Below are positions 1 through 64,000 of a DNA stretch of 64,000 bases, in pieces. Origin of the DNA: Sphingomonas jejuensis (lineage in GTDB: Bacteria > Pseudomonadota > Alphaproteobacteria > Sphingomonadales > Sphingomonadaceae). Positions within the stretch are counted from its first letter, which is position 1. Every line of letters begins with the position of its first letter. Under the pieces are notes generated by a model, which saw only the letters and a program-made list of their open reading frames with translations, was not told where the DNA came from and made no database searches. The stretch spans positions 1,240,001-1,304,000 of the forward strand of contig NZ_JAATJE010000001.1 of the NCBI RefSeq assembly GCF_011927695.1. The letters run 5' to 3'. The translations under genes and the position numbers were made by a program.

Positions 1-100
1 GACGGTCCAGAAGCTCCACCAATGCACGGTCGACAGCGTCGACGCCCTGGCGGACCTCAGACATGGTGCGGCATTCGTGGGGATCGAGGTTCTTTTGCAT
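1..100 (-). CDS. Chorismate mutase, N-terminal part (runs off the window)
   Basis: Only the first 33 codons lie in the window, starting at the ATG at 100 and reading leftwards off the edge. The translation begins MQKNLDPHECRTMSEV and continues through VDAVDRALVELLDR. This matches the first helix of AroQ-class chorismate mutases (pattern R..VD.LD..L..LL..R), which convert chorismate to prephenate on the way to phenylalanine and tyrosine. A second in-frame ATG at 64 is possible, but the longer form matches the usual N-terminus. The fold assignment rests on one helix, so whether this is a monofunctional enzyme or a fusion cannot be seen. Confidence 0.7.
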   Translation of the reverse strand, partial: MQKNLDPHECRTMSEVRQGVDAVDRALVELLDR

Positions 101-562
101 CGGCCATGGCTTATGGGGCCCGAGCGTCAGCCACAAGGATGCCGACCTTAAAGGTTGCGATCACCGCGCTTATGATACATATTTACGCTTGGTAATCGAT
201 TGAGAATCCAATGCTTCTTGGGCTGTTATTATAAAACGGGCTAAACCCCACCCCTTTATCTTCGACTGGGGCAACAGATGAAGCTTAGATATGTAGGCCT
301 GTTCCGGTGACAGAATCGCGCCTGCAGACCCGACTTGTTTGCGAGACTGCGGTTCAGCGGGAGGCCACAGAGCGCCCGAACTTGCGGTGTGGCCAAGACA
401 GTTTGCCGGGGGGGCGGAGCCATCCCATCAAGATAATCTGCACAATTGCTTGCAGCGATAGAGGAAGATGATTTCGAAGAAAGTTGCCTAAGCGCTCGCT
501 TGGTCTGCTCGGCCTCAGTCGGCAAATGGATATTTGACGGTCTTCAGAAGGGATGCTTCACA
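101..562. other. Intergenic region, 462 bp, AT-richer than its surroundings
   Basis: This stretch separates the minus-strand chorismate mutase gene from the plus-strand small secreted protein. The part around 160-245 is clearly AT-rich for this genome (for example ttattataaaa near 226) and probably holds the promoter of the chorismate mutase gene. A minus-strand reading frame (256-525) opens with TTG, has no Shine-Dalgarno sequence and resembles nothing I recognise. I see no tRNA, repeat or convincing gene here. It could be a decayed gene. Confidence 0.4.
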
Positions 563-796
563 ATGTTTTTTGCTCTTCTCCTTACGGTCGCTGCTCAGAC
601 GGCAGATGCCGATCATACTGCCAATCCGACTGAGCCGGTCGCACAGCGACAGGTTTGCCGCAGAGTGGGATCGACCTCCTCACGCATCACCAGCCAACGT
701 GTTTGTCGAACGGTTGCAGAGTGGGAGGCAAGCGATCGCGAGCAGCAGCGCGTAAACCGGGGCAGCTTGGGACGAACGATTTCTTCCCCCAACTGA
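563..796 (+). CDS. Small secreted protein with a paired-cysteine CR-x(n)-R-x-CRT-x-EW motif
   Basis: A 77-residue protein. The start at 563 is chosen because it follows a good Shine-Dalgarno (agaaggga at 547-554) and opens directly into a signal peptide (MFFALLLTVAAQTADA). The mature part carries QVCRRVGSTSSRITSQRVCRT followed by AEWE. I know this arrangement, CRR...GSR...RVCRT..EW, from many small exported sphingomonad proteins of unknown function. Only two cysteines are present, so they could form one disulfide in the periplasm. An in-frame extension back to 446 lacks these signals. It sits alone upstream of rpsD. No function can be assigned. Confidence 0.65.
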   Translation: MFFALLLTVAAQTADADHTANPTEPVAQRQVCRRVGSTSSRITSQRVCRTVAEWEASDREQQRVNRGSLGRTISSPN

Positions 797-813
797 TCCG
801 CTTCCACACAAGC

Positions 814-842
814 TTGACCTGCGCGCGCCTGTCAGCCATAGG
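814..842 (+). promoter_or_regulatory. Candidate sigma-70 promoter for rpsD
   Basis: TTGACC (814-819) lies 17 bases before CATAGG (837-842), giving a good -35 box and a weak -10 box. It sits about 110 bases upstream of the rpsD start, leaving a leader of roughly 100 bases. Inferred from spacing and position only. Confidence 0.35.
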
Positions 843-951
843 CGCGCCCTTCGCGATTGGCTCCGCACCCCGGTGAAGCGGTGGCCCGCCCGTGCCCTGG
901 CACGCAAGCGGCGAGACCGGGACCAACGTCTGTAGCAATCAAGGACAGAAC

Positions 952-1563
952 ATGACGAAGCGCACCAGCGCCAAGTATAAGCTCGACCGCCGGATGGGCG
1001 AGAACATCTGGGGTCGCCCGAAGAGCCCGGTCAACAAGCGTGAGTACGGCCCCGGTCAGCATGGCCAGCGCCGCAAGGGCAAGGTGTCCGACTTTGGCAT
1101 TCAGCTGCGCGCCAAGCAGAAGCTGAAGGGCTATTACGGCGACATCACGGAAAAGCAGTTCAAGAAGAACTACACCGAGGCAAGCCGCATGAAGGGCGAC
1201 ACCTCGCAGAACCTGATCGGTCTGCTGGAGCGTCGCCTTGACGCGATCGTCTACCGCGCCAAGTTCACGCCGACGATCTGGTCTGCGCGCCAGCTGGTCA
1301 GCCACGGCCATGTCCGCGTGAACGGCGTGAAGTGCAACATCGCATCGCGACTGGTGAAGCCGGGCGACGAGATCACGCTGGGCACCAAGGCGCAGGAAAT
1401 GGCGCTGGTGCTCGAGGCGCAGAGCCTGTCCGAGCGCGAAGTGCCCGACTATATCGCAGCCGACGGCGCCAAGGTGACATTCACCCGCGTTCCGACGCTG
1501 GATGAGGTGCCCTATCCGGTGAAGATGGAGCCAAATCTGGTGGTCGAGTTCTACTCGCGCTGA
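952..1563 (+). CDS. rpsD: 30S ribosomal protein S4
   Basis: A 203-residue S4 protein, a primary 16S rRNA binder that starts assembly of the small subunit body. The N-terminus [18 protein letters not shown] and the following [18 protein letters not shown] segment are the usual alphaproteobacterial S4 form without zinc-binding cysteines. The S4 RNA-binding domain lies at roughly residues 93-155 ([11 protein letters not shown], then [14 protein letters not shown]). The ATG at 952 is preceded by aaggacag; an upstream in-frame start at 892 would add 20 unrelated residues and is rejected. The gene is transcribed alone and ends in a strong terminator. In many bacteria S4 represses its own mRNA; no such structure can be shown here. 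Confidence 0.98.
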
Positions 1564-1640
1564 TGATGGGGTGAGGCGGCTTCCAAAAGCTTCAGCCTTG
1601 GCCGCTCAATATAGAAGCGGATCCCACCATCAAGAACCCG

Positions 1641-1674
1641 GAAGGGCGCCTCGATGCGAGGCGCCCTTCTTTGT
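1641..1674 (+). terminator. Rho-independent terminator of rpsD
   Basis: A perfect 12-bp stem (1641-1652 with 1658-1669), loop GATGC, followed directly by a T-rich run (1670-1675). It lies 80 bases after the rpsD stop and shortly before the end of the convergent peptidase gene. Confidence 0.85.
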
Positions 1675-1734
1675 TCCAACCTGCCTTTTGACGTCGAACT
1701 CCGCAGTCGGCTCAAGCAAGCCATCTCGCGCCGG

Positions 1735-3720
1735 CTAGCGCATTGATGCGGCCAGGAACCCGTCGACATCTTGAAGCATGCGCTGACGCGCGGTGTTGCT
1801 GACAAGGTAATGATCTAGCCCATCGAATTCTAGATAAACCGGATTTCTGCCTGCCGTTTGCAACGAACGCTGCATCAAGCGGGACTGTCCGACGCCGACA
1901 TTCTGATCAAGCGTGCCATGCACCAGCATCACGGGAGCCCGGATGCGCTCGGCGTGCCGCGCAGGTGATCCTTCCGCGATGTGCGGACCGCGGCCGATGA
2001 AAGCATCCACACGAGCGGAGTTGGTGAAGCCGCGTGCCTCGCTGCGCAGCACCTCCAGATCGGTGACCGGCGCAACGGCGACGATCGCCTTGAACAGATC
2101 CGGGTCGAGCACCGCCGATTGCAATGCGGCGTAGCCACCGTAACTCCAACCCATAATCGCAAGGCGGTTTGCGTCGGCTATACCCTGCGATATCAGCCAT
2201 CGTCCCCCGTCGTTGACGTCTCCGATGGCTGTTCGCCAGGATCTAAATCCATTGTTCTGGAACCACGAGTCGCCATAGCCCGTCGAACCGCGAAAGTTCG
2301 GCTGCAGAACGACATACCCGCGCGCAGCCAAGAATTGCGACAGCCAGTCAAACCCCCACTCGTCCCGCGAACCCGGTCCGCCATGCGGAAGCACAATCGC
2401 CGGGAGGTCACGTCCATCGCTTCCCGGCGGCAACGTCAAGTAACCGGGTATTTGGGTGCCGTCTGCCGCAGGAAATGTGACATGCTGCACCCGGGCCAAC
2501 GCCACGCCTTCGAGTTGCGGACGCGAAGGCATCACTTCGATGAGTTCACGCTGAGACTTCTTGTAAAGGAAATACCGTCCGGGATCATTGTCGCTGCCGG
2601 CAAAAAGCAGCAACGATGACTCATCTGCGCTTGCACCGACGAACGATACGATCGGACTGTTTGGCAATGCGCGGCCAAGTGATTGGTTCAGTATCTTCAA
2701 CTCAGGATCGAACATCTCCGCTTGTCGTCGATCCGTGACGTAAGTCGCCCCGACGATCCTGGCGTTTCGCCCGGTCTGGATCACACCGGAAATGTCAACC
2801 TGCGGATGCGAGAGGACCATCTCGCGCCGCCCGGTACCATCCAGTGCGATCCGCCACAAAGCCTGGCGCCCGTCAATCTTCTCCAGTCCATAGACCATGT
2901 TGCTGGTGGGATCGACCGCCAAGGGGTTGAAGCCGGTTTCATCATCCAGGTCATAGGTCGCAAGAGGCCGCCAGCTACCGCCATCAGCGGGACGGTACTG
3001 GTAGGTCAGGGTTCTGCCGATAATGCCATCTCGTTCTTCAAAGATGCCACGAACCCTAATGCGGCCTTGCCCATCGCTGATATATTCAGCCAGGTTCCGG
3101 ACAGGCTGTTCGACCACCGTCCGTCGCCCTGAGACGACATCGACACGGTCGACACCAAGCCCTCGACGACTTTCGACCATGCGCGTTCCGCTACCGCCCT
3201 CGGGAATGTACTGCCGCGTCATGAGGATCGCGCCGTTGCCCGTGCCATTCAGAAGATCGAGTACACGTCCGCCGTTCTGCATCAATCCAAGTGCGTTGGC
3301 TCCAGGGCGCTGACTGAGCAGTTGAACATCGCTGCCATCGCGATTGAAAGAAACCACACGCGTGAAGCTGAGCCTGTCCGGCCCCACGATGAGGTGTATG
3401 TTGCAGATGATCCGCGTGTCGGTGGGCCATGCGCAACTGATAACGCGACCATTGGCGCCATCCAGCCGCATCACCGAACGCGGTGCTCCGCCCTCAATGG
3501 GATTAGCGACTTGCACGATCGTCCCGTCGCCAGTGGAGCCCGGAACAACCATCGCCACCTGCGAACCGTCAGGTGACAGGCTGATGTGTTCGATATGTTC
3601 GCGCGCGCCGAAGCGCTCGGCGTCCCGTGCGATGGTGTTCTCAGATTGCGCCACCACGGGCGCAATCGTGATTGAGACAGCCCAAGCGCCAACGCCGATC
3701 AACTTGACAAATCTAATCAC
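1735..3720 (-). CDS. Secreted S9-family (prolyl oligopeptidase-like) serine peptidase
   Basis: A 661-residue exported peptidase. The start is a GTG at 3720 with GGAAG just upstream, and the first 24 residues form a signal peptide ending near PVVAQ. The middle is a WD/beta-propeller-like region (HISLSPDGSQVAMV, then repeated strands), and the C-terminal third is an alpha/beta hydrolase. The triad is visible: Ser526 in GWSYGGY, Asp605 in GTLDQN and His637 in GLDHY; the oxyanion region is LPHGGPGSRDEW. This layout fits acylaminoacyl-peptidase/dipeptidyl-peptidase relatives that trim short peptides in the periplasm. The substrate is not predictable from sequence. It is convergent with rpsD and divergent from the putrescine operon, with no operon partner. 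Confidence 0.92.
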   Translation of the reverse strand: MIRFVKLIGVGAWAVSITIAPVVAQSENTIARDAERFGAREHIEHISLSPDGSQVAMVVPGSTGDGTIVQVANPIEGGAPRSVMRLDGANGRVISCAWPTDTRIICNIHLIVGPDRLSFTRVVSFNRDGSDVQLLSQRPGANALGLMQNGGRVLDLLNGTGNGAILMTRQYIPEGGSGTRMVESRRGLGVDRVDVVSGRRTVVEQPVRNLAEYISDGQGRIRVRGIFEERDGIIGRTLTYQYRPADGGSWRPLATYDLDDETGFNPLAVDPTSNMVYGLEKIDGRQALWRIALDGTGRREMVLSHPQVDISGVIQTGRNARIVGATYVTDRRQAEMFDPELKILNQSLGRALPNSPIVSFVGASADESSLLLFAGSDNDPGRYFLYKKSQRELIEVMPSRPQLEGVALARVQHVTFPAADGTQIPGYLTLPPGSDGRDLPAIVLPHGGPGSRDEWGFDWLSQFLAARGYVVLQPNFRGSTGYGDSWFQNNGFRSWRTAIGDVNDGGRWLISQGIADANRLAIMGWSYGGYAALQSAVLDPDLFKAIVAVAPVTDLEVLRSEARGFTNSARVDAFIGRGPHIAEGSPARHAERIRAPVMLVHGTLDQNVGVGQSRLMQRSLQTAGRNPVYLEFDGLDHYLVSNTARQRMLQDVDGFLAASMR

Positions 3721-3878
3721 CTTCCCCCCCCAAGGTATAATCTAGAACTAGTCTATCGGTATTTTTTTAGAAAGTAAGTTGCCGCGATGCTCAGAGGCTT
3801 CAGCGGACGCTGACAGCATTGAGGTCTCTGAAGAGGATCGCCTTGCGTCAAACTCCCGTGCTCGGCATGAGCCACGGC

Positions 3879-4868
3879 ATGACCACCCTTCTCCGCCAGC
3901 CTCCCGAATGGGCACCGCACGACTGGGTGTGGATCGGCTTCCCGAGCCACGCCAACCTGTGGGAGGACGACCTGATCCCCGCACAGGAGGAGGTCGCCGC
4001 CTTCGCGCGCGCCGTCCATGCCGACGGCGCGGGGGAGCGGGTGCATCTGGTCTGCGCGAACGATGAGGCCGCCCGCGCCGCAGAGGCGCTGGTCGGCGCC
4101 GCCGCCGCGATCGAGGTGCAACCGTTCGGAGACATCTGGCTGCGCGACACCGGTCCGATCCTGGTGTCTGACGGCGATGTGCGCGAGGCGCGATCCTTCC
4201 TCTTCAATGGCTGGGGCGACAAATACCGGCTGGATGGCGACGACGATGTCGGGCTTCGCCTGTCCAAGGCGGCTGACCTGCCCGTGCGTCGATGCCATTG
4301 GGTGCTGGAGGGCGGCGCGATCGACGTCGACGGTGCGGGGCTGGCGGTGACCACGGAGCAGTGCCTGCTCAACCCCAACCGCAACCCGTCGCTGGAGCGG
4401 CACGAGATCGAAGCTCGGCTAAGAGGTGATCTGGGACTGACGGAGATCCTGTGGCTGGGCGACGGCCTTGCCGGCGATCACACGGACGGTCACGTCGACA
4501 ATCTCGCGCGCTTTGTCGGCGAACGGCGGATCGTGCTTCCGATCGCATCGACACCCGACGATCCGAACGCGGCCGTGTATGAGGACGCCGCGCGCCGCGT
4601 CGCGGCGTCAGGCATCGATCTGGTGCGCATCCCCTCCCCCGGTCTGATCGAGGATGAGGGAGAGCCGGTCGCCGCCTCCTACATGAACTTCTACATCGGC
4701 AATGCGGCCGTGGTCGTGCCGATCTACGGCACGGCATCGGACGACGCGGCGGTTGCGGCGATCGGTGCGCTGTTCCCCGGGCGCCGCGCGGTGGGACTGC
4801 GCGCCGACCATGTGCTGACGGGCGGCGGCAGCTTCCACTGCATCAGCCAGCAGGGCCCATCCCTGTGA
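3879..4868 (+). CDS. aguA: Agmatine deiminase
   Basis: A 329-residue agmatine deiminase/peptidyl-arginine deiminase-fold enzyme. It hydrolyses agmatine to N-carbamoylputrescine and ammonia, the step before the amidase encoded two genes downstream. Motifs in order: WVWIGFPSH near the N-terminus, WLRDTGPI, LEGGAIDVDG, HTDGHVDNLARF (substrate-binding acid and catalytic His) and the catalytic Cys321 in GGGSFHC close to the C-terminus. All key residues are present. The start is uncertain: ATG at 3879 begins just before the conserved PPEWAPHD segment, and an ATG four codons upstream (3867) is equally possible; neither has a good Shine-Dalgarno. Its stop overlaps the next gene's start (TGATG), so the two are translationally coupled. 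Confidence 0.93.
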   Translation: MTTLLRQPPEWAPHDWVWIGFPSHANLWEDDLIPAQEEVAAFARAVHADGAGERVHLVCANDEAARAAEALVGAAAAIEVQPFGDIWLRDTGPILVSDGDVREARSFLFNGWGDKYRLDGDDDVGLRLSKAADLPVRRCHWVLEGGAIDVDGAGLAVTTEQCLLNPNRNPSLERHEIEARLRGDLGLTEILWLGDGLAGDHTDGHVDNLARFVGERRIVLPIASTPDDPNAAVYEDAARRVAASGIDLVRIPSPGLIEDEGEPVAASYMNFYIGNAAVVVPIYGTASDDAAVAAIGALFPGRRAVGLRADHVLTGGGSFHCISQQGPSL

Positions 4869-5686
4869 TGCTTCGCGTGGCGGCGCTTGCGCTGATGGCG
4901 CTGGCGCAGCCTGCGGAGACCCGGACGCCTGCCGATCCGCACCTGCCGGAACCTGTCATCGACGCTGAACCCCCGACGCTTCCCGAAGGTGCCCGCGATC
5001 TCGTCCTGATCGTGTCCAAGACCAACGGGTGGCGGCACATCGAACATATCCCGCATTCCAACCGGGTGTTGTCCGACATCGCGCGCGCACTTGGCCGCCC
5101 CGCCTTCGTGACGGAGAACGGCGCCGTCTTCAACGACGCGCAGCTAGGCCGCGTGTCCCTGGTCGTCCTGAACAGCGCCAGTGGCAACTTCCTCGACGTC
5201 GCGCAGATGGCGGCGTTCCGCCGGTTCGTGGATGCGGGCGGCGGCGTGGTCGCGCTTCATGCCGCCGGTGACGGCAGCCAGGACGATCGCTGGTACCGCG
5301 ACACAATCGTGGGCACGCGCTTCATCGGGCATCCCGGCGGCGCGGATCATGTCCAGCCAGCCCTGTTGGTCCCGGCCCAGGCCGATCATCCGATCCTCGC
5401 CGGCGTGGCGCCCGGCTGGCAGCCGCGCGACGAATGGTACAGCTTCGACGGGAGCCCGGCCGCGCGCGGCATGCAGGTGCTCGCCCGGATCGACGAGGGC
5501 AGCTATCGCCCCGGTCCGGACCTGGCCATGGGCGGCGACCATCCCGTCATCTGGATCAATCCGAACGTCGCCGGACGCGTCGTCTATTCGGCGCTGGGCC
5601 ATACACCGGAGGCCTATGACGATCCCACCTATCGGCGGATCCTCACCAACGCGATGCGCTGGGCACTGGAACCGCAGGGCGGTTGA
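4868..5686 (+). CDS. ThuA-like domain protein, exported, inside the putrescine operon
   Basis: A 272-residue protein starting at the ATG that overlaps the agmatine deiminase stop. Residues 1-15 look like a signal peptide (MLRVAALALMALAQPA). The rest is a ThuA/class I glutamine-amidotransferase-like fold: VLIVSKTNGWRH, then the elbow GGVVALHAAGD, then GGADHVQPALL, DHPILAGV, DEWYSF, PVIWINPNVAGRVVYSALGH. In ThuA proteins the nucleophilic Cys of true amidotransferases is missing, as here. Family members are linked to trehalose/disaccharide use, and others to cell-surface sugar chemistry, so the activity is unknown. Its place between aguA and aguB is unexpected. Confidence 0.85.
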   Translation: MLRVAALALMALAQPAETRTPADPHLPEPVIDAEPPTLPEGARDLVLIVSKTNGWRHIEHIPHSNRVLSDIARALGRPAFVTENGAVFNDAQLGRVSLVVLNSASGNFLDVAQMAAFRRFVDAGGGVVALHAAGDGSQDDRWYRDTIVGTRFIGHPGGADHVQPALLVPAQADHPILAGVAPGWQPRDEWYSFDGSPAARGMQVLARIDEGSYRPGPDLAMGGDHPVIWINPNVAGRVVYSALGHTPEAYDDPTYRRILTNAMRWALEPQGG

Positions 5687-5718
5687 GGCGCCCTCCCCTT
5701 CGCCCTACATGCGCGGAC

Positions 5719-6567
5719 ATGACCGAGATCACCGTCGCCGCGCTCCAGCTCGCCTTCTCCGCTGACGTCGAGGAGAATATCAGGAACGTCACCGCGCTGG
5801 TGCGCGAGGCTGCGGCACGCGGCGCGCAGGTCATCCTGCCGCCCGAGCTGTTCGAGGGTGAGTATTTCTGCCGGGTCGAGGACGAGGGGCTCTTCGCCAA
5901 CGCTAAGCCCGTGGGCGAGCACCGGGCGGTCCTCGCCATGCAGGGCCTGGCGGCGGAATTGGGCGTCTACATCCCCACGAGCTTCTTCGAAGCGGATGGC
6001 CCCCATCACTACAACAGCCTGGCGATGGTCGGCCCGGACGGCCGCGTCGCGGGTGTCTACCGGAAGAGCCACATTCCCGATGGGCCGGGATATGAGGAAA
6101 AATTCTATTTCCGGCCGGGCAACACCGGCTTCAAGGTTTGGGACGGGCCGTCAACGCGGATCGGCGTCGGCGTGTGCTGGGACCAGTGGTATCCGGAGAC
6201 GGCCCGCGCGATGATGCTGATGGGGGCAGAGGTGCTGTTCTATCCCACGGCCATCGGGTCGGAGCCGCATGACACCTCGCTTGACACGGCGCGGCTGTGG
6301 CGACGCGCCATGGTCGGGCATGCGGTCTCGAACGTGGTCCCCGTTGTCGCCGCGAACCGGGTGGGCGTGGAGCACGGGCAGACCTTCTACGGCACCAGCT
6401 TTATCTGTGATGAGCGTGGTGACATCCTTTCCGAGCTCGGTCGCGAGGAAACGGGCGTGATCACCGCAACGCTCGACCTTCCTCGCGTCAGGCGTCACCG
6501 CGCCGCGTTCGGCTTCTTCCGCGACCGGCGGCCGGAACTTTACGGGCGTTTGGTCGAGGACGTCTGA
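5719..6567 (+). CDS. aguB: N-carbamoylputrescine amidase
   Basis: A 282-residue member of the nitrilase/carbon-nitrogen hydrolase superfamily. It hydrolyses N-carbamoylputrescine to putrescine, CO2 and ammonia, completing the agmatine route. The Glu-Lys-Cys triad is visible as Glu43 (LPPELFEGEYF), Lys116 (YRKSHIPDGPGYEEK) and Cys153 (GVCWDQWYPE); the extended GPGYEEKFYF and CWDQWYPE motifs are characteristic of the AguB group. The start is the ATG at 5719, 32 bases after the preceding gene, and it opens directly into the family's TVAALQ strand. It is co-oriented with aguA and the ThuA gene as one operon. Confidence 0.95.
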   Translation: MTEITVAALQLAFSADVEENIRNVTALVREAAARGAQVILPPELFEGEYFCRVEDEGLFANAKPVGEHRAVLAMQGLAAELGVYIPTSFFEADGPHHYNSLAMVGPDGRVAGVYRKSHIPDGPGYEEKFYFRPGNTGFKVWDGPSTRIGVGVCWDQWYPETARAMMLMGAEVLFYPTAIGSEPHDTSLDTARLWRRAMVGHAVSNVVPVVAANRVGVEHGQTFYGTSFICDERGDILSELGREETGVITATLDLPRVRRHRAAFGFFRDRRPELYGRLVEDV

Positions 6568-6577
6568 GCAGCGGCGG

Positions 6578-7162
6578 CTACCGTCCGGTCCGCGTGCACA
6601 GCACGTCGGCCAGATAGATGCGCCGCCCCACCGTCTCCATCGCTTCGCGCGCGGATCCGCTCCAGCCGCGGGCGGTGCAGAAGGTGTCCGCCGTCCGCGC
6701 CGCGCATCCGGCGTTCGCCGGTGACCGGGCGCACGCTTCGACCCGATAACGCCCTTCCTGCGGCGCGGGGAAGAACTCGGCCGCCATGCCGCGCAGGGAC
6801 GTGCCGCGACCGGGCTGAACGGCACCGCCGCCGCCGCCCTGCTCCCCCAGCGGACGCATCGAGCGCAGGCGCCGCGACGGCACCAGCACGGGCGTGCTGC
6901 GATCGATGGTGGTGCACCGCCCGCCGAAGTTGACCTCGTCGCAAAGCTGCCATTCGCCGCTCTGCACGCGGATGCTGGACACGGACCAGGACAGGCCCAG
7001 GTTCCGCTGCGGCTCGGAAACGTTCACGGCGGGTCCGCGATAGCCGAGATCGCGGTAGATGATGGCTTCCGCCTGTCCGGGTGGTCGGGCAAAACGTTCA
7101 TCCTGCGCGGCCGCCGGGCCGGTCAGCAAGAGGGCGAGAACAGCAAGTCCGATCGTGCGCAT
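6578..7162 (-). CDS. Secreted beta/gamma-crystallin-like protein
   Basis: A 194-residue exported protein with a clear signal peptide (MRTIGLAVLALLLTGPAAAQ). Residues about 33-86 form a Greek-key pair of the beta/gamma-crystallin type: AIIYRDLGYRGPAVNV, then the SSIRVQSGEWQLCDEVNFGGRC segment ending in TTI. Greek-key proteins of this sort often bind calcium, but the ligand loops are not clear enough here to claim that. The C-terminal 90 residues carry four further cysteines (AACARS-type spacing, CAARTADTFCTARGW) and are not recognised. It is convergent with aguB and is followed by nothing in the same direction. The role is unknown; an envelope or stress function is a guess. Confidence 0.7.
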   Translation of the reverse strand: MRTIGLAVLALLLTGPAAAQDERFARPPGQAEAIIYRDLGYRGPAVNVSEPQRNLGLSWSVSSIRVQSGEWQLCDEVNFGGRCTTIDRSTPVLVPSRRLRSMRPLGEQGGGGGAVQPGRGTSLRGMAAEFFPAPQEGRYRVEACARSPANAGCAARTADTFCTARGWSGSAREAMETVGRRIYLADVLCTRTGR

Positions 7163-7220
7163 CGATCATCTCCCGGCCTGGCGCGCGCATCATCCGCCTG
7201 TCCGGCAATGGATGCAAGCC

Positions 7221-7877
7221 TCAGCTCTGGCGCATCTCCAGCGCGCGGGCGAACACCGCCCGGAACATCTCCGGTGTCAGTCGCCCGGTGTTCTGGTTGT
7301 AGCGGGAGCAGTGATAGCTATCGATCATCACCCGCCCATCCGACAGGCGATGTTCGGCGCCGTGCCCGAAGCGGAAGGCCGATACCCGCTCACCCAGCAG
7401 GCGCAGCGTGGACTGGTGCGCGATCTGGCCGAGCGGGACGATCACTCGTACCTTCTCCAGGACGGCCAACTGCGCCGCCAGGAAGGGCCTGCAGGTCGCA
7501 ATCTCCTCCGGCATTGGCTTGTTCTCGGGGGGCAGGCACTTGACGGCGTTGATGATCGCCGCACCCGTCAGGCGCAGCCCGTCGTCGGGTCGCGCGTCGT
7601 ACCGTCCGGTCGCCAGGCCGAACGCGCCCAGCGTTTCGAACAACAGGACTCCGGCATGGTCGCCGGTGAACGGACGGCCGGTCCGATTGGCACCATGTTT
7701 TCCCGGGGCAAGGCCGACGATCGCCAGCCAGGCGTCGGGATCGCCGAGTGCCGGCACCGGGGCGTTCCACCAGTCGGGATATTCGATGCGAAGGGCGTGT
7801 CTGAACGCGACGAGGCGCGGACAGCGGGGGCAATCGTGCGGCGGCTCCGTCCGCGCCAGGGGACTATCGGCGATCAT
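7221..7877 (-). CDS. Type 5 uracil-DNA glycosylase (UDGb family, 4Fe-4S)
   Basis: A 218-residue base-excision-repair glycosylase that removes uracil and other deaminated bases from DNA. The family A-motif reads GLAPGKHGANRTGRPFTGD (residues 55-73), where UDGb enzymes typically have GLAPAxHGxNRTGRxFTGD. The C-terminal motif is HCSRYNQNTGRLT. Four cysteines (16, 19, 114, 129) are placed as the 4Fe-4S ligands known in types 4 and 5. It is divergent from folK with only 23 bases between the starts. The type 5 assignment, rather than type 4, rests on the absence of an acidic residue in the A-motif. Confidence 0.9.
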   Translation of the reverse strand: MIADSPLARTEPPHDCPRCPRLVAFRHALRIEYPDWWNAPVPALGDPDAWLAIVGLAPGKHGANRTGRPFTGDHAGVLLFETLGAFGLATGRYDARPDDGLRLTGAAIINAVKCLPPENKPMPEEIATCRPFLAAQLAVLEKVRVIVPLGQIAHQSTLRLLGERVSAFRFGHGAEHRLSDGRVMIDSYHCSRYNQNTGRLTPEMFRAVFARALEMRQS

Positions 7878-7900
7878 CGCGACGCCGTAGGCGCTTGGAC

Positions 7901-8416
7901 GTGCCCGTCACAAGCTACCTCGTCGCGATCGGATCCAACCGTAGGCACCATCGCCACGGGCTGCCGGGTGACGTGGTCGCTGCGGCGATGGTGGCACTCT
8001 CAACAGTGGGAGAGGTGGAAAGGCGCTCCACCATCATCCGCAGCGCGGCGATGGGACCGGCGGGGCGCGACTTCGCCAATGCCGCCGTGCTTGTCCGCAG
8101 CAGCCTCGATCCGCCCGCCATGCTTTGCGGCCTGAAGCGCCTGGAAGGCCAGTTTGGACGCCGCCGGGGCCGCCGCTGGGGGCAGCGGGTGCTCGACCTC
8201 GACATCATCTTTTGGTCGGGCGGCACGTGGCAATCGCCAGGGCTTTTCGTTCCCCATCCGGGCGCGGCGGCACGGGCGTTCGTGCTCCAGCCGCTCAGCG
8301 AGATCGCTGCGCAATGGCGCCACCCGGTCAGCGGCTTGAGCGTGCGGCACCTTTACCGACGGTTGACCGCGCCGCGCCCGAAACATAGGGGTCGCGCCTG
8401 CCCAGGGGGCTCGTAG
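7901..8416 (+). CDS. folK: 2-amino-4-hydroxy-6-hydroxymethyldihydropteridine diphosphokinase
   Basis: A 171-residue HPPK, which transfers pyrophosphate from ATP to the pterin in folate synthesis. Visible signatures are YLVAIGSNR at the N-terminus, FANAAVL, the HPPK signature RWGQRVLDLDIIFW (ATP/Mg-binding Asp pair) and VPHPGAAARAFVLQPL. No ATG is available; GTG at 7901 is preferred and TTG at 7895 is an alternative two codons upstream. The stop codon TAG (8414-8416) falls inside the following tRNA gene, so the last ten bases of folK are also tRNA-Lys. No other folate gene is nearby. Confidence 0.88.
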   Translation: MPVTSYLVAIGSNRRHHRHGLPGDVVAAAMVALSTVGEVERRSTIIRSAAMGPAGRDFANAAVLVRSSLDPPAMLCGLKRLEGQFGRRRGRRWGQRVLDLDIIFWSGGTWQSPGLFVPHPGAAARAFVLQPLSEIAAQWRHPVSGLSVRHLYRRLTAPRPKHRGRACPGGS

Positions 8417-8479
8417 CTCAGTCGGTAGAGCGACGGACTTTTAATCTGTAGGTCCCGGGTTCGAACCCCGGCGAGCCCA
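8407..8479 (+). tRNA. tRNA-Lys (TTT anticodon)
   Basis: A complete cloverleaf of 73 bases: acceptor GGGCTCG with CGAGCCC, D-stem GCTC/GAGC, anticodon stem ACGGA/TCTGT with loop CTTTTAA (anticodon TTT at 8440-8442), and a normal T-arm with GTTCGAAC. The discriminator is A and CCA is not encoded. Its first ten bases overlap the 3' end of folK. Confidence 0.97.
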
Positions 8480-8506
8480 CCCCACGCACCGCATCCTTTG
8501 CCCCGA

Positions 8507-9511
8507 TCAGCCCGGGACCGCCGCGTCCGGGTGGATGACGCCCGCCGAACGCAACTCCTGCCAGAAGTCCGCCGGGATCTTGGCCTGCAACGCGGCGTGG
8601 TCGGCGAGCATGTGGAGCGGCTTTGCCGTCCCCACCAGAAGCGAAGACGCGACATCCGGCGCGAGGCTGAACTGCAGGGCGGCCGCGACCATATCGACGC
8701 CGTGGCGCGCTGCGACCTCCTTCAGCCGCCCGAGCTTCTCCCGCTTGTCGGCGGGAATGATGCTGTTGTCCGGACCATAGTTGAAGCGCGGTGCACCGCC
8801 CAGAAAGCCTGCGTTCAGCGCAGACCCCACCACAAAGCTGACACCCTTCTCGCGTGCCTTCGGAAACACGTCCTCCACCGCGGTGTCATGGTCGACAAGC
8901 GAATATTGGCTGGCAAGCAGATGGACGTCGCTGTCCGCGACCTCCAGGCAGCGTAGGATCGGCTGAGGGCAGTTCACGCCCATGCCCCAGCCGTCGATCA
9001 CGCCTTCGTCCCGAAGCCGCGTGAGCGCCGGAAAGGCCCCTTTCTCCGCAATCGGCCAAAGCGCTTCCCAATCGTCCGGCAGATAGTCATTGTCCGGCGA
9101 CAGGTCGTGCACGAACACGATGTCGAGGCGGTCGAGCCCGAGCCTTTGCAGGCTGTCCTCGATCGATCGGATCACCCCGTCCGCGCTGTAGTCGAAATGC
9201 GGCGTGTTCGGAGAGGTGGTGAAGGGGAAGTAGGTCTTCGCATCATTGTCGCGCGACGCGCGCAGCAGCTTGCCGACCTTGGACGAGATCACGAACTCGC
9301 CGCGTGGCTTGCGGGCCAGGAACCGGCCAAAGCGCCGTTCGGCGAGGCCGAGGCCATACCAGGGCGAGACGTCGAAATAGCGGACGCCCGCGTCCCATGC
9401 CGCAGCCAGCGTTTCTTCCGCCTGTTCGTCCGTCGCGAACTCGAACTCGTTGCCGATCGCCACGCCACCGAGACCGAAATCATGGGGCGGGCGGTAACGT
9501 GTGGCGGCCAT
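8507..9511 (-). CDS. Aldo/keto reductase
   Basis: A 334-residue NAD(P)H-dependent TIM-barrel oxidoreductase. The N-terminal region has the reductase pattern GLGGVAIGN and then DVSPWYGLGLAERRFG, with catalytic Asp and Tyr, followed by VISSKVGK (catalytic Lys) and IVFVHD (His). The C-terminal part reads VVGTAKP-like LLVGTAKPLHMLAD, the cofactor-phosphate site. The arrangement with an early LGxG and the SPxYGxGxAE pattern is typical of the D-threo-aldose dehydrogenase/pyridoxal dehydrogenase branch, but the substrate cannot be named. The start at 9511 follows a GGAAGGACG Shine-Dalgarno. It is convergent with tRNA-Lys and divergent from xdhC. Confidence 0.9.
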   Translation of the reverse strand: MAATRYRPPHDFGLGGVAIGNEFEFATDEQAEETLAAAWDAGVRYFDVSPWYGLGLAERRFGRFLARKPRGEFVISSKVGKLLRASRDNDAKTYFPFTTSPNTPHFDYSADGVIRSIEDSLQRLGLDRLDIVFVHDLSPDNDYLPDDWEALWPIAEKGAFPALTRLRDEGVIDGWGMGVNCPQPILRCLEVADSDVHLLASQYSLVDHDTAVEDVFPKAREKGVSFVVGSALNAGFLGGAPRFNYGPDNSIIPADKREKLGRLKEVAARHGVDMVAAALQFSLAPDVASSLLVGTAKPLHMLADHAALQAKIPADFWQELRSAGVIHPDAAVPG

Positions 9512-9634
9512 GGTCGTCCTTCCGGGAAGATGTCGCCTGCTGAACCCCGCAGATTGCCCCGGTATCCCCAAGCTTCTAGGGCAAGGGAACGATCGGCGGC
9601 TCTCGCCCCTGCCGCCCCGGACGGAAGATGCCCC

Positions 9635-10555
9635 ATGAACGACCTTGATCGCATTCTTGATGCCGCAGACGCCTGGCGCGGCCTGCCGATGGCGATCGCC
9701 ACCGTCGTCTCGACATGGGGATCGGCGCCGCGCCCGCGCGGCAGCCACATGCTGGTCACAACCGATGGCCGGTTCGAGGGATCGGTGTCCGGCGGGTGCG
9801 TGGAAGGCGAAATCCTGGCGGCGGCCGAGGACGCGATCGCCGGTGCCGGGCCGCGCACGCTGCGCTTCGGGGTCGAGGATGCAGCCGCCTGGGAAGTGGG
9901 CCTGCCGTGTGGCGGCGAAATTGCGGTGCTGGTGCAGCCGGTGGGTCCAGGCGGTTTCGATGCCGCTTTGTTCGACCGCATCCGGGAGGCGCGGGCGGAG
10001 GGACGCAACCTGGCCGTGGGCACCGACCTGACGGAAGGGATCAGCCGCGAGGGCGCGGAGGATGCGCAGTTCGTCAACAGCTACCCACCGCCGCGGCGGC
10101 TTCTGATCATCGGGGCCGTGCAGATCGCGCAGTCGCTGGCACAGCTTGCCGCCACCCTCGGCATCATACCCACGGTCATCGATCCGCGCGGCCGCTTCCT
10201 GACGGAGGAGCGGTTCCCCGGCGTCGAACGCGACGATCGCTGGCCCGACGATGCTGTGGCGTCGCGGCGACCGGATGCCGCAACCGCGGTGGTCACGCTC
10301 AGTCACGACACGAAGATCGACGACCCAGCGCTGATCGCCGCGCTCGCCTCGCCCGCCGCCTATGTCGCGGCCCTCGGCTCGCGGCGGAGCCACACCGCCC
10401 GGCTGGAGCGTCTGCGCGCAGCCGGCCTATCCGAGGCCGATCTTGGCCGGATCGACGGTCCGGCCGGTCTCGACATCGGCGCGCTGGGGCCGGCCGAGAT
10501 CGCCCTGTCGATCGCATCGGCGATGGTCGCGGCGTTCAATGGCAAGCGCGGCTGA
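9635..10555 (+). CDS. xdhC: XdhC-family molybdenum-cofactor insertion/sulfuration chaperone
   Basis: A 306-residue XdhC/CoxI-type protein. These bind molybdenum cofactor, help sulfurate it and hand it to xanthine-dehydrogenase-family enzymes. Two parts are visible: the N-terminal XdhC domain (STWGSAPRPRGSHMLV, SGGCVEGEI, GLPCGGEIAVLVQP) and a C-terminal Rossmann domain (LLIIGAVQIAQSLAQLA, VIDPRGRFLTEERFP, ALGSRRSHTARLERL). Cys residues in SGGCVEG and LPCGGE are the expected conserved ones. It overlaps the following mocA-like gene by 17 bases, so the pair is coupled. No molybdenum hydroxylase structural gene lies in the window. Confidence 0.9.
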   Translation: MNDLDRILDAADAWRGLPMAIATVVSTWGSAPRPRGSHMLVTTDGRFEGSVSGGCVEGEILAAAEDAIAGAGPRTLRFGVEDAAAWEVGLPCGGEIAVLVQPVGPGGFDAALFDRIREARAEGRNLAVGTDLTEGISREGAEDAQFVNSYPPPRRLLIIGAVQIAQSLAQLAATLGIIPTVIDPRGRFLTEERFPGVERDDRWPDDAVASRRPDAATAVVTLSHDTKIDDPALIAALASPAAYVAALGSRRSHTARLERLRAAGLSEADLGRIDGPAGLDIGALGPAEIALSIASAMVAAFNGKRG

Positions 10556-11108
10556 CGTCGACGTCCTGCTGCTGGCGGCCGGACGATCCCGCCGCTTCGG
10601 CGACGACGACAAGCTGCTGGCGCCCTTTCACGGGCTCCCGCTGGCGCTCCATGCCGCCCGCACCCTGGCCTCGCTCGGTTGCCGGCGCCTGGTCGCCGTC
10701 TGCGCCAGCGATGCGGTAGCCGGCATCCTGGAAGACGCCGGCTTCGCCATCGTGCGGAACGACGATCCGGACGCGGGCATGGGGCACTCGATCGCGCTGG
10801 GCGCGTCTGCCCTCGGCGGAGATGGCCGTACGCTTGTCGCGCTGGCGGACATGCCGGCGATCTCGGCGGCGCACCTCCGCACCATGATCGCGTACGATGC
10901 CGACATGGTCGCCTCGGAAGCCGCAGGCATCCGCTCCCCCCCTGCCCTGTTCGGGGCGGGGATGCGGCACCGGCTGGCGAGCCTCAGCGGCGATCGCGGC
11001 GCGCGCGACCTGCTGGCGACGGCCCTCCCCGTGCCTGCACCGGCGGGCACGCTTGCCGATGTGGATACGCCGGCGGCGCTCAGCCGGCTGGCGTTTCCGT
11101 CCGGGTGA
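10539..11108 (+). CDS. MocA-like molybdenum cofactor nucleotidyltransferase
   Basis: A 189-residue NTP-transferase fold protein (MobA/MocA type) that would attach CMP to molybdopterin for xanthine-dehydrogenase-family enzymes. The N-terminal nucleotide-binding signature is LLLAAGRSRRFGDDDKLLAPF, followed by DDPDAGMGHSIALGA and LADMPAIS (the acidic Mg site). MocA (CTP) and MobA (GTP) cannot be told apart with certainty from this; pairing with XdhC favours MocA. It overlaps xdhC by 17 bases at its start and the convergent FMN reductase gene by 29 bases at its end. Confidence 0.85.
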   Translation: MASAADVDVLLLAAGRSRRFGDDDKLLAPFHGLPLALHAARTLASLGCRRLVAVCASDAVAGILEDAGFAIVRNDDPDAGMGHSIALGASALGGDGRTLVALADMPAISAAHLRTMIAYDADMVASEAAGIRSPPALFGAGMRHRLASLSGDRGARDLLATALPVPAPAGTLADVDTPAALSRLAFPSG

Positions 11109-11673
11109 TCGCCGGCGCGCGCTGGCGCAGGCGGGAAAATTCGACCACCTGTTCGCCGACCAGCGACAATTGCGCCGCGGCGGGTGCGTCGAGGCAGGTG
11201 CCTCCGTCGAACATTCCGGCTTCCGACTTGATGGCCGCGCCCAATGGCGTCGGCCAGCCGCGAAGCGCGTGGACGATCGACCGCAGGGTCGCCAGCGTCG
11301 ATCCCGTCGCCTGCCAGCCATAGGCGGTGACGATCAGCCCGACAGGAAGCCCGTCCAGATAGACACGGGCGTCGCGCGACGTCGCCTCGAGATAGTCGAC
11401 CGCGTTCTTCACCAGCCCGGAGATCGACCCGTGATAGCCCGGGCTTGCCAGGATCAGGCCGTCGGCGGCGCGCACGGCCTCGATCAGCTCGGCTGCGACA
11501 TTCTCCTCCCCGCGGACATAATGGGGCAGCGCCTGCAGCGCCGCGCCACCGAACAGGCGGGTGCGGGCGCCGTGTCGTTCCGCCGATCCCAGCGCGACGC
11601 GCAATGCGGACTCCGTGGCCGATCCTTCGCCGGTGGTGCCGCCGATGCCGACGATGAAGGGCGCGTTGCTCAT
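11080..11673 (-). CDS. NAD(P)H-dependent FMN reductase-family flavoprotein
   Basis: A 197-residue flavodoxin-like protein. It opens with IVGIGGTTGEGSATESAL (FMN phosphate loop) and carries DGLILASPGYHGSISGLVKNAVDYLE, the hallmark of SsuE/NQR-type reductases. Such enzymes reduce free FMN or quinones with NAD(P)H. The gene follows mccA on the same strand after 31 bases and is probably the last gene of the acyl-CoA degradation operon, though nothing in the pathway obviously needs it. Its 3' end overlaps the convergent mocA gene by 29 bases. Confidence 0.85.
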   Translation of the reverse strand: MSNAPFIVGIGGTTGEGSATESALRVALGSAERHGARTRLFGGAALQALPHYVRGEENVAAELIEAVRAADGLILASPGYHGSISGLVKNAVDYLEATSRDARVYLDGLPVGLIVTAYGWQATGSTLATLRSIVHALRGWPTPLGAAIKSEAGMFDGGTCLDAPAAAQLSLVGEQVVEFSRLRQRAPAITRTETPAG

Positions 11674-11704
11674 GGTCGCCAGATGGCCGGACGCGCCGCC
11701 GCGA

Positions 11705-13540
11705 TCAACCCTCCGCCGCCTCGATCCGGACCAGCAGCGCACCCTCGCTCACCTGGTCGCCCGCCGCGACGGTCATTGCGGCGACCGTCCCGTCATAGGG
11801 CGCGATCAGGCCATGCTCCATCTTCATGGCCTCCAGCGTCACCAGCTTCTGGCCCTTGGTCACCGCCATGCCGGACGCGACGTCCACCGCGGTGACGCGC
11901 CCGGGCATCGGCGCCAGGATGGTGCCGTCGGCGGCGGCCCCGCCCGCGCCGGCCGCGACGCGCCACGGCGACAATCGCCAGGTCTGCCCGCCCTCGGTGA
12001 CAAGCACCGCATCGGTCGCCGGCTCGTCGATCGGGTCGAACGCCACCGTGACCGCCCGGTCGTCGAGGAGGAAGCGCCCTTCCGTCCTCGGCGGCGCGTT
12101 GAGCCTGAAGCCGGCAAAGCCCGTCGTTCCCGCCACCGCGGCAGCAGCGGCCGCCAGCGCTTCCTCGCTCGGGCTCTCGGGCGGCAACAGCGCCTCGCCT
12201 TCACGCGCGATCAGACCGGTGTCCACCTCGCCGCTCACGAAGTCGGGATGGTCGAGCGCCTCGACCAGGAAGCCCGCATTGGTGCGGAGCGGCCACACCA
12301 CCGCCTCGTCCAGCGCATCGGCCAGCCGCTCGCGCGCCTCGTTCCGGTCGCTGCCATGCGCGATCAGCTTGGCGATCATCGGGTCGTAGAAGGGGGAGAT
12401 GGCGGCGCCTTCCTCGACGCCGGTATCCACCCGCACGTCGTCGCCCAGGTCGAAGGCCTCCAGCGTGCCGACCGAAGGCAGGAAGCCCTTGGCCGGGTCT
12501 TCGGCATAAAGCCGCGCCTCGATCGCATGGCCCTGGATGGTGAGCTCGTCCTGGGTGACCGGCAAACGCTCGCCCGATGCGATCCGAAGCTGCCATTCGA
12601 CCAGATCGACGCCGGTGATCGCCTCCGTCACCGGATGCTCCACCTGCAGGCGCGTGTTCATTTCCATGAACCAGATGCGGTCGGCGCGAAGCCCGTCGGA
12701 GGCGTCGGCGATGAACTCGACCGTGCCGGCACCGACATAATCGACGGCACGGGCCGCTTGCACCGCCGCCCCACACACCGCGGCGCGCGTCTCCGCATCC
12801 ATGCCCGGGGCGGGTGCCTCCTCGATCACCTTCTGATGGCGCCGCTGCAAGGAACAATCGCGCTCGAACAGGTGGACGACGTTGCCATGCGTGTCGCCAA
12901 ACAGCTGCACCTCGATGTGGCGCGGCGACTGGATATACTTTTCGATCAGCACGCGATCGTCGCCGAACGAGGACGCCGCCTCGCGCTTGCAGCCTGCCAG
13001 CATGTCGGCGAAATCGCCCGCGTCATCGACGCGGCGCATGCCCTTTCCGCCGCCGCCCGCGACTGCCTTGATCAGCACCGGGTAACCTGTGGCGTCCGCC
13101 TCCGCCCGCAGCCGCTCGGGGGACTGATCCGCCCCCAGATAGCCGGGCGTCACGGGGACACCCGCCTCCTGCATCAGCGCCTTTGCGGCGTCCTTCAGCC
13201 CCATGGCGGTGATCGAGGCCGGCCGCGGACCCACCCAGACGATGCCGGCATCGATCACGGCCTGCGCAAAGGCTGCGTTCTCCGACAGGAAGCCATAACC
13301 CGGGTGGATCGCCTCCGCCCGCGCCTCACGCGCCGCGGCGATGATGCGGTCGCCCACCAGGTAACTTTCCCGCGCCGGCGCCGGGCCGATGTGCATCGCC
13401 TGATCCGCCATGCGGACGTGCAGCGCGTCGGCATCCGCGTCCGAGAAGACGGCCACTGTGCGGATGCCCATGGCCGATGCGGTGCGGATGATGCGGCACG
13501 CGATCTCGCCACGATTGGCGATGAGGAGCGACTGGATCAT
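11705..13540 (-). CDS. mccA: Methylcrotonyl-CoA carboxylase, biotin-containing (alpha) subunit
   Basis: A 611-residue acyl-CoA carboxylase alpha chain: biotin carboxylase (about 1-450: [18 protein letters not shown]-grasp loop [27 protein letters not shown]) and a C-terminal biotinyl domain with EAMKMEH, the biotinylated lysine being near residue 573. It carboxylates biotin, and the beta subunit next door passes the carboxyl group to 3-methylcrotonyl-CoA in leucine degradation. Specificity for methylcrotonyl-CoA rather than propionyl- or geranyl-CoA is inferred from the neighbouring beta subunit and isovaleryl-CoA dehydrogenase. The start ATG at 13540 lies 58 bases after the mccB stop. Confidence 0.9.
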   Translation of the reverse strand: MIQSLLIANRGEIACRIIRTASAMGIRTVAVFSDADADALHVRMADQAMHIGPAPARESYLVGDRIIAAAREARAEAIHPGYGFLSENAAFAQAVIDAGIVWVGPRPASITAMGLKDAAKALMQEAGVPVTPGYLGADQSPERLRAEADATGYPVLIKAVAGGGGKGMRRVDDAGDFADMLAGCKREAASSFGDDRVLIEKYIQSPRHIEVQLFGDTHGNVVHLFERDCSLQRRHQKVIEEAPAPGMDAETRAAVCGAAVQAARAVDYVGAGTVEFIADASDGLRADRIWFMEMNTRLQVEHPVTEAITGVDLVEWQLRIASGERLPVTQDELTIQGHAIEARLYAEDPAKGFLPSVGTLEAFDLGDDVRVDTGVEEGAAISPFYDPMIAKLIAHGSDRNEARERLADALDEAVVWPLRTNAGFLVEALDHPDFVSGEVDTGLIAREGEALLPPESPSEEALAAAAAAVAGTTGFAGFRLNAPPRTEGRFLLDDRAVTVAFDPIDEPATDAVLVTEGGQTWRLSPWRVAAGAGGAAADGTILAPMPGRVTAVDVASGMAVTKGQKLVTLEAMKMEHGLIAPYDGTVAAMTVAAGDQVSEGALLVRIEAAEG

Positions 13541-13598
13541 GGCGTTTCTTCCAAACTCGGGTGCGCGCGAAATCGTCGGGGCGATAGCTGGCGGAGCA

Positions 13599-15200
13599 TC
13601 ACATCCGGAACACGCCGAACTTGGCTGCCTCCGGAAACGGAGCGTTCAAGCTCGCCGCCAGCGCGATCCCCAGCACGTCGCGCGTCTGCGCCGGATCGAT
13701 GATCCCGTCGTCCCACAGGCGCGCGGTGGCGTACCAGGGGTTGCCCTCATCCTCATATTTCTGCCGGACGGGTGCCTTGAACGCTTCTGCGTCCGCGGCG
13801 GACCATGTTGCGGCATCGCGGTGTACCGTCGCCAGCACGGACGCGGCCTGCTCACCCCCCATCACGCTGATGCGCGCATTGGGCCAGCTGAACAGGAAAC
13901 GCGGCTGATAGGCGCGGCCGCACATCCCGTAGTTCCCGGCGCCGAAGCTGCCGCCGATCAGCACCGTGATCTTCGGCACCTGCGCGGTCGCGACCGCGGT
14001 GACCAGCTTTGCGCCATGCTTTGCAATGCCTTCCGCCTCATATTTGCCGCCGACCATGAAGCCGGAGATGTTCTGGAGGAACAGCAGCGGAATGCGTCGC
14101 TGGCAGGCGAGCTCGATGAAGTGGGCGCCCTTCTGCGCGGCCTCGGAAAACAGCACGCCGTTGTTCGCCAGGATCGCGACCGGAATGCCATGGATGTGCG
14201 CAAAGCCGCAGACCAGCGTGGTGCCGAACAGCGCCTTGAACTCGTGCAGTTCGGATCCGTCGACGATCCGCGCGATCACCTCGCGCACGTCATAGGGCGC
14301 GCGGACGTCCTGCGGCACGATGCCGTAGAGATCGTCGGCCGGGTAGCGTGGCGGACGCGGGTCCCGCACCGCGACGGTCGGGTCGATGTCGGCCGGAAGC
14401 GTCGCCATGATGTCGCGGACGATCGACAGCGCGTGCTCGTCATTGTCGGCCAGATGATCGACGACGCCCGATCGGCGGGCATGAAGGTCGCCGCCGCCCA
14501 GATCCTCTGCCGAGATCACCTCGCCGGTCGCCGCCTGCACGAGCGGCGGGCCCGCCAGAAAGATGGTGCCCTGCTCGCGCACGATCACGGTCTCGTCTGA
14601 CATTGCGGGGACGTATGCGCCGCCGGCGGTACAGCTGCCCATCACGCAGGCAATCTGCGGGATGCCACGGGCGGAAAGGTTCGCCTGGTTGTAGAAGATG
14701 CGGCCGAAATGATCGCGATCGGGAAACACCTCCGCCTGATGCGGAAGGTTGGCGCCGCCGCTGTCCACCAGGTAGATGCACGGCAGCCGGTTCTCGAGCG
14801 CGATCTCCTGCGCGCGAAGATGCTTCTTCACCGTTAGCGGGTAATAGGTTCCGCCCTTCACCGTCGCATCGTTGCACGCGATCATGCAGGTGCGGCCGGA
14901 CACCCGCCCGATGCCGGCGATGATGCCCGCCCCCGGCACCTCGTTGTCGTAAAGCCCGTTCGCCGCCAGCTGCCCGACCTCCAGGAAGGGAGAGCCCGGG
15001 TCGAGCAGGCCTTCCACCCGGTCGCGCGGCAGCAGCTTCCCGCGGGCGCTGTGCTTTGCCCGTGCCGCCTCCGATCCGCCGCGCGCCGCCGTGGCGACAT
15101 CGGCGCGCAACTGATCGGCAAGGGCACGGTTGTGCGCCGCATTGGCCTGGAAGGTCGCGTCGGTGCGGGACAGCTTCGTGTCCAGGACGGGTCCGGCCAC
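13599..15200 (-). CDS. mccB: Methylcrotonyl-CoA carboxylase, carboxyltransferase (beta) subunit
   Basis: A 533-residue carboxyltransferase with the tandem crotonase-like halves expected of the family. Landmarks: [20 protein letters not shown] near residue 60, [39 protein letters not shown] and [16 protein letters not shown] in the N half; LEFF-like [19 protein letters not shown], then [21 protein letters not shown] in the C half. The NISGFMVG and AYxPRF strings are typical of methylcrotonyl-CoA carboxylases. It starts 2 bases after the isovaleryl-CoA dehydrogenase stop, so the genes form one operon. Confidence 0.94.
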
Positions 15201-15202
15201 TG

Positions 15203-16372
15203 CTACTGCGCCACCTTGTCGGGCTTGCCGATCAGCTCGCGCCCGATCAGCATTCGGCGCACCTCGTTTGTGCCGGCACCGATGTCGAGCAGCTTGGCGT
15301 CGCGCATGAAGCGCTCCACCGGCCAGTCCTTGGTGTATCCGGCCCCACCCAGAGCCTGCACCGCCTCCAGCGCGACCTTCACCGCATTTTCGGATGCAAG
15401 CAGGATCGCGCCGGCCGCATCGAAGCGCGTCGTCTTGCCCGCATCGCAGCTCTTGGCGACCGCGTAGACATAGGCGCGGGCGGAATTCAGCGCGACATAC
15501 ATGTCGGCGATCTTGGCCTGCATCAGCTGGAACTCGCCGATCGGCCGGCCGAACTGCCGGCGTTCGCGCACATAAGGCAGCACCACGTCCAGGCAGGCCT
15601 GCATGATGCCCAGCTGGATCCCGGCCAGCACCGCACGCTCATAATCCAGGCCGGACATCAGGACACCCGCGCCGCCGTTCAGCGGCCCCATGATGTTCTC
15701 GGCCGGGACCTCGCAATCCTCGAACACCAGCTCGGCGGTCGGGCTGCCGCGCATGCCGACCTTGTCGATCTTCTGACCGATCGAGAAGCCCGCCATGTCG
15801 CGCTCGATCAGGAAGGCGGTGATGCCGCGGCTCCCCTCGCCGGTCTTGGCATAGACGACCAGCGTGTCGGCATAGGCGGCGTTGGTGATCCAGAATTTGG
15901 TGCCGTTCAGCACATAGCGGTCATTGCCGCGCGCTTCGGCCCTCAGCTTCATGCCGACGACGTCCGACCCGGCGCCCGCCTCCGACATGGCCAGCGATCC
16001 CACATGCTCGCCGGAAATCAGCTTCGGCAGATATTTCCGCTTCTGCTCGTCCGTCGCCCAGCGGCGGATCTGGTTGACGCACAGGTTGGAGTGCGCGCCG
16101 TAGCTGAGCCCGACCGATGCCGATGCGCGACTGACCTCCTCGATCGCCACGACATGGTCGAGATAGCCGAGGCCGAGGCCGCCCCACTCCTCCTCCACCG
16201 TTATCCCGTGGAGGCCGAGCGCGCCCATCTCGGGCCACAGGTCGGTCGGGAACCAGTCTTCGGCGTCCACCTTGGCCGCGATCGGCTGGATGCGATCGGC
16301 AGCGAAGCGCTGGGTGCTGTCGCGGATCATGTCGGCGGTTTCGCCGAGCGCGAAATCGAAATCGGGTGCCAC
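15203..16372 (-). CDS. ivd: Isovaleryl-CoA dehydrogenase
   Basis: A 389-residue flavin-dependent acyl-CoA dehydrogenase catalysing isovaleryl-CoA to 3-methylcrotonyl-CoA, the substrate of the next two gene products. Motifs: [64 protein letters not shown] and, near the C-terminus, [23 protein letters not shown] followed by [17 protein letters not shown]. The catalytic Glu is that of the Y-E-R segment DYERAVLAG as in isovaleryl-CoA dehydrogenases. Electrons would go to ETF. The specificity is well supported by the adjacent methylcrotonyl-CoA carboxylase. Confidence 0.93.
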
Positions 16373-16429
16373 CGGGCTCTCCTGTCGGCGCCGCCGATTG
16401 GCGGTCGCGAATCCTTTGTTGGGGCTGCC

Positions 16430-17281
16430 CTACACGCTCTCCCCCGCCAGTGCCAAAAGCCTCTTGGCCTGCTTCAGGTGCGGCGCGTCGATCATCCGCC
16501 CGTCGAGCTGAAGCGCGCCGGCGGCGGGCGCTGCGGCAAACGCGTCCACGATGCGCCGCGCCGCCGCCACCGCGTCGGGGGCGGGCGTGAAGGCATCGTT
16601 GATGACGGGCACCTGTGCCGGGTGGATCGCCATCATGCCGGAAAACCCGTCGCGCAGCCCGCGCCGTGCATAGGCGCCAAGCGCGCCCAGGTCGCGAATG
16701 TCGGGAAACACCGTCTCGATGGCGGCAACGCCCGCCGCATGCGCGCCGAACAGGGTCAGCGATCGCACCAGTTCGTACGGAGCGGTATACCGGCCGTCCT
16801 CCTCGCGCGACGTCTGCGCTCCGATCGCCGCCGGCAGGTCCTCCGCTCCCCAGGTAATCCCCGCCAGCCGGTCGGTCACGCCGCCATAGTCGCCCAGGCG
16901 GAACACGGCGGCAGGGGTTTCGGTGGCGACCGGCAGCACCATCGCCGACCGGTCACCCGCCAGCTCCAGCCGCCGCACGACCGTGCGGATCGTCTCGGCA
17001 CCCTCCGCCTTCGGCACCACCACGCCATCGGGCGAAAGGGCGCCGACCGCCGTCATGTCGGCATCGAATGCGGCCGTATCGATCGGGTTCACGCGCACGA
17101 ACAGCGGCACCAATCGCTCGGTCAGCAGCGCCCCGGCCACCGCATCGCGCGCGGCGGCCTTGGCGGCGGGCGCGACCGAATCCTCCAGGTCCAAAATCAC
17201 CGCGTCCGCGCCCGATGCCGCCGCCTTGGCAAAGCGTTCCGGCCGATCGCCGGGCACGAACAGCAGCGAGCGCAGCCTCAT
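16430..17281 (-). CDS. CitE-like (HpcH/HpaI) CoA-ester lyase
   Basis: A 283-residue TIM-barrel lyase of the CitE/malyl-CoA lyase group. Motifs: LRSLLFVPGDRPERFAKA, DAVILDLEDSVAP, FVRVNPIDT, VVVPKAEGAE, then the Mg-binding acids in ATETPAAVF and TWGAEDLPAAIG, and FSGMMAIHPAQVPVIN. Members cleave citramalyl-CoA, malyl-CoA or beta-methylmalyl-CoA to acetyl- or propionyl-CoA plus an oxo-acid. Which one applies here cannot be read from sequence. The ATG at 17281 overlaps the MaoC stop (ATGA), while isovaleryl-CoA dehydrogenase follows after 57 bases. It may replace or complement a missing lyase step in this operon. Confidence 0.85.
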   Translation of the reverse strand: MRLRSLLFVPGDRPERFAKAAASGADAVILDLEDSVAPAAKAAARDAVAGALLTERLVPLFVRVNPIDTAAFDADMTAVGALSPDGVVVPKAEGAETIRTVVRRLELAGDRSAMVLPVATETPAAVFRLGDYGGVTDRLAGITWGAEDLPAAIGAQTSREEDGRYTAPYELVRSLTLFGAHAAGVAAIETVFPDIRDLGALGAYARRGLRDGFSGMMAIHPAQVPVINDAFTPAPDAVAAARRIVDAFAAAPAAGALQLDGRMIDAPHLKQAKRLLALAGESV

Positions 17282-17730
17282 GCCGCCGACCGCTTCATCA
17301 AGGCGGTGCGCAGGCACTGACAGACGACCTCGTCGCGCTGGTTGCGCATGACATGGCGGAAGGTGACGATGCCCGCGTCCGGCCGCGATCGGCTGTCCTT
17401 CAGCGCGACGACTTCGGTTTCCGCCTGCAGCGTGTCGCCGATGAAGACGGGGCTCGGCATCCGCACCTCGTCATAGCCAAGATTGGCGACCAGCGTGCCC
17501 AGCGTCGTGTCCGCCACCGTCACGCCCACCATCAGCGCGAAGGTGAAGGTGCCGTTGACCAGGATGCGGCCGAACTCGCTCGCCCCCGCCGCCTCCGCAT
17601 CGAGGTGGAGCGGCTGCGGATTGTGCGTCAGCGTAGAGATGAGGAGATTGTCCGTCTCCGTCACGGTGCGGCGGATGTCATGCGCGATGCGGTCGCCCAC
17701 CTGCCATTGATCAAAGAAGCGACCGGCCAT
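17278..17730 (-). CDS. MaoC-family (hot-dog fold) acyl-CoA dehydratase
   Basis: A 150-residue single hot-dog domain protein with the hydratase-2 signature region LLISTLTHNPQPLHLDAEAA (catalytic Asp/His; here N-P-H) and GRILVNGTFTFALMVGV. It would hydrate an enoyl-CoA to a 3-hydroxyacyl-CoA. It is the first gene of the operon and overlaps the CitE-like lyase by the ATGA junction. Such MaoC plus CitE-like pairs are known as mesaconyl-CoA hydratase plus malyl-CoA lyase in the ethylmalonyl-CoA pathway, but that enzyme is usually longer (two domains), so the substrate remains open. Confidence 0.8.
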   Translation of the reverse strand: MAGRFFDQWQVGDRIAHDIRRTVTETDNLLISTLTHNPQPLHLDAEAAGASEFGRILVNGTFTFALMVGVTVADTTLGTLVANLGYDEVRMPSPVFIGDTLQAETEVVALKDSRSRPDAGIVTFRHVMRNQRDEVVCQCLRTALMKRSAA

Positions 17731-17803
17731 GTCAGGCCACCATGGGGGAAGCTTGCGTCATCCCGGCCTTAGGCCCGGCCGTCGCCACGGCTGTCAACCG
17801 GCT

Positions 17804-19093
17804 TCAGGCCGGCTCCATCACCGACAGGATGTCGGCAACCTCGGCGACGGCGAAGGCGGTGTAGCTGTCACCGATGGCATAGGGCAGCAGCACCCGCCGC
17901 CCGCGCAGCAGCCCGCCGCAGCTGTAGGTGACGTTCGGGACATAGCCGCCGCGCTGCTCGTTGCTCGGGAACAGCAGCGGCGACGGCGTGCGCGCGATGA
18001 CGCGGGACGGATCGTCGCGATCGAGCAGGCAGGCACCGATGCAGTACCCGCGCACCATGCCGACGCCGTGAGTAAAGACCAGCCAGCCTTCGTCGATCTC
18101 GATCGGCGATCCGCAATTGCCGATCTGCACGAACTCCCAGGGGTATTTGGGCCGCAGGATGGGCGCACCCGTTTCCCAATGGTGCAGGTCGTCGGACAGA
18201 AGCAGCCAGATATTCTCGCTGTCCTGACGACCCAGCATCGCGAATTTTCCGCCGATCCGCCGTGGAAACAGCGCCATGCCCTTGTACGCCGTCATCGCCC
18301 CGGTCAGCGCGCGCATGTCCACCGTGCGCAGGTCCACGCCGCGCATCATCTCCTGCCGGGCCTCGTGGCCGTCGAAGGCGGTATAGGTGCCGATGACGCT
18401 TCGCGTGCCGTCATCGTCGGTGAAGTTCACCAGCCGCAGATCCTCGATCCCGTTGCGCTGGCTCGGCAGCACGGGGAAGATCACCGTTTCCGACACATCC
18501 TGGCTGTCGGCGCAGATCAGGCGCACCCAGTTGTCATCATGGGGCTCCACGCGCGGCGGCACGCCGTGCGGGCTCGCCGGATCGATCTCCAGCCGGTCGC
18601 CCGGTCCCCACACGCCGCTGCGGAAGGTGACGGAGGAGATATGTCCCTCCCCGATCCCGCGCAGAGAGAGGATGAAGCGGGTCTCGTCGTCGCGCGGCGG
18701 CGTGTCCTCCGGGATCGTGACGATGCTGGGATTGAACAGCGCGGCCGACTCGAATGCATATTCCTGGCTGAAATAGGCCCCGATCAGCAGCTGCTCGTGA
18801 TGGTCGCGCGCGCGATGCACGTCGATCTCGCCGCGCACCTCCTCGAACCGGCGCAGCAGCACTGCCTCCAGGTTGCGGTGCCGCGGGTGCATGGCGTCCG
18901 CCAGCAGCCGGTGCATGCGCTGATGCATCGCGTCGTCGAGCGCGAGCAGCCGGTCCACCACCGCCTGCGCCCGGGTCGGGCGATCCTTCGCGAACGCTTC
19001 GGGATAGCCGAAGCTGAACGGCCGGATCACGGTGCGCGACGCATCCGGATGAAGCGTGACGTCAAGCTTGGTGAAAACGTCGGCGGCGTTCAT
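17804..19093 (-). CDS. Glycoside hydrolase family 130 phosphorylase/hydrolase
   Basis: A 429-residue five-bladed beta-propeller enzyme. GH130 members act on beta-mannosides, mostly by phosphorolysis (mannosylglucose, beta-1,2-mannobiose). Landmarks are FNPSIVTIPED, SFSVTFRSG-like SSVTFRSGVWGPGDRLE, EDLRLVNF, YTAFDGHEA, NIWLLLSDDLHHWETGAPILRP, IGNCGSPIEIDEGWLVFTHGVG and GGYVPNVTYSCGGLLRGRRVLLPYAIGDSYTAFAV. The first 110 residues, rich in charged helices, are an N-terminal extension found in one GH130 subgroup. There is no signal peptide, so it acts in the cytoplasm. It stands alone between the MaoC operon and tRNA-Val; no sugar transporter is adjacent. Confidence 0.85.
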   Translation of the reverse strand: MNAADVFTKLDVTLHPDASRTVIRPFSFGYPEAFAKDRPTRAQAVVDRLLALDDAMHQRMHRLLADAMHPRHRNLEAVLLRRFEEVRGEIDVHRARDHHEQLLIGAYFSQEYAFESAALFNPSIVTIPEDTPPRDDETRFILSLRGIGEGHISSVTFRSGVWGPGDRLEIDPASPHGVPPRVEPHDDNWVRLICADSQDVSETVIFPVLPSQRNGIEDLRLVNFTDDDGTRSVIGTYTAFDGHEARQEMMRGVDLRTVDMRALTGAMTAYKGMALFPRRIGGKFAMLGRQDSENIWLLLSDDLHHWETGAPILRPKYPWEFVQIGNCGSPIEIDEGWLVFTHGVGMVRGYCIGACLLDRDDPSRVIARTPSPLLFPSNEQRGGYVPNVTYSCGGLLRGRRVLLPYAIGDSYTAFAVAEVADILSVMEPA

Positions 19094-19176
19094 GCAAGGG
19101 CCTCGGCGCAGGCTGCCCGTGCATGCGCGGCGGTCCGCAATGCCGGACCGGAGGATTTCTCATCAAGGATGGGAAA

Positions 19177-19251
19177 TGGTGGGCGTGGCAAGGATTGAAC
19201 TTGCGACCCCTGCGATGTCAACACAGTGCTCTACCACTGAGCTACACGCCC
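19177..19251 (-). tRNA. tRNA-Val (GAC anticodon)
   Basis: Read on the minus strand: acceptor GGGCGTG with CACGCCC, D-stem GCTC/GAGC, anticodon stem CTGTG/CGCAG with loop TTGACAT (anticodon GAC), T-stem GCAAG/CTTGC, discriminator A and an encoded CCA at 19177-19179. A complete cloverleaf. Confidence 0.97.
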
Positions 19252-19296
19252 ACTCTGCCGGCGCGTCTAGCTGCGCGCGCCCGGCTGTGCAAGCGG

Positions 19297-19674
19297 TCAC
19301 GGAAGCTTTGTTGCGCTTCCCAGCTCGAACAGCCGGTCGACCTCGGCCACCAGCTCCCGCAGGTGGAAGGGCTTCGACAGGACGCGCGCCTGCGGCACTT
19401 CCTTGCCCGCGCGCAGCGTCACGGCGGCGAAGCCGGTGATGAACATCACGCGCATTTCCGGCGCGATCTTGGCCGCCCGCTGGGCGAGCTCGATCCCGTC
19501 CATTTCCGGCATCACGATGTCGGACAGCAGCAGGTCGAACTGCTCCGTTTCCAGCAGCGGCACCGCTGCCGTGCCGCGATCCACCGCCACGACCTCATAG
19601 CCCGATTTCTCGAGCGCCCGGGTCAGGTAGGAGCGCATCGCCTCCTCGTCCTCGGCCAGGAGAATCCGGATCAT
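19297..19674 (-). CDS. cpdR: CpdR-type single-domain response regulator
   Basis: A 125-residue receiver domain with no output domain. The phosphoacceptor is Asp52 in LLSDIVMPEMDG, with acidic residues Glu8 and Asp9, and Lys in VLSKPF. The sequence LAEDEEAMRSYLTRALEKSGYEV is characteristic of CpdR, which in Caulobacter, when unphosphorylated, brings ClpXP to the pole and primes it to degrade cell-cycle substrates; the phosphorelay is CckA-ChpT. It stands alone, divergent from the N-formylglutamate amidohydrolase gene across 126 bases. Confidence 0.9.
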   Translation of the reverse strand: MIRILLAEDEEAMRSYLTRALEKSGYEVVAVDRGTAAVPLLETEQFDLLLSDIVMPEMDGIELAQRAAKIAPEMRVMFITGFAAVTLRAGKEVPQARVLSKPFHLRELVAEVDRLFELGSATKLP

Positions 19675-19800
19675 CGTGCGCCTTTCCGCCTCCGCAACAC
19701 CGGCAACCGACCGGGTCCGACGCGCTTATGCTCGTTCGACTTAAGATTTTCCATAAGGTCGTTGATTGCGGGCCGCCGGACGGGCGCGTAGCACGACGAG

Positions 19801-20616
19801 ATGACAGGCAGCAGCCACGCCGATCCGGGATGCGTGCTCATCACGGTGTCGCATGCCGGGCGGGCGGAGCCGGCGGACATGGCCGCCATGCTCCGCGTGC
19901 CGCCCGACCGGCTGCTGCCGCTGGAGGATCGCCACGTCGATCGCCTGACCGTTGCGGCCGAGGAAGCCGGCGTGCCGGTCATCCGGGCCGACCGGCCGCG
20001 CTCCTGGATCGATCTCAACCGCCGGGAGGACGAGCTCGACCCCGCGATGGTGGCGGGCGGCTGGCCGGACGGTCCGCTCAACGCGACCGCGAAGATGCTG
20101 GGGGGGCTGGGGCTGATCCCGCGCCGCCTTGCCGGGATCGGCGACATCTGGCGCGCGCCGCTTGCCGCGGATCATGTCCGGCGCCGCATCCGCGAGGATT
20201 ACCGCCCCTTCCACGAAGCGGTGGCCGCAACCCTCCGCGCCATGCGGGACCGGCACGGCAGGGCGGTGCTGATCGACCTTCATTCCATGCCTGCGGCCCT
20301 GCCGCAGATGGTCGTCGGCGACCTGTTCGGACGGTCCGCGCCGCGGATGCTGGTGGACCGTGTCCTCGCCTGCGGGCGGGATCACGGCCTTACCGTCGCC
20401 CGCAACAAGCCTTATGCGGGCGGCCACATCGTTGAGCGGCACGGCGATCCGCGCCAGGGCGTCGCGGCGGTCCAGGTGGAGCTCAGCCGGCGCCTTTACC
20501 TGCAGCCGGACCTGTCCACCCCCGACGAGGCCGGCGTGGCGGCGATGGCGCGCCTGGTCGCCGATCTCGCCGCGCTTGCGGCGGAGGACGCCGACCACGC
20601 GGTCGCGGCCGAGTAG
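19801..20616 (+). CDS. N-formylglutamate amidohydrolase-family enzyme
   Basis: A 271-residue FGase-family zinc hydrolase. Motifs: LITVSHAGRAEP near the N-terminus (metal His), DRHVDRL, IRADRPRSWIDLNRREDELDP, VLIDLHSMPA (metal site) and NKPYAGGHIVERHGDP. True members (HutG) release glutamate from N-formylglutamate in histidine breakdown, but many genomic relatives without hut neighbours have unknown substrates. No hut gene lies here, so the exact reaction is uncertain. The ATG at 19801 has weak Shine-Dalgarno support (acgacgag). Downstream, on the other strand, lies a candidate small RNA. Confidence 0.82.
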   Translation: MTGSSHADPGCVLITVSHAGRAEPADMAAMLRVPPDRLLPLEDRHVDRLTVAAEEAGVPVIRADRPRSWIDLNRREDELDPAMVAGGWPDGPLNATAKMLGGLGLIPRRLAGIGDIWRAPLAADHVRRRIREDYRPFHEAVAATLRAMRDRHGRAVLIDLHSMPAALPQMVVGDLFGRSAPRMLVDRVLACGRDHGLTVARNKPYAGGHIVERHGDPRQGVAAVQVELSRRLYLQPDLSTPDEAGVAAMARLVADLAALAAEDADHAVAAE

Positions 20617-20620
20617 CGCT

Positions 20621-20656
20621 CAAAGAAAAAGCCACCCCGGGCAAGCCCGGAGTGGC
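20621..20656 (-). terminator. Rho-independent terminator of the small RNA
   Basis: A stem of about 11-12 bp (20645-20656 with 20631-20642, one G-T pair) followed on the minus strand by TTTTTCTTT. It is a strong terminator for minus-strand transcription. Confidence 0.8.
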
Positions 20657-20726
20657 CAAGGTTCAGGGAGGAACATGTCCCGGAGGACATGCCGACGCGG
20701 GCGAAAGGGGGGGAACGCCCGGCGTC
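20622..20726 (-). ncRNA. Candidate small regulatory RNA with C-rich hairpin loops (cuckoo-RNA-like)
   Basis: Between two genes on opposite strands, the minus strand shows a complete small-RNA unit of about 105 bases. A promoter lies at 20733-20760. Three hairpins follow: stem 20716-20720 with 20699-20703 and a loop of seven consecutive C; a 7-bp stem (20685-20691 with 20674-20680) around loop TCCG; and stem GTTC/GAAC (20671-20674 with 20661-20664) around loop CTCCCT. A GC-rich terminator with a T-run ends it. C-rich CCUCC-like loops that could mask ribosome binding sites are the hallmark of alphaproteobacterial cuckoo RNAs. Expression and family membership are inferred. A 19-codon frame on the opposite strand is judged spurious. 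Confidence 0.5.
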
Positions 20727-20732
20727 CACTCT

Positions 20733-20760
20733 AAAATAATCGGGGCGGCCTTTGGTTCAA
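20733..20760 (-). promoter_or_regulatory. Candidate sigma-70 promoter of the small RNA
   Basis: On the minus strand TTGAAC (20760-20755) is separated by 16 bases from TATTTT (20738-20733). Each box matches four of six consensus bases. It would start transcription near 20726. Confidence 0.45.
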
Positions 20761-20768
20761 GCCGCCCC
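20742..20768 (-). terminator. Hairpin after sapC, possible terminator
   Basis: An 8-bp perfect GC stem (20761-20768 with 20742-20749) and an 11-base loop, 12 bases after the sapC stop, followed on the minus strand by a moderately T-rich run. It overlaps the small-RNA promoter. Confidence 0.5.
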
Positions 20769-20779
20769 GCCGCAATTTT

Positions 20780-21577
20780 TCAACCGTTGGCCGGTGCGGG
20801 AATGGTCGCGCTGGTCTGTTCGACGGTGGGTCCCCTGCCCAATTCCTGCTGGCGGGCGAAGATGTCGCGCATCAGCCCGAGCGAGAACAGGTGGGCGTAC
20901 AGCAGCGGCAGCATGCCGTTCTGCGACATCTTGCGCAGCTGGTCGCCGCGCAGGTCGCGCAGCTTCTGCTCGTCGACCATGCGGAAACCGCGATAGATGA
21001 AGGGCTGCTCGATGCCCTGCTGCTGGATCGACACCTCGCCGTCCATCAGCAGGCCGCTCTCGTTCAGCTCCTTCATGAACAGCTGGGTCTGTTGCCCCGC
21101 CTGCTCGAACTGCTCGCAGAACTGCAGGATCTGCTTGGTCACCTCGGACGGCTGGTCACCGTCGAACAGCTGGTCGCCCGGCCCCTCGGCCGCGACCGCG
21201 CCGGCGGTCGGATCGAAGCACAAGGACAGCTCGTCCGTGTCGGGGCGAAGCTTGGCGAGCATCCACGGATACCGGCGAATATAGGCGGGCACATAGGCCT
21301 CGCGCGTCAGCCGGCCATTCTCGTCGACGAAGGTGTTGACGCCTTCGTTCAGGCCCATCAGCGCCAACGGAACGCTGCCGTCGCCGCCCGAAAAGATGAT
21401 CGGGTAGAAGCGCTGCGCCATCGCGAACTCGTCGGTGGTCAGCGGAATGGCATGCTGCGTCGACAGGAAGGGCGCGCTGTCCATCTGCTTGTTGAACCAG
21501 CCCTTGTGCTGGCTCGACGACAGCGGGACGAGGTCCTGGTAGAACAGGGGCAGGCTTTGTTGCGGCGCGCTCGCCAT
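20780..21577 (-). CDS. SapC-family protein
   Basis: A 265-residue protein with the SapC domain through most of its length: LFYQDLVPLSSSQHKGWF, then HAIPLTTDEFAMAQRFYPIIFS, PLALMGLNEGVNTFVDENG, YVPAYIRRYPWMLA and LCFDPT, then LFDGDQPSEVTKQILQFCEQFEQ and FRMVDEQKLRDL. The family is named for an S-layer gene cluster in Campylobacter. In sphingomonads and Caulobacter, SapC genes usually sit beside TonB receptors and tryptophan halogenases; here it is on its own. There is no signal peptide. Biochemical function is unknown. Confidence 0.85.
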   Translation of the reverse strand: MASAPQQSLPLFYQDLVPLSSSQHKGWFNKQMDSAPFLSTQHAIPLTTDEFAMAQRFYPIIFSGGDGSVPLALMGLNEGVNTFVDENGRLTREAYVPAYIRRYPWMLAKLRPDTDELSLCFDPTAGAVAAEGPGDQLFDGDQPSEVTKQILQFCEQFEQAGQQTQLFMKELNESGLLMDGEVSIQQQGIEQPFIYRGFRMVDEQKLRDLRGDQLRKMSQNGMLPLLYAHLFSLGLMRDIFARQQELGRGPTVEQTSATIPAPANG

Positions 21578-21689
21578 CGGCTCGGAACTCCGGACAGGTG
21601 AAGGATGCGGCGCCGTTGCCGGCGGTCGCGGATCGCCCGGGGTCTAGGTTGCGGGAACGCCGCGCGCAAGGCTGGCGCGGCCGGCCCCG

Positions 21690-21989
21690 TCAGAAGCCGG
21701 TGGGGATCGCCGGGGTGTCGCGGGCAATGTTCGCCGCAATGATCTCCGCGCCATCCTCGCTGAACCAGTTGTCCAGCTGCACCCACGCGATCGACTGGGT
21801 GCGGTCGAACGCCTCCAGCCTGTCCGCCGTCGGATCGACGGAGGCATCGGCATCGCCGTGAACGCGGTGCAACTGGCTCTCGCCCATCTCCGCGTCGACG
21901 ATGGGCCCGGCCTGGGCGTTAGCCTGCCCTGGCACGCTCGCGCCGGTCAGCGCAGCGGCGATAAACATGATCTCGAACGGTCCGGCCAT
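21690..21989 (-). CDS. Small hypothetical exported protein
   Basis: A 99-residue protein preceded by an excellent Shine-Dalgarno (ggaaaggaa, 9 bases before the ATG). The N-terminus (MAGPFEIMFIAAALTGASVPGQANAQ) may be a signal peptide or membrane anchor. The rest is acidic and contains AFDRTQSIAWVQLDNWFSEDGAE. I do not recognise a family. Codon use is like its neighbours. It lies between sapC and pyrG on the same strand, 73 bases from pyrG, with an inverted repeat CGTTAA/TTAACG (22012-22029) directly upstream. Confidence 0.6.
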   Translation of the reverse strand: MAGPFEIMFIAAALTGASVPGQANAQAGPIVDAEMGESQLHRVHGDADASVDPTADRLEAFDRTQSIAWVQLDNWFSEDGAEIIAANIARDTPAIPTGF

Positions 21990-22062
21990 GGTCGTTCCTT
22001 TCCCGACCCCCCGTTAACCTTGATTAACGAGCGGTCGGGACGGACGTTCCTTTCCGCGCCGA

Positions 22063-23694
22063 TCAGACCAGCCGGCTTTGCCGGACTGCGGCCTCCACGA
22101 AGCTCCTGAACAGCGGATGCGGATCGAACGGCTTGGACTTCAGCTCGGGATGGAACTGGACGCCCACGAACCACGGGTGGTCGGGCCGCTCCACGATCTC
22201 CGGCAGCTGGCCGTCCGGCGACAGGCCGGAAAACACGAGCCCGCCCGATTCCAGCGCCTCGCGATAGTTGGTGTTCACCTCGTACCGGTGGCGGTGCCGC
22301 TCGCTGATGTGCGTGTCGCCGTAGATGCTTGCGGCCACGCTGTTGCCGGCGAGCGCCGCCGGATAGGCACCAAGCCGCATGGTGCCGCCCAGGTCGCCGC
22401 CGGCCGCGCGCTGCTGCAGCCCTTCGGCCGACATCCACTCGCCGATCAGGCCGACGACCGGCTCGCCGGTCGATCCGAACTCGGTGGTGGACGCATTGGC
22501 GATGCCGGCCACGTTGCGCGCACCCTCGACGCAGGCGAGCTGCATGCCAAGGCAGATGCCCAGGAACGGCACGTTGCGCTCCCGCGCGAAGCGCACGGAC
22601 GCGATCTTGCCCTCGCTGCCGCGCTCGCCGAAGCCGCCGGGCACCAGGATGGCGTGCATCGGCTCCAGCTGGTCGACCAGCGCCTCGTCATCCTCGAACA
22701 TCTCGGCGTCGAGCCATTTGACCCGCACGCGCACCTTGTTGGCGATGCCGCCGTGGACCAGCGCCTCGTGCAGCGACTTGTACGCATCCGGCAGCCCGAC
22801 ATATTTGCCGACCACGCCGACCGTCACTTCGCCTTCCGGATTGTCCAGCCGGTCGACGATCTCCGACCAGCGCGACAGGTCCGGTGCCCGGCCCGGCTGG
22901 ATGCCGAAGGCGCGAAGCACCTCCGTGTCCAAGCCCTCGGCATGATATTGCAGCGGCACGGCATAGATGGACCGCGCGTCCAGCGCCGGGATGACCGCCG
23001 ACTTTGGCACGTTGCAGAACAGGGCGATCTTCGCGCGCTCGCCGTCCGGCAGCGGCTGCTCGCACCGGCACACCAGCAGGTCCGGCTGGATGCCGAGCGA
23101 GGTCAGCTCGCGCACCGAATGCTGCGTCGGCTTGGTCTTCAGCTCGCCTGCCGCCGCGATGTACGGCACCAGCGTGACGTGCACGAACACGCTGTTCTCG
23201 CGCCCGATGTCGTTCCGAAGCTGTCGGATCGCCTCGATGAACGGCAGCGATTCGATGTCGCCGACGGTGCCGCCGATCTCGCACAGCACGAAATCCAGGT
23301 CCTCGGTCTCGGCCTGCGCGAACTGCTTGATGGCGTCGGTGACGTGCGGGATCACCTGCACGGTCGCGCCCAGGAAGTCGCCGCGCCGCTCCTTGGAGAT
23401 GATCGACTGGTAGATACGGCCGGAGGTGATGTTGTCCGACTTGCGGCTCGGCACGCCCGTGAAGCGCTCGTAATGCCCCAGGTCCAGGTCGGTCTCGGCG
23501 CCGTCGTCGGTCACATAGACCTCGCCGTGCTGATAGGGGCTCATCGTGCCCGGATCGACGTTTAGATAGGGATCGAACTTGCGGATTCGCACGCGATAGC
23601 CGCGCGCCTGCAGGAGCGCCGCGAGCGACGCCGCCATGAGACCCTTGCCGAGCGACGAGACCACGCCGCCGGTGATGAAGATATACCGCGCCAT
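22063..23694 (-). CDS. pyrG: CTP synthase
   Basis: A 543-residue CTP synthase, which aminates UTP to CTP with ATP and glutamine. The N-terminal synthetase domain (about 1-270) shows [21 protein letters not shown] (ATP loop) and [11 protein letters not shown]. The C-terminal glutamine amidotransferase has [10 protein letters not shown], the catalytic Cys in [11 protein letters not shown] and the His-Glu pair in [17 protein letters not shown]. Length and motifs are all standard. It follows secG on the same strand after 116 bases. Confidence 0.98.
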
Positions 23695-23810
23695 GGGGAG
23701 GATCGCTTAGACGGCCGACTCCGACCCGCGCAAGCGCGGCGGTTGGTCGGGATGGTTGATCGGGACGATCCCGGCCGCGTTCTGGCCGGGATCGGAAGGA
23801 ATGCGGCGGG

Positions 23811-24275
23811 TTAGTTCAGCGGCTCGTCCGGGGTGGCGGCATTGCCGGTTCCCGCACGGTCGCTCGGCGTCTCTGGCGTCGCGGCCGGCACCTGGCCGCT
23901 GCTGACGTCGGGACGCGGCGCGCCCATCGGCATGGCGCCAAAGCCAGATCCCTGCCGCGCCGCCTCGCCCAGCGGATCGGCGGGCGCGGGAACGGCCGGC
24001 TGCGCCGCGCCACCGGCCGCCACCGGCGTGTCGAGGTCCGACCGGCGATGCTGCACCGACGCGATCGTCGCCAGCGTGATCGACAAAACGACGAACACGG
24101 TCGCCAGGATGCTGGTCGCCCGTGTCAGGAAATTGGCCGCGCCCCGTGCCGAGATGAGCCCGGACGGGCTGCCGCCCTGCCCCAGCCCGCCGCCTTCCGA
24201 CCGCTGCATCAGGATGACGCCGACAAGTGCGGCGGCGACAATCGCCTGGACGACGAGCAGGAAGGTGAACAGCAT
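23811..24275 (-). CDS. secG: Preprotein translocase subunit SecG
   Basis: A 154-residue SecG, the small accessory membrane subunit of SecYEG. Two transmembrane helices are visible (LLVVQAIVAAALVGVILMQ at 5-23 and SILATVFVVLSITLATIAS near 56-74), joined by the conserved loop RSEGGGLGQGGSPSGLISARG. The long Pro/Ala-rich tail (about residues 85-154) is an extension common in alphaproteobacteria. It lies 72 bases after tpiA on the same strand and ahead of pyrG, a very common gene order (tpiA-secG-pyrG). Confidence 0.95.
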   Translation of the reverse strand: MLFTFLLVVQAIVAAALVGVILMQRSEGGGLGQGGSPSGLISARGAANFLTRATSILATVFVVLSITLATIASVQHRRSDLDTPVAAGGAAQPAVPAPADPLGEAARQGSGFGAMPMGAPRPDVSSGQVPAATPETPSDRAGTGNAATPDEPLN

Positions 24276-24347
24276 GCGGTGCCTTGCCGGAGATCAGTTG
24301 AAGGGCGGCGACTTAGCGGCTGGCGGCCGCATCTTCAACCGCCCGCG

Positions 24348-25088
24348 TCACACGCGTGCCGCCGCCTCGATGATCGGCACGAACCTGGCGGCATTGAGGC
24401 TCGCCCCGCCCACCAGTGCGCCATCGACATCGGGGATGGACAGGATGGAATGGGCGTTCTCCCCCGTCACCGACCCGCCGTAGAGGATCCGGATCGCATC
24501 GGCCCGCTCGCCGATCAGCATGCGCATCTTGGCGCGTGCGATGGCGTGGATGCCCGCGATCTCGTCGGGCGTGGGCGTGCGGCCGGTGCCGATCGCCCAG
24601 CGCGGCTCATAGGCCAGCGTCAGCCAGCTGCCGTCGCCATCTTCCGGCAGCGACTTCTCGATCTGCGCCTGCACGACGCGCTCGGCCCGGCCGGCGTCGC
24701 GCTCCGCCTGCGTTTCCCCGCAGCACAGCACCACGTCCAGCCCGTGCCGATGGGCGGCGGCGGCCTTGGCCCAGGCATCCTGGCTGGTCTCGCCCTGGTC
24801 GCCCCTCCGTTCCGAATGGCCCACGATGGCAAAGCGCGCGCCCACCTCCACCAGCATCGCGGCCGAAATGCACCCGGTATGCGCGCCCTTGTCGCGCTCA
24901 TGAACGTCCTGCGCGCCGATCGGCAGGGCGGACACCCGCGACGCCGCCCGGTCGATCAGCGTGAAGGGCACCGCGACCGCCACGTCCACGGATGGGTTCG
25001 CGGCGGCGGCGGCCGCCATCTGGTCGAGCTCGACGAGGCTGGAGCGGTCGCCGTGCATCTTCCAGTTGCCCACCACGAACTTGCGCAT
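24348..25088 (-). CDS. tpiA: Triosephosphate isomerase
   Basis: A 246-residue TIM, interconverting dihydroxyacetone phosphate and glyceraldehyde 3-phosphate. Catalytic residues are visible: Lys11 in VGNWKMHG, His in IVGHSERR and Glu in LAYEPRWAIGTG (the usual AYEPVWAIGTG with one change); phosphate-binding loops are TPT and YGGSV. It starts a minus-strand operon with secG and pyrG and is divergent from ppiD across 101 bases. Confidence 0.97.
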   Translation of the reverse strand: MRKFVVGNWKMHGDRSSLVELDQMAAAAAANPSVDVAVAVPFTLIDRAASRVSALPIGAQDVHERDKGAHTGCISAAMLVEVGARFAIVGHSERRGDQGETSQDAWAKAAAAHRHGLDVVLCCGETQAERDAGRAERVVQAQIEKSLPEDGDGSWLTLAYEPRWAIGTGRTPTPDEIAGIHAIARAKMRMLIGERADAIRILYGGSVTGENAHSILSIPDVDGALVGGASLNAARFVPIIEAAARV

Positions 25089-25189
25089 GCCTCGTCCTCC
25101 CCGCTGTTTCGCGTCCGGGTAGCAGCGGCATCGCGGCGGGCCAAGCGGGCGGCTTGATCGAGTCGCCGTCGCCCGCCTAAGGAGCCGGC

Positions 25190-27112
25190 ATGATCTCCTT
25201 CTTTCGCCGCTTCATCACCTCCAAGGTCGGCGTGGCATTCATGCTCGTCTTCCTCGGCGTGATCGCCTTCGCCTTCGTGGCGGGCGACCTGTCCAACACC
25301 ACGCTCGGCGGCGCGACCACCGCGGGCCGGGCGGGCGCCGTGGCGACGGTCGGCGGCGACGATGTGACCGAAGGCCAGCTCAGCGACCGGATCCGGCGCG
25401 AATATGAGGCCGCACGCCGGCAGCAGCCCGACCTGACGTTTGAGACCTACCTGGCGCAGGGCGGCCTCGACAGCGTGCTCACCCGCATGCTGTCGTCGCT
25501 GGCGCTCGACCGCTTCGCCCGGGCGCAGGGCATGACCGTCAGCACCGCGGCCGAAGTCGCGCAGATCCAGCAGATGCAGAGCTTTCGCGGCCTCGACGGC
25601 AATTTCGACCGCGCGGCGTTCGACGGCCTCCTCCGCCAGCTCGGCATGAGCGAGGCTGAGTTCAGGAGCGAGATCGCGCGCGAGATGCTGGCAAGCCAGG
25701 TGCTGGTTGCCGTCGCGGGCGCGGCATCCCCGCCCGACGCGATCGTGCGGGCGCAGGCCAACCTCCTTCTGGAAGGCCGCACCGGATCGGCGGCGTTCGT
25801 GCCGGCGTCGTCCATCACCGTGCCGGCGCCGACCCCGGCCGATCTCCAGGATTTCTACCGCCGCAACATCGCGCGCTACACCGTACCGGAACGCCGCGTC
25901 GCCCGCTATGCGCTGGTCGATCGCGACGCCCTGCCGATCGCCGCCCCAACGGAGGCGCAGATCGCCGCCGCCTATCGCGAGAACGCCGCCCGCTATGCCG
26001 CGACGGAGACGCGCACCCTCAGCCAGGTTATCCTGCCGACCGAGGCGGCGGCCCGGACCGTGGCGGAGCGGGTGCGCGGCGGCACGCCGCTGGCCGCGGC
26101 GGCCAGCGCTGCCGGCGTCGAGCCGGCCACGCTGCCCGGCCAGACCCGCGACGCGTTCGCGCGGTTGAGCTCGGCGCCCGTCGCGGCGGCCGCCTTTGCC
26201 GCTCCGCAGGGCGGTGTCACGGCGCCCGCCCGGTCCGGCCTCGGCTGGCACGTCGTGCGCGTCGACGCGGTCGATCGCACCGCCGGACGCTCGCTCGATC
26301 AGGCCCGTGCGGAGCTGACGGCCGAACTCACCACCGCCCGTCGTGAGGCCGCGCTTGGCGACGTCGTGGCGCGCGTCCAGGACGAGATCGGCGGCGGCGC
26401 GACCTTTGAGGAAGCCGCCGCTGCGACCGGCCTTCGCATCGTCAGCACCCCCGCGCTGCTGCCCGACGGTCGTGAGGCCGGCGCGACGGCAACGCCGCAG
26501 CCGCTGGCCGTCCAGGTGGCGCGCGCGGTCTTCGGAACGGAGCCGGATGCCGACCCCGTGGTTCAGGAAGTGGTGCCGAACCAGACTTACGCGCTGGTCG
26601 CCGTTGCGCAGGTCGTCCCTGCCGCCGCGCCGCCGCTGGCGCAGGTCGCCGACCGTGTCACCGCCGATCTGAGGCAGCAGCGCGTGCTGGCGGAAGCGCG
26701 GCGCATCGCCACCGACATCGCGCGCCGGGCGAACGGTCCGACCAGCCTGTCGCAGGCGCTTTCGGCGGCCGGGCGCAGCCTTGCCGTGACGCGGGTCGAG
26801 GCCACGCGGCAGGAACTCGCCGGACAGGTGACGCCGCAAACCGCCGCCCTGTTCAGCCTTCGTCCGGAAGCCGCCCGTGCGTTCGAGGCGGCGGACCGCA
26901 GCGGCTGGTATGTCGTGCACCTGGACGAGGTTCGCCGCGGCAACGCCGCCAACCGGCCGGACATCGTCGCCGCCGCGCAGAACGTGCTGACGGGGCAGCT
27001 CGGCCAGGAATATGCCGAACAGTTCGTCGCCGCCGCGCGCGCCGCGGTCGGCGTGACGCGCAACGAAGACGGCATCAACCGCGTCCGCGCGAGCCTGTCC
27101 GGCGGACAGTGA
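25190..27112 (+). CDS. ppiD: PpiD-like peptidylprolyl isomerase / SecYEG-associated periplasmic chaperone
   Basis: A 640-residue inner-membrane-anchored chaperone. A short cytoplasmic start (MISFFRRFITSKVGV) leads into one transmembrane helix (about 15-34), then a SurA-like N domain (VTEGQLSDRIRREYE, LDSVLTRMLSSLALDRFARAQG) and a parvulin-like domain around residues 260-365 (ETRTLSQVILPTEAAA, GLGWHVVRVDAV). A second, poorer parvulin-like stretch follows (YALVAVAQVVPA). PpiD helps newly exported proteins leave the translocon. The parvulin active-site residues are not well kept, as in other PpiD proteins. It opens a long operon with trpE, 10 bases downstream. Confidence 0.88.
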   Translation: MISFFRRFITSKVGVAFMLVFLGVIAFAFVAGDLSNTTLGGATTAGRAGAVATVGGDDVTEGQLSDRIRREYEAARRQQPDLTFETYLAQGGLDSVLTRMLSSLALDRFARAQGMTVSTAAEVAQIQQMQSFRGLDGNFDRAAFDGLLRQLGMSEAEFRSEIAREMLASQVLVAVAGAASPPDAIVRAQANLLLEGRTGSAAFVPASSITVPAPTPADLQDFYRRNIARYTVPERRVARYALVDRDALPIAAPTEAQIAAAYRENAARYAATETRTLSQVILPTEAAARTVAERVRGGTPLAAAASAAGVEPATLPGQTRDAFARLSSAPVAAAAFAAPQGGVTAPARSGLGWHVVRVDAVDRTAGRSLDQARAELTAELTTARREAALGDVVARVQDEIGGGATFEEAAAATGLRIVSTPALLPDGREAGATATPQPLAVQVARAVFGTEPDADPVVQEVVPNQTYALVAVAQVVPAAAPPLAQVADRVTADLRQQRVLAEARRIATDIARRANGPTSLSQALSAAGRSLAVTRVEATRQELAGQVTPQTAALFSLRPEAARAFEAADRSGWYVVHLDEVRRGNAANRPDIVAAAQNVLTGQLGQEYAEQFVAAARAAVGVTRNEDGINRVRASLSGGQ

Positions 27113-27122
27113 AGGCCGGCCG

Positions 27123-28568
27123 GTGACGGACATCGGCGGGCCGCGGCTCGTCCACCGCACGCGGATCGCCGATACCGAAACGGCGGTGTCCGCAGCGCTG
27201 AAGCTGATGCAGCCGGGGCGCGGCGACTTCGTGCTCGAATCGGTGGAAGCCGGTGAGACGCGCGGCCGCTACAGCCTGATCGGTCTTGCCCCGGACCTCC
27301 TGTTCCGGGTGCAGGACGGCGTTGCCGCCTGCAACCGGCGCTGGCTTCAGGATCCCGACGCGTTCGAGGCGCTCTCCGATCCGCCGGTCGCGGCGCTGCG
27401 GGCGCTGGTGGGCGAATGCCGGCTGCCCGTGCCGGACGGCCTGCCGCCTGCCCTGTCGCTGCTGGTCGGCTATTTCGGCTACGAGACGCTGACCATGGTG
27501 GAAACCGTGGCGCGCGCGCCCGGCGACCCGCTCCGGCTGCCGGACATGCTGTTCGTCCGCCCGACGCTGCTCCTGGTGTTCGACCGCCTGGCCGACACGC
27601 TGACCTTTGTCGCGCCGCTCTGGACGGGCGGGGACGAGGGCGAAGCGCTCGCCCGGATCGACGACGCCGAAGCGCGCCTGAACGGTCCTGTCCCGGCTGG
27701 GGCACCGGTCACTGCGGCGCTCCCCGACGTCGAACCGGAAGCGACACTGCCTCCTGCGCAATATGGCGCGATGGTCGATGCCGCGCGCGAGTATATCGAG
27801 GCGGGGGACATCTTCCAGGTCGTGCTCGCCCAGCGCTTCACAGCGCCCTTCCCCTTGCCGCCGATCGCGCTCTACCGCGCTCTGCGCCGCATCAACCCCT
27901 CCCCGTTCCTCTTCTTCCTGGACCTGCCCGGCTTCGCGCTGATCGGCTCGAGCCCGGAGATCCTGGTGCGCGCCCGGGACGGCGAGGTGACGATCCGTCC
28001 CATCGCCGGCACGCGCCCGCGCGGCCGCACCGCGCGCGACGACGACGCCGCGGCCGAGAGCCTGCTGGCCGATCCGAAGGAACGTGCCGAGCATCTCATG
28101 CTGCTCGACCTCGGGCGCAACGACGTCGGCCGGGTGGCGGAAGCGGGCAGCGTCCGTGTCACCGCCGACCATCTTGTCGAGCGGTACAGCCACGTCATGC
28201 ACATCGTCTCCAACGTTTCCGGCCGGCTTCGCGTCGATCGTGACGCGCTGGACGCGCTGTTCGCGGGCTTTCCCGCCGGGACAGTGTCGGGCGCGCCGAA
28301 GCTGCGCGCCTGCCAGATCGTGGCGGCGCTGGAGCCGGAGGTTCGCGGCCCCTATGCGGGCGGCGTCGGCTATTTCGCGCCGGACGGCGGCATGGACAGC
28401 TGCATCGTGCTCCGCACCGCTATCGTGAAGGACGGCGTCATGCATGTCCGCGCCGGCGCCGGCATCGTCGCCGACAGCGATCCGGCCTACGAGGCGCGGG
28501 AATGCGCGGCCAAGGCCGGCGCCCTCTTCGCCGCCGCGCGAGAGGCGGTTCGGCTGGCGGGCCGGTGA
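27123..28568 (+). CDS. trpE: Anthranilate synthase component I
   Basis: A 481-residue TrpE, which converts chorismate to anthranilate using ammonia from TrpG. The N-terminal half carries the tryptophan-feedback region (LESVEAGETRGRYSLIG, the conserved L-E-S). The C-terminal chorismate-binding half has EYIEAGDIFQVVLAQRF, SPFLFFLDLPGFALIGSSPEILV, PIAGTRPRG, DPKERAEHLMLLDLGRNDVGRV and FPAGTVSGAPK. The start is GTG at 27123, with a weak Shine-Dalgarno in the 10-base gap after ppiD. No leader peptide or attenuator can fit in this gap, so control must be upstream of ppiD or by feedback. Its stop overlaps the GNAT start (GTGA). Confidence 0.96.
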   Translation: MTDIGGPRLVHRTRIADTETAVSAALKLMQPGRGDFVLESVEAGETRGRYSLIGLAPDLLFRVQDGVAACNRRWLQDPDAFEALSDPPVAALRALVGECRLPVPDGLPPALSLLVGYFGYETLTMVETVARAPGDPLRLPDMLFVRPTLLLVFDRLADTLTFVAPLWTGGDEGEALARIDDAEARLNGPVPAGAPVTAALPDVEPEATLPPAQYGAMVDAAREYIEAGDIFQVVLAQRFTAPFPLPPIALYRALRRINPSPFLFFLDLPGFALIGSSPEILVRARDGEVTIRPIAGTRPRGRTARDDDAAAESLLADPKERAEHLMLLDLGRNDVGRVAEAGSVRVTADHLVERYSHVMHIVSNVSGRLRVDRDALDALFAGFPAGTVSGAPKLRACQIVAALEPEVRGPYAGGVGYFAPDGGMDSCIVLRTAIVKDGVMHVRAGAGIVADSDPAYEARECAAKAGALFAAAREAVRLAGR

Positions 28569-29089
28569 TCCCGCCGACGCTGGAAACCGCACGGCTGCGC
28601 CTTCGTGCCGTGCGCCTCGACGATTTCGATCCGCTTTATGCCGGCCTGTGCGACCCGGCGGTGAACCGCTACCTCGGCGGCACTCCGGCGCGTGAGGAAT
28701 TCTGGGGCAAGCTGCTGCGCATCCCCGGGCAGTGGGCGCTGGACGGCTTTGGCGTGTTCGTCGTCGCCGACCGCGCGACCGACGTCGCCATCGGGCAGAC
28801 CGGCCTCGCGCGCTTCCGCCGCGACATGACACCAGGCTTCGGCGACGAACCCGAACACAGCTGGATCATCGGCCAGGGCGCCGGGCGCGGCCTTGCGACG
28901 GAGGCCGCGACGGCCGCGCTTGCCTGGATGGAGCGCACCCACGCGCCGGAACGCACCGTTTGCCTGGCCCATCCGGACAACGCCGCTTCGCTCCGGGTCG
29001 CGGCCAAGCTCGGCTACCGCGCGTTCGATCGCACCCTGTACAAGGGGGCACCCGCCATGCTGCTGGAACGCACGGGCGCGGCGCGTTAG
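28565..29089 (+). CDS. GNAT-family (RimJ/RimL-type) N-acetyltransferase
   Basis: A 174-residue acetyltransferase starting at the GTG that overlaps the trpE stop. It begins PTLETARLRLRAVRLDDFD, typical of RimJ/RimL-like GNATs, and has the acetyl-CoA loop GQGAGRGLATEAATAAL followed by AHPDNAASLRVAAKLGYR. The substrate is unknown. It splits trpE from trpG, which starts 13 bases downstream. It need not act in tryptophan synthesis. Confidence 0.85.
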   Translation: MIPPTLETARLRLRAVRLDDFDPLYAGLCDPAVNRYLGGTPAREEFWGKLLRIPGQWALDGFGVFVVADRATDVAIGQTGLARFRRDMTPGFGDEPEHSWIIGQGAGRGLATEAATAALAWMERTHAPERTVCLAHPDNAASLRVAAKLGYRAFDRTLYKGAPAMLLERTGAAR

Positions 29090-29102
29090 AGGCTGAACGC
29101 AC

Positions 29103-29693
29103 ATGATCCTCGTCATCGACAATTACGACAGCTTCACCTGGAACCTCGTCCATTACCTGATGGAGCTGGGCGCCGAGGTCCGGGTCGAGCGCAACGACGC
29201 CCTCAGCGCCGCCGATGCCCTCGCGAGCGGCGCGGACGCCTTCCTCATCTCGCCTGGGCCCTGCACCCCGAACGAGGCGGGCATCTCGCTCGATCTCGTT
29301 GCGGCCTGCGCGGACGTCGGACGTCCGCTGCTCGGCGTCTGCCTTGGCCATCAGGCGATCGGCCAGCATTTCGGCGGGCAGGTGGTGCGCGGCGGGCTGA
29401 TGCATGGGAAGACGTCGCCCGTGCTGCACGACGGATCGGGCGTCTTCCAGGGCCTTCCCTCGCCCTTCACCGCCACCCGCTACCACTCGCTCATCGTGCC
29501 GGAGGACGGTCTGCCGTCCGCCCTTGCCGTCAATGCCCGCGCGGTGGACGGCAGCGTGATGGGCTTCCGTCATCAGGCGCTGCCGATTCACGGCGTGCAG
29601 TTCCACCCGGAAAGCATCGCGACCGAACATGGCCACGACCTCATCGCCAACTTCATGACGATCGCGGGCGTTCCCGTGGCGGCTCGCGCATGA
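29103..29693 (+). CDS. trpG: Anthranilate synthase component II (glutamine amidotransferase)
   Basis: A 196-residue class I glutamine amidotransferase that feeds ammonia to TrpE and probably also to aminodeoxychorismate synthase (PabA role). Motifs: [31 protein letters not shown], the nucleophile Cys in [13 protein letters not shown], and the His-Glu pair in [10 protein letters not shown]. The ATG at 29103 follows gaacgcac weakly. Its end overlaps trpD (ATGA). Confidence 0.95.
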
Positions 29694-30688
29694 CCACCAT
29701 CGCCAGACTTCCCGATCCTCAGCTTCCGCTGACGCCCGAGGTCGCACGGCAGGCCTTCGCCGACATCCTAGACGGGCGCGCCGCCGATGCGGACATCGCC
29801 GCCTTTTTGACGGCGCTTGCCGATCGCGGCGAGACGACCATGGAGATCGTCGCCGCGGCACGGGCGCTGCGCGAACGGTTGATCCCAGTCGCCGCGCCGG
29901 ACGGCGCCATCGACGTCTGCGGAACGGGAGGGGACGGCACGCACAGCGTGAACGTGTCCACCGCGGTCGCCATCGTCGTCGCGGCCTGCGGCGTTCCGGT
30001 CGCCAAGCATGGCAGCCGCGCCGCCTCCAGCCTGTCGGGCGCCGCCGACACGCTTGAGGCCGCCGGGCTCGACCTCGAGATCGCGACCGCGTCCGGCGAA
30101 CGCAGCCTTGCCGAACTCGGCATCGCTTTTCTGTTTGCGTCCAACCACCATCCCGCGCTGCGGCGGCTGGCGCCGATCCGCCGCGCGATCCGGCGCCGCA
30201 CGATCTTCAACTTCCTCGGGCCGCTCGCCAACCCGGCTGGCGTTGACCGGCAGCTGATCGGCGTCGCGCCGGCGGCCATGCTCGGCACCTATGCGGAGGC
30301 GCTGCGGATGCTCGGCGTCCGTTCCGGCATGGTCGTGACCGGTGAACGGCCGCTCGACGAATTGTCGGTGGTCGGTCCGTCCATGCTGGTGCGGCTTCAG
30401 GACGGCCACAGCCTCGAAGAGCGGATCACGCCGGAGGAGGTCGGTCTCGACCGCTACACGATCGAGGATCTCCGCGGCGGCGATGCCCGCTTCAACGCCG
30501 ACGCGCTGATCGCCGTGCTCTCCGGCGCGCCCGGCGCCTACCGCGATGCCGTGCTGCTCAACACCGCCGCCGCGCTTCAGGTCGCCGGACGCGCAGCCGA
30601 CTGGACCGCGCGGATCGACGATGCCCGCCGGGCGATCGACGACGGCCGCGCGCTTGATCTTCTCCGCCGATGGATCGCCTTTCGATGA
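29690..30688 (+). CDS. trpD: Anthranilate phosphoribosyltransferase
   Basis: A 332-residue TrpD, joining anthranilate and PRPP. The PRPP and Mg sites are visible as [54 protein letters not shown] and [14 protein letters not shown]. Start and stop both overlap their neighbours by ATGA, coupling trpG, trpD and trpC. Confidence 0.97.
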
Positions 30689-31461
30689 ACAACAGGCTTC
30701 GCGAGATCCTTGACGCCAAACGCGACGAGGTGGCGACCCGCCGCCGACAGACGCCGGATCCCGCCCCGTCCCCCTCGCCGCCGCGCGGTTTCCACCAGGC
30801 GCTGCGCGCCGCGGTTGCCGCAGGCCGCACCGGCCTGATCGCGGAGATCAAGCGCGCATCCCCGTCCAAGGGCCTGATCCGTGAGGATTTCGATCCCGCA
30901 TCCCATGCGCGCGCCTATCAGCTCGGCGGCGCCACCTGCCTGTCGGTGCTGACGGACGAGGCGTTCTTCCAGGGCTCGACCGCGGCGCTGGTCGCGGCCC
31001 GCGACGCGGCCGAACTGCCCGTGCTCAGGAAGGACTTCACGATCGATCCCTGGCAGGTGGCGGAAGCGCGCGCGATGGGCGCGGATGCCGTGCTGCTGAT
31101 CGTCGCCGCGCTCGACGACGCCCAGATGGCGGAGATCGAGGCTGCGGCGCTTGAGCGCGGCATGGACGTGCTGGTCGAGGTCCATGACGAGGCCGAGATG
31201 GCCCGCGCCGCCCGGCTGCGTTCTCGCCTGATCGGCGTCAACAACCGCGACCTGCGCACATTCGATGTTGATCTCGGCCGCACGGCGACGGTGGCGGCTT
31301 TGGCCCCGCCGGGAAGCACGGTGGTGGCCGAAAGCGGCATCACGGACGCCGCCGATCTCGCCAGGCTGGCGGAGGCCGGCGTCCGCTGTGCGCTGGTCGG
31401 CGAGGCGCTGATGCGCCAGGCCGATCTCGCCCGCGCGACCCGCGCGCTGCTCGGACGATGA
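30685..31461 (+). CDS. trpC: Indole-3-glycerol-phosphate synthase
   Basis: A 258-residue TIM-barrel enzyme that closes the indole ring. Motifs: [21 protein letters not shown] (catalytic Lys and Glu), [63 protein letters not shown] and [20 protein letters not shown]. It is monofunctional; no TrpF domain follows. The start at 30685 overlaps the trpD stop. trpF, trpB and trpA are not in the window. Confidence 0.96.
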
Positions 31462-31928
31462 GCCGCCTCACCCATCTCGACGACAGCGGCGCGGCGCACA
31501 TGGTGGACGTGTCGGAGAAGGCGACGACCCGCCGGGAGGCGACCGCCACGGGCCGGATCGGCATGTCCGACGATGCATTGGCGGCGATCCGCGACGGGCT
31601 CCTCAAGAAGGGCGACGCCCTGTCGGTCGCGCGCATCGCCGGCATCATGGCGGCCAAGCGGACCAGCGACCTCGTGCCGCTCTGCCACCCGCTTCCGTTG
31701 AGCGCGGTGACCGTCGACCTCCATGTCGAACCCGACGGCATCCGGGTGGAGGCGATGGCGCGCACCACCGGGCCGACCGGCGTGGAGATGGAGGCGCTGA
31801 CCGCCGCCTCCGTGGCGCTCCTGACGCTCTACGACATGGCAAAGGCGATCGACCGGGCCATGGTGATCGACGGCGTTCGGCTGCTGGCCAAATCGGGCGG
31901 ACGCTCGGGCGACTGGCGCGCGGACTGA
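31458..31928 (+). CDS. moaC: Cyclic pyranopterin monophosphate synthase
   Basis: A 156-residue MoaC, which converts the MoaA product to cyclic pyranopterin monophosphate in molybdenum cofactor synthesis. The conserved core is [31 protein letters not shown] and the [23 protein letters not shown] helix followed by [12 protein letters not shown]. Its start overlaps trpC (ATGA) and its last base overlaps the moeA start (TGATG). The trp-mo gene fusion of operons here is likely of shared expression rather than shared function. Confidence 0.96.
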
Positions 31929-33121
31929 TGCTTCCGCTGGCCGAGGCGCAGGCGCGTGTCGCCGCGCTTGCCCGTAGGCGCGCCGGGCAGATCGACACCG
32001 TGCCTTTGGTGGACGCGCTCGGCCGCCGACTGGCGACGCCCCTCCACGCCCGCCGCACGCAGCCCGCGCGCCACCTGTCCGCGATGGACGGCTATGCGCT
32101 TGCCGCAGCCGATGCCGGCCAGGTGCTGCGGCTGGTGGGTGAAAGCGCCGCCGGCCGGGCGCACCTCGCCCCGATCGGCACCGGGGAAACCGTCCGCATC
32201 TTCACCGGCGCGGCGCTCCCTCCGGGTGCCGACTGCGTCCTCATTCAAGAAAATGTCGCGCGCGATGGCGATCGCATCACCCAGGTCGCGGGCGACACCC
32301 CGCGGCCGGGCCGGCATGTGCGGCCCGAAGGTTCCGACTTTCGCGAAGGCGACCGCCTGGCCGACGCCGCCACGCTGGTCACGCCGCGCCTGATCGCGCT
32401 GCTCGCCGCCGCCGGCCATGCCGAGCTTCCCGTCCTGCCGAGGCCGCGCGTCGCGCTCCTCTCCACCGGAGACGAACTGGTCGCGCCGGGTGCCCCGACG
32501 ACCCCCGATCAGCTTCCCTCGTCCAACGCGCCGATGCTGGCGGCCATGCTCTCCGCAGCCGGAGCGGATATTCTCGACCTCGGCATCGTTCCGGACGATC
32601 CGGACGCGATCACCGCTGCCATCGCGGCCGGCACCGCGGCGGCCGACATCCTCGTGACCACCGGCGGCGCGTCGGTCGGCGACCATGATCTCGTCCGGCC
32701 CGCCATGGTCGCCGCCGGCGCCCGCATCGATTTCTGGCGCGTCGCGATGCGGCCGGGAAAGCCGCTGATCGTGGGGGAGCGTGGCGGCTGCGTGATCCTC
32801 GGCCTGCCCGGCAACCCTGTCTCCGCCTATGTCACCGCGCGTCTGTTCGTGCTGCCGCTGGTCGCCATGCTTGGCGGCGCCGACGCCGCCGACGCCTTTC
32901 CGCAGACGCGCGCCCTGCCGCTCGGCACCGCGCTTGGCGCCAACGACGGGCGGACCGATCACCTGCGCGCCCGCCTGGTCGACGGCGCCGTGCTGCCGGT
33001 CGGGCCCAATGACAGCGCCGCGCTGAAGGGCCTTGCCGCTGCCGACGCGCTGATCGTGCGTGCGCCCCATGCGCCGGCGCTCGTGGCGGGCGATCTGGTG
33101 GACGTCATCCTGCCCGCTTGA
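31928..33121 (+). CDS. moeA: Molybdopterin molybdenumtransferase
   Basis: A 397-residue MoeA, which inserts molybdate into adenylylated molybdopterin. Visible motifs: SAMDGYAL near residue 58, GRHVRPEGSDFREGD, VALLSTGDELV, TTGGASVGDHDLVRPAM (the molybdopterin-binding loop) and LGLPGNPVSAYVTARLFVLPL, with a C-terminal domain IV. Length and domain order are normal. It is the last gene before lexA, whose SOS box starts 25 bases after the moeA stop. Confidence 0.96.
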   Translation: MLPLAEAQARVAALARRRAGQIDTVPLVDALGRRLATPLHARRTQPARHLSAMDGYALAAADAGQVLRLVGESAAGRAHLAPIGTGETVRIFTGAALPPGADCVLIQENVARDGDRITQVAGDTPRPGRHVRPEGSDFREGDRLADAATLVTPRLIALLAAAGHAELPVLPRPRVALLSTGDELVAPGAPTTPDQLPSSNAPMLAAMLSAAGADILDLGIVPDDPDAITAAIAAGTAAADILVTTGGASVGDHDLVRPAMVAAGARIDFWRVAMRPGKPLIVGERGGCVILGLPGNPVSAYVTARLFVLPLVAMLGGADAADAFPQTRALPLGTALGANDGRTDHLRARLVDGAVLPVGPNDSAALKGLAAADALIVRAPHAPALVAGDLVDVILPA

Positions 33122-33145
33122 CGCGTCCGTGACACTTTCCTACAC

Positions 33146-33160
33146 GTTCCCCGTTCGTTC
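33146..33160 (+). promoter_or_regulatory. LexA-binding SOS box before lexA (GTTC-N7-GTTC)
   Basis: GTTC at 33146-33149 and GTTC at 33157-33160 with exactly seven bases between them, the known alphaproteobacterial SOS operator. A third GTTC (33153-33156) sits inside the spacer. It lies 19 bases before the lexA start and indicates autorepression. Confidence 0.85.
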
Positions 33161-33178
33161 CGAGCGGGAGGATCGCGC

Positions 33179-33847
33179 GTGCTGACCGTCAAGCAACATG
33201 AACTTGTTTGCTTCATCCATGATCGCCTGTCTGAGACCGGCGTGTCTCCCTCGTTCGAGGAGATGAAGGACGCGCTCGACCTGAAGTCGAAGTCGGGCGT
33301 GCATCGTCTCATCAGCGCGCTTGAGGAGCGCAACTTCATCCGCCGCCTTCCCAACCGCGCCCGCGCGCTGGAGGTGCTGCGCATGCCGGAGCGTGCGGCG
33401 GAAAAGCCGAAGGCGGCGCGCACGATTGCGCAACCCGCGCCCATCCCGGTGCTGACCCCGGCCAACGACGTGTTGGAAATCCCGCTGCACGGCCGCATCG
33501 CCGCGGGTGTGCCGATCGAGGCCTTGGAAGGGCAGAGCAGCCTGTCGGTTCCCGCCGCCCTCCTCGGCCAGGGCGATCATTATGCGCTCGAAGTCGCCGG
33601 TGACTCGATGGTTGAGGCCGGCATCCTGGACGGCGACTATGCGCTGGTGCGCCGTGCGGAGACCGCACGCGAGGGCCAGATCGTCGTGGCGCTCATCGAG
33701 GATCACGAAGCGACGCTCAAATATTTCCGCAAGGAAGGCGCCATGGTGCGTCTCGACCCCGCCAATCGCGCCTATGAGCCGCAGCGTTATCGCCCGGCGC
33801 AGGTTCGCATTCAGGGGTGCCTTGCAGGACTCCTGCGCCGCTACTGA
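33179..33847 (+). CDS. lexA: LexA repressor
   Basis: A 222-residue SOS repressor. The N-terminal winged helix ([40 protein letters not shown]) binds the SOS box; the C-terminal half is an S24 autopeptidase with the Ala109-Gly110 cleavage site in RIAAGVP, Ser143 in AGDSMVEAG and Lys181 in ATLKYF. The start is GTG at 33179 with gggaggat upstream, giving the standard alphaproteobacterial N-terminus. RecA-stimulated self-cleavage would release DNA repair genes. Its 3' end overlaps the convergent comEC gene by seven bases. Confidence 0.97.
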
Positions 33848-36021
33848 CGCAGCAGGCCTGCTTTCCGGTCCTCGGGCACGGCTCGGCTTCGACCTGCTGA
33901 GGCCGCAGCTGCGCGGACTGCCTCGATCCAGGGATGCTCGCCGGCAGGATCAATCACGGTTGTCACGCGTGGCGGATCGAGACTGATGGCAAGGCCGCCG
34001 CTCTGCCTTAAGCCAGGTCGATCGAGCTTCAGCCACCGCGGGCGGCACTGCGGCGGCAACCTGCGATCGCTGATCACCACATCCGCCGTGCCGCAGGCGC
34101 GGACCAGCTCTCCCCAGGGCAGCATGGTGCCGCTGCGGGTCGCCAGGATGCGCCAGGTGCGCCCGCCGCGCTGGAGGAGCGTCCAGCAGCTGTCCTCGCT
34201 GCACCGCGCCCCGCTGGCTTCGGCAATCTCGCCGAGCGCCCCGTCCTCGCCCGCCGCCCCGCCGAGCATGTCACGCACATAATCGCCCGCCCGCCCCCGC
34301 AGCAGCACCGCCTCGCCGTCATCCATCCGCACGAGCAGGTGCCGACCGTCCCCGGTCACGAGCAGGTCGGGCGGCGGCGTCATCACGCCCGCCAGCATGC
34401 CGGCTGCCAGCGGCAGGAGCCCCAGCCAGCGCACGCGCGTCTGCCACAGCAGCATCCACAAGCCGCCCGCGATCGAGAGGGCCAAGGCGGATGTCGGCAT
34501 CGTCGGCAGCGCCGCGACCGATCCCGGCGCCGACGCCACCGCATGGGCGATCCACAGCAGAAGGTTCAGCGCCAGCCCCGCCAGCCACCAAAATGGCGCG
34601 CCCAGACCGGCCGCATCCAGAACCAGCGCGGCCGCCTCCAGCGGCATGACCACGAAGGTGGTCAGCGGGATCGCCACGATGTTGGCCAGCGCGCCGTACA
34701 GCCCGGCCTTGTGGAAGTGGTAGATCGCGATCGGCATCAGGACCAGTTCGACCGCAAGACCCGTCAACAGCAGCGACAGGCCGGTTCGCGCCAGCCGCGC
34801 CGGCCAACGCTCGTCGCGCGCCGACAGAAGCGACCGCACACGGGGATGGCTGTGCAGCGCCACGATCGCGGTCACCGCCGCGAAGCTCAGCTGAAAGCTC
34901 GCGCCGACCAGCGCTTCCGGCCAGATCAGCAGGATGAAGGCCGCTCCCGCCGCGACCAGACGCAGGGTCATCGCGTCCCGGCCCATGGCCAGCCCGGCAA
35001 GCACCAGCAGCGCCGCGATGCACGATCGGATCGTCGGCACCTCGCCGCCGGCAAGCAGCGTGTAACCGATCCCCGTCAGCGCCCCCGCCCCGGCCGCGAT
35101 CAGCAGCAGCGGCCAGCGCAGCGCCAGCGTCGGCGACAGCGCCAGCAACCTCAGCACGATCAGCATGGCGGCGCCCACGGCCGCCGTCACGTGCAGGCCG
35201 CTGATGGACAGCAGATGGGCAAGGCCGGACCGCCGCATCGCCTCGGCATCCTCGTCGGCGATCGCGCCCTGGTCGCCGGTCACCAGCGCGGAGCCGACGG
35301 CGCCGGCCGGCCCCTCCAGCCGTCCCCTGACATGGGCATTCAGCCGCTGCCGGATGCCGTCGCGACTCTCCGGGTCGCCGGACAGGCGCACGACCGGCGG
35401 CAGCGCCCGGCCGGTGGCGCCCAAGCCGTCGAACCAGGCGCGGCGCGCGAAATCATAGCCGCCGGGGACCGGCGCCGCTGCCGGCGGCATCATCCAGGCG
35501 CGGATGCGGATCCGGTCCCCCGCGCTCACCCGCCCCGGCATGTCCTTGTCCGCAACCGTCACGCGCACTGCGGGCGGAAGGCCGGCGCCGGCATCGGGCC
35601 GCACGACCAGCCGCGCGCTGTCGCGCGCCGGCAGCGGCTGCACCCGCGCAACGGTCGCGTCGAAACGGTGAAGGCCGGCGCGTTCAAGCACCGGCGCGGC
35701 GATCCATGTCGCCCGACCCCAGATCAGCGCCAGGCCCAGCGCCGCCAGCATCCCGAACCAGATCAGCGCGCGTCCCGATCGGCGCCCGGTGCCGATCGCC
35801 ACGCCGGCGGCGGCCAGCCCCAGGAACAGCAGCGCGGCCGCGATCCATTCACCGCGCCCCGGCAGCCAGAACCAGGCGCCGATGCCCGTGCCGATCGCAA
35901 CGGGGATCCACAACGGCACGGCATCGCGCTCGCGTTCCAGCCAGCGCTCGACGGCATCGACCGGCATGCGCCAGCCGGGCCGCTGTCTCGTCACCAGCGT
36001 TTGAAGCGCTCCGGAAGCCAT
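33841..36021 (-). CDS. comEC: ComEC/Rec2-family DNA-uptake channel protein, without a recognisable nuclease motif
   Basis: A 726-residue polytopic membrane protein. It has N-terminal membrane helices and an OB-like DUF4131 region ([21 protein letters not shown]), then the competence domain (about 235-510) with [37 protein letters not shown] and [15 protein letters not shown]. ComEC carries single-stranded DNA across the inner membrane. The last 170 residues occupy the place of the usual metallo-beta-lactamase domain, but I find no HxHxDH zinc motif; instead there is [14 protein letters not shown] and AGDYVRDML, a form I associate with alphaproteobacteria. It is convergent with lexA and divergent from gltX. 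Confidence 0.9.
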
Positions 36022-36098
36022 GCTAACGGCGGCCGCATCCTGTCCCGGTCGACGCCCCCGCGCCGTCGATCCCGTCTAGAGCCTGGGAGCATCCGCGC

Positions 36099-37553
36099 GT
36101 GAGCGCAAGCACTGATCCGCGCCCGTCCAACCGTCCCGTCGTCACCCGGTTCGCGCCGTCGCCGACCGGCTTTCTCCACATCGGCGGCGCCCGCACGGCG
36201 TTGTTCAACTGGCTCTACGCCCGTCACCATGGCGGTGAGTTCAAGCTCAGGATCGAGGATACCGATCGCGCACGTTCGACCGATGCGGCGATCGCCGCGA
36301 TCCTCGATGGCATGCGCTGGCTGCAGCTCAACTGGGACGGCGACACCGTGTTCCAGTCCGAACGCGCCGCCCGCCATGTCGAGGTCGCAGAGGCGATGAT
36401 CGCGTCGGGCCACGCCTATCGCTGCTATGCGACGCCGGAGGAGCTGGCCGAGCTGCGCGAGCGGCAGAAGCTTGAAAAGCTACCGCTCCGCTACGACGGC
36501 CGCTGGCGCGATCGTGCGCCGGAGGATGTCCCCGTCGGCGCGCCCTTCAGCGTCCGCCTGCGCGCCGAACAGGAAGGCGAGACGACCATCAACGATCTCG
36601 TCCAGGGCCCGGTCACCGTCCGCAATGCGGAACTGGACGACATGGTGCTGCTGCGCTCGGACGGCACGCCCACCTACATGCTGGCCGTGGTGGTCGACGA
36701 TCAGGACATGGGCGTCACCCACGTCATTCGCGGCGACGACCATCTCAACAACGCCTTTCGCCAGCTCGGCATCATCCGCGCCATGGGCTGGCCGGAACCG
36801 ATCTACGCCCATGTTCCCCTCATCCACGGGTCGGACGGCGCGAAGCTGTCGAAGCGGCACGGTGCGCTCGGCGTCGACGCCTACCGCGACGAGATGGGCA
36901 TCCTTCCCGAAGCGCTCGGCAACTACCTCCTCCGCCTCGGCTGGGGGCACGGTGACGAGGAATTCATCACCCGCGACCGTGCGGTTGAGCTGTTCGACGT
37001 GGAAGCGGTCGGCCGCTCGCCCAGCCGCTTCGACCTGAAGAAGCTCGAAAACCTGAACGGCCATTATCTGCGCGAGGCGGACGATGCCCGGCTGGAGGCG
37101 CTGGTCGGCCCGCGCGTCGCCGCGCGCATCGGTCGCGCGCTGGACCCGGCCGAGCAGGCACTGCTCCGCCGCGCCATGCCGGAACTGAAGCCGCGCGCCC
37201 GCAATCTGGACGAGATCGCCGACGGCGCGCTGTTCCTGTTCGCCACGCGGCCGCTGTCGGTCGATGACAAGGCCGCCGCCTTGCTCGACGACAAGGGGCG
37301 CCTGCTTCTCGGGCGGATCGCCGATGCGCTGCGGGCCGAACCGACCTGGACGGCGGAAACCCTCGATCCCATCATCCGCGGCATCGCGGAGGCGGAGGGC
37401 ATCGGCCTCGGCAAGGTCGCGCAGCCCCTGCGCGCCGCGCTGACCGGCCGGACGACCTCGCCCGGCATCTTCGACGTTCTTCTCCTGCTCGGCCGTGACG
37501 AGGCGTTGGCACGCATCGACGACCGGGCCGTTCCCCCTTCCGACCGCGCTTAA
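36099..37553 (+). CDS. gltX: Glutamate--tRNA ligase
   Basis: A 484-residue class I aminoacyl-tRNA synthetase. The HIGH motif is [13 protein letters not shown] and the KMSKS motif is [10 protein letters not shown]; the Glu-binding region reads [11 protein letters not shown], and RGDDHLNN and AHVPLIHG follow. The C-terminal anticodon-binding part (about 330-484) is complete. Alphaproteobacteria often have two GltX copies, one of which charges tRNA-Gln for amidation; this single copy cannot be assigned to either role. It is followed 14 bases later by gltA. Confidence 0.96.
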
Positions 37554-37567
37554 GACAGGAGCTATAG

Positions 37568-38854
37568 ATGGCCGACAGCAACGCAACGCTGACTCTGGAT
37601 GGCGGCGATCAGCAGTTCCCGGTCCATTCGGGGAGCGTCGGTCCCGACGTGATCGACATCCGCAGCCTGTATGCGAAGACGGGTGCCTTCACCTACGATC
37701 CCGGCTTCACCTCGACGGCCAGCTGCGAATCGAAGCTCACCTATATCGACGGCGACCAGGGCGTCCTGCTGCACCGCGGCTACCCCATCGATCAGCTCGC
37801 GGAGCAGTCGAGCTTCATGGAGGTCGCCTACCTGCTCCTGAACAAGGAGCTGCCGGACAGCGCGACGCTGGACAAGTTCACCCACACCATCACCCGCCAC
37901 ACCATGCTGCACGAACAGCTGCTACAGTTCTACCGCGGCTTCCGGCGCGACGCGCATCCGATGGCGATCATGTGCGGCGTCGTCGGCGCGCTCAGCGCCT
38001 TCTACCATGACTCGACCGACATCGCCGATCCGCACCAGCGCATGGTCGCCAGCCACCGCCTCATCGCCAAGATGCCGACGATCGCCGCCAACGCGTACAA
38101 ATATTCGGTCGGTCAGCCGTTCGTCTATCCGGACAACTCGCTCAGCTACGCCGGCAACTTCCTGAAGATGACCTTTGGCGTCCCGGCCGAGGACTATGAG
38201 GTCGACCCCGTCGTCGAAAGCGCGATGGACAAGATCTTCATCCTCCACGCCGACCACGAGCAGAATGCGTCCACCTCGACCGTGCGTCTCGCCGGCTCCT
38301 CGGGCGCCAATCCGTTCGCCTGCATCGCGGCCGGCATTGCCTGCCTGTGGGGCCCGGCGCATGGCGGCGCGAACGAGGCCGCGCTCAACATGCTGCGCGA
38401 GATCGGCACGCCCGATCGCATCCCGGAATATATCGCCCGCGCAAAGGACAAGAACGATCCGTTCCGCCTGATGGGCTTTGGGCACCGCGTGTACAAGAAC
38501 TTCGATCCGCGCGCGAAAGTCCTCAGCAAGGCTGCGACCGATGTCCTCGACAAGCTCGGCATCAGCGATCCGGTGCTCGACACCGCGCGCGAGCTTGAGC
38601 AGATCGCGCTCAAGGACGATTACTTCGTCGAAAAGAAGCTCTACCCGAACGTGGACTTCTATTCGGGTGTGATCCTGTCGGCCATCGGGTTCCCGACGTC
38701 GATGTTCACCGCGCTGTTCGCCCTTGCCCGCACGGTCGGCTGGGTCGCGCAGTGGAACGAGATGATAACCGATCCCGACCAGAAGATCGGCCGTCCGCGC
38801 CAGCTCTACACCGGGCCGACGCAGCGCGACTACATCCCGCTCGATCGCCGCTGA
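37568..38854 (+). CDS. gltA: Citrate synthase (type II, hexameric)
   Basis: A 428-residue citrate synthase, the entry step of the TCA cycle. The N-terminal beta-domain is that of Gram-negative type II enzymes ([34 protein letters not shown]). Catalytic residues lie in [23 protein letters not shown] (first His), [31 protein letters not shown] (second His) and [26 protein letters not shown]. Shine-Dalgarno aggagc lies 6 bases before the ATG. It is co-transcribed with gltX, a frequent pairing in alphaproteobacteria. A GC-rich hairpin follows 9 bases after the stop. Confidence 0.97.
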
Positions 38855-38862
38855 ACCCGTGC

Positions 38863-38888
38863 CGGTCCCTCCCGCGACGGAGGGGCCG
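38863..38888 (+). terminator. GC-rich hairpin after gltA, possible terminator
   Basis: A 10-bp stem (38863-38872 with 38879-38888, one G-T pair) and a six-base loop, 9 bases beyond the gltA stop. There is no T-run after it, so it may be a 3'-end stabiliser rather than an intrinsic terminator. Confidence 0.35.
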
Positions 38889-38991
38889 CGGGCGATCCGC
38901 CGACGTCACGTCCTTGACTTATCCCCTGTATGACAGCAGGGGCCGAACGTCAGGGCGTGCCGTCGCGCGCCCGTTCCAATCGGTTCCTTGC

Positions 38992-40401
38992 ATGAGCTTT
39001 GCCGACCTCGGCCTGTCTGATGAATTGCTGCGCGCAGTCGGCGAGTCCGGCTACAGCGACCCGACGCCCATCCAGCGCGGCGCGATCCCGCCCGTGCTCA
39101 TGGGCCGGGACCTGATCGGCATCGCGCAGACCGGAACCGGCAAGACGGCGTCGTTCGTGCTGCCGATGATCGACGTGCTGGCCCAGGGCCGCAGCCGCGC
39201 GCGCATGCCGCGCAGCCTGATTCTGGAGCCGACGCGAGAGCTCGCCGCCCAGGTCGCCGAGAATTTCGAGAAGTACGGCAAGTATCACAAGCTTTCGATG
39301 GCGCTGCTGATCGGCGGCGTGTCGATGGGCGATCAGGTAAAGGCGCTCGAAAAGGGCGTGGACGTGCTGATCGCGACGCCGGGCCGCCTGATGGACCTGT
39401 TCGGCCGCGGCAATATCCTGCTCACCGGCTGCAACCTGCTGGTGATCGACGAAGCCGATCGCATGCTCGACATGGGGTTCATCCCCGATATCGAGGAGAT
39501 CTGCACCAAGCTGCCGAAATCGCGGCAGACGCTGCTGTTCTCCGCGACGATGCCGCCGCCGATCAAGAAGCTGGCGGACCGCTTCCTCTCCAACCCGAAG
39601 TCGATCGAGGTCGCCCGTCCGGCGACCACCAACGCGCTGATCGAACAGGCGCTGGTGCCGGTCGCGTCGCGGCAGAAGGCGGCGACCCTCACCCGCCTCC
39701 TGAAGGCGGAGGACGTCACCACCGCGATCATCTTCTCCAACCGCAAGACCACGGTGCGCGACCTCGCCCAGAGCCTGAAGCGCGCCGGCTTCGCCACTGG
39801 CCAGATCCAGGGCGACATGGAGCAGGCCGATCGCATCCGAGAGCTCGATCGCTTCAAGTCGGGCGAGATCAACATCCTCGTCGCCTCCGACGTTGCGGCG
39901 CGCGGACTGGACATCAAGGGCGTCAGCCACGTCTTCAACTATGACGTGCCGTGGCATCCGGACGATTATGTCCATCGCATCGGCCGCACCGGCCGCGCGG
40001 GGGCAAAGGGCAAGGCCTTCACCCTCGCCACGCCCGACGATGCCGAGGCGGTCGCCAATATCGAGAAGCTGACCGGCGGCCCGATCCCGCGGCTTGCCGG
40101 CGACGACGATGCCGCTCCGCCCAGCGTGGACGAGACGGCTGACGCCCCCGCTCCCGCGCGGGAGGCGCGCTCGCGCACCCGCACGCGCACGCGCGGTGGC
40201 CGCGGACGCCGTGAGGAAGCGCCCGAGAAGGTCGAGGCGGCCGAGGCCGCTCCGCCCGCACCGAAGCGCGCCGATCCGCCTGCGGCCGCTCAGCGACCGG
40301 CACCGCGGCGCGATGATCGGCGGCGGGGCGCGCCCGAGCCGGCCGATGACGGCTGGAACGGCCCGATCCCGAGCTTCCTGGATGTCGGCCTCACCCGATA
40401 G
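38992..40401 (+). CDS. DEAD-box RNA helicase (RhlE-like)
   Basis: A 469-residue ATP-dependent RNA helicase. Motifs in order: Q-motif (GYSDPTPIQRGAIP), I (AQTGTGKT), Ia (PTRELAAQ), Ib (TPGRL), II (DEAD in VIDEADRMLDMG), III (SAT), IV (IIFSNRK), V (VASDVAARGLDI) and VI (HRIGRTGRAG). The last 100 residues are a disordered tail rich in Arg, Pro, Ala and Glu, typical of RhlE-type helicases in ribosome assembly or mRNA decay. The start is ATG at 38992; longer in-frame readings cover non-coding leader. The 137-base leader contains no recognised regulatory motif. Its end overlaps the DUF1289 gene by 20 bases. Confidence 0.93.
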   Translation: MSFADLGLSDELLRAVGESGYSDPTPIQRGAIPPVLMGRDLIGIAQTGTGKTASFVLPMIDVLAQGRSRARMPRSLILEPTRELAAQVAENFEKYGKYHKLSMALLIGGVSMGDQVKALEKGVDVLIATPGRLMDLFGRGNILLTGCNLLVIDEADRMLDMGFIPDIEEICTKLPKSRQTLLFSATMPPPIKKLADRFLSNPKSIEVARPATTNALIEQALVPVASRQKAATLTRLLKAEDVTTAIIFSNRKTTVRDLAQSLKRAGFATGQIQGDMEQADRIRELDRFKSGEINILVASDVAARGLDIKGVSHVFNYDVPWHPDDYVHRIGRTGRAGAKGKAFTLATPDDAEAVANIEKLTGGPIPRLAGDDDAAPPSVDETADAPAPAREARSRTRTRTRGGRGRREEAPEKVEAAEAAPPAPKRADPPAAAQRPAPRRDDRRRGAPEPADDGWNGPIPSFLDVGLTR

Positions 40402-40594
40402 GCGGCTGCGCACGCCGTGCATCGGGCAATGCGGGCTCGATCGGCGGGGCTATTGCCGGGGCTGTCGGCGGACTGGCGACGAGATCGCCGAATGGCCGCG
40501 TGCCGACGAAGCGCGACGTCGCGAGATCCTCGCCAGGCTCGATCGGCGGGAAAGCCCGCTCGGCCGCCTGATCGCACGCGTGCGCGGCGGCTGA
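40382..40594 (+). CDS. DUF1289-domain small cysteine-rich protein
   Basis: A 70-residue protein starting at an ATG inside the end of the helicase gene (20-base overlap, different frame). The DUF1289 pattern is complete: TPCIGQCGLDRRGYCRGCRRTGDEIAEW, with four cysteines that probably bind a metal. The C-terminal half is a basic helix (RRREILARLDRRES). The function of this family, common in proteobacteria, is not known. The overlap suggests translational coupling to the helicase. Confidence 0.82.
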   Translation: MSASPDRRLRTPCIGQCGLDRRGYCRGCRRTGDEIAEWPRADEARRREILARLDRRESPLGRLIARVRGG

Positions 40595-40623
40595 CGGGGC
40601 TGCCGTCGCCGCTCGGCGCCGGG

Positions 40624-41466
40624 TCAGTCCCCCAGCGCGGCGAAATCCAGGCCGATGTCCGCCGCCGGCGCCGACTGGGTGATGCGCCCGACCGAGACAT
40701 AGGTGACGCCCGTTTCCGCGATCGCCCGGATCGTCTCCAGCCGCACCCCGCCCGACGCTTCCGTCGGCACCCGCCCGCCGACCAGCGCAACCGCCTGTCG
40801 CAAGGTCGCCGGATCCATGTTGTCGAGCAGCAGGTGGGTCGCGCCCGCGCCGATCGCCGGCTCGATCTGATCGACCCGGTCCACCTCCACGATGATCCGC
40901 GCGATGCCGGCCGCCACCGCCGCGCGGGTCGCCTCGGCCACGCCGCCCGCCACGGCCACATGGTTGTCCTTGATCATCGCGGCATCGTCCAACCGCATGC
41001 GGTGGTTGGTGGCCCCGCCCATGCGGGTCGCATATTTCTCCAGCACGCGCAGCCCGGGCGTCGTCTTGCGCGTGTCCAGCAGGGTCGCGCCCGTTCCGGC
41101 GATCGCGTCGACATAGGCGCGGGTCAGCGTCGCGATCCCCGACAGATGCTGCACGATGTTCAGCGCCGATCGCTCGGCGGTCAGCATCGCACGCGCCTTG
41201 CCGGACATCCGCATCAGGTCGCGGCCTGCCGCAACGGCGGCGCCCTCCTCCACCAGCCGTTCGATCGCGACATCCGGGTCCAGTGCGCGGAAGAAGGCCT
41301 CCGCGATCGGCAGCCCCGCGACCACGATCGGATCGCGGCTGTCCATGATCCCGGCAAAGCGCGCATCGGCAGGAATGACGGCAGCCGATGTGATGTCGCC
41401 GCCCTCGCCCATGTCCTCGGCAAGCGTCGCCGCCACGAACGCCGCCACGTCAAATCCGTCGATCAT
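40624..41466 (-). CDS. nadC: Nicotinate-nucleotide pyrophosphorylase (carboxylating)
   Basis: A 280-residue quinolinate phosphoribosyltransferase, making nicotinate mononucleotide from quinolinate and PRPP. Motifs: EDMGEGGDITSAAVIP, ERSALNIVQHLSGIAT, LDTRKTTPGLRVLEKYA, GGATNHRMRLDDAAMIKDNH, VEVDRVDQ, LLDNMDPATL and ASGGVRLETIRAIAETGVTYVSVG. It is the last gene of a minus-strand operon and overlaps the DUF2254 gene stop by ATGA. NadA, the preceding enzyme, is encoded upstream in the same direction; NadB is not in the window. Confidence 0.96.
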   Translation of the reverse strand: MIDGFDVAAFVAATLAEDMGEGGDITSAAVIPADARFAGIMDSRDPIVVAGLPIAEAFFRALDPDVAIERLVEEGAAVAAGRDLMRMSGKARAMLTAERSALNIVQHLSGIATLTRAYVDAIAGTGATLLDTRKTTPGLRVLEKYATRMGGATNHRMRLDDAAMIKDNHVAVAGGVAEATRAAVAAGIARIIVEVDRVDQIEPAIGAGATHLLLDNMDPATLRQAVALVGGRVPTEASGGVRLETIRAIAETGVTYVSVGRITQSAPAADIGLDFAALGD

Positions 41467-42758
41467 GCCGCCTTCAGCCTTTCCCTGGCGCCGTCCGCGC
41501 GCGCCTCCACCTCCGCCAGCGCTGGGCCCTTCAGCAGCGCGCCGGCCTGCTCGCGCAGCAGGCCGATCTCGCGGATCAGCATCGCACGCCGCTCCGCCGA
41601 CGTGCAGCTCGCGCCCGCCGCCGCAGCCGTGTCCACAAAGGTCAGCGCGGCCAGCCCGTTGCTCGCGACAAAGGCGCGGATCGAACCGAACCCACGCGCG
41701 ACGAAATGTTCGAACGCATCGGGAATCGCATGCACCCGCCTGCGACCATAGCGGTGCCCGTCCCCGTCGTTGCACAGGTCGCGCTCGCCCAGGGACGTCG
41801 TCGCCGCGCCAAGCCAGTGGAGGCAGGTGATGGCCGTGAAGGGATCGTTGATCCCCGGCGACAGTGCGCGGGTACCGATCTCCACCAGTTCGTCGATCAG
41901 ATATTCCAGGTCCTGCTCGGCGGTGCGGCTGTCGCCGACCGCGAACGCGCCCTGCAACTCGTCGACCGGCACCGCGTCACCCCCAGCGACATGCAACAGC
42001 GTGATCCCGGAATGCACGAAGTCGCCGGTGCGGACGTTCAACCAGATGTCGCCCTCCGCCTTCTCGGCGACATCCTCAAGCGTGTCGTGATCGATGATCT
42101 GGATGTACCCGGTGCGCGACGCCCGCACCGCCACCCCGCCTGTGCGTTCGGCGCGGCTCGGCTCCGGCCCGGCGCGCACGTCGGGATAGCGCTTCTTGAT
42201 GTCGCTCAGCAGGCGGTGCCCGATGCGCGCCATCACGCCGTTGATGCGGATGCTGTCGGGCACGTGATGGAGGAAGAACACCAGCACCCCCACCGACATG
42301 AGCGCGAGCACCAGGGCGATCAGCACCGACAGTTCGGGCACGAAGCCGGCGCCGTCGTCGGTCGCCGGCACGCGCACCGTGCGCAGCACCATCAGGCAAT
42401 AGACGAAGGTGGCGATGAACACGCCCAGCGACAGCTGGTTGCCGCGATCCTCCAGGAAGTTGGTGAGGAGCCGGGGGCCATAGCTGCCCGACGCGTAGAC
42501 GACGGCCGCGATCGTGATCGAGAAGACCGTGCCCGCCACTCCGATCATGGAGCTCGACAGCGACGACAGCAGCTCGCGCGCACCGTCGGGACGCGAGATG
42601 TCGAGCCAGCTGAGTTCGCTCAGCCAGCGGCTGCCAAACTGAATGTCGATCGACACGCTGACGATCGCCAGCACGATGGCCCCGACCGTCATCAGCGCGG
42701 GGATGAACCAGTAGCTGGCGTGAAGCCTGACTGCGATCTGGCGAAGGCGCGCCCTCAT
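41463..42758 (-). CDS. DUF2254 membrane protein
   Basis: A 431-residue polytopic membrane protein. Transmembrane segments are visible at about 15-37 (YWFIPALMTVGAIVLAIVSV), 70-92, 108-128 (LSLGVFIATFVYCLMVLRTV) and 140-165 (LSVLIALVLALMSVGVLVFFLHH). The C-terminal 250 residues are cytoplasmic and contain SPGINDPFTAITCLHWLGAA, the family signature. DUF2254 function is unknown. Its place between nadA and nadC, with an ATGA overlap to nadC, is odd for NAD synthesis and is probably a matter of shared transcription. Confidence 0.85.
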   Translation of the reverse strand: MRARLRQIAVRLHASYWFIPALMTVGAIVLAIVSVSIDIQFGSRWLSELSWLDISRPDGARELLSSLSSSMIGVAGTVFSITIAAVVYASGSYGPRLLTNFLEDRGNQLSLGVFIATFVYCLMVLRTVRVPATDDGAGFVPELSVLIALVLALMSVGVLVFFLHHVPDSIRINGVMARIGHRLLSDIKKRYPDVRAGPEPSRAERTGGVAVRASRTGYIQIIDHDTLEDVAEKAEGDIWLNVRTGDFVHSGITLLHVAGGDAVPVDELQGAFAVGDSRTAEQDLEYLIDELVEIGTRALSPGINDPFTAITCLHWLGAATTSLGERDLCNDGDGHRYGRRRVHAIPDAFEHFVARGFGSIRAFVASNGLAALTFVDTAAAAGASCTSAERRAMLIREIGLLREQAGALLKGPALAEVEARADGARERLKAA

Positions 42759-42773
42759 GCGCGCCGGCCGCCT

Positions 42774-43781
42774 TTACTCACCCACGACCTTCAGCGGACC
42801 GAGGTCGCCTTGACCCACCGTGCCCGACGCCATCTCCATCATGCGATCGAGCGACCGCTTCGCGCGCAGCCGCAGCCCTTCCTCGATCTCGACCTGCGGC
42901 GTCATGTCGCGCAACGCCAGGTAGAGCTTTTCCAGCGTGTTCAGCGCCATGTACGGGCAGATGTTGCAGTTGCAGTTGCCGTCGGCACCCGGCGCACCGA
43001 TGAAGGTCTTCTGCGGCACCGCCTTTTCCATCTGGTGGATGATGTGCGGCTCGGTCGCGACGATCACCGTGTCGCTCGGCGTGGTCTTCGCGAACTCCAG
43101 AATCGCGCTGGTCGCGCCCACCATGTCGGCATGATCGAGAACATGGGGCGGACATTCCGGATGCGCCGCCACCGGCGCGCCCGGGTGCAGCGCCTTCAGC
43201 TTCAAAAGCTCGGTTTCCGAGAACGCCTCGTGGACGATGCACACGCCCGGCCACAGCAGCATCTCGCGCCCCAGGCGGCGGGACAGGTATCCGCCCAGAT
43301 GCTTGTCGGGGCCGAAGATGATCGGCTGGTCCTTGGGGATCTGCGACAGGATCTTCTCGGCCGACGACGAGGTGACGATGATGTCGCTCAGCGCCTTCAC
43401 CTCGGTCGAACAGTTGATGTAGGTGAGCGCGATATGGTCCGGATGCTCCGCGCGGAAGGCGGCGAAGCGGTCGGGCGGGCAGCTGTCCTCCAGCGAACAA
43501 CCGGCATCCATGTCCGGCAGGATCACCGTCTTTTCGGGCGACAGGATCTTCGCCGTTTCCGCCATGAAGCGCACGCCGCAAAAGGCGATCACGTCCGCGT
43601 CGGTCGCCTGCGCCTTGCGGCTCAGCTCCAGGCTGTCTCCCACGAAATCGGCCAGGTCCTGGATCTCCGGCCGCTGGTAGTAATGCGCCAGGATGACGGC
43701 GTTGCGCTCCCGCTTCAGCCGGTCGATCTCCGCCAGCAGGTCGACGCCCGCACCCGCGCCCGCGGCAAGCCGTGCATCCAT
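42774..43781 (-). CDS. nadA: Quinolinate synthase
   Basis: A 335-residue 4Fe-4S enzyme condensing iminoaspartate with dihydroxyacetone phosphate to quinolinate. Iron-sulfur cysteines are expected in [25 protein letters not shown] and [49 protein letters not shown] and [11 protein letters not shown] are typical. Three ATGs compete (43790, 43787, 43781); the gagg sequence is best spaced (9 bases) for the one at 43781, so that start is chosen. It is followed by the DUF2254 gene after 15 bases. Confidence 0.96.
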
Positions 43782-43879
43782 GTCCATCATCCTCGAAAAG
43801 CCCTGCCCGCCAGATGGCCGCGCGACGCCGTGCGATCAAGTGCGGGGACGCTGCCCCGGATCAACGCGGCCGCTCCGGC

Positions 43880-44737
43880 TCAGGCGGCCACCGCCCAGCG
43901 TTCGCCTGTCGCCACGATCCGCCCGCGCCGGTTGAGGTCGTTCAGATGCGCGCGCACCGACAGGCCGGCCGCGCCCACCAGCCGCTCGTCCAGCCCCACA
44001 TACATGCGCCGGACAAGCGCGGGCACGTCCGCCTCCCCTTCCTTCAGCAGGCGAAGGATCTGCCCCTCACGGTGCTTGCGGTGGCCCAGCTGCCCGCGCA
44101 CCAGCCGCCGGGGCGTGTCCACGGCCCCGCCATGGGCGGGGAGATAGAGGCTGTCGTCGCGCTCCAGGAGCCGCTCCAGGCTCGCCATGTAATCGCCCAT
44201 GTCGCCGTCGGGCGGGATGATCACGGTGGTCGCCCATCCCATCACATGGTCTCCGCTGAACAGGATGCCGGTGCCGGCCAGCGCGAAGCACAGGTGGTTG
44301 GACGTGTGGCCGGGCGTCGCAACCGTTTCCAGCACCCAACCGGATGCGGACACGCGCTCGCCATCGGCAAGGACCCGGTCGGGCCGGTATTCGGCGTCAA
44401 AGCCGGCGTCCGCCTTGGGCGCGTTCGGATCGAACCGGATCGGCGGCCCGCCCAGGATGGGCGCACCCGTCGCGGCGGCAAGCGCGCGGGCGGCCGGGCT
44501 GTGGTCGCGGTGACTGTGCGTTGCGATGATGGCGGCGACCCGCTCGCCCGCCACCGCGTGCCTAAGCGCATCCACATGCGCCGCGATGTCCGGGCCGGGG
44601 TCGATCACTGCAACCTCGCCCTCACCGACGATGAAGCTGTTGGTGCCCCATTTGGTGAACGGAGAGGGGTTGGGCGCGATCACGCGGCGCACGCCCGGCG
44701 CCACCGTCTCGACCGTTCCATGGGGCGGCATGTCCAT
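43880..44737 (-). CDS. MBL-fold metallo-hydrolase (LACTB2/glyoxalase II-like)
   Basis: A 285-residue metallo-beta-lactamase-fold hydrolase. The metal motif is THSHRDHSPAA, with further ligand residues in ATPGHTSNHLCF, LFSGDHVMGW and PAHGG. The string DGDMGDYMASLERLL is typical of the LACTB2-like group, whose C-terminal winged-helix-like region (HREGQILRLLKEGEADVPALVRRMY) is present. LACTB2 is an endoribonuclease in mitochondria, while other relatives are thioesterases; the substrate here is unknown. The start at ATG 44737 is preferred over a TTG at 44767. It lies 38 bases downstream of the BlaR1-like gene and may be co-regulated by BlaI. Confidence 0.85.
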   Translation of the reverse strand: MDMPPHGTVETVAPGVRRVIAPNPSPFTKWGTNSFIVGEGEVAVIDPGPDIAAHVDALRHAVAGERVAAIIATHSHRDHSPAARALAAATGAPILGGPPIRFDPNAPKADAGFDAEYRPDRVLADGERVSASGWVLETVATPGHTSNHLCFALAGTGILFSGDHVMGWATTVIIPPDGDMGDYMASLERLLERDDSLYLPAHGGAVDTPRRLVRGQLGHRKHREGQILRLLKEGEADVPALVRRMYVGLDERLVGAAGLSVRAHLNDLNRRGRIVATGERWAVAA

Positions 44738-44775
44738 GCCACCCCAATGGGAACGGCCGCCGGCCAACGCAAGCG

Positions 44776-46293
44776 TCAGCGGGCGCGCAGCTCCGCCAGC
44801 GCCCGGTCGATCTCCGCCAGCGCCATGTCGCGCTGTTCCGCCGTCAGCGGCTCGCCCGTCGCGGCCAGGCTCTCGCGTGCCCGCTCCAGCGCGCTGATCT
44901 GCGTGCTCAGGTCGACGTCGCGGCGGAAGATGTTGCGGCAGATCACCGTCCGAGACTCACCGGTCGACGCATGCGTGTCAGCACCCTCCCGGTCCATCCT
45001 GCAGGGCTGGCCGCTCAGCATGCGGACGCGGAACGTGTCGGGCAGGCGCGTGCCGTTCCGCCGCAGGAACGCGGTGCGGCCTTCCCGCATGTTCTGGACG
45101 GCAACGGCCGCAGCAGCGCCGGCCGCGCGCGCTTCGGCGCCCGCCGCGCGGGCCTGCTCGCCCGCGGCGCGGATCGCAGCCCGGTCCTCTTCGGACAGGC
45201 CGCTCAACGCCTGCTCCTCGTCCTCGTCGCGGTCGATGATGATGACGCGCGGCGCACGCCGTGCGGTGGTCGCGGCCGGCGGCTCGGGCGCCACCGGCGC
45301 GTCCGCCGCGGGCGGAGCGGCAGGCGCCGCCGGTGCGATCGGCGCGGCCGCCGCCTGGACGGCCTCCACCGTCGACGCCGCCATGCTGCGCCCGGTCTCC
45401 GCCGCCAGGCTGCCCGACGCCGTGACCGCCACGCCGGCGATCACCGTTGCTGCAACCAACCCGCCGCCGAACCGGCTCGTCTTCGATGCGCGTCCAAGCA
45501 TTTTCAGCCTCCCTTTCAGATCCTCCGCATCGCCCAGCGGCGCCAGCACCGCGGGCCGCCGGCCGATCGCCGACTTCACCAGCGCCGCGCCATAGGCATG
45601 CCGCTCGTCCGGCCGCGCGCCGCGCAGCACCACGGCGTCGCACGCCAGTTCCTGGTCGGCGCGGAACGCCCGGTGCGCCCGGTGCGCGATCGGGTTGAAC
45701 CAGTGCAGCGCCACCATCACCAGCGCCGCCATGTTCGCGGACAGGTCGGCGCGGGCATGGTGCGCTTCCTCATGCGCCATCGCCAGCCGCAGCTCGTCCG
45801 CGTCGTACCGGCGCCGCCAGTCGGCGGGCAGCACCACGCGCTTCACGAAGATGCCGGCGGCGAACGGCCCCGGCACCGCCGGGCTCGCGCACACCTCGAT
45901 GCCGCGACGATCCAGCATCGGCAGCTCGCGGGCGCCGTTCAGCGCGCGCGCCATGAAGCGGCGATAGGCGATCAGGTGCCACAGGAGGAACAGCGCCGCG
46001 CCGCCCAGCCAGACCGCAACCAGCATCGCGCCCCACGGGATCGGCGCGGCCGTCGCCACCGGCACCGCGCCGCCCAGGTCCAGCACCACCAGCTCGCTTG
46101 CGGCAAGGCTCGCCAGCGGCGTCTCGATGGCACCGGCCGGCAGCGGCGGCGCGATCATGCGTAGCGCCGGCATCAGCCACAGGGCATAGGCGACGCGCGG
46201 CCCGAACCGCTGCGCCACGGGTCCGCGGATGGCGAGCACGAGCAGCATCAGCACGCTCGTCGCGATCAGCGTCTCGATGATCCAGGCGCTCAT
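44776..46293 (-). CDS. BlaR1/M56-family membrane metallopeptidase
   Basis: A 505-residue protein with four N-terminal-half transmembrane segments (about 5-22, 32-50, 88-108 and 268-286) and the cytoplasmic zinc-peptidase motif HEEAHH (about residue 173) followed by NPIAHRAHRAFRADQELACD, the M56 core. In BlaR1/MecR1, sensing activates this protease, which destroys the BlaI repressor. The sensor here is not a penicillin-binding domain: the region after the last helix is an Ala/Pro-rich linker and a charged coiled segment (ALSGLSEEDRAAIRAAG, then ALERARESLAA). The signal is therefore unknown. Its start overlaps the blaI stop (ATGA). Confidence 0.9.
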   Translation of the reverse strand: MSAWIIETLIATSVLMLLVLAIRGPVAQRFGPRVAYALWLMPALRMIAPPLPAGAIETPLASLAASELVVLDLGGAVPVATAAPIPWGAMLVAVWLGGAALFLLWHLIAYRRFMARALNGARELPMLDRRGIEVCASPAVPGPFAAGIFVKRVVLPADWRRRYDADELRLAMAHEEAHHARADLSANMAALVMVALHWFNPIAHRAHRAFRADQELACDAVVLRGARPDERHAYGAALVKSAIGRRPAVLAPLGDAEDLKGRLKMLGRASKTSRFGGGLVAATVIAGVAVTASGSLAAETGRSMAASTVEAVQAAAAPIAPAAPAAPPAADAPVAPEPPAATTARRAPRVIIIDRDEDEEQALSGLSEEDRAAIRAAGEQARAAGAEARAAGAAAAVAVQNMREGRTAFLRRNGTRLPDTFRVRMLSGQPCRMDREGADTHASTGESRTVICRNIFRRDVDLSTQISALERARESLAATGEPLTAEQRDMALAEIDRALAELRAR

Positions 46294-46655
46294 TGCTTCA
46301 ACTCCCGAAGCAGCGCCTCGATCTCGGCGATGTCCTCCGCGGTCAGCGCGTCCTGCGCGGCCAGGTGCGCGACCAGCGGCGTCACCTTGCCCCCGAACAG
46401 CCGGTCCACCAGCCGCCGCGACTCACCGGCGACATAGTCGCCGCGCGCGATCAGCGGCCGGTAAAGATAGCGGCGACCATCCTCCTCGTGCCCGATCGCG
46501 CCCTTCGCGAGCAGGCGGGACAGCAGGGTCTTCACGGTGCGGATGTTCCAGTCGCGTGCCTCGCCCGCGCGATCCGCCACTTCCTGTGCCGTCAACGGGT
46601 GCTGCTCCCACAGCACCTCCATCACATGATGCTCGGCTTCGCTGATCCTGCTCAC
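46290..46655 (-). CDS. BlaI/MecI/CopY-family transcriptional repressor
   Basis: A 121-residue winged-helix repressor: RISEAEHHVMEVLWEQHPLTAQEV, NIRTVKTLLSRLLAKGAIGHEEDGRRYLYRP, then the dimerisation tail with LVDRLFGGKVTPLVAHLA. The start is GTG at 46655 with AGGGG 9 bases upstream; a longer reading to 46724 crosses the operator and is rejected. It heads an operon with the M56 peptidase and probably the MBL-fold hydrolase. A BlaI-type operator lies 24 bases upstream, implying autorepression relieved by the peptidase. Confidence 0.93.
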   Translation of the reverse strand: MSRISEAEHHVMEVLWEQHPLTAQEVADRAGEARDWNIRTVKTLLSRLLAKGAIGHEEDGRRYLYRPLIARGDYVAGESRRLVDRLFGGKVTPLVAHLAAQDALTAEDIAEIEALLRELKQ

Positions 46656-46678
46656 CTGACTACCCCTGTAATCGTGAC

Positions 46679-46694
46679 GACTACATTTGTGGTC
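46679..46694 (-). promoter_or_regulatory. BlaI/MecI-type operator upstream of blaI
   Basis: GACTACA, two central bases, then TGTGGTC: a near-perfect dyad (one mismatch) matching the family consensus core TACA-NN-TGTA. It sits 24 bases upstream of the blaI start. A second, overlapping imperfect palindrome (46667-46683, GTAATCGTGACGACTAC) adjoins it. Confidence 0.6.
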
Positions 46695-46961
46695 AGTTTG
46701 GCTGAACGCGTTGTGAACGGCCATGCGCGTTCGACGAACGACATGGCGGTCGCACCGCTGTCGGCGGATTTTACAAATCGCCTCGTCGTCAATACATCGC
46801 TAACCTTCGTGGCTGGCGGATCGCCGCCATTGTCGGAAAATGGCACGCGCCATGCACAGTATGATGCGGTTCCGAAGTGCCTGAGTGGCGGACCAGCGCT
46901 TATCCGGTCTCGCGCTGGTCCGCCCTCACCCGCCCTCCGGTCTCCCCTCCGCGACGAACAT

Positions 46962-47002
46962 GAAAACGGCCCCGCCGACCGGATGCCGGATCGACGAGGC
47001 CG
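46962..47002 (-). terminator. Rho-independent terminator of grxD/bolA operon
   Basis: A long GC stem with G-T pairs (ends 46967 and 47002, inner CCGG-cat-CCGG) followed on the minus strand by TTTTC. It lies 36 bases beyond the grxD stop. Confidence 0.65.
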
Positions 47003-47037
47003 CTGGTTAGTCTCGCTTGCCTTCGGTGGCGGACGGC

Positions 47038-47370
47038 TCAGCCCGCCTTGGCGATGCCCTTGTCCGCCATCAGCTCGGCCAGCTCGCCGGCCTCGTACAT
47101 CTCCATCATGATGTCCGACCCGCCGATGAACTCACCATCGACATAAAGCTGCGGGATCGTCGGCCAGTCCGAATAATCCTTGATGCCCTGCCGGATGCCC
47201 TGGTCCTGCAGCACGTCGACGCTTTCGTACGACACACCCAGGTGATCCAGGATCGCGATCGCACGGCTGGAAAAGCCGCACTGCGGGAACAAGGGCGTCC
47301 CCTTCATGAAAAGCAGGACCTTGTTGTCCTTCACCAGCGCATCGATCCGCGCGTTCGTGTCGTCCGTCAT
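47038..47370 (-). CDS. grxD: Monothiol glutaredoxin (CGFS type)
   Basis: A 110-residue Grx4-type protein that carries a bridging 2Fe-2S cluster together with glutathione or BolA. The active site is CGFS with Cys31 (PLFPQCGFSSRA); the glutathione site is WPTIPQLYVDGEFIGGSDI. It overlaps the bolA stop by ATGA, and the two proteins are known partners in iron-sulfur transfer and iron sensing. Terminator downstream. Confidence 0.97.
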   Translation of the reverse strand: MTDDTNARIDALVKDNKVLLFMKGTPLFPQCGFSSRAIAILDHLGVSYESVDVLQDQGIRQGIKDYSDWPTIPQLYVDGEFIGGSDIMMEMYEAGELAELMADKGIAKAG

Positions 47371-47612
47371 CGTTCACCTCCTGCGGGAACGGCGGTGGTG
47401 AGCTGCAGCGCGTGCAGCTCCGTTCCCATCCGGCCGCCCAATGCGTCGTAAACCGCCTTCTGCTGCCGCACGCGCGACAGGCCGGCAAAGGCCGCGCTGG
47501 TCACACGCGCGGCATAATGGTCGCCGTCTCCCGCCAGATCGTCGATCTCGACCACCGCATCCGGGATCGCCGCCACGATCAACCGGCGGATCTCGTCCGC
47601 CTCCATCGCCAT
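47367..47612 (-). CDS. BolA-family protein
   Basis: An 81-residue BolA-domain protein: IVAAIPDAVVEIDDLAGDGDHYAARVTSAAF, SRVRQQKAVYDALGGRMGTELHAL. The H-Y-A-A-R-V-T-S pattern and the short length resemble the BolA/IbaG group that binds Grx4. Two ATGs (47612 and 47606) are possible. It precedes grxD with an ATGA overlap and follows the zeta-subunit gene by one base. Confidence 0.93.
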   Translation of the reverse strand: MAMEADEIRRLIVAAIPDAVVEIDDLAGDGDHYAARVTSAAFAGLSRVRQQKAVYDALGGRMGTELHALQLTTAVPAGGER

Positions 47613-47613
47613 G

Positions 47614-47937
47614 TCAGGCGCCGCGCACGACGTGCTGACGGGCCTGCTCCTCGCAGGCGTTCAGGGCCTGGCGGATCTCGGCGTCGTCGATCCCGACCCC
47701 TGCGGCGGCAAAGTCGCCGGTCAGCTTGCGGATCACGTCCGCCTCGCCCGGCTCCTCGAAATCGGCCTGCACGACGGCGCGGGCATAGGCCTCCGTCTCC
47801 TCGGCCGTCAGCCCCATGCGCTCGGCCGCCCACTCGCCGACCAGGCGGTTGCGGCGTGCCGTGATGCGGAATTCAAGCTCGGCATCGCGCGCGAATTTCG
47901 CCTCAAAGGCACGCTCGCGATCGTCGAAGGTCGTCAT
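47614..47937 (-). CDS. ATP synthase F1 inhibitor zeta subunit (DUF1476)
   Basis: A 107-residue alpha-helical protein (MTTFDDRERAFEAKFARDAE, ERMGLTAEETEAYARAVV, DVIRKLTGDFAAAGV) matching DUF1476. This family is the zeta subunit that blocks ATP hydrolysis by the F1-ATPase in Paracoccus and other alphaproteobacteria; the inhibitory N-terminal helix is intact. It starts at ATG 47937 and is followed directly by bolA. Confidence 0.9.
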   Translation of the reverse strand: MTTFDDRERAFEAKFARDAELEFRITARRNRLVGEWAAERMGLTAEETEAYARAVVQADFEEPGEADVIRKLTGDFAAAGVGIDDAEIRQALNACEEQARQHVVRGA

Positions 47938-48016
47938 CGTGGCTCGTCTCCCCTGCCCGGCCGGCGCCGTTGAGGGTCCGAGATAGGATGAGGTCGGCGC
48001 CCTCGCAACGCCGACG

Positions 48017-48145
48017 TCACTCCTTGGCGGCGATCTCGGATTGCGGCGATGACGGAAGCTCGGCGCGGTTGCGCGCGGAGGCGGCCACGGCCGCGATGCC
48101 GCTGATCGTCGCGCCCGCGACAAGCAGGATCATGACACGCTTCAT
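48017..48145 (-). CDS. Small single-span membrane peptide, 42 residues
   Basis: A 42-residue frame with a good Shine-Dalgarno (cgaggtag) before the ATG at 48145. One hydrophobic segment (VMILLVAGATISGIAAVAA) is preceded by MKR and followed by a short polar tail ending in SEIAAKE. It lies 5 bases after the serine hydrolase gene on the same strand, consistent with operon membership. Length gives little statistical support and I recognise no family. Confidence 0.5.
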   Translation of the reverse strand: MKRVMILLVAGATISGIAAVAASARNRAELPSSPQSEIAAKE

Positions 48146-48150
48146 CCGGA

Positions 48151-49449
48151 CTACCTCGTCGTCATGGTGACAGGGGTGGGCGCACCCGCTGCGTCAAGCT
48201 GCAGCCAGTCGCCGCGCGGCAGCCCGTAAAGCGCTTCCATCACTTCGATCTGGATGCCGTTGGGTCGGCCGCTCTGCGAATTCCACAGCAGCGCCACGCC
48301 CGCCTTTGTCGCCGGGTCAAACAGGATGGCGGACCGATATCCCCGCACGGCTCCCTGATGTCCGACCAGCCGGTGACCGTGAAACCGATAATCGCGCCAG
48401 CCGAGCGCATAGCGCCCGTCCTCCATGGCGCGGCTGAACGCGCTGCCCCGGCGCGGCGACGCCACGCGCGGCTGGTGGATCTCCTCCAGCAAGCGTTCGG
48501 ACAGCACGGCGGGCTCGCGCCCCATCTGCGCGCGCATCCACAAGGCCAGGTCGAAGATCGATCCGTTCACGCCGCCCGCGGCCGGCACCCGGTAATAGGG
48601 CTCGGTCACCTCGACCTCGCGCCGTCCGACATGCGGCCGCGCCCAACTGGGGGAATTCACCAGCTCGATGCGCGTCAGGCTGGCGTTGGCCATGCCAAGC
48701 GGGGCGAAGATCCGGTCGCGCACCACCGACTGGTAACTGCGACCCGTCACCTGCTCCACCACCTCGCTGGCGGCATCGAACGCGACATTCTGGTACCCGT
48801 GGCAGGTCGAAACCGCGCAGATCGGCCGCAACTGCCCCAGCGATGCGCGAATGCGCTTCGGATCCTGACCGCTCTCCAGCCGGTCGTCATAGGCATTGGC
48901 GTAAAGGCCGACGCGGTGCGACAGCACGTCCGCGATCGTCGCAACGCCCTCGCCGCCACCCGGCAGGCGCAGCGACTGCGCATAGCGCGCGACCGGGTCG
49001 GTCAGCGACAGCCGCCCGTCGTTCGCCAGCATGCCGATCGCCGTGCTCGCCACGCCCTTCGACAGGGATGCCCAGCGGAACACCGTGTCCGGCCGCACCA
49101 GTTGCCCGCCCGAGGCCTGGGTGGTGCCATATCCCTTCAAGAAGCTGATCTCGCCATTCTCGATGACGGCGACGGCAAGCCCGACGATCTCGGGCTGCTG
49201 CGCCAGCCGCGTGATGCGGTCGTCCAGCCGGCGATAATCGATGCGCGACGGGGCCTGCAGCGCGGATGCCGGGATCGATCGACCGGTCGGCCGGACCAGA
49301 TCGTCGCCTTCCGCGGCATGGGCCGGCGCGGCCGTGCCCGGCGACAGCAGCGACGGAAGACCCAGCACCGCACCGGCACCAAGCAGAAGTGCCGCCGCGA
49401 CCGTGCCGAGCGAACCCGCGCGCCGCGTCGGCGTCCCGCCGTCGTTCAT
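48151..49449 (-). CDS. Serine hydrolase (beta-lactamase/class C PBP family)
   Basis: A 432-residue exported or membrane-anchored protein. A hydrophobic segment (LGTVAAALLLGAGAVLGLPSLL) near residues 14-36 is the signal or anchor. The catalytic motifs are SxxK as Ser128-Leu-Ser-Lys131 (FRWASLSKGV), YxN as YQN, and HQGAVRG in place of KTG. This layout is that of class C beta-lactamase/D-aminopeptidase-like (EstB) proteins. The replacement of KTG by H-Q-G is usual in the esterase/peptidase group, so antibiotic hydrolysis should not be assumed. It is followed by the 42-residue membrane peptide. Confidence 0.87.
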   Translation of the reverse strand: MNDGGTPTRRAGSLGTVAAALLLGAGAVLGLPSLLSPGTAAPAHAAEGDDLVRPTGRSIPASALQAPSRIDYRRLDDRITRLAQQPEIVGLAVAVIENGEISFLKGYGTTQASGGQLVRPDTVFRWASLSKGVASTAIGMLANDGRLSLTDPVARYAQSLRLPGGGEGVATIADVLSHRVGLYANAYDDRLESGQDPKRIRASLGQLRPICAVSTCHGYQNVAFDAASEVVEQVTGRSYQSVVRDRIFAPLGMANASLTRIELVNSPSWARPHVGRREVEVTEPYYRVPAAGGVNGSIFDLALWMRAQMGREPAVLSERLLEEIHQPRVASPRRGSAFSRAMEDGRYALGWRDYRFHGHRLVGHQGAVRGYRSAILFDPATKAGVALLWNSQSGRPNGIQIEVMEALYGLPRGDWLQLDAAGAPTPVTMTTR

Positions 49450-49536
49450 GCTGCCGACCCCCGCATCATGCTCCCCATGTAAGCGGTTGAATCAGAACGT
49501 CAGGTTTATGACAACCCTGGCGCCCAATGCCGTTGG

Positions 49537-49560
49537 AAAAATGCGACAGGGCGAGTCGCA
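49537..49560 (-). terminator. Rho-independent terminator of the sco operon
   Basis: A 6-bp stem TGCGAC/GTCGCA (49555-49560 with 49542-49547), 7-base loop, followed on the minus strand by five T (49541-49537). It is 52 bases beyond the scoB stop. Confidence 0.6.
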
Positions 49561-49611
49561 CCTGGGCTGAAACGTTCGGGTGCTCGAAAAGGCGGCGGGA
49601 ACCGGCTGGCG

Positions 49612-50247
49612 TCAGGCCTGGTACTGTGCCGTGGTCTTCGCGGCGACCTCGTCGGCCGTGACACCGGGCGCAAGCTCGACGAGCCGGAACGGCGTCTGGT
49701 GATCGGCCCGCTGGAACACCGCCAGGTCGGTCACGATCATGTCGACCACGTTCTTGCCCGTCAACGGCAGGGTGCAGTCCGGGATGAACTTCGGGTCGCC
49801 GTTCTTGGACGTGTGCTCCATGACCACGATGATCTTCTTCACGCCCGCGACCAGGTCCATGGCGCCGCCCATGCCCTTCACCATCTTGCCCGGGATCATC
49901 CAGTTGGCGATGTCGCCGCCTTCGGACACCTCCATCGCCCCCAGGACGGTCAGGTCGATATGCCCGCCGCGGATCATGGCGAAGCTGTCGGCCGACCCGA
50001 AATAGGACGACGATGGCAGCTCGCTGATGGTCTGCTTGCCGGCGTTGATCAGGTCGGGATCGACCTCGTCCTCGTACGGAAAGGGGCCGATCCCCAGCAT
50101 CCCGTTTTCCGACTGCAGCGTCACCGTCATGCCGGCAGGTATGTTGTTGGCGACCAGCGTCGGAATGCCGATGCCGAGGTTGACGTAGAATCCGTCCTTC
50201 AGCTCCTTGGCGGCGCGCGCCGCCATCTCGTCGCGGGTCCAGGGCAT
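49612..50247 (-). CDS. scoB: 3-oxoacid CoA-transferase, subunit B
   Basis: A 211-residue CoA-transferase beta subunit with the catalytic glutamate in [14 protein letters not shown] and the CoA-handling segments [18 protein letters not shown] and [11 protein letters not shown]. With ScoA it moves CoA from succinyl-CoA to acetoacetate, the product of leucine and ketone-body breakdown. The start ATG at 50247 ([13 protein letters not shown]) is standard. It is separated from scoA by the acid-phosphatase gene. Confidence 0.95.
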
Positions 50248-50301
50248 CAGCTCAGCCGTCCTTCGTTGGTGTCAATTCGGCACTCATGCGCCGCCGGATC
50301 G

Positions 50302-51243
50302 TCACGGTGCCGGCGTGCCCGGCGCCACCGGCCGCGGCCATCGCCGGTCGGCCGGAAACAGGTCGTCCAGCCCGCCGCGATCCCACGGGCCATAGGCGGG
50401 GTTGGCAAGCAGGAACCAGCCGCGCCCGATCCGCTCCCCGGCCGGCGCCGTCGCCACCCGCTGCCGCCGGGCGGCGACGCTCAGCGCGCGGTCGTTATAG
50501 GCATCCGCGAAATCGCCCATCTGGTCGCCCGCCATCGCCAGCACGCAATACCGCGCCGCGATCGCCGCGCGCCGCGGGTCCTTGCCCGACCCCGGCGCGA
50601 TGTCGCCGCGCAGGAACAGCGTTTCGCCGTGCACTGCCTCGCCAAGCCCGGCGCCGCGGATGGCGGCGGCGGCCTGCGCCGCAAAGCGGGCTTCGCGGTT
50701 CGAGTTGAACACCACCGTCACGCCCGCTGCCCGCATGGTGGCGAGCGCCGAGGCAAGCCCCGGCATCGGCTCCACCAGATCCGCCCCGCCTTCCTCCCAC
50801 CGCGCCCAACGGGCCGCGTCGAACGGCGGATCGCCATGGGTCGCGGCGTCGTAGTTCGCGCCCGTGTTGAGGATCGCTGTTTCATCGACATCGAAGATCA
50901 CCGCGGCCGGCTTGCTGCCACACTCCGTCCACCGCGGCGCATCGAGCGTGGCGCTCGGCGCCATCACTGCGCTCTCCACCGCCGCGCCACCTGCGCGGCG
51001 GCGCTCGGCGGCAACGACATAGTCCGCCATGTCCGAAAAGGTTCGCCGCGCCAGCAGCGCCGCCTCGCCCGACCCGTGCAGCCACAGGAGCGACTTCGGG
51101 ATCGGGTTTTCCTGCGCCGCCTCAACCGGGGCGGGCGCGCGACCAGCGCCCGCGCCGTCCATTGTCCCCGCGCAGCCCGCTACCGCAAGCAGCGGCAGCA
51201 GGGCGGCGGACCGCGCCGCGCTCCATGGCGGGCGCCTCGTCAC
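50302..51243 (-). CDS. HAD-superfamily acid phosphatase lipoprotein (e(P4)/class B-C type)
   Basis: A 313-residue protein with a lipoprotein signal ([13 protein letters not shown], lipidated Cys near residue 22). The HAD motif I is [11 protein letters not shown], motif [10 protein letters not shown], and the last acidic motif is [11 protein letters not shown]. DxDxT phosphatases of this group are surface or periplasmic nucleotide/phosphomonoester hydrolases. The start is GTG at 51243, which overlaps the scoA stop (GTGA), and scoB begins 54 bases after its end, so it is inserted inside the sco operon. No link to CoA transfer is known. Confidence 0.88.
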
Positions 51244-51947
51244 GCCGCGGCCCGCTCGCGCACCGTGCGGAACTCGATCTTCTTGGCATACGGCGCGCCG
51301 ACGATCATCCGCTTCACATAGATGCCGGGCACATGAATCATGTCCGGGTCGAGCGTCCCGACCGGCACCACCTCTTCCACCTCCGCCACGCACAGGCTCG
51401 ATGCGGTCGCCATCGGCTGGTTGAAGTTTCGCGCAGTCTTGCGGAACACGAGGTTGCCGGCCTCGTCCGCCTTCCAACCCTTGATGATCGACAGGTCCGC
51501 GCGGATGCCGCGCTCCAGGATATAATCCTCCCCGTCGAAGCTCTTCACTTCCTTGCCCTCGGCGACCAACGTGCCGACACCCGTTTTCGTGTAGAAGCCG
51601 GGGATGCCAGCCCCGCCGGCGCGGCACCGCTCCGCCAGCGTTCCCTGCGGGCAGAACTCCACCTCGAGCTCGCCTGCCAGATACTGCCGCTCGAATTCCT
51701 TGTTCTCGCCGACATAGGACGAGATCATCTTGGCGATCTGCCGGGTGCGCAGCAGCTTGCCGAGCCCTTCGCCATCGATCCCGGCATTGTTGGACACGAC
51801 AGTCAGCCCTGTCACCCCGGATGCCTGGATCGCGTCGATCAGCCGCTCCGGGATGCCGCAAAGGCCAAAGCCGCCCGCGCAGATCGTCATGCCGTCCTTC
51901 AGCAGTCCGGCCAGCGCGGCCGTGGCATCGGGGTAGAGCTTCTGCAT
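51240..51947 (-). CDS. scoA: 3-oxoacid CoA-transferase, subunit A
   Basis: A 235-residue alpha subunit. Motifs: [56 protein letters not shown] and [16 protein letters not shown], followed by [22 protein letters not shown]. The ATG at 51947 is chosen because GGAGG lies 6 bases upstream; an ATG at 51953 has no room for it. Partner of ScoB, with the acid-phosphatase gene between. Acetoacetate from leucine degradation would be activated here. Confidence 0.95.
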
Positions 51948-52038
51948 CGACATCCTCCGGCTCACTCTCGCCGGCGGGATAGGCGGCTGTTAGCTTTCCG
52001 GTCAAGGAACCCACCGTTCATGGAGGAGGCAAGCTTCC

Positions 52039-52398
52039 TTGGCCGATCACGCAACGCCGAACCTGCCCTCGCGGGATTTTGCCGCCACCGCCGCCTTCTA
52101 TGCGCCGGCCGGCTTCATCCAGGCATACCGATCCGACGGATGGATGATCCTTGAGCGCGGCGGGCTGGTACTCGAATTCTTCGCCTTCCCCGGCCTGGAC
52201 CCACTGTCCAGCAGCTTTGGGTGCTGCCTCAGGCTCGACGACCTGGACGGATTCTATGCCGTCTTGAAAGCGTGCGGGATCCCGGAGCGCGACGACGGCC
52301 AGCCGCGGCTGCAGCCGCCCCGACGTCAGCCATGGGGCGGCCGGGTTGGCTTTCTGATCGATCCGGACGGCAGCCTTTTCCACCTCGTGCAGAACTGA
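52039..52398 (+). CDS. Glyoxalase/bleomycin-resistance-fold protein
   Basis: A 119-residue protein with a TTG start at 52039 preceded by GGAGG about 10 bases upstream. The sequence (NLPSRDFAATAAFYAPAGF, MILERGGLVLEFFAFP, CCLRLDDLDGFYAVLKACG, GGRVGFLIDPDGSLFHLVQN) matches the bleomycin-resistance subgroup of the glyoxalase superfamily, usually a dimer that sequesters the drug. Residues alone do not prove drug binding; chromosomal relatives often have other roles. It is divergent from scoA and precedes the TPP enzyme by 80 bases. Confidence 0.82.
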   Translation: MADHATPNLPSRDFAATAAFYAPAGFIQAYRSDGWMILERGGLVLEFFAFPGLDPLSSSFGCCLRLDDLDGFYAVLKACGIPERDDGQPRLQPPRRQPWGGRVGFLIDPDGSLFHLVQN

Positions 52399-52478
52399 TC
52401 GGCGCACAGCTGCGTTGACACGTACCGGTGCCCACGCCACCCCCGCCACATCAAACAAGGACGATCGGGAGCGGAACA

Positions 52479-54131
52479 ATGGCAGGCGCGCGCAGCGGCG
52501 GACGGATCCTGGTCGACAACCTCGTCGCCCAAGGCTGCGACCGCATTTTCACGGTTCCCGGCGAAAGCTTCCTGGCGGTGCTTGACGCCCTCCACGACAC
52601 GCCCGCCATCGATCTTGTGGTCTGTCGGCAAGAGGGCGGTGCCGGGTTCATGGCCTGCGCGGACGGCTCCCTCACCGGCCGACCGGGCATTGTCTTTGCC
52701 ACGCGCGGCCCCGGCGCCACCAACGCATCGATCGCCGTTCATGTCGCGATGCAGGACTCGATCCCGCTCATCCTCTTCATCGGCGACGTCGCCCGCAGCG
52801 ATCGGGACCGTGAAGCCTTTCAGGAGGTCGACTTCGCCGCTGCGTTCACGCCACTCGCCAAGTGGGCCGCCCGCATCGACGATGCTCACCGCGTGCCTGA
52901 ATATGTCGCCCGCGCTTATGCGGTGGCCATGTCCGGCCGCCCCGGCCCCATCGTGCTCGCGCTGCCGGAAGACATGCTGACGGATGTCGCGCAGGCGCAT
53001 GATCGGCCGCGCGTCACCCGGCCGGCGCAATTTCCGGATCCCGGCGCGATGGAAGCCTTGATGGCGATGCTCGACGATGCGGAGCAGCCCGTCGCCATCG
53101 TCGGCGGCGCGGACTGGGACGCGTCCGCTGCCGATCATTTCCGCCGTTTTGCCGAGCGGATCGGATTGCCCGTGGCCGCCGCGTTCCGCCGGCAGGACGC
53201 GATCAACAATCGCTCTCCGGTCTACGCCGGCAACCTCGGCTACGGTCCCAATCCAAAGCTGCTGGAGCGGGTTCGCGACGCAGACCTGCTGCTGGTCGTC
53301 GGCGCGCGGCTGGGCGAGGCGACGACGGACGGCTACACGCTCATCACGCCAGACCACCCCGGTCAGCGCCTCATCCACGTCCACCCCGATCCGCAGGAGC
53401 TTGGCCGGGTCTTCCACCCCGATCTTGCCATCTGCGCGGATTGCAGCGAGTTCGCCGAAGCGGCCGAGGCTTGGGAGGACGAGGTCGTCCCTTTCGAACA
53501 TGGCGCTCAGGCGCACGCGGACTGGCAGGCCTGGAACACGCCGGCTCCATCGGTCGCCGCGCTCGACCTGGCGGCCTGCGTCGCGCACATGCGCGCAACC
53601 GTTGGCGGGCCCGACACCATCCTGTGCAACGGTGCTGGCAACTTCTCCGGCTGGTGGCATCGCTACTGGAGCTACGAGGCGACCGGCAGCCAGCTTGCCC
53701 CCACCGCCGGCGCGATGGGCTATGGCCTTCCCGCTGCGATCACGGCCTCGCTTCGTCGACCGGAGGCACGCGTGATTGCCCTGGCGGGGGACGGAGACTT
53801 CCTGATGAACGGACAGGAACTCGCCACCGCCGTCCAGCATGACTGCGACATCATCGTCATCGTCGTCGACAATGGCAGCTACGGCACGATCCGCATGCAT
53901 CAGGAGCGTCGCCACCCTGGACGGGTTTCTGGCACCACGCTCGCCAATCCCGATTTCGCGGCCCTCGCACGGGCCTATGGCGCGCAGGCAGCAACCGTTG
54001 TGGCAACCGATGAGTTCGGCCCCGCCTTCGATCACCTGCTTGCGCAGCGTGGCGTCCGCCTCCTCCATTTGAAGACCGATGTGGAGCAGATCGCACCCGG
54101 CATCACGGTTGCCGCGCTCAGGGGTCTTTGA
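52479..54131 (+). CDS. Thiamine-diphosphate-dependent enzyme (acetolactate synthase-like)
   Basis: A 550-residue ThDP enzyme with the three usual domains. The catalytic Glu is in FTVPGESFLAVLDAL, with the following GAGFMACADGSLTGRPG; the Mg/ThDP motif is GDGDFLMN...N-x-S-Y-G (DNGSYGTIR) near residue 450. The start ATG at 52479 lies behind a ggagcgg-like site. Relatives include acetolactate synthase, glyoxylate carboligase, benzoylformate decarboxylase and sulfoacetaldehyde acetyltransferase; the regulatory subunit IlvH is absent nearby, so a biosynthetic acetolactate synthase role is unlikely. The substrate cannot be named. Confidence 0.85.
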   Translation: MAGARSGGRILVDNLVAQGCDRIFTVPGESFLAVLDALHDTPAIDLVVCRQEGGAGFMACADGSLTGRPGIVFATRGPGATNASIAVHVAMQDSIPLILFIGDVARSDRDREAFQEVDFAAAFTPLAKWAARIDDAHRVPEYVARAYAVAMSGRPGPIVLALPEDMLTDVAQAHDRPRVTRPAQFPDPGAMEALMAMLDDAEQPVAIVGGADWDASAADHFRRFAERIGLPVAAAFRRQDAINNRSPVYAGNLGYGPNPKLLERVRDADLLLVVGARLGEATTDGYTLITPDHPGQRLIHVHPDPQELGRVFHPDLAICADCSEFAEAAEAWEDEVVPFEHGAQAHADWQAWNTPAPSVAALDLAACVAHMRATVGGPDTILCNGAGNFSGWWHRYWSYEATGSQLAPTAGAMGYGLPAAITASLRRPEARVIALAGDGDFLMNGQELATAVQHDCDIIVIVVDNGSYGTIRMHQERRHPGRVSGTTLANPDFAALARAYGAQAATVVATDEFGPAFDHLLAQRGVRLLHLKTDVEQIAPGITVAALRGL

Positions 54132-54278
54132 CGACGACGTCCTGGCTGTCCCAAATCGGGTCCAAAAAGGTTAACGGTCGCTTGCCTGCTTACCCTTGGC
54201 AGGTCATCCCCCTGTTGCTCGCCTGCAAGGGGCGGTGAGCACGGGCGCCGACAGCGGCGTCATGACAGGGGAAGAACC

Positions 54279-54968
54279 ATGTTCAAGTCGATCTTCTCGG
54301 TCGGCGTCGCGGCTTCCATGCTTGCAGCGACGCCGGCCCTTGCGGCAACCACCTTCAATCTCGGCGGATCGAGCGACGACAGTGTCGTGAAGGTCTTTAC
54401 GTCCGGCGATCTCTCCCTGGTCGCGGCGGGCTTCACCTACAGCGGCCCGCCGTCGGGCTTTCCGAATGGAACTGGCGACGTGATCGATGCCGCGCTTCAT
54501 CAGAGCGCAGCCGGGATCGGCGTGTGCCCCGGGGAAACCGGAGCCTTCTGCAACCAGGTCGACAGCAACTCAGGCGACAATGAAGGTGTGCTGTTCTTTC
54601 TGGCGGATGGAAGCGACTTCGCCCTTTCCTCCATCACCTTTTCGATCGTCGACGACAACGACACGCTGCAGCTGGTGGGCCTCACCGACACAGGAACGGT
54701 GCCGATCGGCTTTTCCGGTACGATCGCCGGTGGCCTGCCCGGCACGACCACCACGCGTCTGTCGAACGGCACCTATCGGGTGGATCTAGCGACCGGCGCC
54801 TTCCAGGGCTTTGCCTTTGGGCAGCAGCGCAGTGGCGCCGATGGTTTCCGCATCAACAGCATCACGGTTGCTGCCGTGCCGGAGCCGGCAAGCTGGGCGA
54901 TGATGATCGCCGGCGTCGCGCTGGTCGGCAGCACCGCGCGTCGGCGGCGGCGGATGGTGCACGCCTGA
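54279..54968 (+). CDS. PEPxxWA-CTERM secreted protein
   Basis: A 229-residue exported protein with a signal peptide (MFKSIFSVGVAASMLAATPALAAT) and a C-terminal sorting signal: VPEPASWAMM, a hydrophobic helix (MIAGVALVGSTA) and the basic tail RRRRRM. This is the alphaproteobacterial PEPxxWA-CTERM form, recognised by an exosortase, and directs the protein to the cell surface or an extracellular matrix. The middle is beta-rich, with no recognised domain (GVLFFLADGSDFALSSITFSI). The exosortase is not in the window. Confidence 0.9.
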   Translation: MFKSIFSVGVAASMLAATPALAATTFNLGGSSDDSVVKVFTSGDLSLVAAGFTYSGPPSGFPNGTGDVIDAALHQSAAGIGVCPGETGAFCNQVDSNSGDNEGVLFFLADGSDFALSSITFSIVDDNDTLQLVGLTDTGTVPIGFSGTIAGGLPGTTTTRLSNGTYRVDLATGAFQGFAFGQQRSGADGFRINSITVAAVPEPASWAMMIAGVALVGSTARRRRRMVHA

Positions 54969-54977
54969 TCAGCATGC

Positions 54978-55012
54978 AAAAAGGGGCCGCGCGGATCGCA
55001 CCGCGCGGCCCC
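54978..55012 (-). terminator. Rho-independent terminator of the CsbD gene
   Basis: A perfect 12-bp GC stem (54983-54994 with 55001-55012), loop ATCGCA, followed on the minus strand by five T (54982-54978). It may also act on the plus strand after the PEP-CTERM gene, where the following run is weaker. Confidence 0.85.
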
Positions 55013-55037
55013 TCAATTGCCGTACCAATATGTCGGC

Positions 55038-55220
55038 TTAGATCTTGTCGCCAAGTGCACCCTTCACATCACCCTTGGCCTGTTGGCCCTTGCCGGCGGT
55101 CTCCTGCGCGGCACCTTCGGCGGCCAGCTTCGGATCATTGGTGTTCTTGCCGATGGCTTCCTTGGTCTTGCCGACCACCTCGTTCGCCGCGCCCTTCAGC
55201 TTGTCGGTCAGTTCGCCCAT
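55038..55220 (-). CDS. CsbD-family stress protein
   Basis: A 60-residue protein consisting of the CsbD repeat pattern: MGELTDKLKGAANEVVGKTKEAIGKN, then AAQETAGKGQQAKGDVKGA. The family contains sigma-B-controlled general stress proteins in Bacillus and many small Gram-negative proteins; the function is unknown. A good Shine-Dalgarno (aggagac) precedes it. It stands alone with its own terminator. Confidence 0.88.
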   Translation of the reverse strand: MGELTDKLKGAANEVVGKTKEAIGKNTNDPKLAAEGAAQETAGKGQQAKGDVKGALGDKI

Positions 55221-55288
55221 CTGTCGTCTCCTTCGATTCTCGCAGGATTCAACGAGGGCGGTTCGGGATCGTTCCGCTTCGCGCTGAT

Positions 55289-56299
55289 CTAGATCAAACC
55301 GGCAAGCGGGCTTGAGGGATCGGCGTAGCGCCGCTGCCCCATCCGGCCAGCGCGATAGGCACTCCGCCCCGCTTCCACCGCCGCGCGCATGGCGGAGGCC
55401 ATCAGGACGGGATCACGCGCTTCCGCGATCGCGGTGTTCATCAGCACGCCGTCACAGCCAAGCTCCATGGCGATCGCCGCGTCGGACGCGGTACCCACGC
55501 CGGCATCTACGATCACCGGCACGTTCGCGCCCTCCACGATTAGCCGGATCGTCACCCGGTTCTGGATGCCCAGACCCGAGCCGATCGGCGCGCCGAGCGG
55601 CATCACCGCCACGGCACCGGCGTCTTCCAAGCGCTTGGCGGCGATCGGATCGTCCACGCAATAGACCATGGGGAGAAAGCCTTCTTTGGCCAGCACTTCG
55701 GTCGCCCGCAGCGTCTCCACCATGTCCGGATAAAGTGTGCGCGCTTCTCCCAGCACCTCAAGCTTCACCAGGTCCCAGCCGCCGGCCTCGCGCGCCAGGC
55801 GCAGCGTCCGCACCGCATCATCGCCGGTAAAGCAGCCCGCCGTGTTGGGAAGATACGTAAACCGCTTTGGATCGATGAAGTCGGTCAGCATGGGCTGGTT
55901 GCGATCGGCGATGTTCACCCGCCGCACCGCGACAGTCACGATTTCGGCGCCCGAAGCCTCGAGGGCGGCGGCGTTCTGCGCGAAGTCCTTGTACTTGCCG
56001 GTGCCGACGATCAGCCGCGACCGGAACCGACGCCCGGCCACCGTCCAGCCTTCGTCGCTCACGGACGACGCATGGTCGCCGCCGCCGACGAAGTGCACGA
56101 TCTCGATCTCGTCCCCGTCCGCAACCGCCGTTTCGGCGATCTGTGACCGCGGCACGATCTCCAGGTTCCTTTCCACCGCGACCTTCTCCGGCACCAGGCC
56201 CAGGATGTCGGCCAGCCGGGCGATTGTGATGCCGCCGGGCACGCGCCGATGCTCGCCGTTGACCGTGATGGTGATCGTGCCGTCGCTATGCTCGTCCAT
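55289..56299 (-). CDS. thiG: ThiS-ThiG fusion: sulfur carrier plus thiazole synthase
   Basis: A 336-residue protein. Residues 1-74 are a ThiS domain ([49 protein letters not shown]) ending in the GGG that normally forms the free C-terminus. Residues 85-336 are ThiG ([34 protein letters not shown], Schiff-base Lys in [53 protein letters not shown]). ThiG makes the thiazole phosphate of thiamine using sulfur from ThiS thiocarboxylate. The internal position of the GG motif is unusual. The gene is divergent from aroQ over 75 bases. No other thi gene is near. Confidence 0.93.
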
Positions 56300-56374
56300 G
56301 CGGGACGATCTAGGGTGTCTGGACGCTGCCCTCAACCGCCACGATCGGCTAGGGACGCGCTGAAAGGACGATCC

Positions 56375-56809
56375 ATGGCGCGCATCATCTTTGTCTTGAA
56401 CGGTCCCAACCTCAATCTGCTCGGCACGCGCGAGCCGGAGGTCTACGGCCACGACACGCTGGACGACATTGCGGAGCGGATGGAGGATCGCGGGCGCGAG
56501 ATCGGCGTCGAAATCGACCTGCGCCAATCGAACCACGAAGGCCATCTGGTTGACTGGATCCACGAGGCGGCGTCGCGCGGTGCAACGGCGGTGATCCTCA
56601 ACCCCGGAGGGCTCACCCACACCTCGGTCGCCCTGCACGACGCGATCAAGGCCGTGACGGTGCCGGTGATCGAGGTGCACCTGTCCAACCCCCATGCGCG
56701 CGAAGCCTTTCGGCACAAAAGCTTCGTGGCGCCGGCCGCGCGTGGCACGATCGCCGGCTTCGGGGCAGATGGCTACCTCCTCGCGCTGGACGCGGCGGCG
56801 CGTCTCTGA
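56375..56809 (+). CDS. aroQ: 3-dehydroquinate dehydratase, type II
   Basis: A 144-residue dodecameric dehydratase of the shikimate pathway. Motifs: [17 protein letters not shown] (catalytic Tyr in VYG), [35 protein letters not shown] and [20 protein letters not shown] with the catalytic His region. The start is ATG at 56375 with aaagga upstream. It precedes accB by 41 bases, an order (aroQ-accB-accC) that is common in alphaproteobacteria. Confidence 0.97.
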
Positions 56810-56850
56810 CAAAGGCCTGCCCTTTCGACAAAGACCCGAAAGAGGTTCCA

Positions 56851-57339
56851 TTGACTGACAATCGCGAAGGTGCCGCGCCGATGGCGGTAGACGCCGGCCT
56901 GGTGCGCCAGCTTGCCGAATTGCTGGACGACACCCGCCTGACCGAGATCGAGGTTCAGGACGGCGACCGCCGAATCCGCGTGGTTCGCAAGCCTGCCCAG
57001 ATCGTGGCCGGCGGCGGCACCGCCATGGTCGCCGCGGCTCCGGCCGCTCCGGGGCAACCTGCCGCCGGGCTCACGCCGCCCAGCGTCGATGCTGCCGAAT
57101 CGACCGAAGGCGCGATCCGTTCGCCGATGGTCGGCACCGCCTATCTTGCCGCCGAGCCCGGCTCACGCCCGTTCGTGTCGGTCGGGGACACCGTCGCGGC
57201 AGGCGACACACTGCTGATCGTGGAGGCCATGAAAGTCATGAACCCGATCGTCGCGCCGCAGGCCGGCAAGGTGACCCGCGTGCTCGTCGACAATGGCCAG
57301 CCTGTCGAGTTCGACCAGCCTCTCATCATCGTCGCCTGA
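56851..57339 (+). CDS. accB: Acetyl-CoA carboxylase biotin carboxyl carrier protein
   Basis: A 162-residue BCCP. The N-terminal region ([28 protein letters not shown]) binds AccC; a Pro/Ala linker leads to the biotinyl domain with VEAMKVMNP, the lysine being biotinylated. The start is taken as TTG at 56851 with aaagagg upstream (MTDN...); an ATG at 56881 with gaagg upstream is a real alternative. Four bases separate it from accC. Confidence 0.95.
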
Positions 57340-57343
57340 GCTG

Positions 57344-58693
57344 ATGAGCATCCAGAAGGTCCTGATCGCCAATCGGGGCGAGATCGCGCTGCGCATTCAC
57401 CGCGCCTGCCACGAAATGGGCATCAAGACGGTGGCGGTTCATTCCACTGCGGACGCGGATGCCATGCATGTCCGGCTCGCCGATCAGGCGGTGTGCATCG
57501 GGCCCCCGGCGGCGACCGACAGCTACCTGAACATTCCGAACATCATCTCGGCTGCCGAGATCACGGGCGCGGACGCGATCCACCCGGGCTACGGCTTCCT
57601 GTCCGAAAATGCGCGCTTCGCCGAGATCGTCGAGCTTCATAACCTCATCTGGATCGGCCCGAAGCCCGAACATATCCGGGTGATGGGCGACAAGGTGGAA
57701 GCCAAGCGCACGGCCGGCGCGCTCGGCCTGCCGCTCGTCCCCGGCTCAGACGGTGGGATCGAGGATATCGCAGAGGCACGCCGCGTCGCGGACGAAATCG
57801 GCTATCCGGTGATCGTGAAGGCGGCGTCGGGCGGCGGCGGGCGCGGCATGAAGGTCGTCGATGCCCCGGAAAAGCTCGAAAGCCTGATGGGACAGGCCCG
57901 CTCGGAAGCGAAGGCCGCCTTTGGCGACGCCACGGTCTACATCGAGAAATATCTCGGCCGCCCGCGCCACATCGAGTTCCAGGTGTTCGGCGACGGCCGG
58001 GGCAACGCCATCCACCTGGGCGAGCGCGACTGCTCGCTCCAGCGCCGCCACCAGAAGGTGCTGGAGGAAGCTCCCTCGCCGGTGATCACCGCCGCGCAGC
58101 GGGCGGAGATGGGCGGGATCGTGTCGAAGGCGATGGCCGACATGGGCTACCGCGGCGCCGGCACCATCGAGTTCCTGTACGAGGACGGACGCTTCTACTT
58201 CATCGAGATGAATACGCGACTGCAGGTTGAGCATCCCGTGACCGAGATGATCACCGGCATCGATCTGGTGCGCGAGCAGATCCGCGTCGCGTGCGGCGAC
58301 GGGCTGTCGGTCACGCAGGACGAGGTCGAGTTTCGCGGCCACGCCATCGAATGCCGCATCAACGCGGAGGATCCGCAGAGCTTCGCGCCGTCACCGGGCA
58401 AGGTCACCGGCTACCATGCGCCGGGGGGACTTCATGTCCGCGTCGACAGCGGCCTCTACGCCGGCTACCGGGTGCCGCCTTATTACGACAGCATGATCGC
58501 CAAGCTGATCGTCTACGGCACCAGCCGCGAGAAGTGCCTGCTGCGCCTGCGCCGGGCGATCGAGGAATTCGTGATCGAGGGCGTGAAGACCACCATCCCT
58601 CTCCACCAGCGCCTGATCGACGACGCGGACGTGAAGTCGGGCAACTACGACATCAAGTGGCTGGAGGAATGGTTGACGCGCAATCCGGCGTGA
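57344..58693 (+). CDS. accC: Acetyl-CoA carboxylase biotin carboxylase subunit
   Basis: A 449-residue biotin carboxylase. Motifs: [21 protein letters not shown]-grasp loop [76 protein letters not shown]. It carboxylates the biotin on AccB for malonyl-CoA synthesis. The start is ATG at 57344. The length is the usual one for a stand-alone AccC, unlike the fused MccA at 11.7-13.5 kb. Confidence 0.97.
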
Positions 58694-58776
58694 TCCGCTG
58701 CACGTCTGGCGTCCGCCAGGCACGTGAGGCCAAGAAGGGCTCGCAGTTCGGCCGCGCTCTGCTTTAGAAGCCGCTT

Positions 58777-59508
58777 GTGGCGACCATTGCGATCTACAGC
58801 CTGAAAGGCGGCGTCGGGAAAACCACGCTCGCGGTGAACCTGGCGCATGCGGCCGCGACCGTGTCCCAGCGCCGCACCTTGCTGTGGGATCTCGACCCGC
58901 AGGCCGGCGCCAGCTTCGTGCTGGGTGCCGAAGGCGGCGTGACGCCCGCCCGTGCGCTGTTCGCGAAGACGGCAGCACCGGACAGCCTCGCACGCGAGAC
59001 CCTCTACCCGAACCTCCACCTGATCGCGGCCGATCCCTCGCTGCGTGGGCTCGACCGGTTGTTCATGGAGGTGGGCAAGCGCCGGCGCCTCGCAAAGCTG
59101 ATCGACGGCCTCGCCGCTCAGTACGATCGGGTGCTGCTCGATTGTCCGCCAGGGCTCACCGAAACCAGCGAGCAGGTCATGCGCGCGGCGAACATCATCA
59201 TCGTCCCCGTCATCCCCTCACCCCTGTCGCAGCGGGCCTTTGATGCCGTGGTTGCGCATATCGACCGTTTGCCGGGCCGGCGCGCCGCAATCCTGCCCAT
59301 CCACATGATGGTCGACCGTCGGCGATCCATTCACCGGGCTGCGATCGACGCGCATCCGGACTGGCCGATCGTGCCGATGACCAGCGCGCTGGAAGCGATG
59401 GCGAGCGAGCGCGCCGCGATCGGCGCCTTTGCACCGCGGTCACCGGGAGCGGCGGCCATCGCCCATCTCTGGACCGGAATCGAACGTCGCCTGGCGCGCG
59501 GCGCATGA
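58777..59508 (+). CDS. ParA-like ATPase (orphan)
   Basis: A 243-residue deviant-Walker P-loop ATPase: [23 protein letters not shown] (Walker A with the signature Lys), [15 protein letters not shown] (A-prime), [17 protein letters not shown] (Walker B). It belongs to the MinD/ParA class, which positions DNA or protein cargo on nucleoid or membrane. No ParB or cargo gene is adjacent. The start is GTG at 58777. Its end overlaps aat (ATGA), suggesting co-transcription. Confidence 0.85.
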
Positions 59509-60326
59509 CCCGCGTCCGCGCAATCGATCCGGACCTGATGCTGCGCGCCTATGCCGCCGGCATCTTTCCAATGGCCGACGACCGGGCAGCGGCCGACGTC
59601 TACTGGGTCGAACCCAAGCGCCGCGGCATCCTGCCGCTCGATGGCTTCCGCCTTTCGCGGTCGCTGGCGAAGACGCTGCGCTCCGGACACTTCGTGGTGA
59701 CGGTCGATCGTGCCTTCGATCGGGTGATCGCCGGCTGTGCGGAACAGACCGCCGATCGCCCCGGTACCTGGATCAACCGGTCCATCGAGGATGCTTGTCG
59801 GACGCTCCATCAGCGCGGCTTCGCGCATTCGGTCGAATGCTGGCAGAACGGCGTGCTCGTCGGCGGCCTCTACGGCATCGCGCTTGGTCGCGCCTTCTTC
59901 GGCGAGAGCATGTTCAGCCGCACGCGCGACGCGTCGAAGGTGGCGCTCGCGCATCTGGTCGCCAGGTTGCGGGCGGGCGGCTTCGTTCTGCTCGATTGTC
60001 AGTTCATCACCCCGCACCTCGCCTCCCTCGGCGCGATCGAGGTGCCGCGCGATCGCTACTCGGTGCTGTTGGAGGAGGCGCTTGGCGTCGGCGCTGGCGC
60101 CGCGGTTGGCTCGGCCGAGGCGGTGCCGATAGGGGCTGACTTCGCGGCGCTGGACCGGCTGCTGCCGCCGCCGCCGCGGTTGGACGAGATCGACACGGTG
60201 TCGGGTCCGGCGTCGGGATATGTCATCGCGCAACTCTTGGTCCAGACATCCCAGACCGGATGCTCCACCATGTTGAGCGACGGCGATTCCTTGAACAGCC
60301 AGCCAGAGAACACCCGGCGCAGCTGA
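59505..60326 (+). CDS. aat: Leucyl/phenylalanyl-tRNA--protein transferase
   Basis: A 273-residue Aat, which attaches Leu or Phe to N-terminal Arg/Lys and so marks proteins for ClpSAP (N-end rule). Motifs: [82 protein letters not shown] and [24 protein letters not shown]. The E. coli enzyme is 234 residues; here about 40 extra C-terminal residues are read antisense to the DUF2155 gene. Whether the whole tail is made and used is unclear. Confidence 0.93.
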
Positions 60327-60727
60327 GCGCCCTCGCGCACGTCGAGCTGGACGAACGCACCGGTCAGCCGCTGCGGCTCCCACGGCGCCGTTGCCTCGCA
60401 CGCGCGCAGCCGCACCTCGACCCCGTCGATCCGCACGCCCTGACCGGGCTTCAGCGTCAGGTCGCGCCACAGGCCGTTGCGCTTGTTGAGAAGACCGATC
60501 ACCGCGACCCGATCCCGCATTGGCGTCACGGCGGTGGATTGCGGCGCGGCTGCCCGCGTCGGCTGCGCGGCCGCTTTCGGCGCTTCTGCCGCGGGCGCAG
60601 GATCGTCGGGCAGCTCGGCCGTGTTGGTCACCACGGCGGGCTCGGCCGCCTGGAAGGCACCCGCCTGCCAGGCGATGGTTCCGGCCAGCAACAACGCCGC
60701 TGCGGAAACCGCGCTTCGCCGTGTCAC
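60056..60727 (-). CDS. DUF2155-domain exported protein
   Basis: A 223-residue protein with an N-terminal signal segment ([22 protein letters not shown]), an Ala/Pro-rich linker and a DUF2155 domain at about 67-167 ([67 protein letters not shown]). DUF2155 proteins are periplasmic or membrane-associated in alphaproteobacteria, function unknown. The start GTG at 60727 overlaps the NDUFA12 stop (GTGA); an ATG at 60745 is possible. The last 50 residues are low-complexity and overlap aat antisense by 271 bases. Confidence 0.82.
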
Positions 60728-61122
60728 GGCGCGTCCGGGCTCCATGCCTGATAGTCGCCGGTGGCGGCCGGTCTCCGGCCACCCGCTTCAAGCGCGCCGG
60801 AAGGGCGATACGCCTGGTTGGTGCCCGTCAGATTGGGTGCCGGCGGCTTCTCCCAGCCGCGCAGCGGCGGCAGCGCCTCTTCGGGGAGATCGTCCAGCGT
60901 GTTGTGCAGCCAGCCATGCCATTCCGGCGGAACCCGGCTGGCATCGTTCGACCCTTCGTAGATCACCCAGCGCCGGCGACGGCCGGTGCCGTCATCCTTG
61001 CCCTCGAAATAGGTGTTGCCGAGCGTGTCGACGCCCACCTTGCGCCCATGCCGCCGCGTGAACAGCGACGTTCCGATGGTTGCGCCGTTCCACCAGGTGA
61101 AGATCGAGGAAAAGAAGCCCAT
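60724..61122 (-). CDS. NDUFA12-family complex I accessory subunit
   Basis: A 132-residue protein of the NDUFA12/B17.2 family: MGFFSSIFTWWNGATIGTSLFTRRHGRKVGVDTLGNTYFEGK, then RRRWVIYEGSNDASRVPPEWHGWLHNTLDDLP and GTNQAYRPSG. In mitochondria and alphaproteobacteria it is an accessory subunit of NADH:quinone oxidoreductase. The main nuo operon is not here. It is followed by the DUF2155 gene (GTGA overlap). Confidence 0.93.
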   Translation of the reverse strand: MGFFSSIFTWWNGATIGTSLFTRRHGRKVGVDTLGNTYFEGKDDGTGRRRRWVIYEGSNDASRVPPEWHGWLHNTLDDLPEEALPPLRGWEKPPAPNLTGTNQAYRPSGALEAGGRRPAATGDYQAWSPDAP

Positions 61123-61131
61123 GGCGCGCGC

Positions 61132-61641
61132 TTACCGCGACCCGCCCCCCGCGGGCAAGCGCGGACCGCCCGGCCATGCGACATGATCGCCCTCGCTCAG
61201 CCCGATCTCGGCCGCCCGCCCGCCGGCCAGCTCAAGCACGGCCACCACCGGCTCGTTGGACAGCACCGGCTCCCGGGAGAAGGGCACGGTGTTGTCCGCG
61301 ATCCGAGCGATGCTGCCGTCCGCCCGGATGAAGATCATGTCGAGCGGGATCGCCGTGTTCTCCATCCAGAAGCTCGCGACCCGCGGCTGTGCGAAGGGGA
61401 ACAGCATGGCGGCGTCCGGTGCCATGCTCGCCCGGTGCATCAGCCCCTCGGCCTGTTCGGCTTCGGTCCGGGCGAGTTCGGTTTGGAAGCGGTGAACCTG
61501 CCCGCCCGCGGCGACCTCCACGACGACCGTTTCCCGATTGGACGTTGCGTCGGCGGTCTCGTTGACTGGAGCCGGGGCCCGGCACCCACCGGTCGCAGCC
61601 AGTGCCAGCAGCACGGCTGCCGGCCATCTGCGGAGCGTCAC
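61132..61641 (-). CDS. DUF192-domain lipoprotein
   Basis: A 169-residue protein starting at GTG 61641, which overlaps the stop of the cold-shock gene (GTGA). A lipobox-like N-terminus ([16 protein letters not shown]) is followed by a DUF192 domain: [46 protein letters not shown], and [20 protein letters not shown]. Function unknown. The next gene, NDUFA12, begins 9 bases downstream. Confidence 0.86.
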
Positions 61642-62216
61642 GGCCGGGAGATCTCCACCGCCAGCGGTCCTTTGCGCCCCGCCGCGATACGCGCGACGAG
61701 CGGCTCGCCCGGCTCGACCTCGGCAATGCCGCCGCGCCGCAGCGTCTCCATGTGCACGAAGATGTCCTGGTCGTCTCCGTCCGCAATGACGAAGCCATAG
61801 CCTTTCAGTCGGTTGAACCATTTCACCGTGACCGGCTGTGGCGGCCCGGCATCATCGACCAGCGCCACCGGGTCCACACGATCACGTACCGCCGCGGTGA
61901 TCTGGTCATGATCGGGCCCGGTTGCCGTTGTCAGGTCGAACGACAGCACGCGACGCGCCTGCAGACCGCGCTCCCGCCGCATCGCCAGCAGCTCCGTGCG
62001 GGTGCCTTCCGGAAGGCTGCGGCGTTGGTGATCCTTCAGGACGGAAAAATGCAGCAGGATGTCGCTGCCGTCCTCGTCGGACACCACGAAGCCGAAGCCG
62101 CGGGTGGCGTCGAACCACTTCACCACGCCCGCATGCCGCTCGTAACTCTGGCCGCCCTCGCTCGCCGCCTCTGCACCGGATGTGTGCAGGGACGCGGTGT
62201 CGCCGCTGTCGATCAT
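61638..62216 (-). CDS. Two-domain cold-shock protein
   Basis: A 192-residue protein with two CspA-like RNA-binding domains. The first has [31 protein letters not shown] (RNP1 GFGFV, RNP2 ILLHF), the second [31 protein letters not shown] charged linker lies between. Such tandem-domain proteins are common in alphaproteobacteria and may act as RNA chaperones rather than in cold response. The ATG at 62216 is preferred; a possible ATG at 62243 sits before the Shine-Dalgarno-like ggagg. It heads a four-gene minus-strand operon. Confidence 0.9.
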
Positions 62217-62285
62217 CGTCCCCCCACTCCTCCAATCACGCATTTACCACGCTGTACCGGGAAATGCGACGCCCGGTAACAAACA

Positions 62286-62825
62286 TTAACCGTCCTGCAA
62301 CAACTCTTGGACGAGCGACATGTCTCCCGGTTCCGAGTCGATGAGACGTTTCGCGATCGCAAAGCCATGCCCGGCCCGCGCAAAGGCGGCAAACAGCTTT
62401 CGTTCGGCATCCGGCGGTGCCTTCTCCGTGGCAAACGGCCCGATCCGCTTGCGTCGTGCAAACGCGATCGCGGTCTCCGCGGCGGACAGGTCGGCCACCG
62501 CCTCGTGGCGGTCATCCTCCTCGATCCCGGCCGCCCGCAGAGTGTCCGTCACGCGCCGGACGCCGAAGCCCCGCCGCCCCAGCGCCGCCGCCCGGCTGCG
62601 GGCAAAGCCCGCATCATCGACATAGCCAAGGGCCGCGATCCGCTCCACGATCGCATCGACGTCCACCGGTCCGTCTGCGCCGCGCTCGCGGAGCTTGCGC
62701 GCCAGATAGCTTCGCAACCGCGCCCGGGTGGTGGCATACCGCCCGACATAGAACAGGGCGAGCCGTTCGGCCGCGTCCCGGTCCATCGGCGGGCGCTCCT
62801 CGGGCGGGCGGCGCTTGCGGCTCAT
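62286..62825 (-). CDS. recX: Regulatory protein RecX
   Basis: A 179-residue RecX-like protein of three tandem three-helix repeats: ALFYVGRYATTRARLRSYLARKLRERG, IVERIAALGYVDDAGFARSRAAALGRRGFGVRRVTDTLRAAGI, and AFARRKRIGPF. RecX caps RecA filaments and limits recombination. recA is not nearby. The start is ATG at 62825. Confidence 0.9.
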   Translation of the reverse strand: MSRKRRPPEERPPMDRDAAERLALFYVGRYATTRARLRSYLARKLRERGADGPVDVDAIVERIAALGYVDDAGFARSRAAALGRRGFGVRRVTDTLRAAGIEEDDRHEAVADLSAAETAIAFARRKRIGPFATEKAPPDAERKLFAAFARAGHGFAIAKRLIDSEPGDMSLVQELLQDG

Positions 62826-62945
62826 GCGCCACGTTCCTGCCACAGTCGCGTCCGAATTTGACCGATCACGCGCGTCATCGCCGATGACCTGTTTAGGCCG
62901 TCCGACCCGGAAGGGCGGACTTCATGAATTGCGGGAGGATGCATC

Positions 62946-64000
62946 ATGCTGAAGCTTGCCGATCATCCATCCGTGCGCCAGACGTTTTCGATGGAGTCCG
63001 CTGTTCCCGTGCACACCCCGACGGATTGCGCGCTGGCGCGTCGCTTCTCCGACTTCGCGACACTTGGCGAGGCGCTCGACTACGCTGCCGGCGGCACCCG
63101 CGGGTTCAATTTCCACGATGCGCGCGGTCAGCTGGTCCGGCCCTACAGCTTTGCGGCCATGCGAACTGATGCGCGGGATCATGCGCTCCGCTTCATCGCC
63201 GCCGGCGTCGCGCCGGGCGATCGGGTCGCGTTGATCGCGGAAACCGGCGCAGACTTTGCGGCGCTGTTCTTCGGGGCCATCTACGCCGGTGCTTGGCCGG
63301 TGCCGCTGCCCCTGCCGACCTCCTTCGGGGGCGCGTCGGCCTACGTCGATCAGCTTGGCGTCCAGCTCGACAGCTGTGATCCGGTCATGCTCATCCACCC
63401 GCCGGAACTGACGGCGATGGCGGGCGAGGCGGCGCGTCAGCGCGGCGTCCCGGCGCTGGACTGGGACGGCTTTTCCGCGCTGGAGGCCCCTCAGGCCGAT
63501 CTGCCGTCCTTCGGTCCGGACGACATCGCCTATCTCCAATATTCCAGCGGCTCGACCCGCTTCCCGCACGGCGTTGCGATCACCCATCGCGCCCTGCTCA
63601 GCAACCTGGCAGCGCATGGTCATGGCACCGAACTGCGCGACGGCGATCGCTGCGTGTCCTGGCTGCCCTGGTATCACGACATGGGGCTGGTCGGCTGCAT
63701 GCTGTCGCCGGTCGCCAACCAGGTGTCGACCGACTATCTGCGGACCGAGGATTTCGCGCGCCGTCCGCTCGCCTGGCTCGACATGATCAGCCGCAACAGC
63801 GGCACCACCCTCTCCTACTCGCCGACCTTCGGCTACGATATCTGCGCGCGCCGGCTGTCCAGCCAGACCCGCAGCTTTGATCTGTCGCGCTGGCGCGTCG
63901 CCGGGAACGGCGCCGACATGATCCGCCCGGACGTGATGGAAGCCTTCACCGCGGCCTTCCGCGACTCCGGTTTTGATCCCAAGGCGTTCCTCCCAAGCTA
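62946..64000 (+). CDS. Fatty acyl-AMP ligase, 5' part (runs off the window)
   Basis: The first 351 codons of an adenylate-forming enzyme; the reading frame stays open to the window edge. A GGGAGG lies before the ATG at 62946. Motifs: LIAETGADFAALFFGAIYAGAWPVPLP, the A3 motif LQYSSGSTRFPHGVAITHRALLSNL, and SWLPWYHDMGLVGCML (A4), which is the fatty acyl-AMP ligase/acyl-ACP synthetase form. The A3 lysine position is His (F-P-H-G), as in the sphingolipid-linked acyl-ACP synthetases I know from Sphingomonas and Caulobacter relatives. Such genes usually precede an acyl carrier protein and serine palmitoyltransferase, which would be beyond the window. Confidence 0.9.
   Translation, partial: MLKLADHPSVRQTFSMESAVPVHTPTDCALARRFSDFATLGEALDYAAGGTRGFNFHDARGQLVRPYSFAAMRTDARDHALRFIAAGVAPGDRVALIAETGADFAALFFGAIYAGAWPVPLPLPTSFGGASAYVDQLGVQLDSCDPVMLIHPPELTAMAGEAARQRGVPALDWDGFSALEAPQADLPSFGPDDIAYLQYSSGSTRFPHGVAITHRALLSNLAAHGHGTELRDGDRCVSWLPWYHDMGLVGCMLSPVANQVSTDYLRTEDFARRPLAWLDMISRNSGTTLSYSPTFGYDICARRLSSQTRSFDLSRWRVAGNGADMIRPDVMEAFTAAFRDSGFDPKAFLPS

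Follow-up and report, generated by a model that had tools for sequence, protein, structure and literature searches.

A probable alphaR8 small RNA gene between sapC and the N-formylglutamate amidohydrolase gene of Sphingomonas jejuensis

Within the window, i.e., the whole stretch of 64,000 nucleotides under analysis, the minus strand at 20726-20622 very probably harbours a real small regulatory RNA (sRNA) gene of the anti-ribosome-binding-site type, which is a positional orthologue of the alphaR8 sRNAs represented by MmgR in Sinorhizobium and SisA in Caulobacter. On account of synteny, the core and similarity to an Rfam family, it can be placed with good confidence among the alphaR8 sRNAs, namely as the copy at the N-formylglutamate amidohydrolase (FGase) locus, probably equipped with its own sigma-70-type promoter and its own terminator and acting in trans. 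As such, the main message is an ordinary one, i.e., a known family at its usual place, and the family, the locus and the mechanism are already in print (PMC12559287, PMC7143759, PMC6563040).

Layout and conservation of the gene

The sapC-FGase interval accommodates, within ~140 bases, a promoter-like pair followed by two strong hairpins, then a C-rich linker and finally an intrinsic terminator, the parts and their neighbours being as follows:

20780..21577, minus strand: SapC (PF07277), upstream neighbour on the same strand
20741..20769, minus strand: terminator-like hairpin downstream of sapC, 11 pairs and a loop of 7, with arms covarying in the family
20755..20760, minus strand: -35 box TTGAAC, from the sequence, at a position conserved in orthologues
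20733..20738, minus strand: -10 box TATTTT, with a 16-nt spacer, from the sequence, conserved in orthologues
20622..20726, minus strand: predicted alphaR8 sRNA of ~105 nt, the start being placed ~7 nt after the -10 box
20694..20726, minus strand: hairpin 1, from the fold, with covarying arms
20704-20715, minus strand: loop of hairpin 1, UUCCCCCCCUUU, with seven C at 20707-20713
20674..20691, minus strand: hairpin 2, from the fold, with covarying arms and the loop UCCG at 20681-20684
20656..20673, minus strand: core UUCCUCCCUGAACCUUGG, comprising the anti-Shine-Dalgarno seed and the family signature, the last two bases pairing in the terminator
20671-20665, minus strand: CCUCCCU stretch
20630..20657, minus strand: intrinsic terminator stem of 12 pairs, with covariation and a T-rich tail to 20622
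19801..20616, plus strand: FGase (PF05013), convergent neighbour

Further along the window, a glycoside hydrolase family 130 protein (PF04041) is encoded at 17804-19093 on the minus strand.

This layout is the one read in the first-pass annotation, i.e., TTGAAC at 20760-20755, 16 nt, TATTTT at 20738-20733, hairpins 1 and 2 and a terminator with a T-rich tail, all on the minus strand, and Pfam bears out the two flanking genes it had named, namely sapC (PF07277) and the N-formylglutamate amidohydrolase gene (PF05013). Homology and conservation likewise support its view of the sRNA as a discrete unit with promoter, terminator and anti-Shine-Dalgarno stretch of its own. A folding energy of -59.1 kcal/mol (z = -4.74) is obtained for the 113-nt minus strand, and none of 200 dinucleotide shuffles is as stable. 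Conservation was assessed on 99 loci, i.e., 113 loci minus seven second copies of included genomes, giving 106, minus seven missed by the core search (L085, L092, L095, L104, L115, L140, and L152), six of which visibly carry a variant or shifted core and one of which, L085, is cut by a contig end. In this set, sapC lies upstream on the same strand in 94 loci and FGase is convergent in 97, the two hairpins ahead of the core fold in all 99, and the core CCTCCCTGAACCTTGGCC is almost invariant; CCUCCCUGAACC is nearly fixed in the family and the bases preceding it are variable.

Covariation, which the first-pass annotation had put forward as a check, was found for all three stems. With an arm-swap test, where the own arms of each genome are compared to arms of other genomes over 5000 permutations, the native mean was reached by none of the permutations for (i) stem 1 (-20.4 native vs. 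-12.2 kcal/mol swapped), (ii) stem 2 (-11.7 vs. -6.2 kcal/mol), and (iii) stem 3, the terminator (-24.0 vs. -20.1 kcal/mol). Setting the arms of stem 1 by the C-run instead of the fold gave -21.0 vs. -13.0 (98 loci, 0/5000), and control arms taken upstream showed a small native advantage (-9.7 vs. -9.2, 226/5000 permutations). Two-sided changes in stems 2 and 3, at 12 of 18 pairs, were also reported by RNAalifold on a MAFFT alignment, where stem 1 was not recovered because its arms are misaligned, hence the use of the swap test. Synteny, promoter, core and terminator are thus conserved and the three stems covary.

Three loop-exposing hairpins had been claimed at first; loops 1 and 2 hold, but the CTCCCT loop does not. 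A 4-bp mini-stem, GUUC-CUCCCU-GAAC, is present in one fold of the window and, among the 97 of 99 orthologues with an exact CTCCCT, the GAAC side is fixed in 96 while the other side drifts, the three inner pairs being possible in only 42 of the 97. The mini-hairpin presenting CUCCCU is not conserved, and CTCCCT sits in a single-stranded linker.

The promoter claim stands as regards a conserved pair, but not as regards a generic promoter scan, which found no site, the window promoter having 8 of 12 consensus matches for a threshold of 9. At the expected place, 86 of 99 orthologues have a TTGAAA/TATATT-like pair scoring 9 or more out of 12, as do 5 of 990 shuffled sequences, with a consensus derived from the same 99 orthologues that were scored. 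The 11-bp terminator-like hairpin that follows sapC bears the -35 box of the sRNA at its tip, and its T-rich tail contains the -10 box, which makes for a compact, nested terminator/promoter arrangement. Considering the 96 loci whose promoter scores 8 or more, the own arms around the -35 box average -12.5 vs. -9.0 when swapped (0/5000), with values of -20 kcal/mol or lower in 21/96 native vs. 129/9120 swapped combinations; moving this geometry by 28 nt brings the values to -7.8 native vs. -7.0 swapped. From these figures, the nested hairpin is shown by about a fifth to a half of genomes, and that of the window, at -23.9 kcal/mol, is among the stronger.

Family assignment, distribution and rival readings

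The alphaR8 family is defined by an internal single-stranded 10-mer, UUUCCUCCCU, downstream of a weak hairpin and by a Rho-independent terminator, and most species possess a single alphaR8 copy adjoining the FGase gene, that of Caulobacter being sisA (PMC12559287). The window RNA presents the 10-mer after a hairpin, the terminator and the FGase-side locus: its core GUUCCUCCCU, between hairpin 2 and the terminator, has 9 of the 10 bases, a G replacing the first U. It departs from the published description at hairpin 2, which is strong here and weak there. In a permissive Rfam scan, RF00519 (suhB, MmgR) scored 34.4 bits (E 9.5e-6) and its alignment spans the whole model with UUCCUCCCU in register; since the gathering cutoff is 41 bits, the window RNA is not filed as an RF00519 hit, and the Rfam scan of the whole window gave no family at its cutoff at the sRNA site. 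Weaker matches there were sX13 (21.2 bits) and SorX (17.7 bits), and suhB is the top match of its clan at the site, one lower-scoring clan match, unnamed, being omitted. FGase-linked copies of sister families passed the RF00519 cutoff in 5 of 5 scanned cases, whereas two other copies of the window family (L013 and L014) did not.

Among characterised relatives, SisA of Caulobacter crescentus (siblings SisB-D) shares the FGase-linked locus, the core UUUCCUCCCU after a hairpin, an intrinsic terminator and a single dominant copy (PMC12559287). It differs in that the window RNA has G at the first U of the 10-mer, followed by GAACCUUGG, and a strong hairpin 2. The core of the window RNA begins ~54 nt after the predicted start, owing to the additional 5' hairpin and its C-rich loop, whereas the CrfA-protected region of SisA spans approximately residues 33-45 (PMC12559287). 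MmgR of Sinorhizobium meliloti (77 nt, RF00519) belongs to the same Rfam family by similarity and has the same core, but is shorter and controlled by NtrC/AniA, and the window copy falls under the Rfam cutoff (PMC7143759). SuhB of Sphingopyxis granuli TFA (61 nt) is of the same broad family (PMC6563040).

Besides the FGase-linked copy, RF00519 matches the own genome at one further place, this time above the cutoff (G000:C1:1695976-1696052(-), 42.8 bits, locus L028). Sphingopyxis belongs to the same bacterial order as the window organism, and the 61-nt SuhB would by its length fit this ~60-nt second copy better than the 105-nt window RNA. The core of the second copy, AUCCUCUCCUAAAC, differs from that of the window; a search for an FGase neighbour at L028 found none, and the same core type occurs in other family genomes (L047, L051, L053, L060, L061, and L062).

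The covariance-model search proposed by the first-pass annotation was run with a model built from 23 family copies, at E <= 1e-5 in family genomes. It matched 214 of 249 family genomes (206/236 of good quality, 86/96 genera), once in 213 of them and twice in the remaining one; the own genome has a single match, and 35 of the 249 have none at this threshold. Most sampled Sphingomonadaceae genomes hence carry a conserved anti-Shine-Dalgarno regulator of which the window copy escapes the Rfam cutoff. All 13 FGase-linked copies from sister families, which include two near-identical pairs, were matched by the model at E <= 1e-6; of 11 non-FGase copies in the window family, three matched at E 0.035 to 0.11 and eight gave no match at E <= 1. 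RF00519 itself was found at E <= 0.01 in 56 of 59 relatives, own genome included, and over its cutoff in 48. Among the loci fetched, the relatives' counterparts sit between sapC and FGase. At class level, RF00519 reached E <= 1e-5 in 52 of 115 genomes, with FGase nearby in 26 of 30 loci (best RF00519 matches). An exact search with the 22-nt core in named genomes returned 84 stretches, those bearing a genus name coming from Sphingomonas, Novosphingobium, Qipengyuania, Erythrobacter, Citromicrobium, Rhizorhabdus, Sphingobium and similar genera, which are Sphingomonadales; it is because of these genus names that the sampled family is called Sphingomonadaceae.

The CcsR, or cuckoo, RNAs of Rhodobacter have C-rich, anti-Shine-Dalgarno-like loops, and the first-pass annotation had proposed such an RNA or a new family. 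A cuckoo-type RNA repressing translation through C-rich loops would account for the C-rich loops and the anti-Shine-Dalgarno motif of the window RNA, but is very improbable: taking the features given in excerpts of PMC10253847, the CcsR context consists of a co-transcribed DUF1127 gene, four sRNAs in a row (in R. sphaeroides) and an RpoH promoter, whereas here SapC and no DUF1127 gene is the neighbour, the RNA is single-copy without a tandem row, and the locus and core are those of alphaR8. The conserved promoter, for its part, looks sigma-70-like. The cuckoo assignment was dropped on context and the new-family reading on homology and synteny, in favour of alphaR8, as placed by synteny, core and Rfam similarity. 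With AbcR1/2 (alphar15), the window RNA has three stem-loops and two anti-Shine-Dalgarno-like motifs in common, its C-rich loop 1 plus core giving a similar layout; an AbcR-like identity is nonetheless unlikely, as locus and sequence are different, the genomic context is FGase and not lsrB, suhB scores best of its clan at the site, and the core and downstream bases follow alphaR8.

Two further readings deny an independent sRNA altogether. Since 94 of 99 loci have sapC ahead of the RNA in the same orientation, the RNA could be the processed 3' part of the sapC mRNA, corresponding to a second terminator region. We give this little credence in view of the terminator-like hairpin between sapC and the RNA, of the conserved promoter and of an FGase linkage that extends to sister families and other orders, in which a sapC neighbour was not found or not sought. 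As for a small protein, a 77-aa GTG frame (20729-20496) is open in the window and open frames of 30 codons or more cross the region in 72 of 99 orthologues, which is not unusual in GC-rich DNA; that it is a gene is extremely improbable, considering that it has no Pfam match, that the spacing between -10 box and core is spread over the three phases (43, 33, and 20 of 96) and that variation follows the RNA stems.

The C-rich loop of hairpin 1

The alphaR8 RNA of the window family is further characterised by loop 1, which contains CCC in 99 of 99 loci and CCCC in 74, with the types CnTTTC (36), CnTCA[TC] (59) and other (4); these counts are biased, since the DNA query and model R1 used to find the loci cover loop 1. 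In the 84 named stretches, picked by the 22-nt core alone regardless of the loop and partly overlapping the 99, CCC is present in loop 1 of 83, with CnTTTC in 39, CnTCA[TC] in 37 and other types in 8. A C-run in the first loop was found in only 2 of 13 copies of sister families and, under a slightly wider rule, in 2 of 29 from other orders. With nearly all family loci carrying the C-run and few outside, the C-run of the 5' hairpin is a feature of Sphingomonadaceae. The C-rich loop is a lineage-specific addition, possibly providing a second pairing site.

On a more tentative note, and rather doubtfully, the Sphingomonadaceae alphaR8 could be a two-seed regulator, where the C-loop (CnUUUC or CnUCAU) borne by a covarying hairpin would be aimed at G-rich ribosome-binding sites and where a promoter nested in the sapC terminator hairpin would tie sRNA transcription to sapC termination. 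If so, the RNA would reach more mRNAs, or other ones, and the extra C-rich loop would offer a testable case of an old sRNA acquiring a second pairing site. No description of the C-rich loop turned up in the literature searched on alphar8, where PMC12559287, PMC7143759 and PMC8401924 appear to concern bacterial sRNAs, or in that on sphingomonad sRNAs and Hfq, on FGase plus sRNA and on SuhB/Sphingopyxis; subscription papers on alphaR8 phylogeny may have it.

Proposed mechanism and putative targets

Based on its relatives, the window RNA is most likely an Hfq-assisted, trans-acting repressor working via its CCUCCC core on Shine-Dalgarno sequences. Driven by a sigma-70-type promoter, its transcription would end at its own terminator, and the single-stranded core UUCCUCCCUGAACC would pair in trans with the Shine-Dalgarno regions of target mRNAs, probably with the assistance of Hfq; such pairing would block ribosome binding and repress translation. 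An Hfq gene is present in the own genome (L194 1480-1974(+), G000:C1:977905-978336), with two Sm domains fused in a 164-aa frame. In Caulobacter, pairing of the SisA core to mRNA upstream of the start codon was shown by compensatory changes, the targets include TonB-dependent receptors, other transporters and metabolic genes, and CrfA acts as a sponge (PMC12559287); the alphaR8 RNA governs the feast-to-famine switch there. SuhB exhibits an Hfq-dependent binding of the thnR 5' UTR, blocking thnR translation (PMC6563040). By analogy, we infer transcription, Hfq dependence and translational repression for the window RNA, and the putative targets would be TonB-dependent receptors and genes of uptake or carbon metabolism. 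A link to growth arrest, as initially suggested, finds no support for the window RNA and uneven backing among relatives: SuhB levels are high when growth is fast (PMC6563040), SisA is nearly constitutive (PMC12559287) and MmgR accumulates on entering stationary phase (PMC7143759).

Pairing was computed at the start regions of TonB-dependent receptors, with starts assigned by a simple rule and 25 of 27 receptors usable. Receptor starts paired better than those of 272 control genes (p 0.0028 for the core, 0.00018 for loop 1; p 0.022 and 0.0034, respectively, against 41 control genes), but in the same 272-gene test the 16S-tail control gave an even stronger signal (p 9e-7), and other C-rich probes scored as well, i.e., loop 2 (p 0.008) and the paralogue core (p 0.00013). 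After regressing out Shine-Dalgarno strength, the residuals were not significant (p 0.67 core, 0.14 loop 1), and shuffled probes reached the receptor difference in 1 of 200 cases for the core and 23 of 200 for loop 1; the test could not tell a receptor effect from one of Shine-Dalgarno strength in general.

A search of the own genome for 14-mer complements of the core, with at most two mismatches, gave 11 places vs. 8 with the reversed control; one of the 11 is the sRNA locus, and two (L159 and L165) sit directly ahead of plausible ATG starts. With 11 against 8 places, no clear target or sponge emerges, and this one 14-mer pattern search of the own genome identified no CrfA-like sponge. Two places can be mentioned individually. 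At 1737-3741 on the minus strand of the window, TTGGGGGGGGAAG precedes the gene start and is strongly complementary to loop 1 (computed at -21.4 kcal/mol), which makes it a possible target. At L165 (G000:C2:467075-467088(-)), GGTTCTGGGGGGAA lies just before the ATG of a small gene resembling integration host factor alpha, and complements both the core, with two mismatches, and loop 1.
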